A stretch of 64,000 nt of DNA. It comes from Polytrichum commune (taxonomy: Eukaryota > Streptophyta > Polytrichopsida > Polytrichales > Polytrichaceae). Below are positions 1 through 64,000 of this stretch, piece by piece (position 1 is the first letter of the stretch; every line of letters begins with the position of its first letter). The notes under the pieces were generated by a model. The model ran no database searches. It was not told the DNA's origin and saw nothing but the letters and a program-made list of their open reading frames with translations. Made by a program: the position numbers and the translations under genes. The stretch spans positions 41,630,440 to 41,694,439 of the forward strand of contig OX485807.1 in assembly GCA_950295325.1 (NCBI GenBank). The letters are read 5' to 3'.

Positions 1-592
1 AATTAACAAGCTCTTGATAGAAAGTTTTCTCAAAGAAGGATGAAACCCATGGTTTCGTCGCTCGTTGAGGGACTTCACGGATACGTCTATTGGGAGGGCT
101 CGAGTTTCGAAGTCCAAGGAGCCTTTGTGCTTTGGAAACACTGTGTGTACAACATTGAAGGTGAATAAATAACTCATTGACAATACAGTGTCTGAAGTGC
201 CATGGGATTGCGGTATGTACCAATAAGTTATTAGCAAGATTCACATCACACATCCTTGTAATACCTGTGAGAGGCTTGCCTTCTCCTTCATGGACCATTT
301 GAGACCTTGTGCACAATGACACAATTTTTGCTCACATAAGACTAATGCTCGATAATTAAATAAATTCAACTATCTACTTGTTTTTAAAAAAAAATGAGAT
401 TCTCAATCAAAATCGTAATCCCAAATGGTAACCCACATTAAGAGGGCATGCCAATGTACTTTACAATTTTGGACAAGTTTTGTTGAATCAACCCCTTGAA
501 ATCTTGTAGTGCGTTCTCTGTACATTGCAAAATATAAAGTTTGCATCATCACGAAAGAAAGAAAGAAAGAAAGAAGTTTGTGTGTAAATATA
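1..592. other. Gene-free AT-rich flank
   Basis: I see no coding exon, RNA gene or bounded mobile element here. A short (GAAA)n tract lies at about 552-576. Confidence 0.5.
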
Positions 593-823
593 AACCTCAT
601 GGTGGGACATTGGTGTCCCAAATGAATCGGAGCCTTCTCAATGATTGGTTTTGTGGTTGTAAGTGATCGAAAATAGAAACCGACTTCAATTATTAGAGCA
701 TGTACATGACGTGGAGATAAATTCAACGCCACTTTGATCGCCTTCAATTGACCAGTTTTGACGTCAACACGGATTTTAGGGTTCAATTGGTGTATTATGG
801 GACACATGTCCCTTCATGAGATT
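593..823 (-). mobile_element. 231-bp TIR element (family copy 1)
   Basis: Both ends match as inverted repeats: AACCTCATGGTGGGACA on the left, and its near-complement ending TTCATGAGATT on the right. The interior is homologous, in reverse orientation, to the 232-bp element at 19227-19458. The matching lengths and TIRs support a non-autonomous DNA transposon. The TSD is unclear and the superfamily unknown. The long minus-strand open frame crossing it has no coding support. Confidence 0.6.
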
Positions 824-3800
824 CATATGAAATCCCATATGGACTTAGATTGTCTTTGTCAATTACAAAATATCAAAAGAAAACAAAAATAATGAATTGA
901 ACATCAACATTTGTTGACATGAATATGAGTCCATTAGCCTTCGAGAGTCCTCTTGTTACATAATAAGGTATATCTAGTGCCTACCTTTCAGCCAGTGGAC
1001 TATGGGAAGTACCGTAACATGCAAAGAGAGAAGAAGATTAACGATGTGTCAAGGAAGGGGAGAGTACCGCCTCCTACTTTATTTTGTAGTTTTCTTTCTT
1101 TTGTTGGAGAATGGGATATGTTACGACGAAGAAACTTCGAGTGTCTTTCAATGATACCACCACTCCAAAAGCATGTTTGTAAGATAAAGCTTTGTTGGCA
1201 TGTATCATAAAGAAAGGGAAGCACTCCAATCTTTCGGGCATAATGGTATAAAAGCTTTGGGTACCTACTTTTGTTGCTTTTAGGAATACACTATGTTTCA
1301 AGATTTGGCTCTTGAGAGCATGTGTAATAAATGGGAGGGCAACATGTGTTCTTGACGGTTTGGTCAATTGTGACAAAAGATCCATTTCACGCGACTTTGA
1401 CAATGGTACCTACTACGAAGAGAAGCACCAAGTCAAGTCCAAACCAAATGACAAGGTCTACTCTCACTAAGGCTCTAGTGAGTTTGAACCTATCACCACC
1501 GTACATCCCACTTAGTGTGTGGTATTGTTTAGAGTTACGCAATGCTATAGCTATTCAATAAGAATGTAATATTTGACCAAGCAAAGTCATTTGTGTTTTA
1601 TAACGTCCAAACAACCTATTGAACTTTTGTTAGTAGAAATTGAACTCATGAGTAAGACGATTGCGTAATTCCAAATAATATCATGCACCAATTGGGATAA
1701 TCAACGTAGAAGTCATCATTATTCTAAGTGCTCTATCATAACATTTTGAAGCTTTACATGAATAAGTAAGTTATGCTATAGGGAGTCTACTGTAAGATGG
1801 ATTGGTTTTGATGGGACCGTTAGAAGTGGGAAAAAATCAAATATTTTCTAAGTTGCTAATCGATTAAATCATGTGAACCATGGGGAGGAAGCACCATGCG
1901 CAAAGTGAGTTTGAATTGATATGGGGATAGTTGTCGATAGGAAGTCTAGAAAATCACTTCAATTTAGGTTAAGCATTGCAATACCTAGATGTTTTCAAAT
2001 GCAAGATGGCCTTCAAGTATGGTAGTCCTTGCAAAACCTAAATGCTTGGGAATAACGAGAAAATGGCTTTGTGCACACATATAAGATAGCAACCATCTTC
2101 AACAAGACAATATGTTCCTTGGCACTACATTGTTTATATGTTAGTGCCACCAACATGTTAGTGTCACTTACGTTGTTATGAGACTTTTATGTAGGCTATA
2201 CTAATGAACGACAACTAATCATCAGTGTAAACCACACAACACTTGCCACTATTATGAGGTCTATGTGTATGTTACACAACGGTCAACAAAGTTATCCCAT
2301 AAGTGTAAACATATGACACTTGCCATTATTATCCTCAATAATATCCACGTTTTGCATAACTATGATGTAAAACTACCATTTCAAGTACTCCAAGCTAAGT
2401 GTCATACTGTAAAAAATCATCCAATTCAAAAAAATACTTGTATTGACAAATAGTGTCACGTTAATGAGTAATAGATGTGACATTTCTAAGCATTTAGACA
2501 CCTACTTTAGATCCTTCGTGAATACTATACATGACACTAATTTCCATGAACAATGTAGTGCAACCACATGTTTACACTTGAGCCATGCAGTCATGAACAA
2601 ATGCATGAGTTTTGTCATGATGTAAATCCCTTGTTCTACTTTGTTTTACAATCTATATATATATGGCATGGAAAAGGGTAGCTACTAGCTAGTGCTAGTG
2701 AACCAAACACAACAAGATAAACCCCATGTAAGAAACATGTTAAATTTGGAGACCCGGCCAAATACGAAGATGGACTTGTGAGCCGGACCCAAAGGGACTC
2801 TCATTGTGCATGGCAATAGGTATTAGGGGATGGGTATGGCATGGTAGATGGGCCATCATGCCACCATGGACCCCCATTCAACTCAATACAACGAGGTGAG
2901 CAATGATAGAAATGGCATGTCATGCAATGGCACGAGGCATGACGCGACTAAGGCATATATGGGTGTTCCGTGGTTTGTTTTTCATGCTCTTCAACTTCTA
3001 CCAATTAGATTTACCCAACAAGAATTGTTTTGCATTAGCAAGTCTATGATGAAGCATAAACAAAACTCGGATTGAACTTCGAACCTCCCCTTATTAAATG
3101 AGTCATGATGACATGAAGTGCATGTTTCTTGATTTCTTAAACAAAATGCATAGGTCCTCCCAACCGTGCTCACTGCTCATAAATAAGTTCACAAATATTG
3201 TCATCCCAACTTACTTTAAGTTTATTCAAATGCCAAGTATTGACACAAAGTTCGGTGTATTCTACAACCCTAACATTCATTTAATGAACTATTGTCATGG
3301 ATGATTGAAAATTGGATGAAAAATCACTTCGTAAGTGATGGATTTTTCAACGTTGTTAACTCTATAGTGCCCGGTTCTTGGTCTACAAGGAATGATGAAA
3401 AAATTATTAGGTCTACATTTAGTGACGGTGACACTACACAACCGGTTTAGAAGTAGTATTGACCAAGACAAATAGAATCGGTGACACTAAATGCAATCTT
3501 TGTTGTAGTTCTCAAATATTTGCGAAGGGAGCATCAAAGTATCAAGAAAGTAGTTGTCAACTAACTTATGTACTTTTTTTCCAATACTTGAGGGTGTACC
3601 CGATTTGTTGACGTTTCATATTGATGAGGTGGTGGATTTCTTGGAAAAAACTATCGTCCCAAGAGAAGGGGCCCTATCGGATGGTTGGGCTAGAGTGGTA
3701 ACATAATTCATTAAAAATACATATTATTAAACAATGAGAAGAGAATTTAATGGTTTGGATATAAAGGAAGTAGAAAGAAAAGGAAAGAAACGCAAGCATT

Positions 3801-4022
3801 TCTTAAGCATTTCTCCAAAAAAAAACTTGTGTGTTTCCATCTCTTGCATTGCCGAATCCTTAGCCAACATTTGGATTCTCAATGTAAAGGGGAACTACAC
3901 TAGATATGTTATTTTGTGTCCAGTTATATAGTGCAACATCCTTTTACTATTTTTTACCAAGTAAAGTTGTCAATTCTCTATAATGTTCAAATAACTAATT
4001 TGACCTTTGTTGGCAAAAAGAT
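824..4022. other. Gene-free repeat-derived region
   Basis: No gene recognised. Around 3290-3520 there is a degraded fragment related to the CACTAAT-ended TIR elements at 19152 and 26720 (shared stretches around the words TTGTCATGGATGATTG and ATTTAGTG). The rest is AT-rich sequence with no frame longer than chance. Confidence 0.45.
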
Positions 4023-4370
4023 GCCCCGGGCTAGATCACATCTTCATTCGGCTCAGTCTTCTTGCCCGCACCTGTGTGGGAACTATTCCCTGTCGGGAAC
4101 CAATGTGATTATACCCAGTCACTTGAGCCATTAAGCGCTTGGTCACTTAAACCATCAAGCTCCTTTGGCGTGTGAAGGAACTCCATCAATTGACTTGAGG
4201 ATAATGAAAGTGATGTCAACTTGAATATTTGTAAATTTGACAAGGTATTGTCACATTGGTTCCCAACATGGAAGAGTTCCCACGCAGGGAAGAACAGGGT
4301 GACTGAGCAGTGAAGGAGACGTGGGAAGGGACGCAACCTAGCTGAATGAAGATGTGATCTAGCCCGGGGC
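4023..4370. mobile_element. Mutator-like MITE, 348 bp, perfect 9-bp TSD
   Basis: The element begins GCCCCGGGCTAGATC and ends with the exact complement GATCTAGCCCGGGGC; the inverted repeat continues to about 29 bp with one gap. It is flanked on both sides by the identical 9-mer CAAAAAGAT (4014-4022 and 4371-4379). A 9-bp TSD with long TIRs is the Mutator-like (MULE) signature. There is no transposase, so it is a non-autonomous MITE. A second internal inverted pair (around GGGAACCAATGTGA and its complement) extends the fold-back. Confidence 0.88.
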
Positions 4371-4554
4371 CAAAAAGATAAGATATATTGTAAACAATTA
4401 AAGCATCACATAATTCTAAATAGCAAGTGACACTAAATACAGTATTCAGTGTACTCATCTTTCTGTGAGTGGGTGAGGCTACGTAAAATCATTACACAAA
4501 AATGCAAACAAAAGGGAGTTAATTGTGGGACATTTCTCCGTTGTGTAATTAATG

Positions 4555-5165
4555 GTTGTATGCTTAATCTTGTAATTAAGTTGCCCTTGCACATAATTAC
4601 ACTTGATTATGCTTGATTACTTATAATTGTATTTAATTTGAGTGTGTATAAATACTTGTGAAAGGATAAGACATTAATTAAAATGCCATAAAATGAAATA
4701 GCTAAAATCAACACATTATGTTGAGTTCAATTTAAGAATGACAAAGGCTAGATCAACAAAAAAAATTGTAACCTCAATGCCAACAAGGATTATTTTTATT
4801 TGTACTATTCTTAACTTCCAAGTTGATTACATACTTTGTTGATGGTTTCCCTTCAAAAATGAAATTTAGTCAATTGCTTATTTATTAAGTGAAAGTGAAC
4901 ATAGACACTAGATTCTTGGATTTTGAAGGCGGCGTGCACTCAATATGGGTTTTGTGGACAAACAACCTTCAAGAATGCAAGGGCAACTTTTTTTGAAGTT
5001 GAGTAGGGTGGGCAACGTTATTCAGTCGAGTTCATATTTAATCTGAAATTTTTGTCAAGGGTTGTCCAATGGGTTTCTAGTCACGGGCCCCATGCCCTTA
5101 TCCCAATAGAGACCCCTCCCCCTAAAAGTTCATAGCGGGAGGTTTAACATCTGCCATGGTTATAT
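4555..5165 (+). repeat. Dispersed repeat, copy 1 (carries the piggyBac-like empty site)
   Basis: About 600 bp homologous to 31885-32820, collinear throughout (shared blocks such as GTGTATAAATACTTGTGAAAG and AGTTCATAG). At about 5115-5125 this copy reads straight through the point at which the other copy is interrupted by the TTAA-flanked element at 32402-32763. No TG...CA LTR ends, primer-binding site or coding region were found; class unknown. Confidence 0.6.
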
Positions 5166-5325
5166 TGTCAATGGTATATGTTTGAGAGCATGATACCATG
5201 CTGAAAAAAGAAAAGGAAAGAAAAGAAAAGAAAAGAAAAAGCATGATAATCCTCCTCCCTCACCTACCCGCCTACTTAAATTGTGACAAAAGATAATTGT
5301 AAAAGGAACTATCCCCCCCCCCTCC

Positions 5326-5364
<39 letters not shown>

Positions 5365-6424
5365 CTTGAGTATATCAAAGTTTACTTTCAAGCTTTGTTG
5401 CTTCTTAAAACATCCTCTTGTTATGTGGCCATCTATTCTTTTACATATCCATGTGCCTTTCAAAACTCGGGAGGGTGGGTGGGACCACCCTTCATGACCA
5501 TATTTATGCACATCTATCTCCATACTACTATAATCATCTCATTTCAATATACTTCTAAAAAAGTTGAAACCTTAGCCATCTAAGCTACTAATGTTTCATA
5601 CTTTGTATGTTTAAGCAATATGTTGCCTTCCATATCCTAAGCTTACAAAATTAAGTTCAATATAAAACATGTTCAAGGATACTTCAAAGTCTTATCACAA
5701 CTCAAATATGCTTTACATTCCAAATCATCTTGTGGAATATCTAAGCAACATACACGTATGTTTGAAAGAAGATGATATATAAAACCTAAGTTTGTTGTCA
5801 ATTTTGTGAAGGGTGTGCCTCACCTATGCCCATGCCACCAACCAAATCCACATAGAGGGTTAATAACGTACACGAGGTGAATAACATCAAAACCCAATTG
5901 TTATTTATGTCACACAATCGTGTACGGCATAATCATACATTTCATATCAAAGAATACACATACTAACAATGAGTATTCTACCTATTCCTTAGCCATTTGA
6001 ACCTTATGTGACTGAAATGTGTGGCATGTTACACACACCTCCCACCTTTACTAGTCCACACCACTTACACTAATCCCATAAGTTACTTGGGGTAAACGGC
6101 CACTTGCGGCATAACCTTTCAAAGAAGGTTCATACGTTTCCTTTCACTTAATATAGGATTAGGTAACCATTTTCGACCATAGATGTTAAAATATCAGATC
6201 TATAGTGGGTATTTGTTAGGTAACTTGCACCTAACCCTGAAGTAATTTTCTTTGGGGTTATATTTTGTTACCATGTCAATCTATTAATGTGTAAGTAAAA
6301 AGAAAATATGGAGAGATATTTTCTTTTGAGGATTCAAATTCATAAAGTACACTTCAACATTAAAATTACTGCACTCAAATTTAGCAACAATTTTTTTGAA
6401 AACCATATAGAGGACATCAATTTA
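5166..6424. other. Gene-free stretch
   Basis: No gene recognised. It contains a homopurine AAAAG tract near 5205-5240 and the GA microsatellite listed separately; otherwise AT-rich sequence without bounded elements that I can see. Confidence 0.45.
5312..5361. repeat. C-run plus (AG)n microsatellite
   Basis: About ten C residues, then CTCCCAC, then an uninterrupted AG run of about 34 nt. Confidence 0.95.
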
Positions 6425-6746
6425 CTAAAAAGGATAGTTAGTGTTTGATTATATGTAATGTTGTTACCATCCTACCCTGCTCAACACTAATTTTCAATCC
6501 TTGACAATTAGCGTTAGACATAAATGTGTTGCTACCTTCCCTACTGCCACCTCCCTTCATTTATTTTTATTTTATTTTTTCATATCCTTACTAACACCAA
6601 ATTCAAACATGGAACTTCCACATGTTACCATAGTTGATATTTAGTGTTTGAGTTTACATTTAATGTTACTTACTTTCATAGGGTTATTGACATTTAGTGC
6701 ATGCATTCGTAATTAGTGTATCAAACACTATATATCCTTTTTAGTG
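6425..6746 (-). mobile_element. TA-flanked CACTAAA-type TIR element, about 322 bp
   Basis: The right end reads CCTTTTTAGTG followed by TA; the left end is TA then CTAAAAAGGATAG, having lost two terminal bases. The inverted repeats run about 25 bp. The interior is the reverse complement of the element at 36918-37236 (shared blocks around AACTTCCACATGTTACC and GGGTTATTGACATTTAG). The TA target suggests Tc1/mariner-type insertion. No transposase. Confidence 0.65.
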
Positions 6747-6905
6747 TAGTAACACTTCAGCAATAAAAACTTGAGCATTTAATTGATAGTAATTCCAAGA
6801 TGGCTTTTAGGGAATCAAAGCCAGTGGATTAGAAATCATCTAAGTATATAAATCACTCATGGAGTAGAATCAAATTCACAAAATTTTAAAAACTTAAATG
6901 ATGTA

Positions 6906-7125
6906 CTCCCTTTGTTTCACAATAAAACCATGGTTTCTGCATAAACTCCGTGCCAGAATAAAACCATGGTTTCGTTACGGACCTCCTCCGGGCATGACAG
7001 AGACGTCGGCAACTTTTCGGCAGCTCCCAATTTTGGTTAAAAAGCGCATTGTGGTTCAAATCCGGTCACTGTTCTTAATCCCGCACTGAAATAGAAACCA
7101 CAATTTTATTTTGAAACAGAGGGAG
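6906..7125. mobile_element. Stowaway MITE, 220 bp
   Basis: Canonical Stowaway termini: CTCCCTTTGTTTCA on the left and the complement TGAAACAGAGGGAG on the right, flanked by TA on both sides (6904-6905, 7126-7127). The imperfect inverted repeat runs about 35 bp. This is a non-autonomous Tc1/mariner-derived element of the kind common near plant genes. The middle is more GC-rich than the surroundings. Confidence 0.92.
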
Positions 7126-7785
7126 TAGTAAATTTGAACAGCGAGCAACTTCAATGATTGAACAACAATAGTGGTATTTCTATAGTAAAAAATCACTGAT
7201 AAAATAGAACAAAAATTCAACAGTAGATTTTATTTTATTTTATTTTTGAGACAGAAGGCCGACAGGCCAATGCCAAAGCACAGGAGGCGGTTGACCACCT
7301 GGCAAGTTTTCTGTCAAGTAGAGAGGAGATTTCACAGCCGGGATAAGAACCGCCATCAATAGTAGACATTAGGTTCCCACTTGAACTGGCTATGCAGTGA
7401 TATCAACTCCAAAGTAAAATGGCAATGTTAGCATACCATCTACTCACATTATTGGATATTGGTTAGCTCAAGTCAAACTCAGATTACAATCATATACAAA
7501 AATAAAACTTGTTATATTGATTTATTGACCATTTATCAAGTTTCTTAAGTCCTCTATAATCTTGATATTCAACCTTGCAAAATCACAATATTTGTATGTG
7601 TATTGTAATGATGCATTATCAAATTATGGTAATTTTCTTGTGAAGTTGAAGGTATCAATAGAAATAAGTATAGTCCTTTATGAGTGATTGCATGCATTAA
7701 CATGGAAGAGTGTGCTTAAACCGGAATTTTGGCGGCTTTGGTGGATTGTTGAAGTAGTGGTAGGTGTGATTGGCTTAGCAAATTA
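7126..7785. other. Gene-free stretch
   Basis: No gene. A GC-richer patch at about 7243-7370 (ACAGAAGGCCGACAGGCC to GGGATAAGAACCGCC) stands out from the AT-rich surroundings, but I cannot classify it. Confidence 0.4.
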
Positions 7786-8285
7786 GGGCCACTTCACACA
7801 CGAGCCAAGAGTTGTGACCATGAAATTGTGAGAGCCCAAAAGAAAGTGCCCAAAGGTTGTGCCAAGACACCTCCACAATCATGTAGTGTGGTCATGGACC
7901 CTCAAGTGTAGTGTGAAGTCATATGTGACCGGGCTCTCAATCAAATGCTATTTTAATGAATTTTTATTCATGCGGGTCCTCACACATGATAAAATAAAAT
8001 AAATCAATGGTTGTGAGCGTTTGGAGTGCCATGGTCTCCCGGTTTTGTGTTAGGCCTACCTCCAAGAGGTGGTTTTTGAAAATAGTCCAAGTGACCATGA
8101 AACATGATCCATTTGATGCCATGTAATAATCCATGTAGACTTTTACATCCATCTTGCATTCACATACTCCGTTGGTCCCTCAAGCGTAATGTGAAGCGAA
8201 CTTGGACCGGCTCCGCCTTTTCCACCAATGATAGTGCTTGAAGTGTAATGGTTGCGGGTTCTCAGTCTTGTGTGTGAAGTGGCCC
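7786..8285 (+). mobile_element. PIF/Harbinger-like MITE, 500 bp
   Basis: Starts GGGCCACTTCACACACGAG and ends with TGTGTGAAGTGGCCC, flanked by TTA on both sides (7783-7785 and 8286-8288). TTA targets and GGGCC-type ends fit PIF/Harbinger. It is the same length and closely similar to the copy at 41282-41781; many of the differences I can see are C/T or G/A, as expected from decay of methylated DNA. No transposase. Confidence 0.85.
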
Positions 8286-8288
8286 TTA

Positions 8289-10429
8289 GATTAGACATTG
8301 TAGAATCAACTTAAAATAAATTCCAAATCACATGAATATACCATAAATGTTTAGAGTAACTTACCCTTAGCACCCAAGATTGTCCCCTAACTCGCCTAAA
8401 ATCACTTGCTTATTCCGCACAAAAACAACTTTTGTTTGCCTCACTTTTGCCCCTATACTAAAACCAATGCTCCATCCAATAAGGGTTTGGAACCCTCATA
8501 ACTTTTGCATATGGTATCCTTATCACATATATATATATATATCCCACTCATAGCTATGTTTCTTCACTTACCCGTAATTATTGAAACCTCCCAAAATATG
8601 GCATTATTATCCACCCAAATGGGTCCAGAGCTAAGGATGGCATAGCATGCATGGGAGGAGGGTAATGTTGAGAATGAATCATCATAGGCAAGGAAATGAA
8701 GAAAGAGAGAGGCAAGCATGAAAAAGAAAGGAAGGCGCATCCACATATAGGAAATGGCTTTGTGGAGCACAAAATAATGCATGTTCCAACCCCATATTAT
8801 AACATGGAAAACAACACAAATGTTGTCGTCCTCGATGATTATGTTGTGTAATAAGGGAAGTGATGTAAACCAACATAATCCTTCACCGGAGAATATTACT
8901 GTAAGGGTGTCATGTCAAGGAGGGTGATATGGATACTAATCCACCAAAGCAAGAGCATGAAAGGAAGATGAGACAAACAAGCAAATAAAAGAAGGGTGGG
9001 AAGAGAAGGCAGGGGGAGGGGAGGGAATGGCGTGCACATGACGAACAAGAGAGAGAGGTGAGGGTCTTGCCCCAAGGCCTCACGTGTACTCATGAGCCCT
9101 CAAGGGCATGGCCCTATATCCATGTGAGGTCCAATGCAAGCATCTCATTAGATGTATTGAAGGATTTCTTTTGGTGGTTCATTGCATGATTGGATATTTG
9201 GTCCCAACCTATTATCATGTGAAATAAGTAAAACACATTATTTCGTTTTAACCCATTTACACTTGAATATGATATGGAATATGTCATACTTTTCTTTTGT
9301 CTCAATCCATTACACGACCTAACATGACCTCAAAAAGGACACAAGGTGAGTGCAAATATCATGAACCGTGACTTTGATGGGTTATGACATTTGGGTATAT
9401 ATCCAAGTCTAAAATGTACCCATCTAGAAGAAAATCATTGCCTATATGTTATCTACAACTTTCACTTGAAGAATCTACGTGATGTTCACTTGGGTTTTCA
9501 AAAGAGCAAGCTCAACTCTAACGTTCCTCGTTTGGATTTGTGAATGTGATTATGTAATTTTTATTTTGTTGTCATTGCTCCACACATGTTGAGATCCAAA
9601 ACAATGTTCATAATAAGTGCACTCGCCTCAACTTGCACCTAAGTCCATTACATATAGGGAAGGCCATGAGTTAATGATTCCACGCCATATGGCAGGGAGT
9701 CGTCCCAAAAACTAAGGCCTTCCCTTAAGGGTGAGAGCATGAGGGCAAGGCCTGACATTTTCAAAAGCCCCACATGAAGGACCCTCCTTTGCTTAAAACA
9801 CGAGGGAAATTCACATGACATAATGCACTCCAAGCCATTCATAAAACCATGCTGAGAATTTCACAATGTATTTGGTGGGAACCTTTATACCATGTAATGG
9901 CCCATCATTTTGAGAGACAACTTGCATAAGCTCGGTATAAACGTCGATTACATCATAGGTCTAATAATTTACGATTTTTTAGAAAGGAGTTATTTCCAGA
10001 AGGCCCTTGAGTCGTGGTGTTATGTGAATACATGCGAAACCTTGTGCTACCTCCCTTGGGTGGCCCATTATTCATGAAGGACCATGTCCCTAGGGGCTCT
10101 CTTTTTATTTTTCTTCCAATTATGTTACATGGGAACATTTTTGTGTATTTATCTATTTTATTTCAACAAGGTCACCCTCTAGACACGATCCAATGCATTC
10201 TAGCATGGTGGAATACATTGATCTAAAATGTGACCAGTCCACCAACTGGAATGCATTGGTCACTAAAGCTTCCCCATATTTTTGACGTAGAGAGGGCTCA
10301 TGTCAGGCTTTTTACAATATAAGAGCATTTGCCCTTGGAGCCTTGCCCTTGAAACCGCTCCACTTGGAGCCTTCTCTTATACAAAATGCCCTTGTCTTCC
10401 ATGTCATGACACAACTCCATGACTGTGTT
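8289..10429. other. Gene-free stretch
   Basis: No gene recognised on either strand. Includes a short (TA)n run at about 8528-8542. Several minus-strand open frames of 60-70 codons near 8564-9093 lie in polypyrimidine-rich sequence and have no domain I recognise. Confidence 0.45.
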
Positions 10430-10612
10430 CCATGAGACCATGTATCACATGAGCATAAATGTCTTTCAATTCGGGGATTCCGCATTTATGGGGAGCACTC
10501 AAGTTGTGGAGTGTGAACTTACCAAGAAGCAGGTGTAAATTATGAGAGTTTTCTAATCGCAACATGCTCCTTTGGAAAGAAACCATCATGTAATTGCTTA
10601 GGAATGCTATGT
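10430..10612 (+). repeat. Diverged single copy of the 17.1-kb tandem unit
   Basis: Shares ordered words with the 292-bp unit at 17131-17975: GACCATGTATCA, TATGGGGAGCACTCAAGTTGTG, a TGGAAAGAAA.CATCAT stretch, then TAATTGCTTAG.AATG. It is a lone dispersed relative of the tandem array. Confidence 0.55.
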
Positions 10613-11116
10613 CCAATAACGCGCCGCCATGGGGGAAAGAACTAGGAACTGCGGAAAAGAAGGCCCTCTCGTTAGCACAACAACATGTTCCGTACCCTAG
10701 CGTGTTGTGGAAAAGGATTACATAAGCAATGGTAGTGATGATGGCATGGCATGATGATATGCATGGGAGGAGGGTGATGATGATGTGAGGAATGTGAACC
10801 GCCTAAGTTGGCAAAGCAAAGCAAGCTAAGCCCAGCCAAGCCCAGCCAAGCCAAGCCAAGGCAGAGAAGGGGAGGGCAGGCAGGCAGACGACAAGCAGCA
10901 AGGAAAGGAATGGAAGGGAAGACTCCCACACAGGCAGAGGAAAACGGAGAAGACGAAGAAAACAGAGAGGAGGTGTGCACTTGCACACCCCGCTGTCACA
11001 TCCCCAGATACCCAACTCCCTTTTGCCTACGAGGCCCCGGAATCCTGTGCTTACATTGGCCCTGCCTCACCGATTAGACGCCAAGTGGAGCACAAGTGAG
11101 ATAGAAACATAGGGAG

Positions 11117-11164
<48 letters not shown>

Positions 11165-11365
11165 TGTGGTTGAAGGGTTGTGTGTGATATGGAAGTTTGA
11201 GTGAGTGGAGTTGAAGAAGCATGGAAGTTGGGGGATGTCCGCAAGGCTGATGTGTGGGGGGAGAAGGATAATGGAGTCGTGAGGGGCTTGGGGTGAGTGT
11301 GAAGGGGCAGGGGCGACAAGCTTTGGTGGGGGTAGGGTTTGGAGGCGCTTATTATCATTGAGGAG
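10613..11365 (+). promoter_or_regulatory. Probable PCO promoter and 5' leader
   Basis: Sequence upstream of the PCO start, GC-richer than the region before it. It includes imperfect AGCCCAGCCAAGCC-type repeats (10825-10865), a GA microsatellite and purine-rich sequence. An in-frame TAG at 11333-11335 precedes the PCO ATG, so the coding frame does not extend upstream unless spliced. Transcription start and TATA box cannot be assigned. Several short ATG frames near 11189-11290 would be uORFs if transcribed. Confidence 0.4.
11123..11161. repeat. (AG)n microsatellite upstream of PCO
   Basis: An almost uninterrupted AG run of about 39 nt, roughly 205 bp before the PCO start codon. GA/CT tracts are frequent in plant leaders; a role here is unproven. 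Confidence 0.95.
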
Positions 11366-14300
11366 ATGGCTATGGCGCCCACGCCGGCTGTGCAGAGACT
11401 GTACGACGTGTGTAAGAAGGCGTTCACGTCATTGGGAGTGCCTTCGGAATCGCAAGTGCAAAGCGTGCGTACCATCCTAGGTGCGTATCTGCTGCCCGCT
11501 TTTAATCTCTTTGGCCGCTACTACCACTGTTAAAATTCGTCTGCAAGCGGACGGGGGCAAGTGTTCTGTGCCTTCTTTACTGGGTCAATTGCGGGTCGTA
11601 TTTTGAGCTGAGAGTAGTTATGGATGGAGCGGCACATATATGGAGGGAGGGTGTTTCGTACGACTGCTGGTGTTTCAAAGAATTGATTTATGTGCGTAGA
11701 GCGGGCATGAGGATAGGCCCGAATGTTCACACTTTCCATGCCAATCTTTGGAGGGTTCCATAAAATTGCAATCACATCGCATGCCATGCCTTTCGTGACA
11801 GAGGCTTTGTGAATATTTTGAAGGGCTTCGCGAATTGCAATCGCATAGTCCCAAGTTTTGGTGGCAGAGGCTTTGTGAATGCGAGGACATGAAAATCTGT
11901 TCTTTGAGTGAGCAGGAGGATAAGCCCAACTGTTCACAATTGCCATGCCAATCTTTGGAGGGTTTCATGAAATTGGAATCACATAGTCTACCGTGCCTTT
12001 CGTGATAGAGGCTTTGTGAATATTTTGAAGGGCTTCGAGAATTGCAATCACATAGTATACCTTATGGTCCGTGGCTTTGAAGGGCTTCAGGAATTGCAAT
12101 CACGTAGTAGCCAACTTTTTGGTGGCAGAGGCTTTGTGAATACGAGGAAAGGAATTTCTGTGCGTTGAGTGAGCAGAGGGATAGCCCAACTGTTCACACC
12201 TGCCATGCCACTCTCAAGGGTTTCACGAATTGCAATTGCATGGTGGCAGAGGCTTTGTGAATCCGAGGAAAGGCCTTTGAAGTCCAGGGAAGCTTGTTCG
12301 GAGGTAGAGGTCGTATAGTAATAAAAATATGTGAACCGGAGGTTGGTTGGAAGAGTTAGGGCAATTGCGAATTTGTTAAGTGGAGTAGTAAAATTTGTGA
12401 TGATTTCTGGGAGATTAATGTGAGAAAGGACTGGCTGGTGGTTGCAGACACTATCAGGCCAAGTGATGTGGGACTTGGAGATGTAGAACAGCAAAACCGT
12501 GGGTTTGGTGACGATGGCCAAGGCGAGTGGCGATCAATACTGCCGAGATGGGCACCCCCTATTAGCTATCTCCATCTTTATGAGTGTGAACTCTTCTCGG
12601 TAAGAAACTTCTGCAACAATCAGGTGCAACAATGAAATAGAGGTCATGGATTACTAAGGCATCAGGTCATTCCAATTGTGGAATAATGCTCCAGAATTAC
12701 AAGGCTATGGAATTGCTTCTGACTCCTCAATCATTTGAATACCTATTTGGAGGCGCCCAAATGAACACCTAGCCTCTTCGCTTAAGGATTGTTTGAGGTT
12801 TAATTGCTCTGTTTAGGCATGTCAATTTTGCATCAGCAAAATAATTGATCGGTTTCCACCTTGAGTGCGATACACTCCGATATGATTCATTGGATCAATG
12901 GACTCAACATGCTTTTAATAACCTATAATCAGTGTGATATGGATTCTTCATGATCAATGTCTCCCAGTCATCCAAATTAGTTTGTTGAAGCTGATTGGGA
13001 GGGTGGGTTGGTGGTATTTGTTTGTGAAGATGGGGATCTTCTGCCTTCCTACTTCAGCAACTATACCTCTTCACAACCACCCAGGCATGACAGTTCTTAG
13101 TCGGCTTCTTTATGGCTCTATGCACGTTAGGGCTTACGACTGGGTGGACCCGGACGATGAGAGACGAAACTCCGATCCATCATTACGTATGACATCCTTC
13201 CTGATTGTCTATTGGAGTTGCTTTGTTATCACATTCTTCCCATTTCCTCTCTGTACATTACCTGAATTATTTCTCAAAAGGATGATCCTCTTCCTGTTTT
13301 GCTGGTGCTGAACATATAAGGAACTAAGATGTCATCGATCTTACTGAACCCAGATATATTTTCAGACTATATTTTCAGAATTCCTGATCCATCAATGCGT
13401 ATGACATCCTTCCTGATGTCTAATGGAGTTGCTTTTATATATGACATTCTTCCCATTCTGCTCTTTACCGGTTCCTCCTCCCTCTTTGTGAAATGACCTA
13501 AATTATTTTCTCAAAAGGGTGGTCCTCTTTCTGTTTTTGCCAGCGTTGATGAACATATAATAACCTAAGATGCTGTCCATTTTCTGAACACAGATTTATT
13601 TTCAGATTATACTTTGCAAAATGTTGACTCTCAGTTGAATTTACTGTCCTTCCTGTGGTCACTGTAGTCAAGATTTGTCAGTATAGGATGCTTGTACAAA
13701 GATTGACCTAATATTGACCACAGCAACTGTCAATTTAATCTGCGTCCAAAGATTGAACATTCTAATGCGGTAATATGCTACCAATTGAAGAGGCTTTGTC
13801 CACATTGTTTTGTATACTACAGAGCTTTGTGTTAAAACTTCTTTGCAACAGGGGTTCATTGTGGTTTAGGGGAACAGACATTTGCAGCAATGATTGTGGT
13901 TAATCAGCTGAGATGTCCTAGAATGTATGCTCTAGCACAATAGAGTTATCTTTTAACTCAACGGCAGTCTTGGTTGGGAATTGGTTGTTTTGCATACAAA
14001 CTTTCCATGTTTGTTAAGTTTTTGGTTCATGAATGGAGTTAGTGTGGAAGTTTGAATGAAGGACATTCTATATTGGTTCATTGTGGGCCAAACTTATTTT
14101 GGTATGCCAAGGGGTGCTAAAATGAGTTCAGCCCTCAATGAACCAAAATAGGTAGCTCTTTATTTAAATTCAAAAACTACCTCCCAAGCGTGCACCACAA
14201 ACGGAATGCAATATCAAAGAAATCATTGATGTTGTATGCAAAACAACCAATGGAAGACCATAGGGGGCGAACTCCCGACGAAAAGTCCCATTCGAGTTAA

Positions 14301-15668
14301 AGGATAATATCATTTTGTGGTTTTATGTTGATATTATTGTGAACAAGTTACTGAGGAATAACTTGAATGGGATTGTAAACCATTGCAGCTCGTCAAGCCA
14401 AGTTGGTGGTGGACCATGTGCTATCAGACCCAGCTTCAACTGAGGTACTGTACCCCATGTCAGGAGGTAACATACATGCCTTCACTGCTGTCACTCCATG
14501 TGCTGTGCTGGATGTGCTGGCACCACCATACTCATCATCAACCGGTCGACATTGTACATATTATCGAACCACGGCAAATACTGGTGAGTATTATTAATCA
14601 TGAAATTATTAGCTTTTTGGAAATGTCATTGGTTAGCCTTGTTGGCACTTCAGTTTGTTCATTTCTGTTTATGTATAATGTAGAGGGGTCTTAAATGGTT
14701 ACGTTTTCCAACTAGCCCTCTTCTCCTTGGAGATCAAACATGTGATCAGCACAAAATGGTTAGCAAAGCCAAATTGATGCCATAGCCACTTCCTCATAAC
14801 TTTTTGACCTCATACGAATATGTGATTCATTATCAAGGTGAAGATTCCCGTGCTCATTAAATGGTCATATAGGTCCCTCCAATTATGTCGACTATTGAGC
14901 CTGCAATTGTTATCATATTTTGAGCAAGTAGTCCAATCTCAAACACATGTCTTTTTCGTTCTTGGAGCCACACCTGACCGCATACCATTCGAAATAGGTG
15001 TCTAATCAAGATAAGTAATTGAATTAGGCACGTGCACCTTAATGTCAATGGGAATTGATCTCTAGTTCCAGGCACTCTGGTTGCTATTCCAGCTACATAG
15101 TGGAATGACCTTCCTGGATGTTCCAATTTTCATGATACAAGAGAAAAATGTCCATGTGACTCTTTTATGCTACTACATCAGACTACACCTACTTCTGACC
15201 CTTATTCAAAAGCGATCTCTACAGGTTCTTGCCAAAAATGAACACAGTTTGATCATGAGGTCCTCGGGTTGGTTTTGTACACACCTATAATCAACACTTT
15301 GAAATTAAATACTTGACTCGTAGGGTGCCCAAAATTACATGCTAAAATGTGTTGGATCTCTTTCAATTACCAATAAGACCCAACAGAAAATTAATGTAAT
15401 CTACTAATAGTATCTGTGATCAAATGCTCAAAAGGACAATAATAGGTGCATTTGTCAAAGTATAGATCTGTTTTCAAATTTTCTGGTGTCTTCCATTCCC
15501 ATAATCCTTGTGAGGCAAAGTGGCTGCTGATCAGGTGTGGCTGGAGGGTTTCAACAAACCGATGGTGAATCAGATGAGCTAAGGTTTGAATGGCTAGAAT
15601 ATTTCATCCCACCCGAAGACTTTGTAGTGCAAAGGGGTCATTATGAAGGCCCCAGGATTGCTGTATGA
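11366..15668 (+). CDS. PCO: Plant cysteine oxidase (N-terminal cysteine dioxygenase)
   Basis: Five coding exons: 11366-11480, 12448-12599, 13030-13186, 14389-14583, 15535-15668 (TGA). All introns are GT-AG and the frame is kept throughout, giving 250 residues, within the usual PCO length. PCOs are Fe(II) cupin thiol dioxygenases that oxidise N-terminal Cys of substrates such as ERF-VII factors, feeding the Arg/N-degron pathway as oxygen sensors. Visible evidence: helical start [13 protein letters not shown] (8-20); [20 protein letters not shown] (71-90); cupin ligands in [10 protein letters not shown]104 and H106; third ligand H171 in GGNIHAFTA. Residues matching D176, Y182 and C190 of Arabidopsis PCO4, as I recall them, are D183, Y189 and C197 (GRHCTYY). 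The C-terminus [17 protein letters not shown] is family-typical. The start is the first in-frame ATG after a TAG at 11333; a second ATG lies two codons on. The less conserved 201-224 region is the least certain part. Confidence 0.93.
11720..12275 (+). repeat. Imperfect direct repeats inside PCO intron 1
   Basis: About three imperfect copies of a 200-260 bp unit. Recurrent words are TGTTCACA..TGCCATGCCA (near 11725, 11930, 12190), GGCAGAGGCTTTGTGAAT, and TTGAAGGGCTTCG.GAATTGCAATC. The unit itself has internal sub-duplications. Wholly intronic, so the protein is unaffected. Confidence 0.75.
13174..13620 (+). repeat. Tandem duplication spanning the PCO exon 3 / intron 3 boundary
   Basis: Two copies of roughly 212-230 bp. 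The first starts in the last codons of exon 3 (GATCCATCATTAC|GTATGACATCC); the second starts at about 13386 (GATCCATCAATGC|GTATGACATCC). Both continue through TCCTTCCTGAT, TTCTCAAAAGG and GAACATATAA. The duplication carries a second copy of the 5' splice site, with GT at 13399 versus the inferred real donor at 13187. Confidence 0.8.
13977..14255. mobile_element. Fold-back (hairpin) element in PCO intron 3
   Basis: The outer arms are TTGGTTGTTTTGCATACAA (left) and the complement TTGTATGCAAAACAACCAA (right). The inner arms are GGTTCATTG.GGGC (left) and GCCC.CAATGAACC (right), closing on a few-base loop near 14115. Nearly the whole 280 bp can fold on itself, as expected of a hairpin MITE or small-RNA precursor. 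TSD not resolved. Confidence 0.65.
14689..15003 (+). repeat. Dispersed repeat family, copy in PCO intron 4
   Basis: Homologous to 25797-26167 and 29886-30210: GGTCTTAAATGG, then AGCCC.CTTCTCCT, ATGGTTAGC, GCC.TAGCCACTTCC, TATCAA.GTGAAGATTC.CGTGCTC, and (shared with the 25.8-kb copy) AAACA.ATGTCTTTT..GTT. Class unknown; no TIRs or coding frame seen. Confidence 0.6.
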
Positions 15669-17130
15669 GTTCCCACAAGGACCACATTGTGTCATCAACC
15701 CACGATTGCTGGTCTCTTTCTTGGGTGAAGAAAGACAACACGGTTTCCCTTCTTATCTTGTGAAATCAGCTCATTTAGAGGCTCTGAGTGAGTGCTGGTG
15801 ACAAAGGGAAATAATACTCTTAAACGTCACACAGCCAGCTGTTTCTATTTTAGAGGATCTCTCATCAACTATATGATTCTGTATGCCTTAAATGTACACG
15901 TTATGACAAAAAGAAAGTAGCAGTGAGGTGGGTTAGTTCATTGGAGTGAAATGCCTAAAATCTGCTTGTACTGCAAGCTGCTGCAAGCTGCTCGTAGTTC
16001 ATTATTATCCTTCAACAAGTTTGACTGCTGAAAACTTGGAAGTTTACTAGGGTTCTCACCATTTGAGCTAACTGTGTATATTTAAGGATCTCAGTGATAC
16101 TGATTTGTAAGCCATCCTTTGGGGCTTTCCAGTCTATTTCCTTTTTGTCAAGGCAAACTACAAAGCGCACTCAATTTTTAATGTGCTCCATGATGTTCAA
16201 GCCATGTTGCAGGGCAACATAGGGGTTGTGATTTTGTGCTGCTAAAGTGAGTAGTTAGGTTTCTAAATCACATATTCTGCTCAGAGCCTATAAGAATTTG
16301 TATATATTTTGATATGAAAGCTTGGTTGGGGGGGGGGGGGGGGGGATAATGTCTCTGCTTTTTAATGCAAATCACTTTTGGTACCACTTACACTTACTCC
16401 ACAAGTACCACAAGTGTATGATATCTTGTTTTTCCAGCACTCGTTAAAAGGTTTGCCAAAGTTCTACAATTATACAGATCTGTGTTGAGTCATGATATCC
16501 TAGGGATTGGTGTCCTTGACATGTATATGAACTAATCCATTATGGATGAAGAAGCTCTAGTAAAAAGTTGGTGGTCAATTTGTTTTGAATAAGGAAACAA
16601 TGTAGTACTAGGCAGTCTCAATTCTCTCTTCCAATTGGATTGGCAAGTTAATATTAGTTGTCATCTCATAAAGGCCAGTCCACTCCATTGCTCTATGGAA
16701 TTAGCCTTGACACCATCTTGGCATACTAATCCCATAAGCCTTTTGGCTTCCTAGACTTTAAAACCAATGTCATTTCATTTCATACCAACTAGGCTAATAT
16801 GGGATCTTATGATGTCAATTTCATAGTCAAATACTCAAAAGATGATCATTTTCATACTATATAGTAATTTCCCTACATTTTCACCTTCCTAATGGATGAG
16901 TTTATGCCAACACCTCAAATCCCAACAAGAGGGAATTAAATATCATATATGAATGTACCTTTCATCCACCCAACATTAATCAAATTCTATATTTAATTTT
17001 TAATTCTAAAGAAACTACTATTTTATTTTATTTTGAACTTGACCTATAGGTTTGTACCTAACTCATCTCAAATGACCTCAACTAGACTAACTCCATAACA
17101 TTACTTAGCTCCTTGGTTGTATTATGTAGG
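15669..17130 (+). other. PCO 3' flank and gene-free sequence
   Basis: The first several hundred bases are unique-looking and likely include the PCO 3' UTR, but I cannot place the polyadenylation site. An 18-nt G run lies at 16328-16345. From about 16600 to 16800 there is a dispersed repeat related to 35485-35680 and to minus-strand copies near 39.5 kb and 57.6-58.1 kb (shared AAGTT.ATATTAGTTG..A.CTCAT). Confidence 0.5.
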
Positions 17131-17975
17131 GATCATGTATCGGTTTAGAATAATTCTCCCTTACTTCTAGACTGCCCCATGTATGGGGAGCACTCAAGTT
17201 GTGCATTATGGAGTTTCCGATAAGCAGATATGGATTCAAGAGTTTTTTAACTGCGGTCTCGTCATGTGGAAAGAGAACATCATCTAACTGCTTAGCAATG
17301 TTAAGTTTGGGTCTTTGAAGCCCATTCTAGTGTCAAATGAACCCTAAAAAATGTAAATACCATTTCAAGGCTTTTATATCAGATGAATTTGTAGACGTAC
17401 GCTAGAATGCGTATTCCGTGGTGATCATGTATCAGTTTAGAATAATTCTCCCTTTTTCTAGGATTCCCCATATATGAGGAACACTCATGTTGTGCATTGT
17501 GGAGCTTCCGTCAAGCAACTATGGATTCATGAGTTTCTTAACTGCGGTCTCTATATGTGGAAAAAGACCTTCATCTAACCACTTGGCAATATTATGTCTG
17601 GGTTTGTGAAGCCCATTCTAGTGTCAAATGAACCCTAAAAAACGTAAAAATACCATTTCAAGGCTTTTACGTCAGATGAATTTTTAGACGTACGCTCGAA
17701 TGCATATTCCGTGGGGATCATGTATCAGATTAGAATTAATACTCCTTTATTTCCAGGACTCCCCATTTATGAGGAGCACTCGGGCTGTGCATTGTGGAGT
17801 TTCTGATACGCAACTATGGATTCATGAGTTTCTTAACTGCGGTCTCTATATGTGGAAAAAGACCATCATCTAACTGCTTAGCAATGTTGTGTCTGGCTCT
17901 GTGAAGCCAATTCTAGTGTCAAATGAACCCTAAAAAAACGTAAATACCATTTCAGGGCTTTTACGTCGGATGCAT
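17131..17975 (+). repeat. 292-bp tandem repeat, about 2.9 copies
   Basis: The word GATCATGTATC starts copies at 17131, 17423 and 17716 (spacings 292 and 293). Each has TTTAGAATAATTCTCC, GAGCACTC, TTAACTGCGGTCTC and a conserved AAATGAACCCTAAAAAA..GTAAATACC stretch. The array ends near 17975, where the third copy diverges. The open frame crossing it (17878-18291, minus) is a by-product. Confidence 0.9.
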
Positions 17976-18147
17976 TTGGAGAGGGACACTCACAACGTGA
18001 TAACTCCCCTCCCACCATGGATCCCATGCTTAGCCGATTCCTGAAAGCCTTTGCACCTTTTCTTAACTTACACACCCTAGGCAAGAAAGGCTGTGGTTCC
18101 ACAGTGGACGAATCTGCATGGATCTGCCCTTGCATTGCCACCGACAA

Positions 18148-18572
18148 AGGTAGAAATACCATAACCCTTGAAAATAAGGCGATTTTATCGCATTGAAGAT
18201 CTGGTCTGACAATCATGAGATAATTTTTAAAGATAGACGAGAAGGATTCATGAAGAATGCAAGTTGTTTCATATTTTTCTACTTTATACAAAAATTGTTA
18301 TAATTTTTCAAAGTGGAAAGTTGTCCAATCCCCTACTCGTTCACTAGATTCTCCCTACACCGAACACGGTAATCCGCATTTCCATACAGAAGATCGCCTA
18401 AATCGGTTACCTCATGAGTACATTAACACTTGACTCCCATTGGCTACACTAAGTGTACACGCATTGAGGTTGTTGCCGAGCCATGATCCGTTTTAGAAAT
18501 GGCACTTCACCATTATGACGGCGGTCTAGTACACGGCTAGAGGGTGGTTAACGGGTTATGGTATTTCTACCT
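18148..18572 (+). mobile_element. 425-bp TA-target TIR element, copy 1
   Basis: Ends AGGTAGAAATACCATAACCC and the complement GGGTTATGGTATTTCTACCT. Right flank TA; left flank AA, a presumably mutated TA. Same family and length as 25371-25794 and 36315-36739. No coding capacity. Confidence 0.82.
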
Positions 18573-19226
18573 TATCGCCCTATGAAAACCTCACTTCATT
18601 AAATTCACCAAACCAGTTTTCATGTTTCCACAGTGGTCCCTGCCCACCAGTGTTCAAGATTAAAGTCTCAATGCCCTTCAAACGCGATTTGACCCTTCAA
18701 AATATTCCTCTCTTAAAACAACCCTTCAAAACGCAACTCCAAATTGGGAATGAGGACATCACTTGAAGTCCTCAATATAATGTGCCCGCCACAAGAACCA
18801 ACAAGCGTAGGACATTGTCACCACAAGAAATGGAGTTAGATGGTTGATTTTTAATTCTTCACATTGTATTGGAAACATGTATCATATGATTCATGCACAA
18901 GTTTAATATGAGTTTTGTATTTCAATTCTATGTTCTTGGATTGACGTCTTGGATTTGAACCAACATTTCAACTAAAGGACTAGTTTTTGATATCCCTTCA
19001 AAATGAAACTCATGTGAGGGCTTTAGTCTTGAACAATGTTGCCTACCTGGGGAAGATAATAATGCCATAATAACTTCTACCGGTATACGCGGATATACAG
19101 AAGTAGAAAAAAAACCAACATGTTTTGTTCGCACTGGGCACTTCTGAACGACACTGGGTGTTTAGTGACGTATGGTATTTTATGTCACCATGGTAACTTT
19201 TTGGATGACGCTTCTTATGAATAAGT

Positions 19227-19458
19227 GAACCTTGTGGCGGGACACCCAAAATACACTGGTTGAACCTTAAAGCCCGTGTCGACGTTAAAAATGGTCAGTT
19301 GAAGGCAATCGAAGCGGCGTTGAGATTATCTCGACGCCCTGTACACGCTCTGGTGTTCGAAGTTGGTTCTTATTTTCAATCACTTACAACCACGAAACCA
19401 ATAACCAAGGAGCGAGACTCTAATTTATTTGGGACAGCAGTGTCCCGCCATAAGGTTC
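19227..19458 (+). mobile_element. 232-bp TIR element (family copy 2), nested
   Basis: Ends GAACCTTGTGGCGGGACAC and GTGTCCCGCCATAAGGTTC are inverted repeats. The reverse orientation of the 231-bp element at 593-823. The host sequence without it is seen at about 27001-27026 (complement), which defines the insertion point. The exact TSD is ambiguous because GTGAAC recurs at the junctions. Confidence 0.72.
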
Positions 19459-19478
19459 AGGTGAACAAATATTGTCAT

Positions 19479-19511
19479 GGATGGATGGATGGATGGATGG
19501 ATGGATGGATG
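19479..19511. repeat. (GGAT)n microsatellite
   Basis: About eight ATGG units. The homologous element at 26.7-27.1 kb has only one or two, so this is a local expansion. Confidence 0.95.
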
Positions 19512-20295
19512 AGTGCCTCCGTTGGCCAAAACTCTCCCTTCTCTTGTCAGCAACTTGTGATCAAATGTTGTCATGGATGTGTGAAGTTTGGATGGAAAAT
19601 CACTAGGTAAGTGACAGTTATTGCAACGTTGTAAATCTATAACACCCCCCCCCCCAAAAAAAAAACAAACAAAATCCAAGGAATGACAAATAATGTTGGG
19701 TTAACATTTAGTGTTGGTGACACTATATTGCGGTCAAGCAATTCGTCTTGAGCAAGACCATTAGAATTGGTGACATTGAATATCATATTTAGTGTAGTTA
19801 TCTTGGGTTTTGTTCACAACATGGGGTTTGCAAAAGCAAGGTTACGACATGGCGCCTCCACACCTGTTTGAAGTTATCACGGCTCATTTACATACCGTTG
19901 TTTTGCATTCTACCGTCTTCACATCAGAAAATCTTTCTTCCTCGGCTTTAGGGTTGAGCGATCCAAGCAAAGAAAAACTAGCAAAGAAACGCAAACATTT
20001 GTGCCAAGAGTCTGAGAAGATTGTAGCTAAACCAGGGGTCTCAAGGCTGTGGCTAGCTTGTGCAAAATGTTTGTTAAATCCTCACTTTTCTTAGATTTTG
20101 GTTACTCTTTCTAAACTCACAGTGGCATGAAGAATTTCATGATACCTGGTGGATTAATACGTATATGTGAATGATAACCAAGGCAGACCACATAGGATTG
20201 GACATGGTGCCACGTAGGATTGGGTTTTATTTGTGTTTCAGATGTGAAGTGCCACTTAGTTAACGTCATGTTTGTGATACGTATTTCTCATTACC

Positions 20296-20842
20296 CAGAC
20301 ACTACAAGTCAATAAACACACCCAGTTTTTCATATTGACCAACGCAGGCAACCTTAACAACAAACCACCCGAACAAACAATCCCGGATGGGCTCCTTAAA
20401 TGCACATGCCCATAAACAACATGCTAATGCCGAGCTAAAGTAAGACCGGATATCTTATGCATAATCGGAGCCTTAAACCAAACCCAAACACCTATATCAT
20501 CCTCTCCCACGTTCACAGTCCAATTCATTGAATTCACATACTGCCACGACAAATTCCCCGACCAAGCCCTCACACATAAACATATCAACTATGACTCACT
20601 AATTAACACCATACAAAACAAGGGATGGAAAACTAACCCCCTCATTACCATCACAGTCGGAGTAAGAGGGGCTATACATGAACATTCCATAAATAAACTT
20701 GCCAATCTACAAACCCAAAATCCATCATTAACCACCCTCATGAAAAAACATACACCAGAATGCCATCAAATATCTCACCTACCTCGTCCTAAACAAAAGA
20801 AAACTCGACAATGAACAAACACTTGTACCCCCACCCCAATAA
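20296..20842 (+). pseudogene. Decayed AC-rich retroelement ORF fragment (C-terminal, RT-type polyprotein)
   Basis: The plus strand becomes strikingly A/C-rich, with A/C third positions unlike the neighbours. With about four frameshifts and two stops one reads LTNAGNLNNKPPEQTIPDGL, then RPDILCIIGALNQ, then TVQFIEFTYCHDKFPDQALT, INYDSLINTIQNKGWKTNPL, ITITVGVRGAIHEHS, and in another frame NAIKYLTYLVLNKRKLDN, ending at TAA 20840-20842. The phrase order resembles, from memory, the tail of reverse-transcriptase-bearing retroelement proteins, but I cannot name the clade. No catalytic RT box (YxDD) lies in this fragment. Coding bias across frames argues that it was once a gene. Confidence 0.5.
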
Positions 20843-21190
20843 ATTGGGATAATTAGTAGACCTTCAAAGCCCACCTCCCAAAGGAGGCATAACACCTCAT
20901 GTTGCATCACGATACACGTGATCATCATTAGGCCAACAGGCTCACATTCATGCCGGTACTTAGATATGGGCATTATTTTTATTTTATTTGTGAATTGCTC
21001 TGGTAAAGAACACTTCAAACTGTAATAGTGAAGAAGGGATGACATGCATGACATGAGTATGAAAACTAAAGTTGACGAAATTATTATACAATTGTCATTG
21101 CATATTCTTGTTTGAACGGCCTCTCCCAAACTTGGAGGAAGGAGGAGGAACAGTTTCTTGCTTTAGATTCCTTTTTGAAATGCCATAGAG

Positions 21191-21407
21191 CAGTGTTTGG
21201 AGAGGTTTTTGGGCATCATCGGTCGAGATCCTAGTGTTTTCCAAGTGTCTTCCAAGTCCAACCGGTTGCATGGTGAAATCTTTTGGTTTTTCTTCATTAA
21301 TTTGAGATATATATGCACTACTTTCCTCTAAAATGATGGGTAATCTTCCTGAAGTCTTGAACTTCAACCGGTTTATTTGTAATTGGCAGCCAATTCTTCT
21401 TGTTCGT
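21191..21407 (+). mobile_element. AACCGGTT-family element, 217 bp, 10-bp TSD
   Basis: Begins CAGTGTTTGGAGAGG and contains TCCAAGTCCAACCGGTTGC and GAACTTCAACCGGTTTATTTG. Flanked by TGCCATAGAG (21181-21190) and TGCCATGGAG (21408-21417), a 10-bp TSD with one mismatch. Confidence 0.78.
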
Positions 21408-21485
21408 TGCCATGGAGTGGACGTCACTATATGTTGTTGATGTTGTGGGTCACAATACTATACCTAGTCTCCATAGATTAGAGAT

Positions 21486-22123
21486 ATCCTTAGAGTTGCT
21501 CAAAAACTCATGGTTTGGTAGGGAGTTTTGGCCCACTTTTGACAATATTAGATTCATGTTTAAGGAGTGTTCACGTGGTGGTCAAGTGGTGTTGGAACCT
21601 TCAGTTTTAGTCAGATGAAGGGGAGGCGTTTGACTTTGTCCAAAAGACAACTTTGTGACAAAAGAATTTCATGATAAACTTTTGAACGCACCTGAAATGT
21701 TACTCTCAAAAAATTTGGTATGGAGTTCATTTCATATAGCAATCTTATGGTCAAGATCAAACGCTTCACTTTCGTTTCAGTGAAATTGGACATTCAGACA
21801 CCGCTTGAACACTCATTAAGTATTAGATTGTCAAACCGATCACACATTGGTAAAGTCAACCACAGTCGATATGTAAAGTGTCGCATAGGTTCTAATTTGT
21901 CATCCAAGTTGGCCAAGCTTATCAAGTCCAACATAGAGCCGATACCTTGCTCCTCTTCATGTGTGCCATAAAAATCAAAAATTGACAAGTTATGTGACAA
22001 CGTGACATGTCTTTGTGGTCATTTTAACAAAACTATGTGGTTGATTTAACAATTCCTATATAAATTGTCAGAATTGGGTCAAAACTCCCTACCAAACTAT
22101 GAGTTTTCAGAGACCTTAAGGAT
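21486..22123. mobile_element. Fold-back element with about 65-bp terminal inverted repeats
   Basis: The left arm contains TATCCTTAGAG, AAAACTCATGGTTTGGTAGG and GAGTTTTGGCCCA; the right arm has the complements (CCTACCAAACTATGAGTTTT, then CTTAAGGATA). Long TIRs around about 510 bp of interior with no recognisable transposase. TSD not determined; superfamily unknown. Confidence 0.65.
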
Positions 22124-22227
22124 AACTATGTTATGTTTGAATTTTTTATAAGGTTTTTAAACATTAGAATCTCTATAATGGTGGGCCCCACAATGGCATT
22201 TTAGGGACCATCAAAAACCTCTTGATA

Positions 22228-22634
22228 CAATAGCAACCTAGGCACCTTTTTGCCTAATAATTAATTAAAGTGGGAAAGTAAGTTAGGCAGCCCAAAAAAT
22301 AATATTCTAAAACTCGGCATATTCAAAAAGGATTTAAAAATAAGTGAGACGTTCATTCCCGTCTTCATGGTAGTGTGTCGTCATGAGTTGTGGAGTAACT
22401 TCATTCTTGTATTGTTTTTAGACCATGAGTGAGATTGATGCCGTGTGAAGACATTATTGAAGTTATTTGATGCTACTTTGTTAGATCCCGTTGAATGTCA
22501 CTTGCATTATTATGATTTTAGACACTCTTTGATGTTATTTCTTGTTTATTGGACACTCAACAAAATAAATTTCCCATGAATTTAGGCACCTTTAAAATTA
22601 ATTACTTTTTGCCCAAGCTATTAGAGAGCTACGT
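22228..22634. mobile_element. Degenerate CCGTAG-family TIR element
   Basis: Contains the family-specific GCCTAATAATTAATTAAAG near the left end and TTTTTGCCCAAGCTATTAG near the right, as in 31282-31833 and 44526-44974. Termini are eroded; flanking TA is plausible on both sides. Confidence 0.45.
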
Positions 22635-22653
22635 TAAGTAGAATGGCATTCTC

Positions 22654-22675
22654 ATATATATATATATATATATAT
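22654..22675. repeat. (TA)n microsatellite
   Basis: About eleven AT dinucleotides just outside the degenerate TIR element. Confidence 0.95.
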
Positions 22676-25370
22676 GGCATCGTTTCAATTGCAAGTGGAG
22701 GAGATATTGAATTTTGATCATTATCATTAGAAACTATTAGAGAAGCACATGTAAGATGTGAACGGTTGCAATGACCATGAGAGGATGGTTTGGAAATGTG
22801 AGGGATGAATGAACTTTTATTGGTCATACTTAAATATGTTGTGAATGGTTGCAATTGATATCAAATAACGATGGCTAAATAAGTGTGTTCCGAGATCCAA
22901 AAGCTTTATCATCGAATTCAATCACTATCAGTTGGCAGTTGGATTGAAATTCCCAACGGTGAATGAATTCACCACGCGGTGTAATGAGGTGGTGGAAATT
23001 GGAGTTGTTTCTTATTGTATATAGACAACATGTCTAGCCCATTATGGCCTCGGTGTATGGCATAGACACTACCAGCATATGAGTTCTAGGTAATCGGCTT
23101 TTGTCGTTGAAAGAACATTGTAAATCTATCATCATCGTAGGTTTACATAATTTTCAATGACATAGGACAAGTTTCTAGTGACGCAAGACAATTGCTTAAT
23201 TAGGGTTCGTATGCTTGAAGCAAGAGTCCTAAATAGACTTATCAGTGGAGTTACTTTCGGATTAAATTCAAAATAATTCAAAAATTCAAAAAAACTGAAT
23301 TAGTTTTATCATTTAATACCTAAATAGCACTCCAAGTTCTAGCAACACAAACTTCATTAATTCCAAATCTAAAAAAATAAAATTTCTCATGAGAAGCCAC
23401 ACATTTTGCATTATTGGTCAAAGGCAACATCACATGGAAATAACCCTTGGCGGGCAACCAATTTTTGTTAGTTACTGAAGGCTCCCACACATGATGTAGG
23501 GTCTACAACAACTTGCAACAATATATAGCTCAACATTTATAAGAGCGGACTCTCTCTATCTACACTAGAAACCTTTAAGACATGTGTAGATTAAGACTAT
23601 TATATGTGTTTTTGATTTAGGCCACTAATAACTTGCCTTTTACTATACATTTCATCGTTCATAAAGAGCTTGAATTCAATTGCACAAAATACCTAGATGT
23701 CGAATACCGACACAACTTGTAATTGTAAGATTCACGAGCCATAAGAGGAGATCAACTTCTTGACCCTCATAAGCACTTACAATTTGATCTTCATTATTTG
23801 GAACCCCCGTCCAAAACTTATCACTTGATAAGACAAATAGAGGTACAATTTGACTCGGGAATCTTGTTGGGGTTACCCAAATCCAAAACAAACTAGATAT
23901 TTTGTTTTTGGATGATGAGAATGCAATCTCATTTCATCATCCTTCAAGCAACCAAGCCTAAATCACTCCCTTTCCTATTCCAAAAATGAACAACCAAAAA
24001 ATAGATAGATAGATAGATAGATACACCGACCTTCAAAAGATAGCAACCAATATATTTTAGAAAACTATCATAATCAACCATTATCCAATACTCAATTTTA
24101 GAGAACTATTATTATCAACCACCGTCCAATAAGTTCCCGAAAGGAAGTGTATTGCCTCAAGTAGCAATGAGGCTCCTACAAACAAGTGCGTATTCAAGTT
24201 GAATTTCTCATGACATTATGAAGTTGAGCTATGTCTTTTCTTTTCAATTTAAGCTTCAATTCTATTCATAAAGCAATGCCCAACTTACAAGGAGTTGCCT
24301 AACACTCTTTCATGTCGTGCTCTTGCCATAGTCAACAAGTTGAATGGGTGCATGCATGCAATCCCATATTTGTATTGAAATCAGGGCATAAAGAAGAGGA
24401 GGATGAGTGTAAAGGGGGAATAATGTCCACCTCATACCAAAGGTCCACCGAACTTGCATCATCGTGTTCCACATTCCATGACTTTTCATTTACGTAAGTG
24501 CATTAACATTCCATAACATTACTTCACAATGTAGGTCAATTCATATTCTTAAAAAATTAAAATTAAAATTAAAAAAAATCCGCCACATTGTTCAAAGCCG
24601 TGATAACAGTGGGTAAACTTGTGAGTCTCTGGCGGGAAAACATGGTTAACTACTTGAAGAACGTTAAGTCTCAACACCTAGTGGAGAGTTGCACTTCAAT
24701 GCCGTGTATGTGGGCCTTATGTGGTCACTCTTCTTAATTGGGCATTTGTATTTGAGGGGTACATGGCAAAGCTTGTAGTCGAGACCACATTAAAGATGTG
24801 TTACACTGGGATTGGGCTATGTGCTCAAAACAAAAACATCAACTGAACTCAATACTTACATTAACATAATTGCGAGAATCTATAACACGAGACTATCAAA
24901 ACCAAAAACAAAACATCCCCTTTGACTTTCTCACAACTTTTGCATCTCAATTTCGACTCTAAAACTTTAAAAAACCAGTCTACAAGATCCACAAATGACT
25001 ACTCACATAACGAATCAATTCGGGGTCTCACCAACAACCCCGAATTGTTGATGGAGTTTGGAAGTGCCCACAACATGGCCACGTTTCCTTAACACCACCA
25101 CATCTAAAACCAAAGGGGATGTGGAATTGTTGGGAGATTCGTTGGAAGATAAGGCCGTGCGGCTCAAGGAGTCAAGTGGCGATTAAGTTAAGTTATGTAA
25201 GCCACCACTTTTGGCCTTCAAGAAGTGAGTACATGAGTCCACAAGTGAATCTGCAACTGGGACTTAAAAAGTGGGGCGCCTTTGAGCTCATTGGCGTCTT
25301 TTGGGCTATGGTCTCTTTTTCGCAGGTGTCCATGTTCCAAGCACCACACCGCTCGTCAAGGACTAAGGTA
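22676..25370. other. Gene-free AT-rich stretch
   Basis: No gene recognised. About 23070-23260 is a dispersed repeat homologous to 57370-57545 (shared GAAAGAACA, AATCTATCAT, ACATAGGACAAGTTTC.AGTGA). A (GATA)n tract lies at 24001-24023. Confidence 0.45.
24001..24023. repeat. (GATA)n microsatellite
   Basis: Five to six ATAG units. Confidence 0.9.
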
Positions 25371-25794
25371 AGGTAGAAATACCATAACCCATGAAAATAA
25401 GGTGATTCGCATTGAAGATCTGGTCTGACAATCATGAGATAATTTTACACGATACACGAGACGGATTCATGAAGAATGCAAGTTGTTTCATATTTTTCTG
25501 CCCTATAATGCAAAAAATGCTACAATTTTTCAAAGTGGAAAGTTGTCCAACCCCCTGCTCGTTCACTAGATTCTCCCGACACCGAACACGGTAATCCGCA
25601 TTTCCATACAAAACATCGCCTAAATCGGTTACCTCGTGAGTACATTAACACTCGACTCCCATTGGCTACACTAAGTGTACACGCATTGAAGTTGCCGCCG
25701 AGCCATGATCCGTTTCAGAAATGGCACTTCTCCATTATGACGGCGGTCTAGTGCACGGCTAGAGGGTGGTTGATGGGTTATGGTATTTCTACCT
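25371..25794 (+). mobile_element. TA-target TIR element, 424 bp, copy 2
   Basis: Ends AGGTAGAAATACCATAACCC and GGGTTATGGTATTTCTACCT, flanked by TA on both sides. Internal markers shared with the other copies: CTGGTCTGACAATCATGAGA, CGAACACGGTAATCC, ATGACGGCGGTCTA. Tc1/mariner-like target; no transposase. Confidence 0.87.
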
Positions 25795-25796
25795 TA

Positions 25797-26002
25797 GATG
25801 GGTCTTAAATGGACACTTTTGTTCCTAAACTAGCCCACTTCTCGTAGCATATGAAACACATGATCGATGAGCGCGAGATGGTTAGCACGAATCCAATTCA
25901 AGGCCGTAGCCACTTCCCTCACAATGTTCGGAGCTTATATGAACTTCTTACTCGTTATCAAAGTGACGATTCTCGTGCTCGGTAAATGATTATATCCCCC
26001 CC

Positions 26003-26041
<39 letters not shown>

Positions 26042-26167
26042 CTATGTTGATTGTTGAGCTTAGAATGGTTGATAGATCGTCCAATATCTTTTAAACATGT
26101 GTCTTTTCAGTTTGTTCTTAGATCCACACCAAGCCACATATCACTCAAATGTAGGTGGTTGATTACG
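25797..26167 (+). repeat. Dispersed repeat family, copy 2, with C-run and (CA)n
   Basis: Same family as 14689-15003 and 29886-30210. It carries a run of about nine C followed by about 18 CA units (25997-26041) at a point where the PCO-intron copy has none. It starts directly after the 424-bp TIR element. Confidence 0.6.
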
Positions 26168-26719
26168 AGGGGTGATTGAATCATGGCCAGTCTACCCTAC
26201 TTGTATTTAAGTTAGCTTAAAGTTTTGCAATTGCATTGGGCTCAGCTAGAGCTCGCAGTAGCGGAGGATAATGTAGTCAGGCTCGTCTTCTGCATTGATG
26301 ATATGTGCAATTAGATTGCCTTTGTGAATAGATTGCCTCTTTACCCACGCAATTCACCTTGGATCAAAATCGAATTACGAAGACTACTCATTCTATAAAT
26401 TCAATCTTATAACAACCATGGGTAAAACAAATATATTATATTTTTATTGTGATAATAAGTATTCAAACTAGTGTGGAATGTCAATAAATTGGCGTGGAGC
26501 AACCTAATTGCAAATAACATTGTAGCTCTCTCCCTAATGCTCCGTGGGAGGAGTGAAAGGTAGACTACTTATGTGCCATAACTTAAAATCTTGAGGTAAG
26601 TCAAGTATTCACAAACTTAACTAGGCTACATTGTTTTGTCTAATTAGTGTGTATTTGGAGTTACGTGTTGTCATAACTTTTTGCTGAGAGTATTTTTTTT
26701 AACATAAATAACATATGTA

Positions 26720-27081
26720 CACTAATTATGATATTTAGTGTCATTAATTCTAATTATCTTGCTCAATACTAATTGTAAACCGTGGTGTAGTGTCGCCAAC
26801 ACTAAATGTTAACCCAACATTATTTGTCATTCCTTGTGAAAATTTTGGGGGAAATTGATTTACAGTGTGCAATTACTATCACTTAACAAGTGTTTTTCAT
26901 CCAAAATTCAATCATCCATGATAATATTTCATCACAAGTTGATGACAAGAGAAGGTAGGATTTTGGTCAATGGATGCACTCATCCATGACAATGTTTGTT
27001 CAATTATTCATAAGAAGTGTCATCCAAAAAGTTACCATAGTGACATAAAATACCTTATGACACTAGATATCATAATTAGTG
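26720..27081 (+). mobile_element. TA-flanked CACTAAT-type TIR element, 362 bp
   Basis: TA then CACTAATTATGATATTTAGT on the left; ATCATAATTAGTG then TA on the right, with inverted repeats of about 27 bp. This is the uninterrupted relative of 19152-19794. No coding frame. Confidence 0.78.
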
Positions 27082-28068
27082 TAGTTAGTATGCACACCAA
27101 AGGATATGATAAAAGTTAGTTCATAAAATGATATTGCCGGTAGAAAGTTATAGCAACGCATAATTTCAAATGAAAACCCACACTAATTAGACAAAATGAT
27201 GTAGTTTTGTGCCCAAACTAAGGATGGTAGGATTTTGATTAGTCCATGCAAAAATAGAATAGAATTTAGCACTAGTTGAGTTTACCAGCAATGTGGCCAC
27301 ATAAATAAAAATTAACAACAATTTATACTAACACTTCTCTCTAGCACTCCTTAACATTGGTTACCCCTAACTAGCAGTGTGGTTGGGTTTCATTATAGCC
27401 AAATTCAGAGATGAATGTCAAAGGGACTTCAACAAATTTTCTATTTGAATTTGGGGCCCACTTTCAAACACATCTAGTTTAAGGCAGAGAATGTTGTATG
27501 GAATGCTTAGTATTGTTATGGTTAGAAATATTTGAGCCATGCAACCTTCATGTGTCACCGAGCTATGGGTCATAGCATATATGGATAATGTTTTCAGGGT
27601 TTGTGGGAATTTGTGTTAGAGCCATCTCTTAGAGGTAGACCTTATGCAAATTCCGGCGGACCATGTCAACGGTACACCCTTAGGTAGAGAAACAAGGGCC
27701 CTCACATTTACATGGTCATGGCCCTTGGCTCATGTGTGAAAGTGGCCGTTATTGTCTTATGGCTTGTTTATCCAAACCCATCCTCACTACATTGATATGT
27801 ATGTGCAATTAGGTCATGAACAAGTTGCCTCTTTATCCATGTGCATGATCTTGGATCAAAATCATAACCTAAAGAAACTTCACCTTTGTTTTTTTATCCA
27901 TATAGCAACTATATTGAAACCATAATTCATGTGTTTTGTTATCATAGTGATAAATATTTGAAATAGTTGGGAATGTTGATAAATTATGTGAGGCAAACCT
28001 AGTGGCACACGAGATTGTAAGTTAGTTTGGGGGTTTTTGATGTTGGTTTTGGGGTTGTGAGGGCCCAT
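27082..28068. other. Gene-free stretch with MITE debris
   Basis: No gene. Around 27650-27760 there is a broken piece of the GGGCCACTTCAC family (GGTCATGGCCCTTGGCTCAT, GTGTGAAAGTGGCC) without a partner end. Confidence 0.5.
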
Positions 28069-28584
28069 ATAGTCTGCCATGTAGGAATATATGGAGACTT
28101 TACACCCGTGGATAATTCCTTTGGACCCCTTAGGCCTTCACCCTCTAGTGTGCTAAGCAAACTTGGACAGGCTCGATCTTTCCGACCAATGAGGCAATCT
28201 TAGAGGGAAATGGTCACAAGTCATAGACCATGGAACATTTACATATAGTTTGCCATGCAATAATCTTTGTAGACTTTTCATCCCACAGTAACTCCTTTGG
28301 GCCCCTTAGGCCTTCACCTTCTAGTGTGCCAAGTAAACTTGGATGGTCTCGATCTTCCCAACCAATGAGAGATCTTAGAGGGCATGGTCACAAGTCATAG
28401 ACCATGGAACATTCATCTATAGTTTGCCATGTAAGAATCCATGTAGACTTTTCATCCCACAGTAACTCCCTTGGGCCCCTTAGGCCTCCACCTTCTAGTG
28501 TGCCCAGTAAACTTGGACGGTCTCGACGTTCCCGACCAACGAGAGATCTTAGAATGCAACGGTCACGGGCCTTGGGTCTCTCGC
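28069..28584 (+). repeat. Tandem array of an amplified MITE half, 3 copies of about 175 bp
   Basis: Copies start at 28069, 28245 and 28419, each with TAGT.TGCCATG, TAGACTTTTCATCCCACAGT (copies 2-3), CCCCTTAGGCC, CTAGTGTGC and ACCAATGAG or its variant. The unit corresponds to one arm of the GGGCCACTTCAC element (compare 61620-61720). Confidence 0.82.
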
Positions 28585-29263
28585 CAGTGTCGGGAAGATG
28601 TTTGGGCACAACCGGTTGATATCCTCGTGTGTGCAAGTCCAACCGGTTACATGTTGACGACATCCTCCGGGCTTCCTTTATTAAATTGGGGTATATTCTT
28701 CTATAAACCCCTCTAAAACCATCAGTAATTTTCCTGCAGTCTTGAACAACTTCAACCGGTTATACCTCAAACTCCACCGGTTACATCTCAAACTCAACCG
28801 GTTATATCTCAAACTCCACCAGTCATACCTCAAGCTCCACTGGTCATACCTCAAACTCCACCGGTGATATCTCAAACTCCACCGGTTATATCTCAAACTC
28901 CACCGGTTATACCTCAAACTCAACCGGTTATACCTCAAACTCCACCGGTTATACCTCAAACTCAACCGGTTATACCTCAAACTCCACCAGTTATACCTCA
29001 AACTCAACCGGTTATACCTCAAACTCAACCACCGGTTATACCTCAAACTCAACCGGTTATACCTCAAACCCCACCGGTCATATCTCAAACTCCACCGGTT
29101 ATACCTCAAACCCCACCGGTCATATCTCAAACTCCACCGGTTATACCTCAAACTCCACCGGTCATACCTCAAACTCCACCGGTTATATCTCAAACTCAAC
29201 TGGTGATTTCTCAACCTCCACCGGTTCATCTGTGACTAAGTGCCGGTTCTCCCCCTGATCATA
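28585..29263 (+). mobile_element. AACCGGTT-family element enlarged by an internal minisatellite
   Basis: Starts CAGTGTCGGGAAGATGTTTG, contains CAAGTCCAACCGGTTACATG and ends CGGTTCTCCCCCTGATCAT, as do the roughly 220-bp copies. Between the halves the 21-bp unit is repeated 22 times. A weak duplication of GTCTCTC flanks it. The long open frames on both strands come from the repeat. Confidence 0.75.
28756..29220. repeat. 21-bp minisatellite, 22 copies
   Basis: Unit CCGGTTATACCTCAAACTCCA with A/T, C/T and CCA/CAA variants; 465 bp equals 22 units plus one 3-bp insertion near 29030. Because the unit is a multiple of 3, several frames stay open: plus strand PVIPQTP-type repeats, minus strand SLRYNRW-type repeats. 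Confidence 0.96.
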
Positions 29264-29742
29264 GTGTCTCTCTGGTGTGTTGTGTGTGTGTGAGAGAAGT
29301 GGCCTTGAAAGGAGGGAGGGAGCAAGGGAGCAAGGGAGCAAGGGAGGGTGGGTGGGTGGGTGTTTTAGCAACGGGTGCCACAAAATGCTAAGCCCCAGCC
29401 ACGTCCACAAAAAGGAAAGGAGTTGGAGCAGGAGCAGGAGTGGGAGTGTGATATTTTGGGAGGGCCACCGAATAAGTTAGCTTGTGTTCCGACGCCACTC
29501 CTGCTTCCCATTGAATGAGACGCTGGGGATCTGTCACGGCCGCTTTTGCCATGTGGGTCACCAGGTGCGATGACTCATCCCCTCTCCCAAGAAGTTATGG
29601 GGAAGGCACAAGTATAATAAGCTTTTGTAGTTGGAACTCGAAAGTACGTACTCCCAAAGGTCGCTTCCCAGCAAGGCCGGCCAATGAGGGGCCGGATTGA
29701 GATACAAGGATTTTGTGGTGATGCCCAACACTCACCGCCCCC

Positions 29743-29773
<31 letters not shown>

Positions 29774-29833
29774 GAGAAGAGAATGGAGGCTTTTTCACTT
29801 GCCCCGGGTCGGAACCCGTTTTGCCGCCATTCG
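29264..29833. other. Gene-free, GC-richer stretch
   Basis: No gene recognised. Contains GGGAGCAAGGGAGCAAGGGA-type short repeats near 29310-29365 and a (GA)n tract at 29743-29770. Confidence 0.45.
29743..29770. repeat. (GA)n microsatellite
   Basis: About fourteen GA units. Confidence 0.95.
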
Positions 29834-30210
29834 TCATGCATGCACCACCAAACCCTAGCTTTGGGGGGGGGGGGCACTAAGGTAGATGTGTCTTAAATGG
29901 GCACGTTTTCTCCGACGAGCCCACTTCTCCTAGGGCATGAAACAAGTGATTACTACGGGATGGCTAGCGAACTCCAAGTCGAGGCCGTGGCCTCTTTGCT
30001 CTTAATGTTCGGAACATGTATGAGTGTCTTGGTCATTATCAAAGTGAAGATTCTTGTGGTCATATGGATTCATACGGTCATGCGTGCACCACCAAACCCT
30101 AGTTTGGGGGGGGGTGACTAAGGTAGACGTGTCTTAAATGGTCGCGTTTTTTCCCCGATGAGCCCACTTCTCCTAGGGCATGAAACAAGCAATTACTACA
30201 GGATGGCTAA
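29834..30210 (+). repeat. Tandem duplication (period about 244 bp) of the dispersed repeat
   Basis: TCATGC.TGCACCACCAAACC starts at 29834 and again at 30078; each is followed by a G run, CTAAGGTAGA.GTGTCTTAAATGG and GAGCCCACTTCTCCTAGGGC. The second copy is cut by the microsatellite at 30213. Same family as 14689-15003. Confidence 0.85.
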
Positions 30211-30211
30211 C

Positions 30212-30212
<1 letters not shown>

Positions 30213-30254
<42 letters not shown>

Positions 30255-30271
30255 GTATATATATATATATA
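30213..30271. repeat. (CA)n(TA)n compound microsatellite
   Basis: About 17 CA units followed by imperfect TA units. Confidence 0.95.
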
Positions 30272-31281
30272 ATCTTTATTTGCAGGACATGGGACAGTGG
30301 TATATCACACGCGTGAGTCCTCCTTGCCCATTTTTCAGCTCTCACTTCTGGCTGCTGGCAGACTCATGTGTAAGAAATAAATGGCATGGGTATCATGAAA
30401 CACACGTAAATTAATGTTCATTGCACTATATTGGGTATGATGATCAATGTGGGCCACAGTAATAACAAGGGATTTACTCTAAAAAAGAAGAAGCATGGTA
30501 ACGGTTCTAGCACCTTCTATCTTAATGTGGGTCTATGAACGGGGAGATTTGACCTCTAGTTACAAATGTATAGGTTGAGTTTGAGAAATAATCAGTTCAA
30601 GTTCAAAAGTTTAGGCAAATTGCCGACCATTCTAAAATAATCTATAGAATACATCTGAAATCAACGAGTGGCTTAAATCAACAAGTCGCAAGAGTGCTAT
30701 GCCCTATCATAAATTGCATTACATTACATCCAACGAGGTTCATGTGAGTAGAACGGAAATACCTTACTAATAGTAGTAAATGTCATAATGAGATAAACTT
30801 TCCCCATCAAGAGGGACTTCTCTTACTGCCAAGAAGCAGTGAATGGCCCTATTGTGTGCAAGATATTAATTATATCATGCCTAGACTAGGACCAATGATT
30901 GGTCCATGCTAGTGGGAGAGTTTCCATCTTGATAGGAGTTCTTGTCTTGTATGCATTGCTGAAATCGCGTACATTACATCCAATGAAGTTATTGTGAGTG
31001 GGACAAAAATTCCTTATTGCTAGCAATATATCGAAAAGTGTGAATGAATGTAATTAGTTGTATTAAGCCTAATTAAGCTTGATTAAATCAAATATCATGC
31101 TTACCAAACTAATTAAGTGTGATTAATCCTTAAATGCACTTACTTGAATTACTTATGAATTAATCTAGATGTGAGAATTGATGTGCTTGATTACACTTGT
31201 TTAGGCTTCGTTATGCTTGACTAGGTTTAATGCGCTTACTTGCACTTCATTGGGCTTAATTAGTTCAAATGTGTATGAATA
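30272..31281. other. Gene-free stretch
   Basis: No gene. A degraded minus-strand AACCGGTT-family fragment lies at about 30550-30670 (TTGAGTTTGAGAAATAATC, GACCATTCTAAAATAATC). A local duplication of CATTACATCCAA.GA is seen near 30720 and 30970. Confidence 0.45.
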
Positions 31282-31833
31282 CCATAGTTTCATAGTATAT
31301 TGGGCGGGTCTTTGCCTAATAATTAATCAAAGTGACCAAAATAGTTAGGCCAACCAGAAAATAATATATTAAGATTGGGTAGTTTCAAAAAACGATTAAA
31401 AAAGTTAGGCATTCATCCAAGTTTCTATTACGGTTTTTGGATGGCTATTGCTAATTTCCTCTAAGATGGCCAATTTACCTAAGACCCTTACCTTCAACTC
31501 TGAAGCTCCCATTAGTTACCCTTAACTCTTGTGTGACATGGTTTGTTATGTGTTAGAGACATATGAAAGTTGTGAAAGTGTTAGAAGTGTTTAGAATTGC
31601 AAGGCAAAAGACTCACAAAAGACTTTGCAATGTACGTATAGACCTATTGACAATTAAAAGCTAATTTATTGAATTACAACAAATGTGAGCCGAGCTTTTG
31701 TACTTTCAGCATTAATCTGATCTTCTTATTTTTTTATTTTAAAAAAAAAAGGCAAACCATGTCAATGATTTCCTAGAAATTTAGGCACCCTTTTATTTAT
31801 TTATTTTTTGTCCAAGCTGCTAGGCAACTACGG
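31282..31833. mobile_element. CCGTAG-family TIR element, 552 bp
   Basis: TA then CCATAGTTTCATAGTATATTGGGC on the left; GTCCAAGCTGCTAGGCAACTACGG then TA on the right. Contains TTGCCTAATAATTAATC near the left end. Same family as 34006-34949 and 44526-44974. Confidence 0.65.
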
Positions 31834-31884
31834 TACTTGTAGAAACTTAGGCCTTGCGCTCGATTACCGTTAATCACAGTTAAT

Positions 31885-32820
31885 CACAGTTATTTACATT
31901 TAATTGCATTTAATCACACTTAGTTAATCTCAATGTGTATGAATACTTGTGAAAGTAGAAGGCACTCACTAGACTATCATAAAATAAGCACACTCAAAAC
32001 AACACACTACTTTAAGTTTCATTTTTGAATGACAAAGACCCTTTCAAATGGTAAGTCACAAAATTAATGACCTCAATGGTAACGAGGGTTTTGTAATATA
32101 CTTGACTTCCATGCTTTATCGATGGCTCCACTTCGAAAAATAAATTCCAATCAATTATTTATTTACTAAGTGGAAGTGAACACATATATTGCATTTTGGA
32201 CGTTGAAGATGTAGTGCACTCGTTACATGTTATATGAACAAGCGGCCTTCCAGAATGCAAGGACAAATTTTTCTTCTTCTCGACGTCGGGTGGGATGGGC
32301 AACAGTTTAGAGTCGAAATCATAAAATATTGGATTTTCTTCTGGGGACTTGCCCAGGGCTACCAGATCACGGGACCCAACCCCTATCCACCTCCCGTTTA
32401 ACCCTTAAACGACAATTCATGGCTTGGGCGGGCAACCCCAAATTGGATCACGGCATCTTTTATGCTTGGGCATCATGAATAGTGCACTTTTTGAACTTGG
32501 GCATCATGAATGAGCCAATCAATGATGAGCTTGCAACCTCCTACAAGGTTGTGTGCAACCCCAACCTACCTACCACAATCCTTTCAAAGCACAAATCACT
32601 CATACAAATTGTGATTTCAATTGTAAAAGTTCACTTTGTGAATGTATCATAAGAAGGTGATTAGAATGATATCAAAAAATAAGTGAAAAGTTGAGTACCG
32701 GAAGAGCTACAGAGAAGATTATGTAGAAATCAAGCCCCTCGGGCTTGCTCTGTCGTTTAAGGGTTAAAGTTCATAGGGGGAGGGTTAACGTCCGCCATCT
32801 TGAAATCAATCTCCTTGCTA
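31885..32820 (+). repeat. Dispersed repeat, copy 2, interrupted by a piggyBac-like element
   Basis: Collinear with 4555-5165 up to about 32401 and again from 32764 (TTAAAGTTCATAGGGGGAGG versus CTAAAAGTTCATAGCGGGAGG). The interruption is the 362-bp element at 32402-32763. Confidence 0.6.
32402..32763. mobile_element. piggyBac-like MITE, 362 bp, TTAA TSD
   Basis: Ends CCCTTAAACGACA and its perfect complement TGTCGTTTAAGGG (13 bp), flanked on both sides by TTAA (32398-32401, 32764-32767). CCC/GGG ends with TTAA targets are the piggyBac hallmark. The related host repeat at 4555-5165 shows the site without it. No transposase; non-autonomous. A short internal palindrome (AAGCCCCTCGGGCTT) lies near the right end. 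Confidence 0.8.
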
Positions 32821-33029
32821 CCCAGAAAGGATAAGTTGTGTAAAGGAAATATCAAATACCGAGACCCCAAGTCCTGGGTCACGGTGTTGAAAAGCCAGAT
32901 ATGTTTTTGCAGCTTTTCCCAAATTGGCAAAGCTTGGGGAGGCTCTAACTCCAAGCCCCAAAAGGGCATCCACTTCGCTTTCCTCGAAAGTTGACAACTG
33001 GACACATGGCCTACGCACGAGCCTTGTAA

Positions 33030-33509
33030 GGCCCACGTCACACACGAGACCGAGAGCCCGTGACCACTACACTTCAAGCACTCTCATTGGTGGAAAAGGC
33101 GGAGCCGGTCCAAGTTCGCTACTTCACACTATTACGCTTGAGGGACCAACGGAGTATGTATGCGAATGCAAGATGGATGTAAAGTCTACATGGATTCCTA
33201 CGTGGCGTCTAATGGACCATGGTCACTTGGACTGTTTTCAAAAATCATCTCTTGGAGGTAGGTCTGACACAAAACCACTGGGAGACCATGGCACTCCGAA
33301 CATTCGCAATTGTTGGTTTCTTTTATTTTATCATGTGTGAGGACCCGTATGGATAGAAATTCATTGTATTAGCATTTGGTTGAGGGTCAGGTCACATATG
33401 GTTTAACACTACATGATTTTAGAGGTGTGTTGGGACGACCTTTGGGCATTTTCTTTTGGGCTCTCATAATTTCATGGTGACGGCTCTTGGCTCATGTGTG
33501 AGGTGGCCC
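33030..33509 (-). mobile_element. PIF/Harbinger-like MITE, 480 bp
   Basis: Reverse-orientation copy of the GGGCCACTTCAC family. Left end GGCCCACGTCACACACGAG, right end CTCATGTGTGAGGTGGCCC, flanked by TAA on both sides. The interior matches the complements of 7786-8285 and 41282-41781. Confidence 0.82.
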
Positions 33510-33512
33510 TAA

Positions 33513-34003
33513 GGCCGGTTCACGCGGGTTCCCAAGACCTAAGTTCCAGTTCATTTGAGGTCAACCCATGCACTCTCAACCATTGAGAGCACGGAAGTTG
33601 GGACTCGCCACTTCATACGCAGTCTCAAGTCCCAAGTCCCAAATATGACATGGATGCCTACATGACAATATTTTTGGAGGTGAAACTTGGGACTTGTGTG
33701 TTGAGAGCCAGGTTGAGCAAAAAGCTAGGCCCAACTCGCAACACAAGTCTCGTGAATACTTTTACAAAAAACAAGCAAGATCTGACTTTGATGATAATTA
33801 ACCCATATTTTAATGATATCTTGAGGCTCACAAGTTGGGACTTGGCCTCCATGTTGGGACTTGCTAACATGGATGGGACGTGGGACCCCATGTGAACCAA
33901 CCCTAAGACTTTGGCTCCAAAGGAAACTTAGCTTAGGCCTTACCCAAGTTAGTAGAGCTTCCCCCCGATCATGTGCAACTCATCATCCATTTGGAAAACG
34001 AAC
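33513..34003. other. Gene-free stretch
   Basis: No gene. Sequence related to the ACCCATG / TTGGGACTTG word family recurs internally (33590-33860), possibly an eroded inverted-repeat element, but I cannot set bounds. Confidence 0.4.
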
Positions 34004-34005
34004 TA

Positions 34006-34949
34006 CCGTAGGTTCATAGCTGGTTCGACACATGTTAGCCGAATAATTAATTAAAGTTCAAAAAGTAGGTTCGGCACCTTAAAATAGTATATTCATATTT
34101 TCAACAATTTTCTCTTTTAATTTTTAAAATTCAGCTTAGATTCGTTTTTAATTTACTATTTAAGCTTATATCTTGTACATCTCTCTTGCATTGAATGACA
34201 AGTAAGATGTAAGTGAAGAGTTGAGAATGCTCTGTGCTTTATGCAAGTAGAGTGGAGTTGTGTTCAACAATGCATATGGGATATGTAAACTTTGAGGTGA
34301 AGCACCGAGTTAGACTTCATTTTTATAACACGCATAACTTTTGCATAGAGTCTTCAAATGACATACAATTTGTTGGAGGTGAAAGATTACTTGATTTCTA
34401 AACTTTTCTTAGACCAAAACAATTCCAAAAAAATTGATCTTCTATGCACAAATGAGCTCCGAAAAACTGTTATGAACGCATTTTAATATTTTGATCTTTA
34501 CACGGCTGCAATGTTTTGTCCATATTTTTTGCATAAAGACTTATTTTGACACAAAACTTGTTGGAGGTGGAAGAAGGATTGATTTCTCAACTTTTGTTAG
34601 TTGGACAAAATTCTATAAAACTTCATCTTCTATGCTCAATTGGACTCCAAAAATTTGTGTACAACACATTTGAAAAGCCTCACCTAGACTCTTGCTACTT
34701 CTTAACCCATATTCTTTGTGGACTAATGTAAGTGAGCTTGATTACAAAAGGAGCACCTTCTCTCTTTCAAAATTCACATATGCTTCCATTGTAAGTAAAA
34801 CTCTAGTGAGAAGTAAAAATTTCTTACTTTTTCGGCAATTTTGAAAAATAATTAATTTTATATTCGACAAAAAAATGCGAATAATATTCCAAAATTTTCT
34901 TCATCTATTTTTAGAATTATTTTGTGCCGAACCTGCTATTAAACTACGG
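34006..34949. mobile_element. CCGTAG-family TIR element, 944 bp
   Basis: TA then CCGTAGGTTCATAGCTGGTT; right end GAACCTGCTATTAAACTACGG then TA. Contains AGCCGAATAATTAATTAAAG. The middle holds a tandem duplication of about 165-170 bp (units near 34325-34490 and 34490-34670, both with TTTTGCATA.AG and TTGTTGGAGGTG.AAGA). No transposase frame. Confidence 0.72.
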
Positions 34950-34951
34950 TA

Positions 34952-36284
34952 TTACAACCTTGAAATTCACATTGATATGGTCCATAAACTTGAACCAACA
35001 TCACTAAAACTTGTCTAAGATGAGGTCACCTCTAATCATCATTTTAAGCATCTAGTATAAATATTTATGGTCACTCTTGTACTTCATAATTGTTGGTAGT
35101 TCAATACATCTCAACATGTAGTTTTTTGGACAATGATGTGAATTTTTGAAGTGCTGATTTGAAGATGTGTCCAAAAGCAACTTCAAGCTCTCATGTTAAC
35201 TCCTCAAGGGGGTTTTTGGAACCCAACTTGGGATCTCTCATACATAATGTATTTTAAGATCGTACAACATGATTATAGGTTGTGGTGACTTTTTGGTGGA
35301 TAGTGATAGTTTGTTGTTTTGCAAGATTATATTTCTTGACATCCACACAAAATACATGAAAATAGATTGATGAAGATTTCATCTCATCCTATACAAAAAC
35401 TCGATAATACACAAATGATATGTACATGCTAAAAGCCTTTTGGGGTTAACACAACACTTTCAATTCAAGCACGACTTTGTAGTAATAGGGAGTCTCAAGT
35501 CTTTCTTTCAAATTAGACCAACAAGTTGATATTAGTTGCTACCTCATGGAGGCCACCACACTCCGCCACTCTAGGGGAACAACCGGTTTGACACCACCCT
35601 AATGTATATTTAGTCCCATCAGCCTTTCGGCAACCCGGACTCTAAAATCGAATTCACTTCATTTCATAATGATTTGTTATGGGTAAACTTGGTCGAGATC
35701 CAAGTGTTTATGGATTCAACCATTTACATGTCGGGGTCTATTGCATTTGTCTTCTTCATTCATTTAATTGATAATTGATCACTCGAGAGATTTTGCGCCA
35801 TATATGGAGAAGTATGAGGCAGTGCAATTTTCTTCTCATGTAGGAAGCTAGAATCAGGAGGATGGCAAATTCTTGGTAATCGTATTCCTTAAATTGAAAT
35901 TAATGTGGATTCTCAAAGCCAAACATTGGCCCGAACATATTACCAATGTCTAGAGTTTGTCATAATTGCTCACTCTTCTTAACTTTAGTATCAAAACCAT
36001 GAACATGTGTCATGACACTATTGATTATGGCTTGATTGAAATTCAACCCCAACCTAATCAAAATCCGATCTCAGCCTAATTGAAATTATGGCACCCTATA
36101 AGTTCATGATGGGGTCCTGATCGGAATTAGATGCTTCGACTATAATCTATACACCATCCTACAATAACCGTCAATTTGCCTATAGTTTATGAGCTTTGAA
36201 ACCGGTTGTTTCTCAAACTCAACCAACTCATCCGTAAGTGGCGGTCGGAATATTCCATTCATCGGCGGTCTACTTCTACAAAAT
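34952..36284. other. Gene-free stretch with dispersed repeats
   Basis: No gene. 35485-35680 is a dispersed repeat related to 16600-16800. Eroded AACCGGTT-family pieces occur at 35690-35760 and 36195-36262 (CAAACTCAACCAACTCATCC). Confidence 0.45.
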
Positions 36285-36314
36285 CAGCATTTGGGGAGAT
36301 TTTTGTTGGGCATA

Positions 36315-36739
36315 AGGTAGAAATACCATAACCCGTGAAAATAAGGTCATTCACATTGAAGATCTGGTCTGACAATCATGAGATAATTTCCCAAGATAGA
36401 CGAGAAGGAATCATGAAGAATGAATGCAAGTTGTTTCATATTTTTCTGCCCTATACAAAAAAATGGTACATTTTTTCAAAGTGGGAAGTTTTTTAACCCC
36501 TTACTCGTTCACTAGATTCTCCCTACACCGAACACGGTAATCCACATTTCCATACAAAACATCGCCTAAATCAGTTACCTCATGAGTACATTAACACTTG
36601 ACTCCATTGGCTACACTAAGTGTACACGCATTGAAGTTGCCGCTGAGCCATGATCCGTTTTAGAAATGGCACTTCGCTGTTATGACGGCGGTCTAATGCA
36701 CGGCTAGAGGGTGGTTAACCGCTTATGGTTTTTCTATCT
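36315..36739 (+). mobile_element. 425-bp TA-target TIR element, copy 3, nested
   Basis: Left end AGGTAGAAATACCATAACCC after TA; right end GGTTTTTCTATCT before TA. Inserted into the AACCGGTT-family host right after GGGCA, giving an empty-site comparison that confirms a TA duplication. Confidence 0.87.
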
Positions 36740-36917
36740 TAATAGGTCAAAATCCTCGTGTTCCGATGTCCAATTGGTTGCATGTTGTCATCTTTCGGGT
36801 TTTTGTTTATTAATTTGAAGCATATTCCATAGATTCCTCTCAAACGATTGGTAGTTTTCCTGCAGTCTCGAACTTCAACCGGTTATATCTCAAACTCAAC
36901 CGATCCATCGGTAACTA

Positions 36918-37236
36918 CACTCAATATGATATTTAGTGTTTGATATACTAAATACGAACGCATACACTAAATGTCAATAACCCTATGAAAGTAAGTAACA
37001 TCAAATGTAAACGCAAACACTAAATATCAACTATGGTAGTATGTGGAAGTTACATGTTTGAGTTTAGTGTTAGTAAGGATATGAAAAAATAAATTAACAA
37101 TGATAAAAGGAGAATTCCAGTATATCTTCTAGCATATCTCCTAACACTAATTGTCAAGGAATTGAAAATTAGTGATGAGCAGGGTAGGGTGGTAACAACA
37201 TTAAATGTAATCAAACACTAAATATTGTATTTAGTG
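36918..37236 (+). mobile_element. CACTMAATA-type TIR element, 319 bp, nested
   Basis: TA then CACTCAATATGATATTTAGT; right end AATATTGTATTTAGTG then TA. Inserted between GTAAC and GCGGT of the AACCGGTT-family host (other copies read GTAACTAG at this point). The reverse-orientation relative is at 6425-6746. Confidence 0.85.
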
Positions 37237-37260
37237 TAGCGGTCAATTCTCCCCATTCAT

Positions 37261-37446
37261 CGTTGCAAATTTGAAGTCGGTGAGGTACATTATGAATCCA
37301 AATTGTTGTGACTTTACCACGTGACAGAGGTAAAAAAGCACTTTGACGTTGTATGGAGTGCTAGTAGCTACCACCAAATTGAAATTCGGTTGAAAAAACA
37401 CCGCATAGTTTATATATATCCAACAATGACGTGTCCCCGTGACTAA
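37261..37446. other. Short gene-free spacer
   Basis: No gene; AT-rich sequence between two mobile elements. Confidence 0.5.
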
Positions 37447-38027
37447 GGGGATGTTTACACCATGGACCATGAAGTCATCCCAAGGCCTTGTAAAACTTGT
37501 GATTGGCTGTTGAATTCGTCCCGCGACCACTTCAGCTTACACCAAAGACAAAATGTCATAGTGACCACGAAGTTCGAGGTCCCCAAAAGACATATTTTAA
37601 GGTCTACATTATCCATTGGCATGGCCTATTATGTTTTGCAGTGGGAGAGGCAAAAGAGGTGCTTTGGTAGAAAAATGCAGGGGCCCATGGCAGAGAAGTG
37701 TTGTTATGATAATTTTTAAGGAATTTTTTTGGGAGAAGGGAAGATGAAGACGAGAGAAGACGAGAGAAGATGAGAGAATGGTCAAAGTTGATTTTTTTTT
37801 TCTTCCAAAAATGCCCTTTTTATATTAAAAAAAATCAGCACAATCATTTTTTGGTGCACGGTCGTTCCTTTTGGTCCACATTCGGTTTACACCTAGTGAC
37901 GGGCCCAAAGGCGTGGTAGATTGATTCTCAAAGAAATTGGACCATGGAAGTTGGACCATCAAATCGGACCTTGGAAAAAAGCCATCTTCCATGGTCTGAC
38001 TTGATGGTCCATGGTGTAAACCGGCCC
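37447..38027 (+). mobile_element. PIF/Harbinger-like element, 581 bp
   Basis: Starts GGGGATGTTTACACCATGG and ends with CCATGGTGTAAACCGGCCC, flanked by TAA on both sides. Extended inverted repeats include ACCATGGACCATGAAGT. Homologous to 61750-62308. No transposase. Confidence 0.83.
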
Positions 38028-40481
38028 TAAGTTTCAGTATGCCTTATAACGTTCAAATCTGTTGAGCTCGAATCTTTAAGGTTAGTATGTCAAATTTTAC
38101 GGGGACTAAGTTACAAGGACCGAGTTGTGACAAAGGGTACCAAATTTCAATTGTTGATTTGCATATGATTTATGACATAGGGGATCATTGTACGAGGCCC
38201 CCCAAACAACGGCCAAGGATTTGTGTTGTCTATGTAAACTCATAGTTCAAGCTTAGATAGATTCCACAAACCCCGAACCCTCGACAAGTATTAATGTCAA
38301 TTCTTACTTGGTCTATGAGATTGAACCCTATATTGTATACAACATGTTACAAAGAGGAAGTGAAAATGCAGTCAAGTGTGATAACAGTGATCATATAAGA
38401 TTCATTTAAAATTTTGAATCGTTTGGAGGAGTCAAGATTCCTCTCTACCGTGTATTACATGTAAGGTAGATGAAGGCTTCCTTAATCGGACACCTATTGT
38501 AGGGTTTAGGGTCGGCAATACAATTGCTTTAATTTGGTGGGTGAGTAATACACATTGATTTAGTTGCCACATTGATGATATTTGGGTTAGTCATTATTCA
38601 CAAAAGCCAAACTACACCCACCATCCCCCATAATGAGGAGTGTTATCCACTGAGCTATGACACGCTTGATTTTTGTGCCCGAGGTCGGCAAATTAGGATG
38701 CGGCATGTGGTTGTGAGGTGCCGACCAACTTGTATGGTGGGTATTCTATAATGAAAAAACAATTCGGCAACATTTTGTCTTACATGTGACCACTTTAGAG
38801 ACATGACACAACCAATATGTGCATTAAACTTGGTTTTCATTGGCAAATGACCCATGTAGAATCTGCTAATGATGTTGTCCACTTACACAACATTGAATGA
38901 TCAAAGAGTCCCCCCCCCCCATAACACCACATTGGGAGTTGAAGAATCTTTGATTATGGACCCTAGACCAACACCTTCCTCAACCCCGATTTCAACGATT
39001 TCAAATCTTTGGTCTTGATTCGCAATTGCTAACATGCTCAAGCTTCTAATGCTCGATTCCATTGGTTGGATGATTCCCTAGAGGTGGAAGTGTCCACATT
39101 AGCCTCATCTACCTTATGTATGCTTTGATTGGAAGAATGCAAGTGATAAATAAGTTAATTTAAGATGTGACCATAACATTGCTAAACTCCACCTGCCACG
39201 TACCCTAGGCATGAGATAATATGGGGAAGGATTGGGCATGACCTGATGTGATTTTCATAAAGTAAGGACCTTAAGTCTTGATGTTGCCACAAAGTCCCCG
39301 TCACACATGGCATCTTTTTTTGTTTTTTTATTAAAAAAAACTAGAAAGAACAAGGAAACATGAGGCTTAACAATGTTATGATCATTTTGACATTCTGAGC
39401 GTTAAATAATGATAAATAACTTAACTGCCTTTGAAACAATGTATGTTTATTCATCTTGTTGTCCTAACTAGAGTGACAGTCACCCTCAATATTTAATACT
39501 TGGAACCCAAAAGGCTCATGGGGTTAGAAGTGCATCAAGGTGGAGTCCAAAAATCTAATTTCCTATAATAACAAATGCACTAGTTCTACATGGAATTACG
39601 GCTAATTTCAACCTGATGATGAAATTGGTAGAAAGATAATGATTAGCTAGCTCATGAGACCTTCATGGGACTGCAACATTACCTTATACTAATGATGTTG
39701 AGATAATTTTATGTTATTCTATTTTCATGTACAACATTTTTACCTTGTTGCGTGAACATTATTTGCATGGGGTTACACCAAACTATCCACAACTTTGGAA
39801 ATGTCACATTCGCTATTTCTCAAAGCAAGTATTTTTGTTTTTTTGAAATATTTTGTCTTGATACATTCTGACGATTAGAGTAAGCCGAAAATAATCGAGG
39901 AGTGACAATTAGTAGCAACACGGTGACTTACAATTGCTTCACCACATGTGGGGAGACCTCTCCATGTTCGTTTTGAGTGGTGTGTGGTTATGTGTGAATC
40001 TAAGGACAAACACCAAGAAGACATGTATTAGTCCCAAACACAAAACACCTCAACTTGGACTACATGTTGAAAAACTTGTTCATTACTCTAAGTTTAATAG
40101 TTCACAACAAGGAATCGGGGAGACCTATGTGAAAATTCAAGAAGGAAGAGACTCTCGACTTTGAGACTAAATATTCTTTCCATATGAGCTCCCAAAATAA
40201 ACGAGGAAAATAGCTATGTAGCTCAATGTGCCCGTTTTAGGGCCACTCAACTCCTCCCCAACTCCACGGGAGCACTCCCAAGTAAGTCCCCAAATTTCAT
40301 TCCCCATGTTTTATGATGCAAGTTAGAAGGCCACAAGGTGTGAAAACGATGCATGCGTTTGTCCGGGATATATAGATATCCAAAGCTTTGTAAGTGGCTT
40401 CTCTCTTGCATGTTTGCTATTATGATATTTGGAGCCACCCATGCATTTTGAGCCCATTTCCAAATAGATATTTGTGTCTAA
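38028..40481. other. Gene-free stretch
   Basis: No gene on either strand. A run of ten C at about 38911, and an eroded minus-strand dispersed repeat at about 39480-39640 (the family seen at 16.6, 35.5 and 57.6-58.1 kb). Confidence 0.45.
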
Positions 40482-41071
40482 GGGCCACTTCACACACAAG
40501 GCTGAAGGCCCTTGACCATGGCAATGTAAGAGCTCTCATTGGTCGAAAAGGCGGAGACCGTCCAAGTTCACTTCACACTAGGAGGTGAAGGCCTAAAGGC
40601 CCAAAGAAAAGTTCGTGGATGAAAAGTCTACATGGAGTCCTACATGGCTAGTTGTGGATAAGGGTGCATGGTCTACCGGAATTTGCGTCAGGCCCACCTC
40701 CAAGAGGTGGGCTTGATGCAAATTCCGGGAGACCATGATTTTTTTGATATTTTTTCCAGCAGGACATATTTCAGGACAGACTACATGGCAGATTCCAGGA
40801 CAGATTCCAAGACAGACAAACACCACCAAGTAGTTATCTTAAATTAATAAACTTGGAGACATATTATATTAAACCAAATCCTCCCCTCTTTTTCCGCCAA
40901 CAAAATATGCAATGGTCCCGCAACATGGTTCATTCTCACTTCACACTATGCTTGAGGGCCAAAGACTACATAAAATGGCTTTCCCAACACCCATGGTACG
41001 GCCTTTGGATGAGAGTCAAGGGTCCTCACCATTACAAGGTCACGGCTCTTGGCTCATGTGTGAAGTGGCCC
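40482..41071 (+). mobile_element. PIF/Harbinger-like MITE, 590-bp subfamily
   Basis: Ends GGGCCACTTCACACAC and GTGTGAAGTGGCCC, flanked by TAA on both sides. The interior differs from the 500-bp copies but matches, inverted, the element at 61258-61746 (CCATGGTACGGCCTTT, GGTCCCGCAACATGG). An internal palindrome around CCACCTCCAAGAGGTGG is shared with the 500-bp copies. Confidence 0.83.
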
Positions 41072-41281
41072 TAAAAGGCCTCACACATAATGTAATTTGT
41101 GGAAAGTCAATGGACTCTTGTTCACATTGGTGAGTTGACATAAAGATGTTTCTGTCAATCTCTTCTCTAATTCACTAAAAGCATCAGTACCACAAACTCA
41201 ACAACAATGCCTTATGAAATAGCAGATTTTTTTACTTTTTTACTTCTTTTCTTTCTTTCTTTGCATGCCATGGTGTTCTTA

Positions 41282-41781
41282 GGGCCACTTCACACACGAG
41301 CCAAGAGCCGTGACCATGAAATTGTGAGAGCCCAAAAGACAAGTGTCCAAAGGTTGTCCCAAGACACCTCCACAATCATGTAGTGTGGTCACGGGCTCTC
41401 AAGTGTAGTGTGAAGTCATATGTGACCGGGCCCTCAACCAAATGCTATTTCAATGAATTTCTATTCATACGGGTTTTCGCACATGATAAAATAGAATAAA
41501 CCAACGGTTGTGAGCGTTTAGAGTGCCATGGTCTCTTGGTGTTGTGTTAGGCCTACCTCCAAGAGGTTGTTTTTGAAAATAGTCCAAGTGACCATGAAAC
41601 ACGATCCATTCGATGCCATGTACGAATCCATGTAGACTTTACATCCATCTTGCATTCACATACTCCGTTGGTCCCTCAAGTGTAGTGTGAAGCGAACTTG
41701 GACCGGCTCCGCCTTTTCCACCAATGAGAGTGCTTGAAGTGTATTGGTCACATGCTATCAATCTCATGTGTGAAGTGGCCC
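41282..41781 (+). mobile_element. PIF/Harbinger-like MITE, 500 bp
   Basis: GGGCCACTTCACACACGAG to CTCATGTGTGAAGTGGCCC, flanked by TTA on both sides (41279-41281, 41782-41784). Sister of 7786-8285, same orientation and length. Confidence 0.88.
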
Positions 41782-41784
41782 TTA

Positions 41785-44523
41785 ACTAGGGTTTTTGTGT
41801 GTGTGTGTGTGTGTAATATATATAAAGATAAAGAGGCTTGTCCAAAATAATGAAGGATATAAGAGTATTTTTAATGTCATCGAGATGTCATGCATATTGC
41901 AAAATAAATTATTTGAGTAAAGGAACTAGAAGAATATGATGGGAACCCTAATATATTGTAGACATACTTTGAGAAGCTCTAATGTATGCTTTTCACAAAT
42001 AACACGATGTGCATGCAACTAAATCGCATCGAGAACAGGAGATGCACTCCATATCTAAGACTAGTTTATATCATTATCTAGGGTTGAGTAATAGAAGTGC
42101 ACGTATGAAATTTCGCCATATCCAAAATTCATGAACAATACAAGAATTTATTGAGATCTAGTTCCTTGTGTGGCATTACACATAGATATAAATGTCAACT
42201 CCACTTGGAGCAAGGATAAATGAAGGGTTTCTTTGCATGTAGGCTCTTTGCCCCCTCCAAGGGTGGAGTTGTAAAACATTGTAATAGGTGAAGGAGAATT
42301 TATGAACAACCAACTGTGATATAATAGAATATAATCTATCCATCCTCTTGCCACACACTACAATTCAAATGTCAGCCTACACGAATCCACTATGTGTCCA
42401 TCCATTTTAACTTGAAGTTTTGTAGCCAATAATTTACATCCATATAGTTTTACATTGGGTAGTGTCTACATATTGGAGTGCCTTGTCAAATTTTAACACA
42501 AAATTGAATGTTCCTTGACTAATGGTGCCATGTGTCACATAGTTGTTAGTTATAACACAAGCAACGCGCCTCAATTGATAAGGTACTACTGTAAAATAAA
42601 CCAGCCTGTTTTGGGTACTTATCTAAATCAAACACTTGTTTTTTGAGTGGTGTGTAATTTGGTGTGGATCCAAGAATGGATGCCGTAAAAAATGTGTTTA
42701 TAGAAGATTGGATTAGTGCTCATTATATGTTATACTACTTTTATATTCAATCAAACAATGTCATACACTAATCATGAGACTAGGAATTCCCGCCATGATA
42801 AGGATTGCTTGGGCACATGGCTCAAGTGCAAACTTTTGATTGCGCTATTGTAACTCAAGTTTCTTGGGTCCCCTAAGTTTATTGACATTTGAGTGCCCCT
42901 TTCCGATGCCAAAAAGATTGTGCAAAAAGGGAGAAAAAAAGGTAGGGATCCACGTCATGGCAAAGTGAAGTATTGCTCGTCCACATGGCTCACGTTCAAG
43001 CTTAAGATTGTACTAGTGCAAAGTAGGAATCATCTCGAAGATGGTTGTTCCCTTATATGTGTGCACACAATCACCATCCATTTCTCGAGCATCTAAGTGT
43101 TTCCAAGGACTAATATGCTTCAAAATGATCCCCCCCCCCCAACGTATGCTACAAATAACCATTCACATGTTAGTTCAAATTTCACTTCCAAGTACCCCCA
43201 TCAAGCCTTAAAGGCACGAGGGTGGAGTTTTTTTTTGTTTTTTCCCTTCTAGTTGTGAAATTGTGAAGCATTATCAAAAAATCACATATGTATGGTTAAG
43301 AATCCAATAGTAGAGTGACCCTCCCATGGTGAATTTGGAAATAAAATTTCAAAAAATGCATCAATAATCAATACTAGAAAACAAAAGTTTCAGCAATATT
43401 TGATCATTTGAAATTTGGGAACCCCATTCGGGAAGCTTGGGCCATTCGAGGGCTTAAAAAAAATCTTCATCTCACATTGGGACCACCCCCTACACAATCC
43501 CAATCCACTGGCTAAGGTTTGTACCCTATCGTGGGCACTTCCAACTCCACAACTGGATCCACTCAGCAATTGTATCATCCACTTAGCAATTCCAAATCAT
43601 GAAGATTGCCATTTCAAACTAATTAGAATCGGAGTAGAGATGTAAATATTACGTTCTATCTTTTCTTACAACTACATAGACTCTCATACTTATATTCAAT
43701 AATGTACCTAGAATAGTTCACATCATATGTGCACACAATGAACACATATGCCAATCACATTGTATCACATGTATTTTGGGTGTCCATTCCTCACTACAAT
43801 ACTCACATATATGTCTCCCATTACGAAAATTGATTACATAAGGCCCACATACTAGGTACCTCGAGGGTATTGTTACCGCACACTAATCACAAGACTATGA
43901 ATTCCCATAAGGGGTAAATGATATTAGAACTAAATCATATCCGTTGTTAATGTCTTGTCAATTGAATAAATTTGATTCATGCGATATAATCTGATATGCA
44001 TGTAGGGTAAGTGAGGTATACATGTGGCCCTGTTTTGGACACTTCCAACTCCACATAACAATTTTGGTTGTTCGATCTAATTGGGAATTGGCTCATCCAA
44101 GTGTCTACATTTTGAACACACATTACAATCTCAATGTGACATGCATGTTGTTGGTGTTCATTTTCAACTATAAAATTTGTCATATACCACTCAAATATAA
44201 GTGTTTGTTTAAGAGAAATGACCACACAAGGCTCACATATTTTGGTGTCAGCCCAACTACAAAAAGAAATGCAAAAAACATAGGAAAAAATAACCATTGT
44301 CAGTTTTCGATCACAAAACTGAGAATTGTCATTAAGTAGTGTTTTTGTTTTCATTTGTTTGGTTGAATTGGGTGAGTGAACATTTATTTATTTTAAATAA
44401 AGAATAAAATATATGTGAATTTTTAGAATGTGTCTTCTAGTGATGACATGGCATGTAATGTGATATGTCTTTATATGCCTTTCTTGATACACCATCAAAC
44501 ATTCTTGAGTGGTGTCTTTATAC
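41785..44523. other. Gene-free stretch
   Basis: No gene. Contains a (GT)n tract near 41801-41814 and a C run at 43131-43140. Two open frames near 43977-44354 overlap each other on opposite strands and show no coding signature. Confidence 0.45.
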
Positions 44524-44525
44524 TA

Positions 44526-44974
44526 CCGTAGGTTGATAGCAAGTTGGGCAAATTTTTCCCAATAATTAATTCATCTCAAAAAGAGCTTAGGAAGATTGTA
44601 AACACATTTATGACAACTTAGGCAAATATGTGTTCAAATGTATATATATTCATTTAAGCGCATAGCATATCCTACATACAAATCCATACATTGTAACTTA
44701 TTTTATTCATTCATTCATGGCGGCTAAGTAGGCGATGTTAGCCTTAAGGATCCAAGTTAAGCCGACTTAGTGTGCTAATTAGGGTTATGAATAATGTTTT
44801 TTTTGTCGTTTTGTACTCATGTTCAGTAGAGATTGTTCCAACTCACCAAATTTCCTAAAATTTAAACATTTTGATGATTTTTTTTCTTCTTTATGCCATC
44901 TAGCCCAGTGAACTCCAAAAAAAGACTTATTTATTTTGAATTATTATTATGCCCAACATGCTATCAACCTACAA
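44526..44974. mobile_element. CCGTAG-family TIR element, 449 bp
   Basis: TA then CCGTAGGTTGATAGCAAGTT; right end CCAACATGCTATCAACCTAC then AATA. Contains CCCAATAATTAATTC. Shortest of the intact-looking family members here. Confidence 0.7.
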
Positions 44975-45427
44975 TAACACAAGACCCAAATAAGGACACG
45001 CCCACAAGGAATAAATATTTAGCAATTATATCATGTCCACTACACATGTCTCGTAAATTAGATCAAATTGGTTTACACCTAATATGATGTGCATGTAGGT
45101 AAGTAAATAAGTAGTGGCACACCATTGGCTACATATTTACATAGTACAAGAAAGATTATAGGGGTCATGATTCACGGTACATACGTAAACATCCACTGCA
45201 AACGTGAAAACACATTGAAAACACATGCGAACTTAGAGCATGTTTAAGGTTATGTCTAGATCACAATCTAACTTCGGAAATAACTTCAAAGATCCCAAAT
45301 TCATATAATGAATTTTAATTGGAATGAATAGACCCTCAACTTGTAGGGGACTTGTTTCGACTAGAGCCCTCTCATATATAATGGTTGAGCTTAAAATGGT
45401 TTGGTTTGCTAACACCCTACCGAGGGG

Positions 45428-46574
45428 GTAGTAGTAATAGTGGGCCCCCTATGAGTTGGCTGCTAATTTGTGCCAATGTAACCTCACTAGACTAATTCGG
45501 GACCTTTGATCTTGACTTAGGGATTATTTTAACAAAAAGTCTCCCCCTTAGGCTCTACAATAGTAAGTTAATCAATGTTTTCACCCTCCCCCTTGGTACG
45601 TGTTGTGAACATTCACCCAATTTCCATAGACACCACGAATCCCGAGTTGAAGGGGTAGTAGTAATAACTACCCTCCATAAGTTGGCTGCTAATTCATTCC
45701 AATGTAACCTCGCTAGACTAATTCGGGACCTATGATCTTGATTTAGGGATTATTTTAACAACAACAAAACAATCCCTTGGCTCTACAATAGTAAGATAAT
45801 CAATGTTTTGACCCTTCCCTCCCCCTTGGTACATATTGTGAACATTCACCCAGTTTCCACTGACACCACGAACCTCGAGTTGAGTAGTAATTACCCCCTT
45901 TAAGTTGGCTGCTAATTCATCCCAATGTAACCTCGCTAGACTAATTCAAGACCTTTGACCTTGATTTTTAGGGATCATTTTAACAACAAAAAAAAAACAA
46001 CCCCCGGGCTCTACAATGGTAAGATACAGTGATCGGGGATATTCTTGGGCATACTAATTGGTTGGGATCCCAATGTTTGCAAGTCCAACCGGTTACATGT
46101 TGACACCCTTCGGATTTCCTTTATTGGATTGGGATATATTCTATACATTCCTCTAAAATGATCGTTAATTTTCCGGAAGTCTCCAACTTCAACCGGTTAT
46201 TTCTCAAACTCAACCGGTTCATTTGTAATGAACTGCCACTTCTTCCCGATCATAGGTAAAATAATCAATGTTGTCACCCTCCCCCTCGATACGTGTTGTG
46301 AACATTCACCCAAGTTCCATAGATACCACGAATCCCGAGCTGAAGGGCTAGTAGTAATAAGTACCCCATATAAGTTGGCTGCTGATTTATCCCAATGTAA
46401 CCTCGCTAGACTAATTCGGGACCTTCGATCTCGATTTAGGGATTACTTTAACAACAAAAAACAACCCCTAGGCTCTACAATAGTAAGATAATCAACGTTT
46501 TGACCCTTCCGTCCCCCTTGGTACGTGGTGTGAACATTCACCCCATTTCCAAAGACACCACGAACCCCGAGCGG
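45428..46574 (+). repeat. 228-bp tandem repeat, 4 copies, one split by an insertion
   Basis: Copies begin with GTAGTAGTAATA-like words at 45428, 45655, 45884 and about 46349. Each contains AAGTTGGCTGCTAAT or a variant, CCAATGTAACCTC.CTAGAC, GGCTCTACAAT.GTAAG and GTGAACATTCACCC. Copy 3 is interrupted by the AACCGGTT-family element at 46027-46253; removing it and one TSD restores the 228-bp period. The array ends about 130 bp before the GC-rich SPA upstream region. Confidence 0.92.
46027..46253 (+). mobile_element. AACCGGTT-family element, 227 bp, inside the tandem array
   Basis: Starts CAGTGATCGGGGATATTC and ends CTTCCCGATCAT. TSD TGGTAAGATA (46017-46026) versus AGGTAAAATA (46254-46263); intact array copies read TAGTAAGATA at this point, confirming the target. 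Confidence 0.87.
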
Positions 46575-46699
46575 ATTAAAGGAGGGGGGGGGGGCAGGAA
46601 AGAAACACCGTCAGACACCGACGGACGGCGACCAAGAGCCTTGGAAGTTAACTAACTTAATTAAGGAAATGATTCCCCAATTAAATCATATCCACTGTG

Positions 46700-47705
46700 C
46701 ATGCCCCCGGAGCCACAATTGATGATTTCCCTGCTGCCCACCAGTTGGCTTTCAAGGGTGGCCTAGCGCAGTTGGCTTCGCAACGGCGACGGCGACGGCC
46801 CGAGGCAGTGGACGCAACCACCGTCCGTCGGGCGGCGACTCCGGCGTCCTTACGATGCGTAACGGAACTGGTTCCCGTTACGTTACGGACCAGGAGGCGC
46901 ACGGTTAACTCCCCCGTTTCCCGCTCCGGCTTTGTGTGGTCACCAGCGGAGCTCCTGCGTTCTTCACTCAATTGCCTCCTCACTCCCTTTCAATCGAATC
47001 TACATACCTTCTTCAGCTACCCTTCTGCCCCCCCCCCCCCGCGTCAATGTCCCCTCGGTTCAATTGCGCCACCACACCAACCACTACTCTCATACACATA
47101 CACACACACACAACTCCTGTGGAATGCTATCATCGTCATCGTGTGGCGGCGACGGCGGCAGCAGCAGCAGCAGGAATTGATTGTGAAGCGCTGCTCTTGG
47201 TGAGGTGAGATGTGGTGAGGTGGTGAATTGGTTGGGTTTGTTGTGCTCCGGTGCAGCAATAGCAATAGCAGCAGCAGCAGCAGCGATGGTGGCGATATAC
47301 TGAAAGAGTGGAGGATTTGATTTGGGAGTGGATGGGTTTGGCTATGGGTATGGGTGTGGATGTCGTGAAATTGGAGCAGCGGCCATGGGGGGTGGTTGTT
47401 CGGGAGAGGAGAAGAGGGGGTGGACGTGGGGCAGGGTGCGCGGCGGAGGCGAGGCGGGGTTCGGGTTTATTTGAGTGAGTTTGGAGGTAGTTTGGAGGTG
47501 TTTTGGAGGGGGCAGGATTGAATTGGGAGAATTTGGGTGGAGTTAGGGTAAAGGGAGGGGGAGGGGGAGGGGGGGGGGGGTGGGGGTGGGTTTGGGAGGG
47601 GAGAAATGCAAAGGAAGGGTGATTGGGAGTGGTGATGATGGTGGTGGTTATTGGGAACAGAATGGTTGTTGGGCAAAGGGTGGTGGTGGAGGTGACGACG
47701 GTGCA
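46700..47705 (+). promoter_or_regulatory. Probable SPA promoter and long GC-rich 5' leader
   Basis: GC content and simple repeats rise sharply: a C run near 47030, (CA)n near 47095-47112, CAG/CAA runs near 47158-47172 and 47268-47282, and a purine/G-rich tract to 47580. The same sense frame as SPA has a TAG at 47544-47546, so the protein does not simply extend upstream. At least four upstream ATGs lie between 47210 and 47640. Transcription start unknown; a leader intron is possible. Confidence 0.5.
47332..47478 (+). promoter_or_regulatory. uORF 1 candidate in the SPA leader (48 codons)
   Basis: ATG at 47332, stop TGA at 47476-47478; begins MGLAMGMGVDVVKLEQ, then is Arg/Gly-rich. No family recognised. 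A six-codon uORF (47286-47303) precedes it. Regulatory meaning is inferred only from position. Confidence 0.4.
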
Positions 47706-47709
47706 ATGA
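47635..47709 (+). promoter_or_regulatory. uORF 2 candidate, stop overlaps the SPA start (ATGA)
   Basis: ATG at 47635 (followed by a second ATG) reads 24 Val-rich codons and stops at TGA 47707-47709, sharing bases with the SPA ATG at 47706-47708. The arrangement would allow termination-coupled reinitiation or repress the main frame. Confidence 0.5.
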
Positions 47710-50700
47710 AGAAGTTCTCACCAATAGGAGTAGACTCAGGGCGTGTAACGGAGACATCGACAGCGCAGCAGCGAGGGCATGTGCCGGAAGTGGGAGGCGT
47801 GGGTTTGGGATTGGGATCTAGGGTAACGACGCCGACGAGCGATGTGGGGTCGGGGGGGGCGAGCGGCGAGGGCGTGTATTGCGAGGAGGTGACAATCAGG
47901 CAATGGCTGAGCAGGCCGAATCGCAAAGTGGACAGGGTAGAGAGTCTGCATATATTCAAGCAGGTGTTGGACTTTGTGGACCTAGCACATGGGCAAGGCG
48001 TCATGTTGCGCAACATTCGGCCATCCTGTTTCCTCCTCTCCACAACGAATAAAGTTGCATTCATCGACTCGGCCAGCGCTCGGGGGGGCAATAGCTCCGA
48101 TGAATCCCTAGAGAACTCGCCTGGGAAAGCATCGACGTCATTAGAAATCTTAAGGCATAGGAATGGTGATGGAGCTAGGAGAACTCATGTAGCAGAGGTA
48201 TGTCAAGAGTCCCCAGCTGCCATGGCTACATTACCATTATCACTACCATTACCATTATCGTCCCGGCCCACATCCAGCAGGCAAGAAGGGGAATACTGGA
48301 TGCAGGAAGGAGGAGCAGGTGTAAATTCTGGGGGAGGTGTGCGGGAGTGGAGTGGTAGCACAGGCTCAGGAGATTCAAGGGCAGAGTCAAGTGGCGGTGT
48401 TCATCATTCTGAATTGGATTCGTCATCTGGGAAGCGAGTTCGTGGCAGTAGTGACATGACCCAGCGAATTGGCGAGGCTTACTTCCCGCAAAGGCAATTG
48501 CTACAATTGGAACAGGCATGGTACACGAGCCCGGAGGAATTGACCACCGGGTCAAGCTCGTTTGCTTCCGACGTGTATAGTCTAGGGGTACTCAGTTTCG
48601 AGGTACTACTACCTCAATTTCCACCATCTCACCATCATCTGATCATACATACACAAGTTTTGTAACAAGGACCCCACTAAGAGACCCATAATCATTTTGA
48701 TGGCAATTTTTTTGATTGTGATCATGTCATGTGTGGTGGGTTGGCGTTGGCAGTTATTTTTTTCGTTTGGATCAAAGACGGAACAAGCAAGAGTCATGGC
48801 AGATCTTCGGAACCGGATTCTACCACCACGTCTGTTGTCAGAACATGCTAAAGAAGCCTCTTTCTGTCTCTGGTTGCTGCACCCAGATGCGAATTGCAGA
48901 CCAAAAGCCAGGTAGGTTCCGTTGTTGTGTTGCAGGAAGAGTCTTTGTGGAATGATTGCCAAACACATGCAGTGAGTGATAGGTCCCACTTTTGTTTTTT
49001 CCATCAATCGAAGAACTGTTAGTGCTTCTTTTATCCTACAGGGCAGTTTACGCGCTTGTGACATCCATGTGAACTTACATGCTTTTCTTGAAGAATCTGT
49101 CTTCGGTGGATCAGAATCCACTTGATATGTTGGATGTAACGCCATGAGTTACTTTGAGACACGTCTAGTCATACCACAGTGAGTGTGAACCTTTTTTTTC
49201 ACATTAGGGAGTGTTTAGAATGTTGGCCACATGACTGCTTCGCGATTGGTTTTGTGATTTGCCTAAATGAGAGAACCTGCGTGTGTGTGTGTAATGCAGG
49301 GAGATCTATCTGTGTGATATCTTGACGGAAGCTGGAGATGCAATAGCTGAGAGACAAGCTTTTGTGCAATTGGAGGAGAAGGAAGCAGAGTCAGAGGTTC
49401 TTCTATATTTCTTGTCACAGATGCAACATGAAAAGCAGGAGACTGCTCGGAAATTGGCTCAAGATATAGCACGGCTTAATTTAGACATTAAAGAAGTGGA
49501 GAGACGGCAGCTACCATTCAAGAGGAAGCGTAGCCTGGCAGCAAAAGCAGCCGATATGAATGGGCATAGGCGAAACTCAGCTGCCCCCATGCAAGACAGA
49601 AGAGGATTACTGGGAAAGAGACAGTACCCAGAAGACAATGTGGAGAAAGAGGCAACACTTAGAAGGCAGGGTGGCTTATGTACAGAAGGGGGAGGGAAAG
49701 TGTTATCAAAGAGCGCTAGGTTTATGAGCAACTTCAACCACTTAGAAAAAGTCTACTTTGCTATGAACTGGAGAACTGGCACACCTGGTATGGGACCAAG
49801 CTCAAAGGAAGGGTCACAAAGTGGTATGATCGGCAGTGCAGCTAATGAGCAAAAGAAATTGGACCCGAAGATGGGTGAGGATAAAGACGGAGAGTGGTTA
49901 GGCAGCTTCTTTGATAGTCTATGCAAGTATGCGCGGTACAGCCGATTTGAAGTGAAGGCCACATTACGACATGGAGATCTATTGAATACAGCCAACATGG
50001 TTTGCTCACTAGATTTTGATAGGGATGAAGAGTATTTTGCTACTGCTGGGGTTTGTAGGCGAATCAAAGTATTTGAGTGTGATACAGTACTCAATGAGCA
50101 TGTTGACATTCACTATCCAGTGGTGGAGCTGCCAAGTCGATCCAAGCTGAGCAGTGTTTGCTGGAATGGTTATATCAAGAGTCATCTTGCCTCATGTGAC
50201 TATGATGGTATCGTTCAGGTTGGTACTCCTCACTTACTGCTTATGTGAACCCTTCAAACCCAAATCTGCACTAGTTCATCATACATGTAAGCTGTAGTGT
50301 TGACCAAAATCTGCTTATTGAGTTTTAGAGCCCTGATGAATGGCCCCCACTCTTATCTTTACAGCTGTCTGTTGGAGGGAGTTAATGTTGAAGTCATGGT
50401 TGAGCTCGCAACTTAACGCTTAGAAAAAAATACAATCAACAGCTCTCAACTACCAACTACTCTTCTCTGTTAGCTCGAGGTGGCTGGTGTTGACTGTTGC
50501 CTCTGCCAAATAGAAACCCACATTTGACCAGAGTGATGTGTATCAGGAGCAGTTTCTTTATATGTGAGACTTGGAGTGTAGTAAAGTTAAGTGGTAACTT
50601 ATTGATGCTATAGATGGTGGATGGAAATCCACCTCTACTTGTCATTCTTCCAAATACTACTGGGAGTTAATCACAACCTGTATACTATAAGTGTATGCAT

Positions 50701-52055
50701 TTATAGGTCTTAAAGATGTCTTTGAAGAAAGAAAGTTTGTGAAGTAGAAGAGCACCTCTGACATGTACCCTTGTTGTAGTTCTAGATGAGCAAAGAGTTG
50801 TGACTAAGTTCTTACTATTGTGAAACAGTTGTGGGATGTCGGTGCCAGCCAAGTTTTGATGGAGTACGATGAGCATGAGAAGAGGGCTTGGTCTGTGGAT
50901 TTCTCAAAAGCGGATCCTACCAAGTTAGCTAGTGGAAGTGACGATGGAACTGTGAAGTTGTGGAGTATTAACCAGGTACATCGTAGGCAAAGTCTGTTTT
51001 GTACCATCTGCCATACTCCTGGCAATGAACCAAGTGACCACAAGGTCAAGGATTTAGCCCTTGGTGGCTTTGTACTGCTTTACTCATTCTGTGCAATTAC
51101 ATACTGTAGCGCCAACTATTTCATTGCTTTTCGATCATGTTATACAGGATGTTCTTGGAAATTAGGGTTCTAAAATTCCAGGAAATTGTGATGTTCTGAT
51201 CCCAGGAGGGCAGCATAGGTACCATCAAGACCAAGGCCAATGTGTGCTGTATACAATTCGCACCCAATTCTGGCCACCTTCTCACTTTTGGGTCAGCAGA
51301 TTATAAAGTTTATTGCTATGACTTGCGGTCCACAAAGGTGCCCTTGTGCATCTTGGCCAGTCATAACAAGGCTGTCAGTTATGTGAAGTTTGTGGACTCA
51401 GTCACACTTGTGTCAGCCTCAACAGACAACACATTGAAGCTGTGGGACCTGACTCGGGCAAACACAACTCCCGGCTCGGTCACTGGCTGTTCACTTACTT
51501 ACAGTGGGCATACCAATGAAAAGGTATATATATTATGGTCACCTCCAGTCATGTTTGGATCTGCAAATGAAATTACTTGATTTCACATTTCCAATGCTTT
51601 GTCAAAAGCACATGTTTATGTTGAAGAGGAGAATTGCTGAAATTATTGATATGAGCTCCTATCTTAGAAACTAACGTGCATCTTGATGTGCAGAATTTCA
51701 TTGGTCTTACCATTGCAGATGGATATATTGCATGTGGATCAGAAACAAATGCTGTAAGTATTTTTATTCCTACACATAGTTGGTTTTCTAAGTGATTTTA
51801 TTGAGATTTATTAAATGCTCTTTTCTAGTTTAAATTTCTTACAGGTGTCTTGCTATTTTTCAGGTCTTTGCATATCACAAGTCTCTTCCTATGGAAATGG
51901 CAACCCACAAATTTGGTTGCACAGATCCCATCACTGGGCGGGAGGTGGAAGAGGATGGGGGACAATTCGTCTCCAGTGTCTGTTGGAGGGGAAAGTCACA
52001 AACATTGGTGGCTGCAAACTCTGTAGGCAACATTAAGATTTTGGAGATGGTGTGA
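47706..52055 (+). CDS. SPA: SPA family protein (COP1 partner; kinase-like, coiled coil, WD40)
   Basis: Seven coding exons: 47706-48602, 48754-48911, 49300-50218, 50829-50975, 51206-51523, 51694-51753, 51864-52055 (TGA). All GT-AG, in frame, 896 residues. SPA proteins join COP1 in the CUL4-DDB1 ubiquitin ligase that degrades light-signalling factors in the nucleus. Domains: kinase-like region about 60-352 with [38 protein letters not shown] where a kinase has HRDLKPEN (catalytic Asp missing, a pseudokinase), [20 protein letters not shown] and [18 protein letters not shown]; coiled coil about 366-423; basic KRKR about 426-429; WD40 propeller about 575-893 ([61 protein letters not shown]). It ends GNIKILEMV, as SPA proteins do. 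The start is the first in-frame ATG, giving a short SPA3/SPA4-like N-terminus; an upstream exon is possible. Confidence 0.95.
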
Positions 52056-55000
52056 ATTTTCTTTTTGGTGCAACTATTCTTTGCATACCCTCACATCAGT
52101 GATTTTTTTGAGGAATGAGACATTGTTCTGTGGTTTGATTCCTCATGATGTACTATTGTGGAGCTCTCCAGTAGGCAGTTGGAAGAAATCTCCCTTGCTA
52201 CAGGAGCACCTTGTTCATCTGCCAGATTCGGGTAGCATCAAATGAGCAGGAAGATTTGATTCATTTGGAGAAAGTTAAATGGAGTGACGGAAGAGTGCAG
52301 GATCCTTTTGCCTGCCCTGAACCCAAAACTTTCTATGTAGAAATATTTTTCACGTGCGGAGAAGTTGTTTATGAAAAGGAAGAGGGCATTCACCCAGCAC
52401 ATGATTCACAATGTAATATTTTTCTCAGTCGGTTTGTATGTGTGGAGATTTGTCCACTTTACTCATGCTAAGAAAGGCTTGATGGTGAATTGAATATCTG
52501 AAGTTTCTAAGCCCCATCAGGTCTTTCAGAGAGTGCATAAAAAGCACAAATGCAATTTTCCCGGGAATATTAGTGATAGTTCTATGAAGAGTTTTCAGGG
52601 GATTTGCACAGTCCAATGCTTGTCTGGAAGCAAGGGGAGGTTGATAACTGGAGACGTACTCATTGACAATCCTAGAGGGTGTAATAATGGTCATCAGCTC
52701 CCTTGGCTCATACTATCTACTTCTGATGGAGTATATTTTAAGCGTACATGTATTTTAACAAACTATTCACACCCTACACGTGCACTGGGTTAAAAGGGTT
52801 GATTTCCATTTATTGGAATTGAAGTTTACCTACACCAAGAAGATATGTCTTGAAATGCATCAAAATGTATTTTGGTGCAGCCTGCTGCCTGCTGATGCTG
52901 GTGTTGTGGAAGGCTATGGGGAGTATTCAATTTAAAGCTTCCTGCCTTGTACATGCGTACATAGACCTTAGTATATACCACTTTAGCTATGGTACAGTTG
53001 TCCAACCTATGGTGCCTTAACTTTTGAGCTTTCCATGTGTAAGGTCTGCTGCCTAAAGCCTATGTCCCATGCAATTTATGGTTCTGGGTACAGAGTAAAA
53101 GATGAGTGACACCGCCATTCCACGATTGCCTTTATTCAGAGATGAATTGTCTGGAATTGAGGTCGAATATCTGATAATTGGATTATATCTAGGCCAGGTT
53201 AGTATGATAAATGAGGTATTTAATGTGAGGCGCTATCATTTAAAGTAGCTGGCCAACTCTTGACGAAGCTGCAAAGCACTCCTTTGTGGCCTACCTCTAT
53301 TGAGGGATGGTACGAATATTTGCTTTATATGAAGAAATCTATATAGAGTGGCAGACGAGTGAAGGAAGTAACCTATTCTTTACATTGTAATGTATAGTTT
53401 AGCTATAGAACAAACAAATCTATATTCACTCAATTACCATAATGGAGCTGCATTGGATTTTGTGGCAATTAAAGTTCAGAAAAAAGTTTGCAGCCCCTGA
53501 ACCGCCACTTACCAATCCTCCTTTGGTGCAGTCCAGGTGGCATCTTCTTCAAGAGTTGAATGATGGAGATAGGATACTGCACTATTTGTGAAAATAATCA
53601 TCCAACTTATTCAGCACAGGAGCATTTAACTTCCTAGCATCTGTGACATTCCCCAGTCTTTGCTTTGCATCTTCTTCACTGACTTGGAAGACAAAGAATC
53701 ATCTGAAAATTAAGCCTAATCTATATCACCTTACAGGATGTGCAATCATCACAATCTGTCCACACATATCAGTCCCCAAAACCTAAACCCTAAAACCAGT
53801 CACCTCACCATAAAAGATCCCTACTGGTTGGTGAGAACTGCATGCCTCATTACATCTGAATGTATCTGATGATACAATAGGTATCACCATGCAGGTATAT
53901 TGTTATATCTTTAAGTATCTACGTATCTCTGATATTTGGGGAGCAATTGAATCTAACCGCATGGGGAAGTGCATGAGTAAAGTTCACAAGCCAACTCGCA
54001 AAGGTTGTGAGCGACCCACCTGCCCCTCTTGCCTAAGTTCACCTGTGGAGGCCCCCGTACCTAATCAAAGTGGCATTATATATTTCTGTAAAGTACCAGG
54101 CCCAACAACTGTGCCCTTTTCGCAGCACCAGAAAAAGGGCAGACACGATAGCCTTACTTCGCACTTTCGCAATTGTGACCCAAGAAAAGGAAACGATAAC
54201 TCATACATATGTTTTGTTCTCTTTCTGAAACATGGGCACGCTGATGGACATCAGTAGCACACGTAGGAGTCTTTCAGGACCCTTTCAACATTACCCTACT
54301 TCCATCATGCAGGACACTTCAAAAGAGAACTGCAAAAAGCTGTCAGCAACATTCCTTGTAGGATATTAATGCCATTGCTAATTGGTGCACTGAAAATTAG
54401 TTCTCAGTCACGTCAATGGTGGACGTCAGGGGGCCATGACTCATCATTATATTGAGACTGTCAATGGAGAACTGCAACAGTTTGATTTTGTGTTGGGTAA
54501 TTAATAGTTATGAAACAAACATCAAACAGAATCAACACAATAACATGTACATTAGGAGGTGTTTTACTGAAATTGATAAGTACAAAGTAGTCTGAGGGAA
54601 TGATGAAAGCAATGTTATACAATCAATGAAACGATTATTAGGGTTATAATGAGTCGACTCCTGAATATTGAAGTACTGCCTCCTGGACTTCATGATGTGC
54701 AATTTTGTTTGATTGCCACATTTATTGCATTGTAGAATACTCCAAGTTAAATCCTGTGGTTTGGCAAAACAATGAGTTTGCATACCCGATCTGAGTGTAG
54801 AGAATAGTATAGGTGGGTACATGAGCAGAAATACAATAAACAAGAATAAGAAAATTCAGTAGGTAACAAAGAATATCAAACACGGCTGATGATTAGTGTG
54901 TGGCCAAAGAGTGACAAGAATGCCAACACTGCTGTATTTCACAGATCCTGTGTTCTCAGAGCTATTTGCTTGTATACATGAGTTATTTCCAATGCGATAC

Positions 55001-55635
55001 CGGCACCACCAGATACTTGGAAGATTACAGTTAAGAAAGATTGGATGGAGCATATATAACCACCATGGCCAAAATGTGAGGTTTCATGTGGGGTCATGAC
55101 AAAATGTCCTCAAGATTTTCGTGCAGTCTAAGTGTGTTGCAGATAAAAGTAAAAGGATGGATCAGAAGACGATTGGAGTCAAGATTAGGAAAACCTGTGA
55201 TTCCTTTGTACTATCAAGTTTCACCACAAGGGCCAATCTAAAGTCTGTGGCCTTAATTATCTGCTGAAGATGCCTATGGATGTGGAGTTCAAATATTCTT
55301 GACAAGTCATAAATTATGTTGCAAGTAATTTCAGCAAAGATTCATAATGACCATTCATCTGAACAAGATCCTACAATATGACATAAACTATGTACTTTGA
55401 ACCAACCTGCAGACCCCAGGGTCCCTGGCCATTCTGGACATGCCTTTACAGAGATTGGAATTGAAGACATATAAATTGGCATATTGAGTTGATAATTCCT
55501 TTTACACGACTGATTGAAACATAGACATAATCCAAACCCAGCTGCAAAAGTTCACAAGCGAATTATTAAGTATAGCAGGAGTTTTGAACCTGTGAAAGAA
55601 TGTGTTGGAATACTGCGCAATTGAGTGGTCAAGAA
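52056..55635 (+). other. SPA 3' flank and gene-free sequence
   Basis: The SPA 3' UTR should lie at the start, but its end cannot be placed. The remainder is mostly unique-looking sequence of moderate GC. Open frames at 52211-52471 and 53889-54257 have no domain I recognise and no convincing splice partners. No RNA gene seen. Confidence 0.5.
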
Positions 55636-55860
55636 CAGTGTCCGGAGAGATTTCTAGGCATAATCGGTTGTTATCCTAGTGTTTCCAAGTCCAGACAGTT
55701 ACATGTCGCCATCTTTCATTTGTTCTTTATTAATATGAGGCATATTCCATAAATTCCTCTAAAATGATCCAATAATTCTCTTGAATCCTTGAACTTCAAC
55801 TGGTTATTTCTCAAACTCAACCGGTTCATCTGTAAGTAGCAGTCGGTTCTCCCTGTTCAG
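55636..55860 (+). mobile_element. AACCGGTT-family element, 225 bp, 10-bp TSD
   Basis: CAGTGTCCGGAGAGAT to CGGTTCTCCCTGTTCAG. TSD TGGTCAAGAA (55626-55635) versus TAGTCAAGAA (55861-55870), one mismatch. Contains one copy of the 21-bp unit (CAACTGGTTATTTCTCAAAC). Confidence 0.87.
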
Positions 55861-57082
55861 TAGTCAAGAAAATCCATTACATTTTACATCTGCCCTTTCA
55901 GATCACATGAGCTTTTCTCCACCAAGCAACTCCATCCGGCTTTATATTTCATTTTCTGTTGCATATTCTAGGAGGCCGACAGAATCCAAATATTCGATTT
56001 AGGCATCAATGTAACTAACATGTGGGGAACCTACCCTAAACACAGCTCAGACAGACTTTTGTAGCTCCTTTCTTGTCGATACATGTAACTTGTATCAATA
56101 AATCATGCCAATTTTTGAGCAACTTCATCATTGCATCATAATGTACTACCCTGAAACTCTTCCTCTGTTCTGGGAAATTTATGATGGGAAGCACGTTCAT
56201 AGTGGAAACGGGGCGTATATCATCGAGGTGCAGGATCAGCATCAACAAGCAACAAATTAGAAACCTTCCAAGTCAAAGACGAGACACATGGTCAACCTTT
56301 GCACGAGAAGGATCATGTGGTCAAGTCAGTGGCAAATCAACCAGTTTAGAAGATAAAAATGGTACATATCACTTGTCCCATTTATGTAGTAATATGTAAT
56401 ATAGTGCAGTGGGACAAATCCAATCGTGACACTCACCCACAGTGCAACATTGACCTAAGAAAATCTGCACACAATCCGAATAGTTGTTAATACCGAGGAA
56501 CCCCTTAAACCAATTGACTTTTCATCGTAGGTCACGGCACCTGCTGCTGCTCTAGAATTAAATACGCATCACCTCTGAATTGCTTGACGACACACCTATC
56601 TCCGTGTGCATAACTAATTAGTACAAGGAAGGATTTCAAGTGCAATCAAAGAGTGAGAGGAACAGGGACAAAAGGCATACCAATACATAAGTTATGTACC
56701 ACATCAACCTAGAATATAGCAACAACTTCTGCACATATATATGTTGGATCTTGTACTGGTGGTGAGAGTCGGTATCTAAAGTGTTCTATATATCTATAGC
56801 TACTCATGTGGCTGAGCTATCTGGTCAAAGAGAGAGGAAGCACGGACAGAAATGTTTCAAAGTACTGTCCTTGCAGAGCTTCTAACTTATTAGTACAAGG
56901 TGCCGCATGTGCTCTACAAATATGATAGAATGACACCCATGTTCCCACATATCGGATCCGAGCTCCTGGGACCGGGATTGTTCATTAACTCTGCCAAACT
57001 TAACTACAAATTTGTTCCAATAGTGCAGAAGATGGGCGACCAAGAATGTTGATGTCTTGAGAAAGATGGGCTACTTTAACAT
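55861..57082. other. Gene-free stretch
   Basis: Mostly unique-looking sequence; no coding exon, RNA gene or bounded repeat recognised. Confidence 0.45.
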
Positions 57083-57307
57083 CAGTGTCCAGGGAGATTT
57101 TTGGGCATACTCGGTGAAAATCCTAGTGTGTCCAAGTCCAATCAGTTACATGTTGACATCCTCCGGTTTTTCTTTATTGATTTGAGGTATATTCTCTAGA
57201 TTCCTCTAGAACGATTGGTAATTTTCCTGAAGTCTTGAACTTCAACCGGTTAATTCTCAAACTCAAACAGGTTCATTTGTAACTAGTAGCTGGTTCTCCC
57301 TGTTCAT
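57083..57307 (+). mobile_element. AACCGGTT-family element, about 225 bp
   Basis: CAGTGTCCAGGGAGATTTTTG to GCTGGTTCTCCCTGTTCAT. Contains CCAAGTCCAATCAGTTACAT and AACTTCAACCGGTTAATTCTC. The TSD is not convincing. The start TCCAGGGAGA and end TCTCCCTG show the short imperfect TIR. Confidence 0.78.
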
Positions 57308-57369
57308 TGCTTTACGTACACACAAGCAATGTACAACTCCTGTGAAGGAAATTGTGCATGAAATCACTC

Positions 57370-57545
57370 CTAGCATATGAGTCTTAGGCAAACATCATGT
57401 GTTAGTGAAAGAACAATACAAATCTATCATTGTTGTAGAGTTGTTGATTTTCCAACAACATAGGACAAGTTTCCAGTGATGCGAGTCAATTGTCGAGGAT
57501 GCATATGCTTGTGGTGGATAAGCCTTAAGGTCCGGAGCGTTAACT
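57370..57545 (+). repeat. Dispersed repeat pair (with 23070-23260)
   Basis: Collinear words shared with 23070-23260: ATGAGT.CTAGG or TTAGG, GAAAGAACA, AATCTATCAT, ACATAGGACAAGTTTC.AGTGA, TATGCTTG. Class unknown. Confidence 0.55.
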
Positions 57546-58601
57546 CCTACGTGTCTGTAGAATTTTGGTGCAAATAGAATGAAATGAAATTGATTCCAAA
57601 CTTTGGAAAATCGAAAGGCTTATGGGACTAAAAGTACACCCTAACCTCCATAATATCACCCTTTGGGTTGTCACTCCCTCTCTTATATCCTGAAACCCTA
57701 GGGAACGAATGTGCTCAGTTCAAATCTCCCTCATTGTCGAATTTCCCTCTCATATACCACGGGTTTTGACAATAATATGATTTACCAAAGAATTCAAACC
57801 ACACACTCGCACGCATCACGTTGTTATTATTGTCATTACTACAACGTTGACTTTGTGTTATTCCATATTGGCACATGCTCACTAATTCTTTATTATCATG
57901 CACCCATGTTAACAATGCATACCTCCTTAATATCACGTGTACTTTGGTTGTCACAAGCGTGATATTAGGGAGGTTAGAATGTACATCAAGATGATGTCAA
58001 ACATGCTAATTCCCTACTTGGAGTAGGATAGTGCGAAGGCCTCCATGAGATAGAGGTTAATATCAACTTGATGGTCCAACTAGAAAAAGACTTAAGATTG
58101 TCTAGTACTACATCCTCCAATAGGGAACTTGTTTCTAATAGAGTTGTAGAGGAGACATTTCAACACAAATTTGTCTTGTTCTCAACTACATTGTAAGAGA
58201 AAGAAAATGACATAATATCTAGGGACTGGGATAGTCGACCACTAGCCAGTTTCAATGGCAAGTCCAAAATTCAAGGTGCATTAAGCAACAATGATTTTTG
58301 CGTTGGAGTAGTGTCAATGGTTGCTTCAAGTACAATTCACGTTTCTAATTGAGCCAATCCTTGAGGTGGAGGTAATCTAATTATGTCATGTGAGGTGGAA
58401 AGAGGTCCAACTTTCAAAAAATGAGACCATTCAAAATTTCTATGCTTGATGATTTTTTAAGGAAGATCCATAAGTGTTTGTGTACGGATCTTGTAAGAAT
58501 GTGAAGCCTAGAGATTTCACATTTGTATTAAATTGCCCATGTGTTATAAGTGTATGGTATTTTTTTTTGAAATAAAATGGAAAGGGAGTTGAGCTTCAGT
58601 A
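57546..58601. other. Dispersed repeat (minus copy) split by a TIR element, then gene-free sequence
   Basis: 57553-57638 and 57979-58110 are the two halves of a minus-strand copy of the repeat at 16600-16800 and 35485-35680 (GAAAGGCTTATGGGACTA ... TCAACTTGATGG). The interruption is the element at 57639-57978. The rest has no gene. Confidence 0.5.
57639..57978. mobile_element. TIR element, about 340 bp, inserted in a dispersed repeat
   Basis: Left CCCTAACCTCCATAATATCAC and right GTGATATTAGGGAGGTTAG are inverted repeats, with GTTGTCAC / GTTGTCAC-complement just inside. GTACAC and GTACAT at the two junctions may be the TSD. No recognised coding frame. Confidence 0.62.
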
Positions 58602-59001
58602 CACTAAATAGGTAGATTAGTGTTGGAAACACTAATAGTCGACAAAAACGCTAAATGTCAATTGTCTTCATAGTGTTAGAACACTAAATGTCAACTCTAA
58701 CACTATTTGTACCAATTAGTAACTTTGAATATTTACAAAAGCGCATTTAGTGTTAGATGACATTTTTTGTAGATCTTCAAATGAAGAATTGGAGGTAGAA
58801 TATGTGAGCCTCATAGAAAATGTAATATGCTAGGAATTTGATATTACAAAATTTAAACTTAATGGAACTCAACTTTGACAATGCAAAATAAAGACAAAGG
58901 AAATTGTAACACTAATTGTACTTTCAAGTGACATTTAGTGTTTTGGGTAACTATTGGCTCTAACACTAATCTTCATCTAACACTAATCTACCTATTTAGT
59001 G
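58602..59001. mobile_element. TA-flanked CACTAAATA-type TIR element, 400 bp
   Basis: TA then CACTAAATAGGTAGATTAGT; right end ACTAATCTACCTATTTAGTG then TA. The inverted repeat is perfect over about 23 bp. The interior is studded with ACTAAAT / ATTTAGT words. Confidence 0.87.
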
Positions 59002-59199
59002 TAGTTATGAACATTGTTTTTGGCACCAAATATGTGCTTGGGGAGTTGTACCCCACTAGCTTGAACGCATGTTGTCCCAGCCCATTATAAATGTCCATAT
59101 GTATCAATATCCCAAATGAATCCACCCACATACATCCATACACTCATGGAGCCATATGCCCATGCCCATGCATACCCGCCAATGTATGCATGTATGCCA

Positions 59200-59422
59200 A
59201 AGAATCTAAAGAATCAACAGCTAGTTATAGATGAGCCAGTTGAATTTGAAAAATAACCGGTTGAAGTTCAAGACCTTGAGAAGATTACCAATCATTTTAG
59301 AATAATTTATGGAATGTACCTCAAGTTAATAAAGTAAAACCGAAGTATCACAACATGTAACCCATTGGACTTGGAAACACTAAGATTTTGATTGATCATG
59401 CCCAAAAATCTCCCGGACGTTG
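59200..59422 (-). mobile_element. AACCGGTT-family element, 223 bp, minus strand
   Basis: Reverse copy: AAATAACCGGTTGAAGTTCA, TTTTAGAATAATTTATGGAA and CATGCCCAAAAATCTCCCGG. Possible 10-bp TSD ATGTATGCCA (59190-59199) versus ATGTATGCCC (59423-59432), but the flank is itself rich in ATGCCC words. Confidence 0.78.
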
Positions 59423-59432
59423 ATGTATGCCC

Positions 59433-61257
59433 ATGCCCATGCTCATAAGCCTCCCATGACCAACCACCATTCCCCCATGGATCACCTTAAGGAAGAAAGG
59501 AAAATGAAATTCTCATTTACAAAAAATAAATTGTCCTGCTTTGTCCTATTATCTATGCCATATCGCCACCTTAGCTTCATGCCTGCCACCTCCCCTTAGT
59601 TTTTCCCACCACACCCACCTTTTGCACTTGTAGTCCCTCAACTTTTCCACATTTATTTCCTCTCTTTTTGGTCACATGTTTATTTTGTGACCTTTTTTTG
59701 GTGAAAAGCCAATTGCATATGTGTCCATCTTTTGTAGACTCTCGCCACCACGAGCTTTGTTGTATGTAGACAACAAGAAATTTTGCCATAAGCTCCTTGG
59801 ATTCTCATCTTCAATGTAATACTAATCCAATGCAATAAAACTACAGTCATGATTAAGTGGCATGATTTGCATATATATAATGTCACAAGGTTGAGGGTCT
59901 CATTCAATGTAAATGTTTTGTAAAATGACACATGAATGTCATTCAAGATCAATAATTCATGAAACCATCTAAGAATGGAAGTGATCCCAAAAAAAAATTT
60001 ATAAAATAAAACTACATATTTAGAGTTATTAGTGTAATTGTGGTTAACCTTGGAGTTGCCCCTTCATCAATTGTTTGCAACAAGTTCCATGAATGAAAGT
60101 GAACATTTGCTTCGAGGATTTACACTTGCAACTACCCTAATACAGTTTTTATCGCTAGTCTTGAATGCTCGGGCTAATTATAATCGTGTCTGGATATGCA
60201 AAAGTTGTCGCCTCCGGGACCATGCTAGAGTAATTTATGCATTGTAATTTCCAATGTTTCAGTGTTTTGGTGTTACAAAGTCATGTTATATTAGTGTTAC
60301 CGTATTACACTGCACATATGTTTCATAATCAAGATAGATGTACATGGTAGATCAATGTTCCCGTTTTGTTCCTTGGAGGGTTTCATTAAAAAGAACAAGT
60401 TGAGAATGGATTTCGATGTTCCATGTAGGGGAACGTCGTGGGGAACATCGAAATCCACTCCCACCTTGCTCTTTGTCATTATATAAAATTGTGGAATTTC
60501 CATCACCTCCCTCAAGAATACGTATGGATAGCATAGTCAGATTATGTTTTGGGACGAAAAAGAATGTATGTCTAAATACCATCACCCACGTCTGCACTTC
60601 TGTAACATTAAAATATTCTTTTCAAACAAATGTCCTTTTTTAAGCATCCCAAACTCCAAAAAACCAAGTCCATTGACTTCTGCTCAACACTAAAACATCG
60701 AAAGAGATCAAAACATTGAATGTGCGTAATTCTTGGGCAGAATGCGAACAAGACTTTGTATGTGGTCCCCGAGGTGAGATGCTTTTGGCAATTCTAAAAC
60801 ACAACCAAAATTAGCTCATGCATTCAAGACTAGTGATAGAAAACTAGATGTTGGGGCTGCAACTATCATGCCTACTAGAGTGACATGATCGAATCACGAT
60901 GATATATAGAAAATCGTAATCGGACCACTTTGTGTGTTCTTCAAAACCAATTAAAAAACCCCAACCTACCTAAGCCACATAAGACAAGGGACCACACAAG
61001 GCACACGACTTGAATAAACAATTTCAACAACAAGAAGCAAAGGCTTGAATCCCAAAGCAGGGTTGGTGCCCACATTTCCCTTGTCGCTGCTGTTATCAGA
61101 GTTATTAAAGGAACTTAAAAAAGAAGCTCTGTGACAGTTGAAATGACGCCAGTGTCCTTGCACATCGCGTCCTCCGTGACAACGGCATTTCGTTGAACGA
61201 TTCCAACTGCCTTCAACGAGGACAATGACCGAGGAGACCGGGCTCCTATGTACGGTA
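59433..61257. other. Gene-free stretch
   Basis: No gene recognised on either strand. Contains the stem-loop at 60391-60474. Confidence 0.45.
60391..60474. other. Stem-loop with about 32-nt arms
   Basis: The arms AAGAACAAGTTGAGAATGGA / TTTCGATGTTCC (60391-60422) and the complement (60442-60474, GGAACATCGAAATCCACTCC...) pair with 15 perfect bases next to a loop of about 19 nt, then with scattered mismatches and G-U pairs. Size and shape are miRNA-precursor-like, but no mature sequence is known to me. Confidence 0.5.
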
Positions 61258-61746
61258 GGGCCACTTCACACATGAGCCAAGAGCCGTGACCTTGTAATGG
61301 TGAGGACCCATGACTCTCATACAAAAGGCCGTACCATGGGTGTTGGGAAAGCCGTTTTATGTAGTCACGGGCCCTCAAGCCTAGTGTGAAGTGAGAATGG
61401 ACCATGTTGCGGGACCATTGCATATTTTGTTGGCCGAAAAAGAGGGGAGGATTTGGTTTGATACAGTACGTCTCGAACTCTATCAATTTAAGAGAATAAC
61501 TTGGTGGTGTTTGTCTAACCTGGAATTTGTTTTGGTGCAATCTATCATGAAATTAGTCATGCACCCTTATCCACAACCTGTCGTGTAGGACTCCATGTAG
61601 ACTTGCCATCCACAAACTTTTCGTTGGGCCTTTAGGCCTTCACCTCCTAGTGTGAAGTGAACTTGGACAGTCTCCGCCTTTTCGACCAATGAGAGCTCTT
61701 ACATTGCCATGGTCATGAGCCTTTTGTCTTGTGTGTGAAGGGGCCC
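61258..61746 (-). mobile_element. PIF/Harbinger-like MITE, 489 bp, minus orientation
   Basis: GGGCCACTTCACACATGAG to GTGTGTGAAGGGGCCC. Right flank TTA (61747-61749), left flank GTA (one mismatch). The interior is the inverted relative of 40482-41071. Confidence 0.8.
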
Positions 61747-61749
61747 TTA

Positions 61750-62308
61750 TGGGTAGTTTACACCATGGACCATGAAGTCGTCCCAAGGCCCTGTAAACTT
61801 TGTGATTGGTTGTTGAACTCGTCCCAGGACAGTTTCGGTTTACACCAAGGAGAAAATGTGAGAGTGACCACGGAGGTCGAGGTCCCCAAAAAGACATATT
61901 TTAAGGCCTACATTTTCCATTGACATGGTCGAACGGGTTTTGTGGTGGGAGAGGCAAAGGAGGTGCTATGGTAAAAAAGGCAAGGGATTGTGGCAGAGAA
62001 ATGTTGTGATAGTAAATTGTTAATGAATTTTTTTGGGGAAGAGAAGATGAAGACAAAAGAAAACAAGAATATGGTCAATTTTTTATTTTATTTTTTTAAA
62101 ATTGCCCTCTTTGGGCACATATAAAAAAAAATCAGCACATTCACTTTTTGGTATGGTCATTCCTCTTGGTCCACATTCGGTTTACACCTAGTGTAGGGCC
62201 CAAAGGCTTTGTAAATTCATTTTTTAAGAAATTGGACCATGAAAGTTGGACCATGGAAAAGGCCATCTTCCATGGTCCGACTTCATGGTCCATGGTGTAA
62301 ACCGGCCC
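61750..62308 (+). mobile_element. PIF/Harbinger-like element, 559 bp, sharing its TTA with the neighbour
   Basis: TGGGTAGTTTACACCATGG to CCATGGTGTAAACCGGCCC, homologous to 37447-38027. Its left TTA (61747-61749) is also the right TTA of the preceding MITE; its right TTA is 62309-62311. Confidence 0.8.
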
Positions 62309-62406
62309 TTAATCATAGGTGAACCGATCGAGTTTAAGAAATAACCGGTTGAAGTTCCAAAACTTCAGGAAATTCACTAATCATTTTAGAGGAATGCATA
62401 TCATTA

Positions 62407-63114
62407 CAGTAACCTCCCGCTTAAGTACGCAACTTGAACCTGCCCAGTTTGTGCGTACTTAGCTGGTAGGTGCATACTTTAGAGTTTCCCAAATTGCTTG
62501 TGTTTCGCTATAGTTGGTAGGTGCGTACTTTAGGATTTAGGGTTTCCCAAATCGCTATCGCTTGTGTTTCGCTATAGCCAGTAGGTGTGTACTTTAGGGT
62601 TTAAGGTTTCCCAAATCGCTTGTGTTTCGCTACAATGTCGAAGAAACCAAACGGAAAGCGTCTCAATGAGCATCAACGTTGCGAAATCATCTTGAAGCTT
62701 AGCAGAACAAATACTCCGAGTAAAAGGGCTCTAGCCCGAGAGCACATCGTTAGTGAAGGCGATGTTAACACTCAGGAACTGAATGTTGGTTTAGAAAACG
62801 GAGTTATATTCTAGGGTTTTGACTCTGTTTATAAGCAGGTTCTTGACATCGAGGATTAGCTGCTCTGCCTTGAAGTTCAAACAGAAGCAGAGGATATTTT
62901 TGATGGCCTTAAGAAATCATTTGAATCATTTCAGAGCAAAATCCGAGCGGTCGACCTCAAAACCAAACGCAAAAAAAACTTCAAAACTTACGCCAAATGA
63001 TGATTCACAACATGTTCAACTAAGAAATCTTGAACCCTAATTTTTTTGCTAAAAAATGCGTACTTAACCGGGATGCGTACTTAAACGGGTGCGTACTTAA
63101 GCGGGAGGTTACTG
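62407..63114 (+). mobile_element. pogo-like (Tc1/mariner group) element, 708 bp, TA TSD
   Basis: CAGTAACCTCCCGCTTAAGT ... with the perfect complement ACTTAAGCGGGAGGTTACTG at the right, 25-bp TIRs, flanked by TA (62405-62406, 63115-63116). CAGTA-type ends with TA targets are typical of pogo. Subterminal repeats: three copies of a roughly 50-65 bp unit on the left (GGTAGGTGCGTACTTTAGG ... CTTGTGTTTCGCTA) and GCGTACTTAA repeats on the right. It carries a CENP-B-type helix-turn-helix remnant; the catalytic domain is missing. Confidence 0.88.
62635..62814 (+). pseudogene. Remnant of pogo/Tigger-type transposase (CENP-B N-terminal HTH)
   Basis: 59 codons from ATG 62635: SKKPNGKRLNEHQRCEIILK, then LSRTNTPSKRALAREHIVSEG. 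This matches the pattern of the CENP-B/pogo N-terminal DNA-binding helix-turn-helix (basic start, E.R.EI..L, SKRALARE..VSEG). It stops at TAG before any DDE domain. After it, a frame with one internal TAG (about 62820-62999) reads DSVYKQVLDIED, then DIFDGLKKSFESFQSKIRAV and KTKRKKNFKTYAK, perhaps the remains of another transposase part. Non-functional as a transposase. Confidence 0.68.
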
Positions 63115-63424
63115 TACTCAACTGATGAGCTACGTTCATGAACCTGGCAATAGATTCGAGAATAAAACTTCCGGATGCCAGAGTACCAATGCTTCATACT
63201 AAACTTGAAGTGAAGACAACTTAATACATGGAATATACCTCAATTCGATAAAGACCAACTGAAAGATCACAACATGAAACCGGTGGGACTTGAAAACGCT
63301 AGGATTTTGACTAATTAAGCGCAAAAAACTTTCTGGACACTGCTTAAACCCAATGCCCAGCAAAAAAAATTTATAAGTCGTGTGGGTCTGGATTTCTACT
63401 TGGTAACTTGCAAAGCCCTACATT

Positions 63425-63605
63425 GGGTGCCCATACCCATGCCCATGCCCATGGGTTTTGGGTGGGCATGGGTGCGATATTATTATTCATGGGTGGGCAT
63501 GGGTGGGCATGGTTGCGATATTATTGTTCATGGGTGGGCATGGGTGCGATATTATTGTTCATGGGTGGGCATGGGTTCAATATTATCGTTCATGGGTGAG
63601 CATGG
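63425..63605 (+). repeat. Tandem repeat, about 34-bp unit, plus CCCATG runs
   Basis: First CCCATACCCATGCCCATGCC, then four units of the type GCGATATTATTGTTCATGGG plus TGGGCATGGGT. The open frames here (GWAW / VGMG patterns) are by-products. Confidence 0.88.
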
Positions 63606-64000
63606 GCTAAAGCAAAGCATATTGGAAGGGGTCATTGAATGAGCTCTCATTCAATGCTTTCGAGGGTAAGAGCACCGAATCATCTTCACCCAGTAAGGTG
63701 AGTCCATCCTTCAGTGTATCTTCTTCTTGTTCTCCTCCTCCTCCTTCTTGAGTGTGTCCCTTGGCTCCCTCACCGCCGGCAAATTGGGTGCAGACTCCCT
63801 CGAATCACTACAGAGAGAAAAGAATCCATGTGTAAGGCACGTCTACCTTATCCATGCAATCCTTCACCTCCTGCTCCTCTCCAATATAAAACATTCACAG
63901 CCAGACATAACTTGCTTTCTGATCATGCTGTGAGCTCTTGTGAACTTGTTGCTGAGAAACAATATACAAAGCAAAGCATGTGAGGTTTGTGTGAAATTTT
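63606..64000 (+). other. Window edge, no gene assigned
   Basis: GC-richer, CTCCTCCTCCTTCTT-rich sequence at 63720-63750 could be a leader of a gene beyond the window. Overlapping open frames of 68-89 codons end at or before 63983; I recognise no domain and cannot define splice sites. Confidence 0.35.

Follow-up and report, generated by a model that had tools for sequence, protein, structure and literature searches.

What is a short element with TTAA flanks and CCC/GGG ends in the genome of the moss Polytrichum commune, and which enzyme could have moved it? The locus lies in the window, the 64,000-nucleotide stretch of DNA analyzed here (C5:41630440-41694439), within a host assembly of 407.8 Mb in 64 contigs, seven of which measure 42 to 78 Mb. 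The initial annotation had described a piggyBac-like miniature inverted-repeat transposable element (MITE), and its structural description is confirmed: the element spans 362 bp (32402 to 32763), with perfect 13-bp inverted ends and TTAA at both flanks. The left terminal inverted repeat (TIR), CCCTTAAACGACA, occupies 32402 to 32414 on the plus strand and the right TIR 32751 to 32763 on the minus strand, with the TTAA target-site duplication at 32398 to 32401 and 32764 to 32767. Allowing up to three mismatches, CCCTTAAACGACA occurs at 21 places in the window, and the match is exact at these two positions only. TTAA with perfect 13-bp inverted ends 100 to 1000 bp apart is found as one pair in the window and in none of 200 simulated sequences (64 kb each, with the same first-order base transitions as the window), indicating that a chance origin of the inverted-end pair is unlikely. 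Inside the TIRs lie a left subterminal region (32415 to 32438, plus strand) common to the MITE and longer relatives, a family-specific 270-bp interior (32443 to 32712; among the fetched loci, BLAST matched it to copies of this MITE only), and a right subterminal palindrome (32731 to 32747) with arms CAAGCCC/GGGCTTG on the minus strand, which begins 3 bp inside the TIR. An Rfam scan of the window returned no matches. The perfect 13-bp CCCTTAAACGACA also agrees with the rule of a 12- to 19-bp TIR with terminal CC[C/T]T set out in the accessible part of PMC2872659.

The window contains further repeats and one gene-like region. Three related copies of about 430 bp (18147 to 18574, 25369 to 25796, and 36313 to 36741) form a separate MITE-like family, two of them with clear inverted ends of the TAAGGTAGAAATACCATAACCC type. 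Inverted-repeat elements of 320 to 400 bp at 6424 to 6745, 26718 to 27083, 36915 to 37239, and 58600 to 59003, with ends resembling CTACACTAAAT...ATTTAGTGTAG, are perhaps another MITE family. An array of about 22 copies of a 21-bp unit (ACCGGTTATACCTCAAACTCC) at 28755 to 29226 is open in several frames. Plus-strand frames at 47547 to 50248 resemble a COP1/SPA-type gene: their protein kinase match barely exceeds the Pfam cut-off, and a weak WD40 match falls short of it.

The insertion splits a diverged host repeat whose left part lies at 31921 to 32401 and right part at 32768 to 32798, both on the plus strand. When the two flanks are joined with a single TTAA, they align to a plus-strand relative at 4630 to 5157 with 67% identity over 547 columns; the alignment across the junction reaches 69% over 347 columns, and the segment 32766 to 32798 matches 5125 to 5157 at 88%. 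This relative is unbroken at the insertion point, as the initial annotation had stated, although the limits given there (4555 to 5165) were slightly wide. Searching the genome with the joined flanks returned 40 matches from the best 40 of 231 candidates, two of which are the halves of the window locus; among the matches listed, at least 38 paralogous host repeats run through the junction (query positions 162 to 165). Paralogous empty sites thus exist in both the window and the genome, in line with the alignment of flanks and empty sites that had been proposed. Five empty copies were examined base by base at the TTAA position: the window relative reads TAAA (5123 to 5126), L071, L073, and L075 read TGAA, and L072 has a gap. 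Because none of these is TTAA, the empty copies are relatives of the target rather than excision footprints, and the insertion seems to have hit a host-repeat copy in which TTAA happened to exist.

A search for further copies of the element in the assembly had been proposed, and its outcome favors the MITE reading. The 20 matches comprise 11 full-length copies (the window's included), 1 truncated copy, and 8 matches to the ends only, which belong to six longer elements. In all 11 full copies the element ends at the same positions and is bordered by TTAA left and right. The 13-bp TIR is exact at 18 of their 22 ends and has one mismatch at the other 4; counted by side, the left TIR is exact in 10 of 11 copies, with one mismatch in the eleventh, and the right TIR is exact in 8, with one mismatch in each of the other 3. 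The 15 to 30 bases on either side vary from copy to copy, and flanks taken from one side, up to 100 bp long, have no mutual BLAST similarity. Apart from 31 extra bases in L014, the copies are close to uniform, with a mean divergence of 0.92% and a maximum of 1.35% (55 pairwise comparisons, gaps not counted); given this high likeness, the short copies probably spread recently. With an assumed substitution rate of 7e-9 per site and year, taken from flowering plants, the burst would be roughly 0.7 million years old. We also searched the genome for the perfect 13-bp end preceded by three free bases, with any base but C ahead of those three. This pattern occurs at 55 places, compared with 4 for a reversed control, and is preceded by TTAA at 52 of them, by TTCA at 1, and by other sequence at 2.

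A sister MITE family of about 242 bp is also present. Seven copies that we compared carry CCCTTAAAGGACA at one end and CCCTTAAACGACA at the other, have TTAA on both sides, differ at 4 to 12 positions per 242 bases, and have in common with the focal family the right subterminal stretch. Many copies in the genome have CCCTTAAAGGACA at both ends. A DNA search gave at least 41 matches from the best 40 of 210 candidates, 40 of them at 97 to 100% identity, and perfect CCCTTAAAGGACA ends occur at 393 places (reversed control, 6); among the 100 of these that were listed, TTAA is present in 87 and absent in 13. At C1:66023949-66024416, two sister copies adjoin in the same orientation, their starts 227 bp apart.

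Longer elements with the same ends connect the MITE to a transposase. L009 on contig C3 is 8,647 bp long with exact TIRs, and L064 on contig C5 is 5,795 bp long with one mismatch in each TIR; both have TTAA outside, and their two ends align with those of the focal MITE, in the same orientation. MITE positions 1 to 41 are 90 to 95% identical to L064, L065, L008, and L010 and 88% identical to L028, and positions 1 to 32 are 94% identical to L009. A 493-aa frame of L009 matches PF13843 (DDE_Tnp_1_7) with 217 bits (cut-off, 22.4; E value, 4.7e-64), and its best solved-structure match is the Trichoplusia ni piggyBac transposase (9e-28), followed by piggyBat (1.1e-13). Three other L009 frames scanned against Pfam gave no match. 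Across the 14 transposases that we aligned, three motifs line up in every sequence, namely VDE/IDE, a D before F-T/S/A-S, and GVDV, which we take to hold the catalytic DDD; the D of the xDQ motif that follows is replaced by N in one copy, L043. The initial annotation had proposed a search for a DDD transposase with the same termini, and L009 and L064 are such elements. It had also raised the possibility of an undescribed autonomous partner. Same-ended elements of 5.8 and 8.6 kb do encode a piggyBac transposase, but both focal transposase genes carry stops: L009 has one inside the domain match, its cysteine-rich stretch lies beyond the stop (tblastn match L009:1093-1236), and L064 has several together with an additional 1.25 kb. 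No intact focal-family transposase gene was found in this assembly, in searches that give lower bounds.

MITEs usually arise by internal deletion of a longer element. L064 and L009 are 94.6 to 97.6% identical in five aligned blocks and 90.6% identical in a sixth of 32 bp, and four elements of 1.2 to 1.8 kb (L008, L010, L028, and L065) resemble L064 with the middle missing, at 86 to 97% identity to it in blocks. Two stretches of L009 (316 to 655 and 5122 to 8040) are absent from L064 and are apparently later insertions into the piggyBac copy. Among the fetched loci, the 270-bp interior of the MITE matched copies of the focal MITE and none of the long elements; the MITE is therefore not a simple deletion product of the long copies examined. 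Taken with the genome copies, the same-ended transposase elements support the assignment to piggyBac that had been made from TTAA and CCC/GGG ends. We conclude with high confidence that the element is a nonautonomous MITE of the piggyBac superfamily, with ends of about 30 to 50 bp each that are common to longer resident piggyBacs and a 270-bp interior specific to its own family among the loci compared.

The right palindrome lies in the same place in both MITE families and in L008, L009, L064, and L065, and is shorter in L010; its arms are kept while the centre varies. It starts 3 bp inside the TIR, with arms of 7 to 8 bases, in family A (see below) and most focal members, and 5 bp inside, with arms of 6, in family B and L010. 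L064 and L065 have an additional palindrome with arms of 6 near the other end. Among random 73-mers of the window, arms of at least 7 occur in 4.0% (loop up to 4) and arms of at least 6 in 10.5%. In T. ni piggyBac, which has a 14-bp TIR and a TTAA target, a subterminal repeat likewise sits 3 bp away from the 5' TIR (accessible part of PMC10140906), so the palindrome may be a candidate transposase site.

The host genome holds many more piggyBac-related loci. The PF13843 profile gave at least 118 matches, several of which may be pieces of one locus, and no match in 14 control genomes, of which those named are prokaryotes. Thirty returned loci were grouped by DNA similarity into A (5 loci), B (3), C (3; L036, L054, and L058), D (13), and E (4), plus the single locus L056 and L039, which is the same place as L009. 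In family A (L029 to L033), a 564-aa open frame is present in five loci, 98.2 to 99.9% identical in the stretches compared, and the two elements examined whole (5,980 and 6,068 bp) have TTAA and CCCCTAA ends. Family B comprises L046 with a 783-aa frame, L057 with a 626-aa frame followed by a stop, and L055 with several stops. L046 and L057 have the same length, 5,744 bp, and identical 13-bp TIRs, and their sequences are 98.75% identical. Similarity stops at TTAA within five bases in both the family A pair and the family B pair, and by their sequences families A and B look like recently moved transposons. Like the focal family, these residents have TTAA, and they are full-length with CCCC ends and open frames (564 aa in A, 783 aa in L046). 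Their TIRs differ from the focal TIR at 3 of 13 bases in family B and at more in family A, and over the matched parts their transposases share 48 to 51% (B) and 37 to 38% (A) identity with the focal one.

Groups D and E show strong synonymous divergence with the protein kept, a sign of purifying selection. Nine of the 13 group D loci (L034, L035, L037, L038, L040 to L042, L044, L045, and L047 to L050) have open frames of 888 to 952 aa, and the frames of the four group E loci (L043 and L051 to L053) reach about 1100 aa. The DDD motifs are kept in the eight D and three E loci aligned. dN/dS is 0.119 to 0.129 in six D pairs and 0.125 to 0.183 in three E pairs, at dS values of 0.56 to 1.07; ratios of 0.36 and 0.47 in two family A pairs and of 2.2 in the one from family B mean little at dS below 0.02. 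By eye, frames of families B, D, and E have a C-terminal CxxC...CxxC...H pattern that is putatively zinc-binding, and family A frames have a Cys/His-rich tail. In the one D pair checked (L038 and L045), the region of similarity spans 4.07 kb (88%), and neither TTAA nor a visible inverted repeat marks its limits. Groups D and E are possible candidates for domestication; old mobile lineages could give the same dN/dS.

Could the element instead belong to another superfamily? Any single TTAA site, the window's included, can equally well be read as belonging to a Stowaway-like MITE of the Tc1/mariner type, which would have a TA duplication and TIRs starting with A, since TTAA and TA are both palindromic; for the same reason, a paralogous empty site, which we considered as proof of the duplication length, is insufficient by itself. 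The sister copy L074 (C1:17505888) solved this question. It has ATAT on both sides, directly before CCC, which places the A outside the element and leaves no TA duplication; the duplication is therefore 4 bp and the element begins at CCC. Barring a chance double mutation at that copy, the Stowaway-like reading is refuted, and since the same-ended elements encode a piggyBac transposase as well, we consider it exceedingly improbable. piggyBac is not alone in having TTAA duplications and CCC/GGG-like ends; Kolobok and Sola3 use TTAA too. Nevertheless, membership in one of these superfamilies, or a PIF/Harbinger Tourist-like origin with a 3-bp duplication, is hardly credible: the L009 transposase frame matches DDE_Tnp_1_7 and nothing else in Pfam at E values up to 1, and the duplication is 4 bp, not 3 bp. 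Equally little weight falls on an assembly artefact or on contamination from an animal or fungus. The idea draws on the published range of piggyBac, for the most part animals, fungi, and protists (PMC12732532, in the portion available), but all seven large contigs carry matches, and the copy in the window is embedded in a host repeat that has at least 38 uninterrupted paralogues. The same assembly also contains 28 NAC domain matches that form 14 two-exon genes, and a plastid contig (C8) on which an open rbcL, whose best solved-structure matches are Rubisco large chains, is followed by trnR-CCG and next by a further frame, which we take to be accD. NAC genes fit a land plant. Two PF00148 genes of 508 to 520 aa on the plastid contig are presumably chlB and chlN; to our knowledge, flowering plants lack both trnR-CCG and chlB/chlN. 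The markers indicate a land plant whose plastid is of a non-angiosperm type, probably a moss, and seven large contigs and a genome of 407.8 Mb would fit the Polytrichum group.

A further possibility concerns the source of the transposase and is a variant of the piggyBac MITE reading, not exclusive of it: the recent burst may have been driven by another resident family, such as B, cross-acting on the ends. No intact focal transposase was found. Among relatives with an open frame, family B comes nearest (51% amino acid identity); it has near-identical full-length copies and carries a TIR (CCCCTAAAGGACC) that agrees with the MITE TIR at 10 of 13 bases, the sister left TIR CCCTTAAAGGACA being intermediate. 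On the other hand, family B and the focal MITE have different subterminal sequences, and an intact focal copy may be missing from this assembly or haplotype only, or may have been missed. We rate cross-action as a serious proposal that falls a little short of even. Under the nonautonomous piggyBac reading, whichever family acted, the transposase would be provided in trans, as the shared ends and low divergence suggest; this piggyBac enzyme would bind the TIR and subterminal sequence and would cut at the CCC end; the element would then insert at TTAA, duplicating those 4 bp, and would presumably be excised seamlessly, restoring TTAA.

Comparable arrangements are known from animals. The coral CMITEs and AmiPB1-6 described in the available text of PMC2872659 likewise include MITE families with a TTAA duplication, and the full piggyBac AmiPB1 (end CCCTTTCCCGTCC) has a TIR in common with one of them and a weakly similar interior. 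Tandem MITE arrays in the coral resemble the two adjoining sister copies seen here (PMC2872659, same portion). There, AmiPB1 measures 3,668 bp in its animal host, whereas the plant families examined whole measure 5.7 to 6.1 kb, and a true allelic empty site was described in the coral, in contrast to the paralogous empty sites here. T. ni piggyBac (PDB 6x67) has a homologous transposase, with a partial alignment of 266 residues; it is 2,472 bp long and has 19-bp subterminal inverted repeats near both ends (PMC10140906, as far as accessible), whereas the palindrome in the moss elements lies near one end mostly. The mechanism holds nothing new; the host is the unusual part. Stowaway and Tourist elements are short, noncoding families with TIRs and 2-bp and 3-bp duplications, respectively. 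In plants they are assigned to the Tc1-Mariner and PIF-Harbinger superfamilies (PMC9033089, Table 1, the part available).

The assertion of the initial annotation that plant genomes do not normally contain piggyBac elements stands in part. The same table, from 2022, lists Tc1-Mariner, hAT, Sola, MuDR-Foldback, PIF-Harbinger, and CACTA as plant TIR superfamilies and does not include piggyBac, and the accessible portion of a 2008 paper (PMC2528002) speaks of just five superfamilies described in plants. Against the assertion are passing mentions of "plants" without detail in the available parts of PMC10813416, PMC8086355, and PMC10140906, a sentence on plants that lists PiggyBac in the part seen of PMC10794571, the naming of red algae in that of PMC12732532, and a trace in the C-fern, whose repeat table has 1,230 PiggyBac entries amounting to 0.00% of the assembly (PMC6890710, in part). 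Among the open-licence papers listed, judged by title and start of abstract, we found no description of a land-plant piggyBac, a scope within which an unseen description is quite possible, and no open-licence paper combined piggyBac, mosses, Gypsy, and genome assembly. One moss genome paper containing "piggybac" concerned "expression piggybacking," not the transposon. The element is a new member of the piggyBac superfamily in a host group without piggyBac in the available 2022 table (PMC9033089).

Although piggyBac is in wide use as a transposon tool, it is absent from that land-plant transposon table (PMC9033089, Table 1, the part available). We can tentatively picture a land plant with a whole piggyBac ecosystem, a picture that we hold to be possible rather than probable: recently moving autonomous families, MITE families, one of which would have spread within roughly the last million years, and piggyBac-derived gene families of 13 and 4 loci, maybe encoding domesticated nucleases that work as PGBD and PiggyMac proteins do elsewhere. 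The near-identical piggyBacs and young TTAA MITEs make the entry of piggyBac into plants testable, as old inheritance or horizontal transfer, and plant silencing of piggyBac and the existence of a plant-adapted piggyBac likewise become testable in this host. Our results suggest that a TTAA MITE in a plant genome should not be assigned automatically to Stowaway or Tourist.
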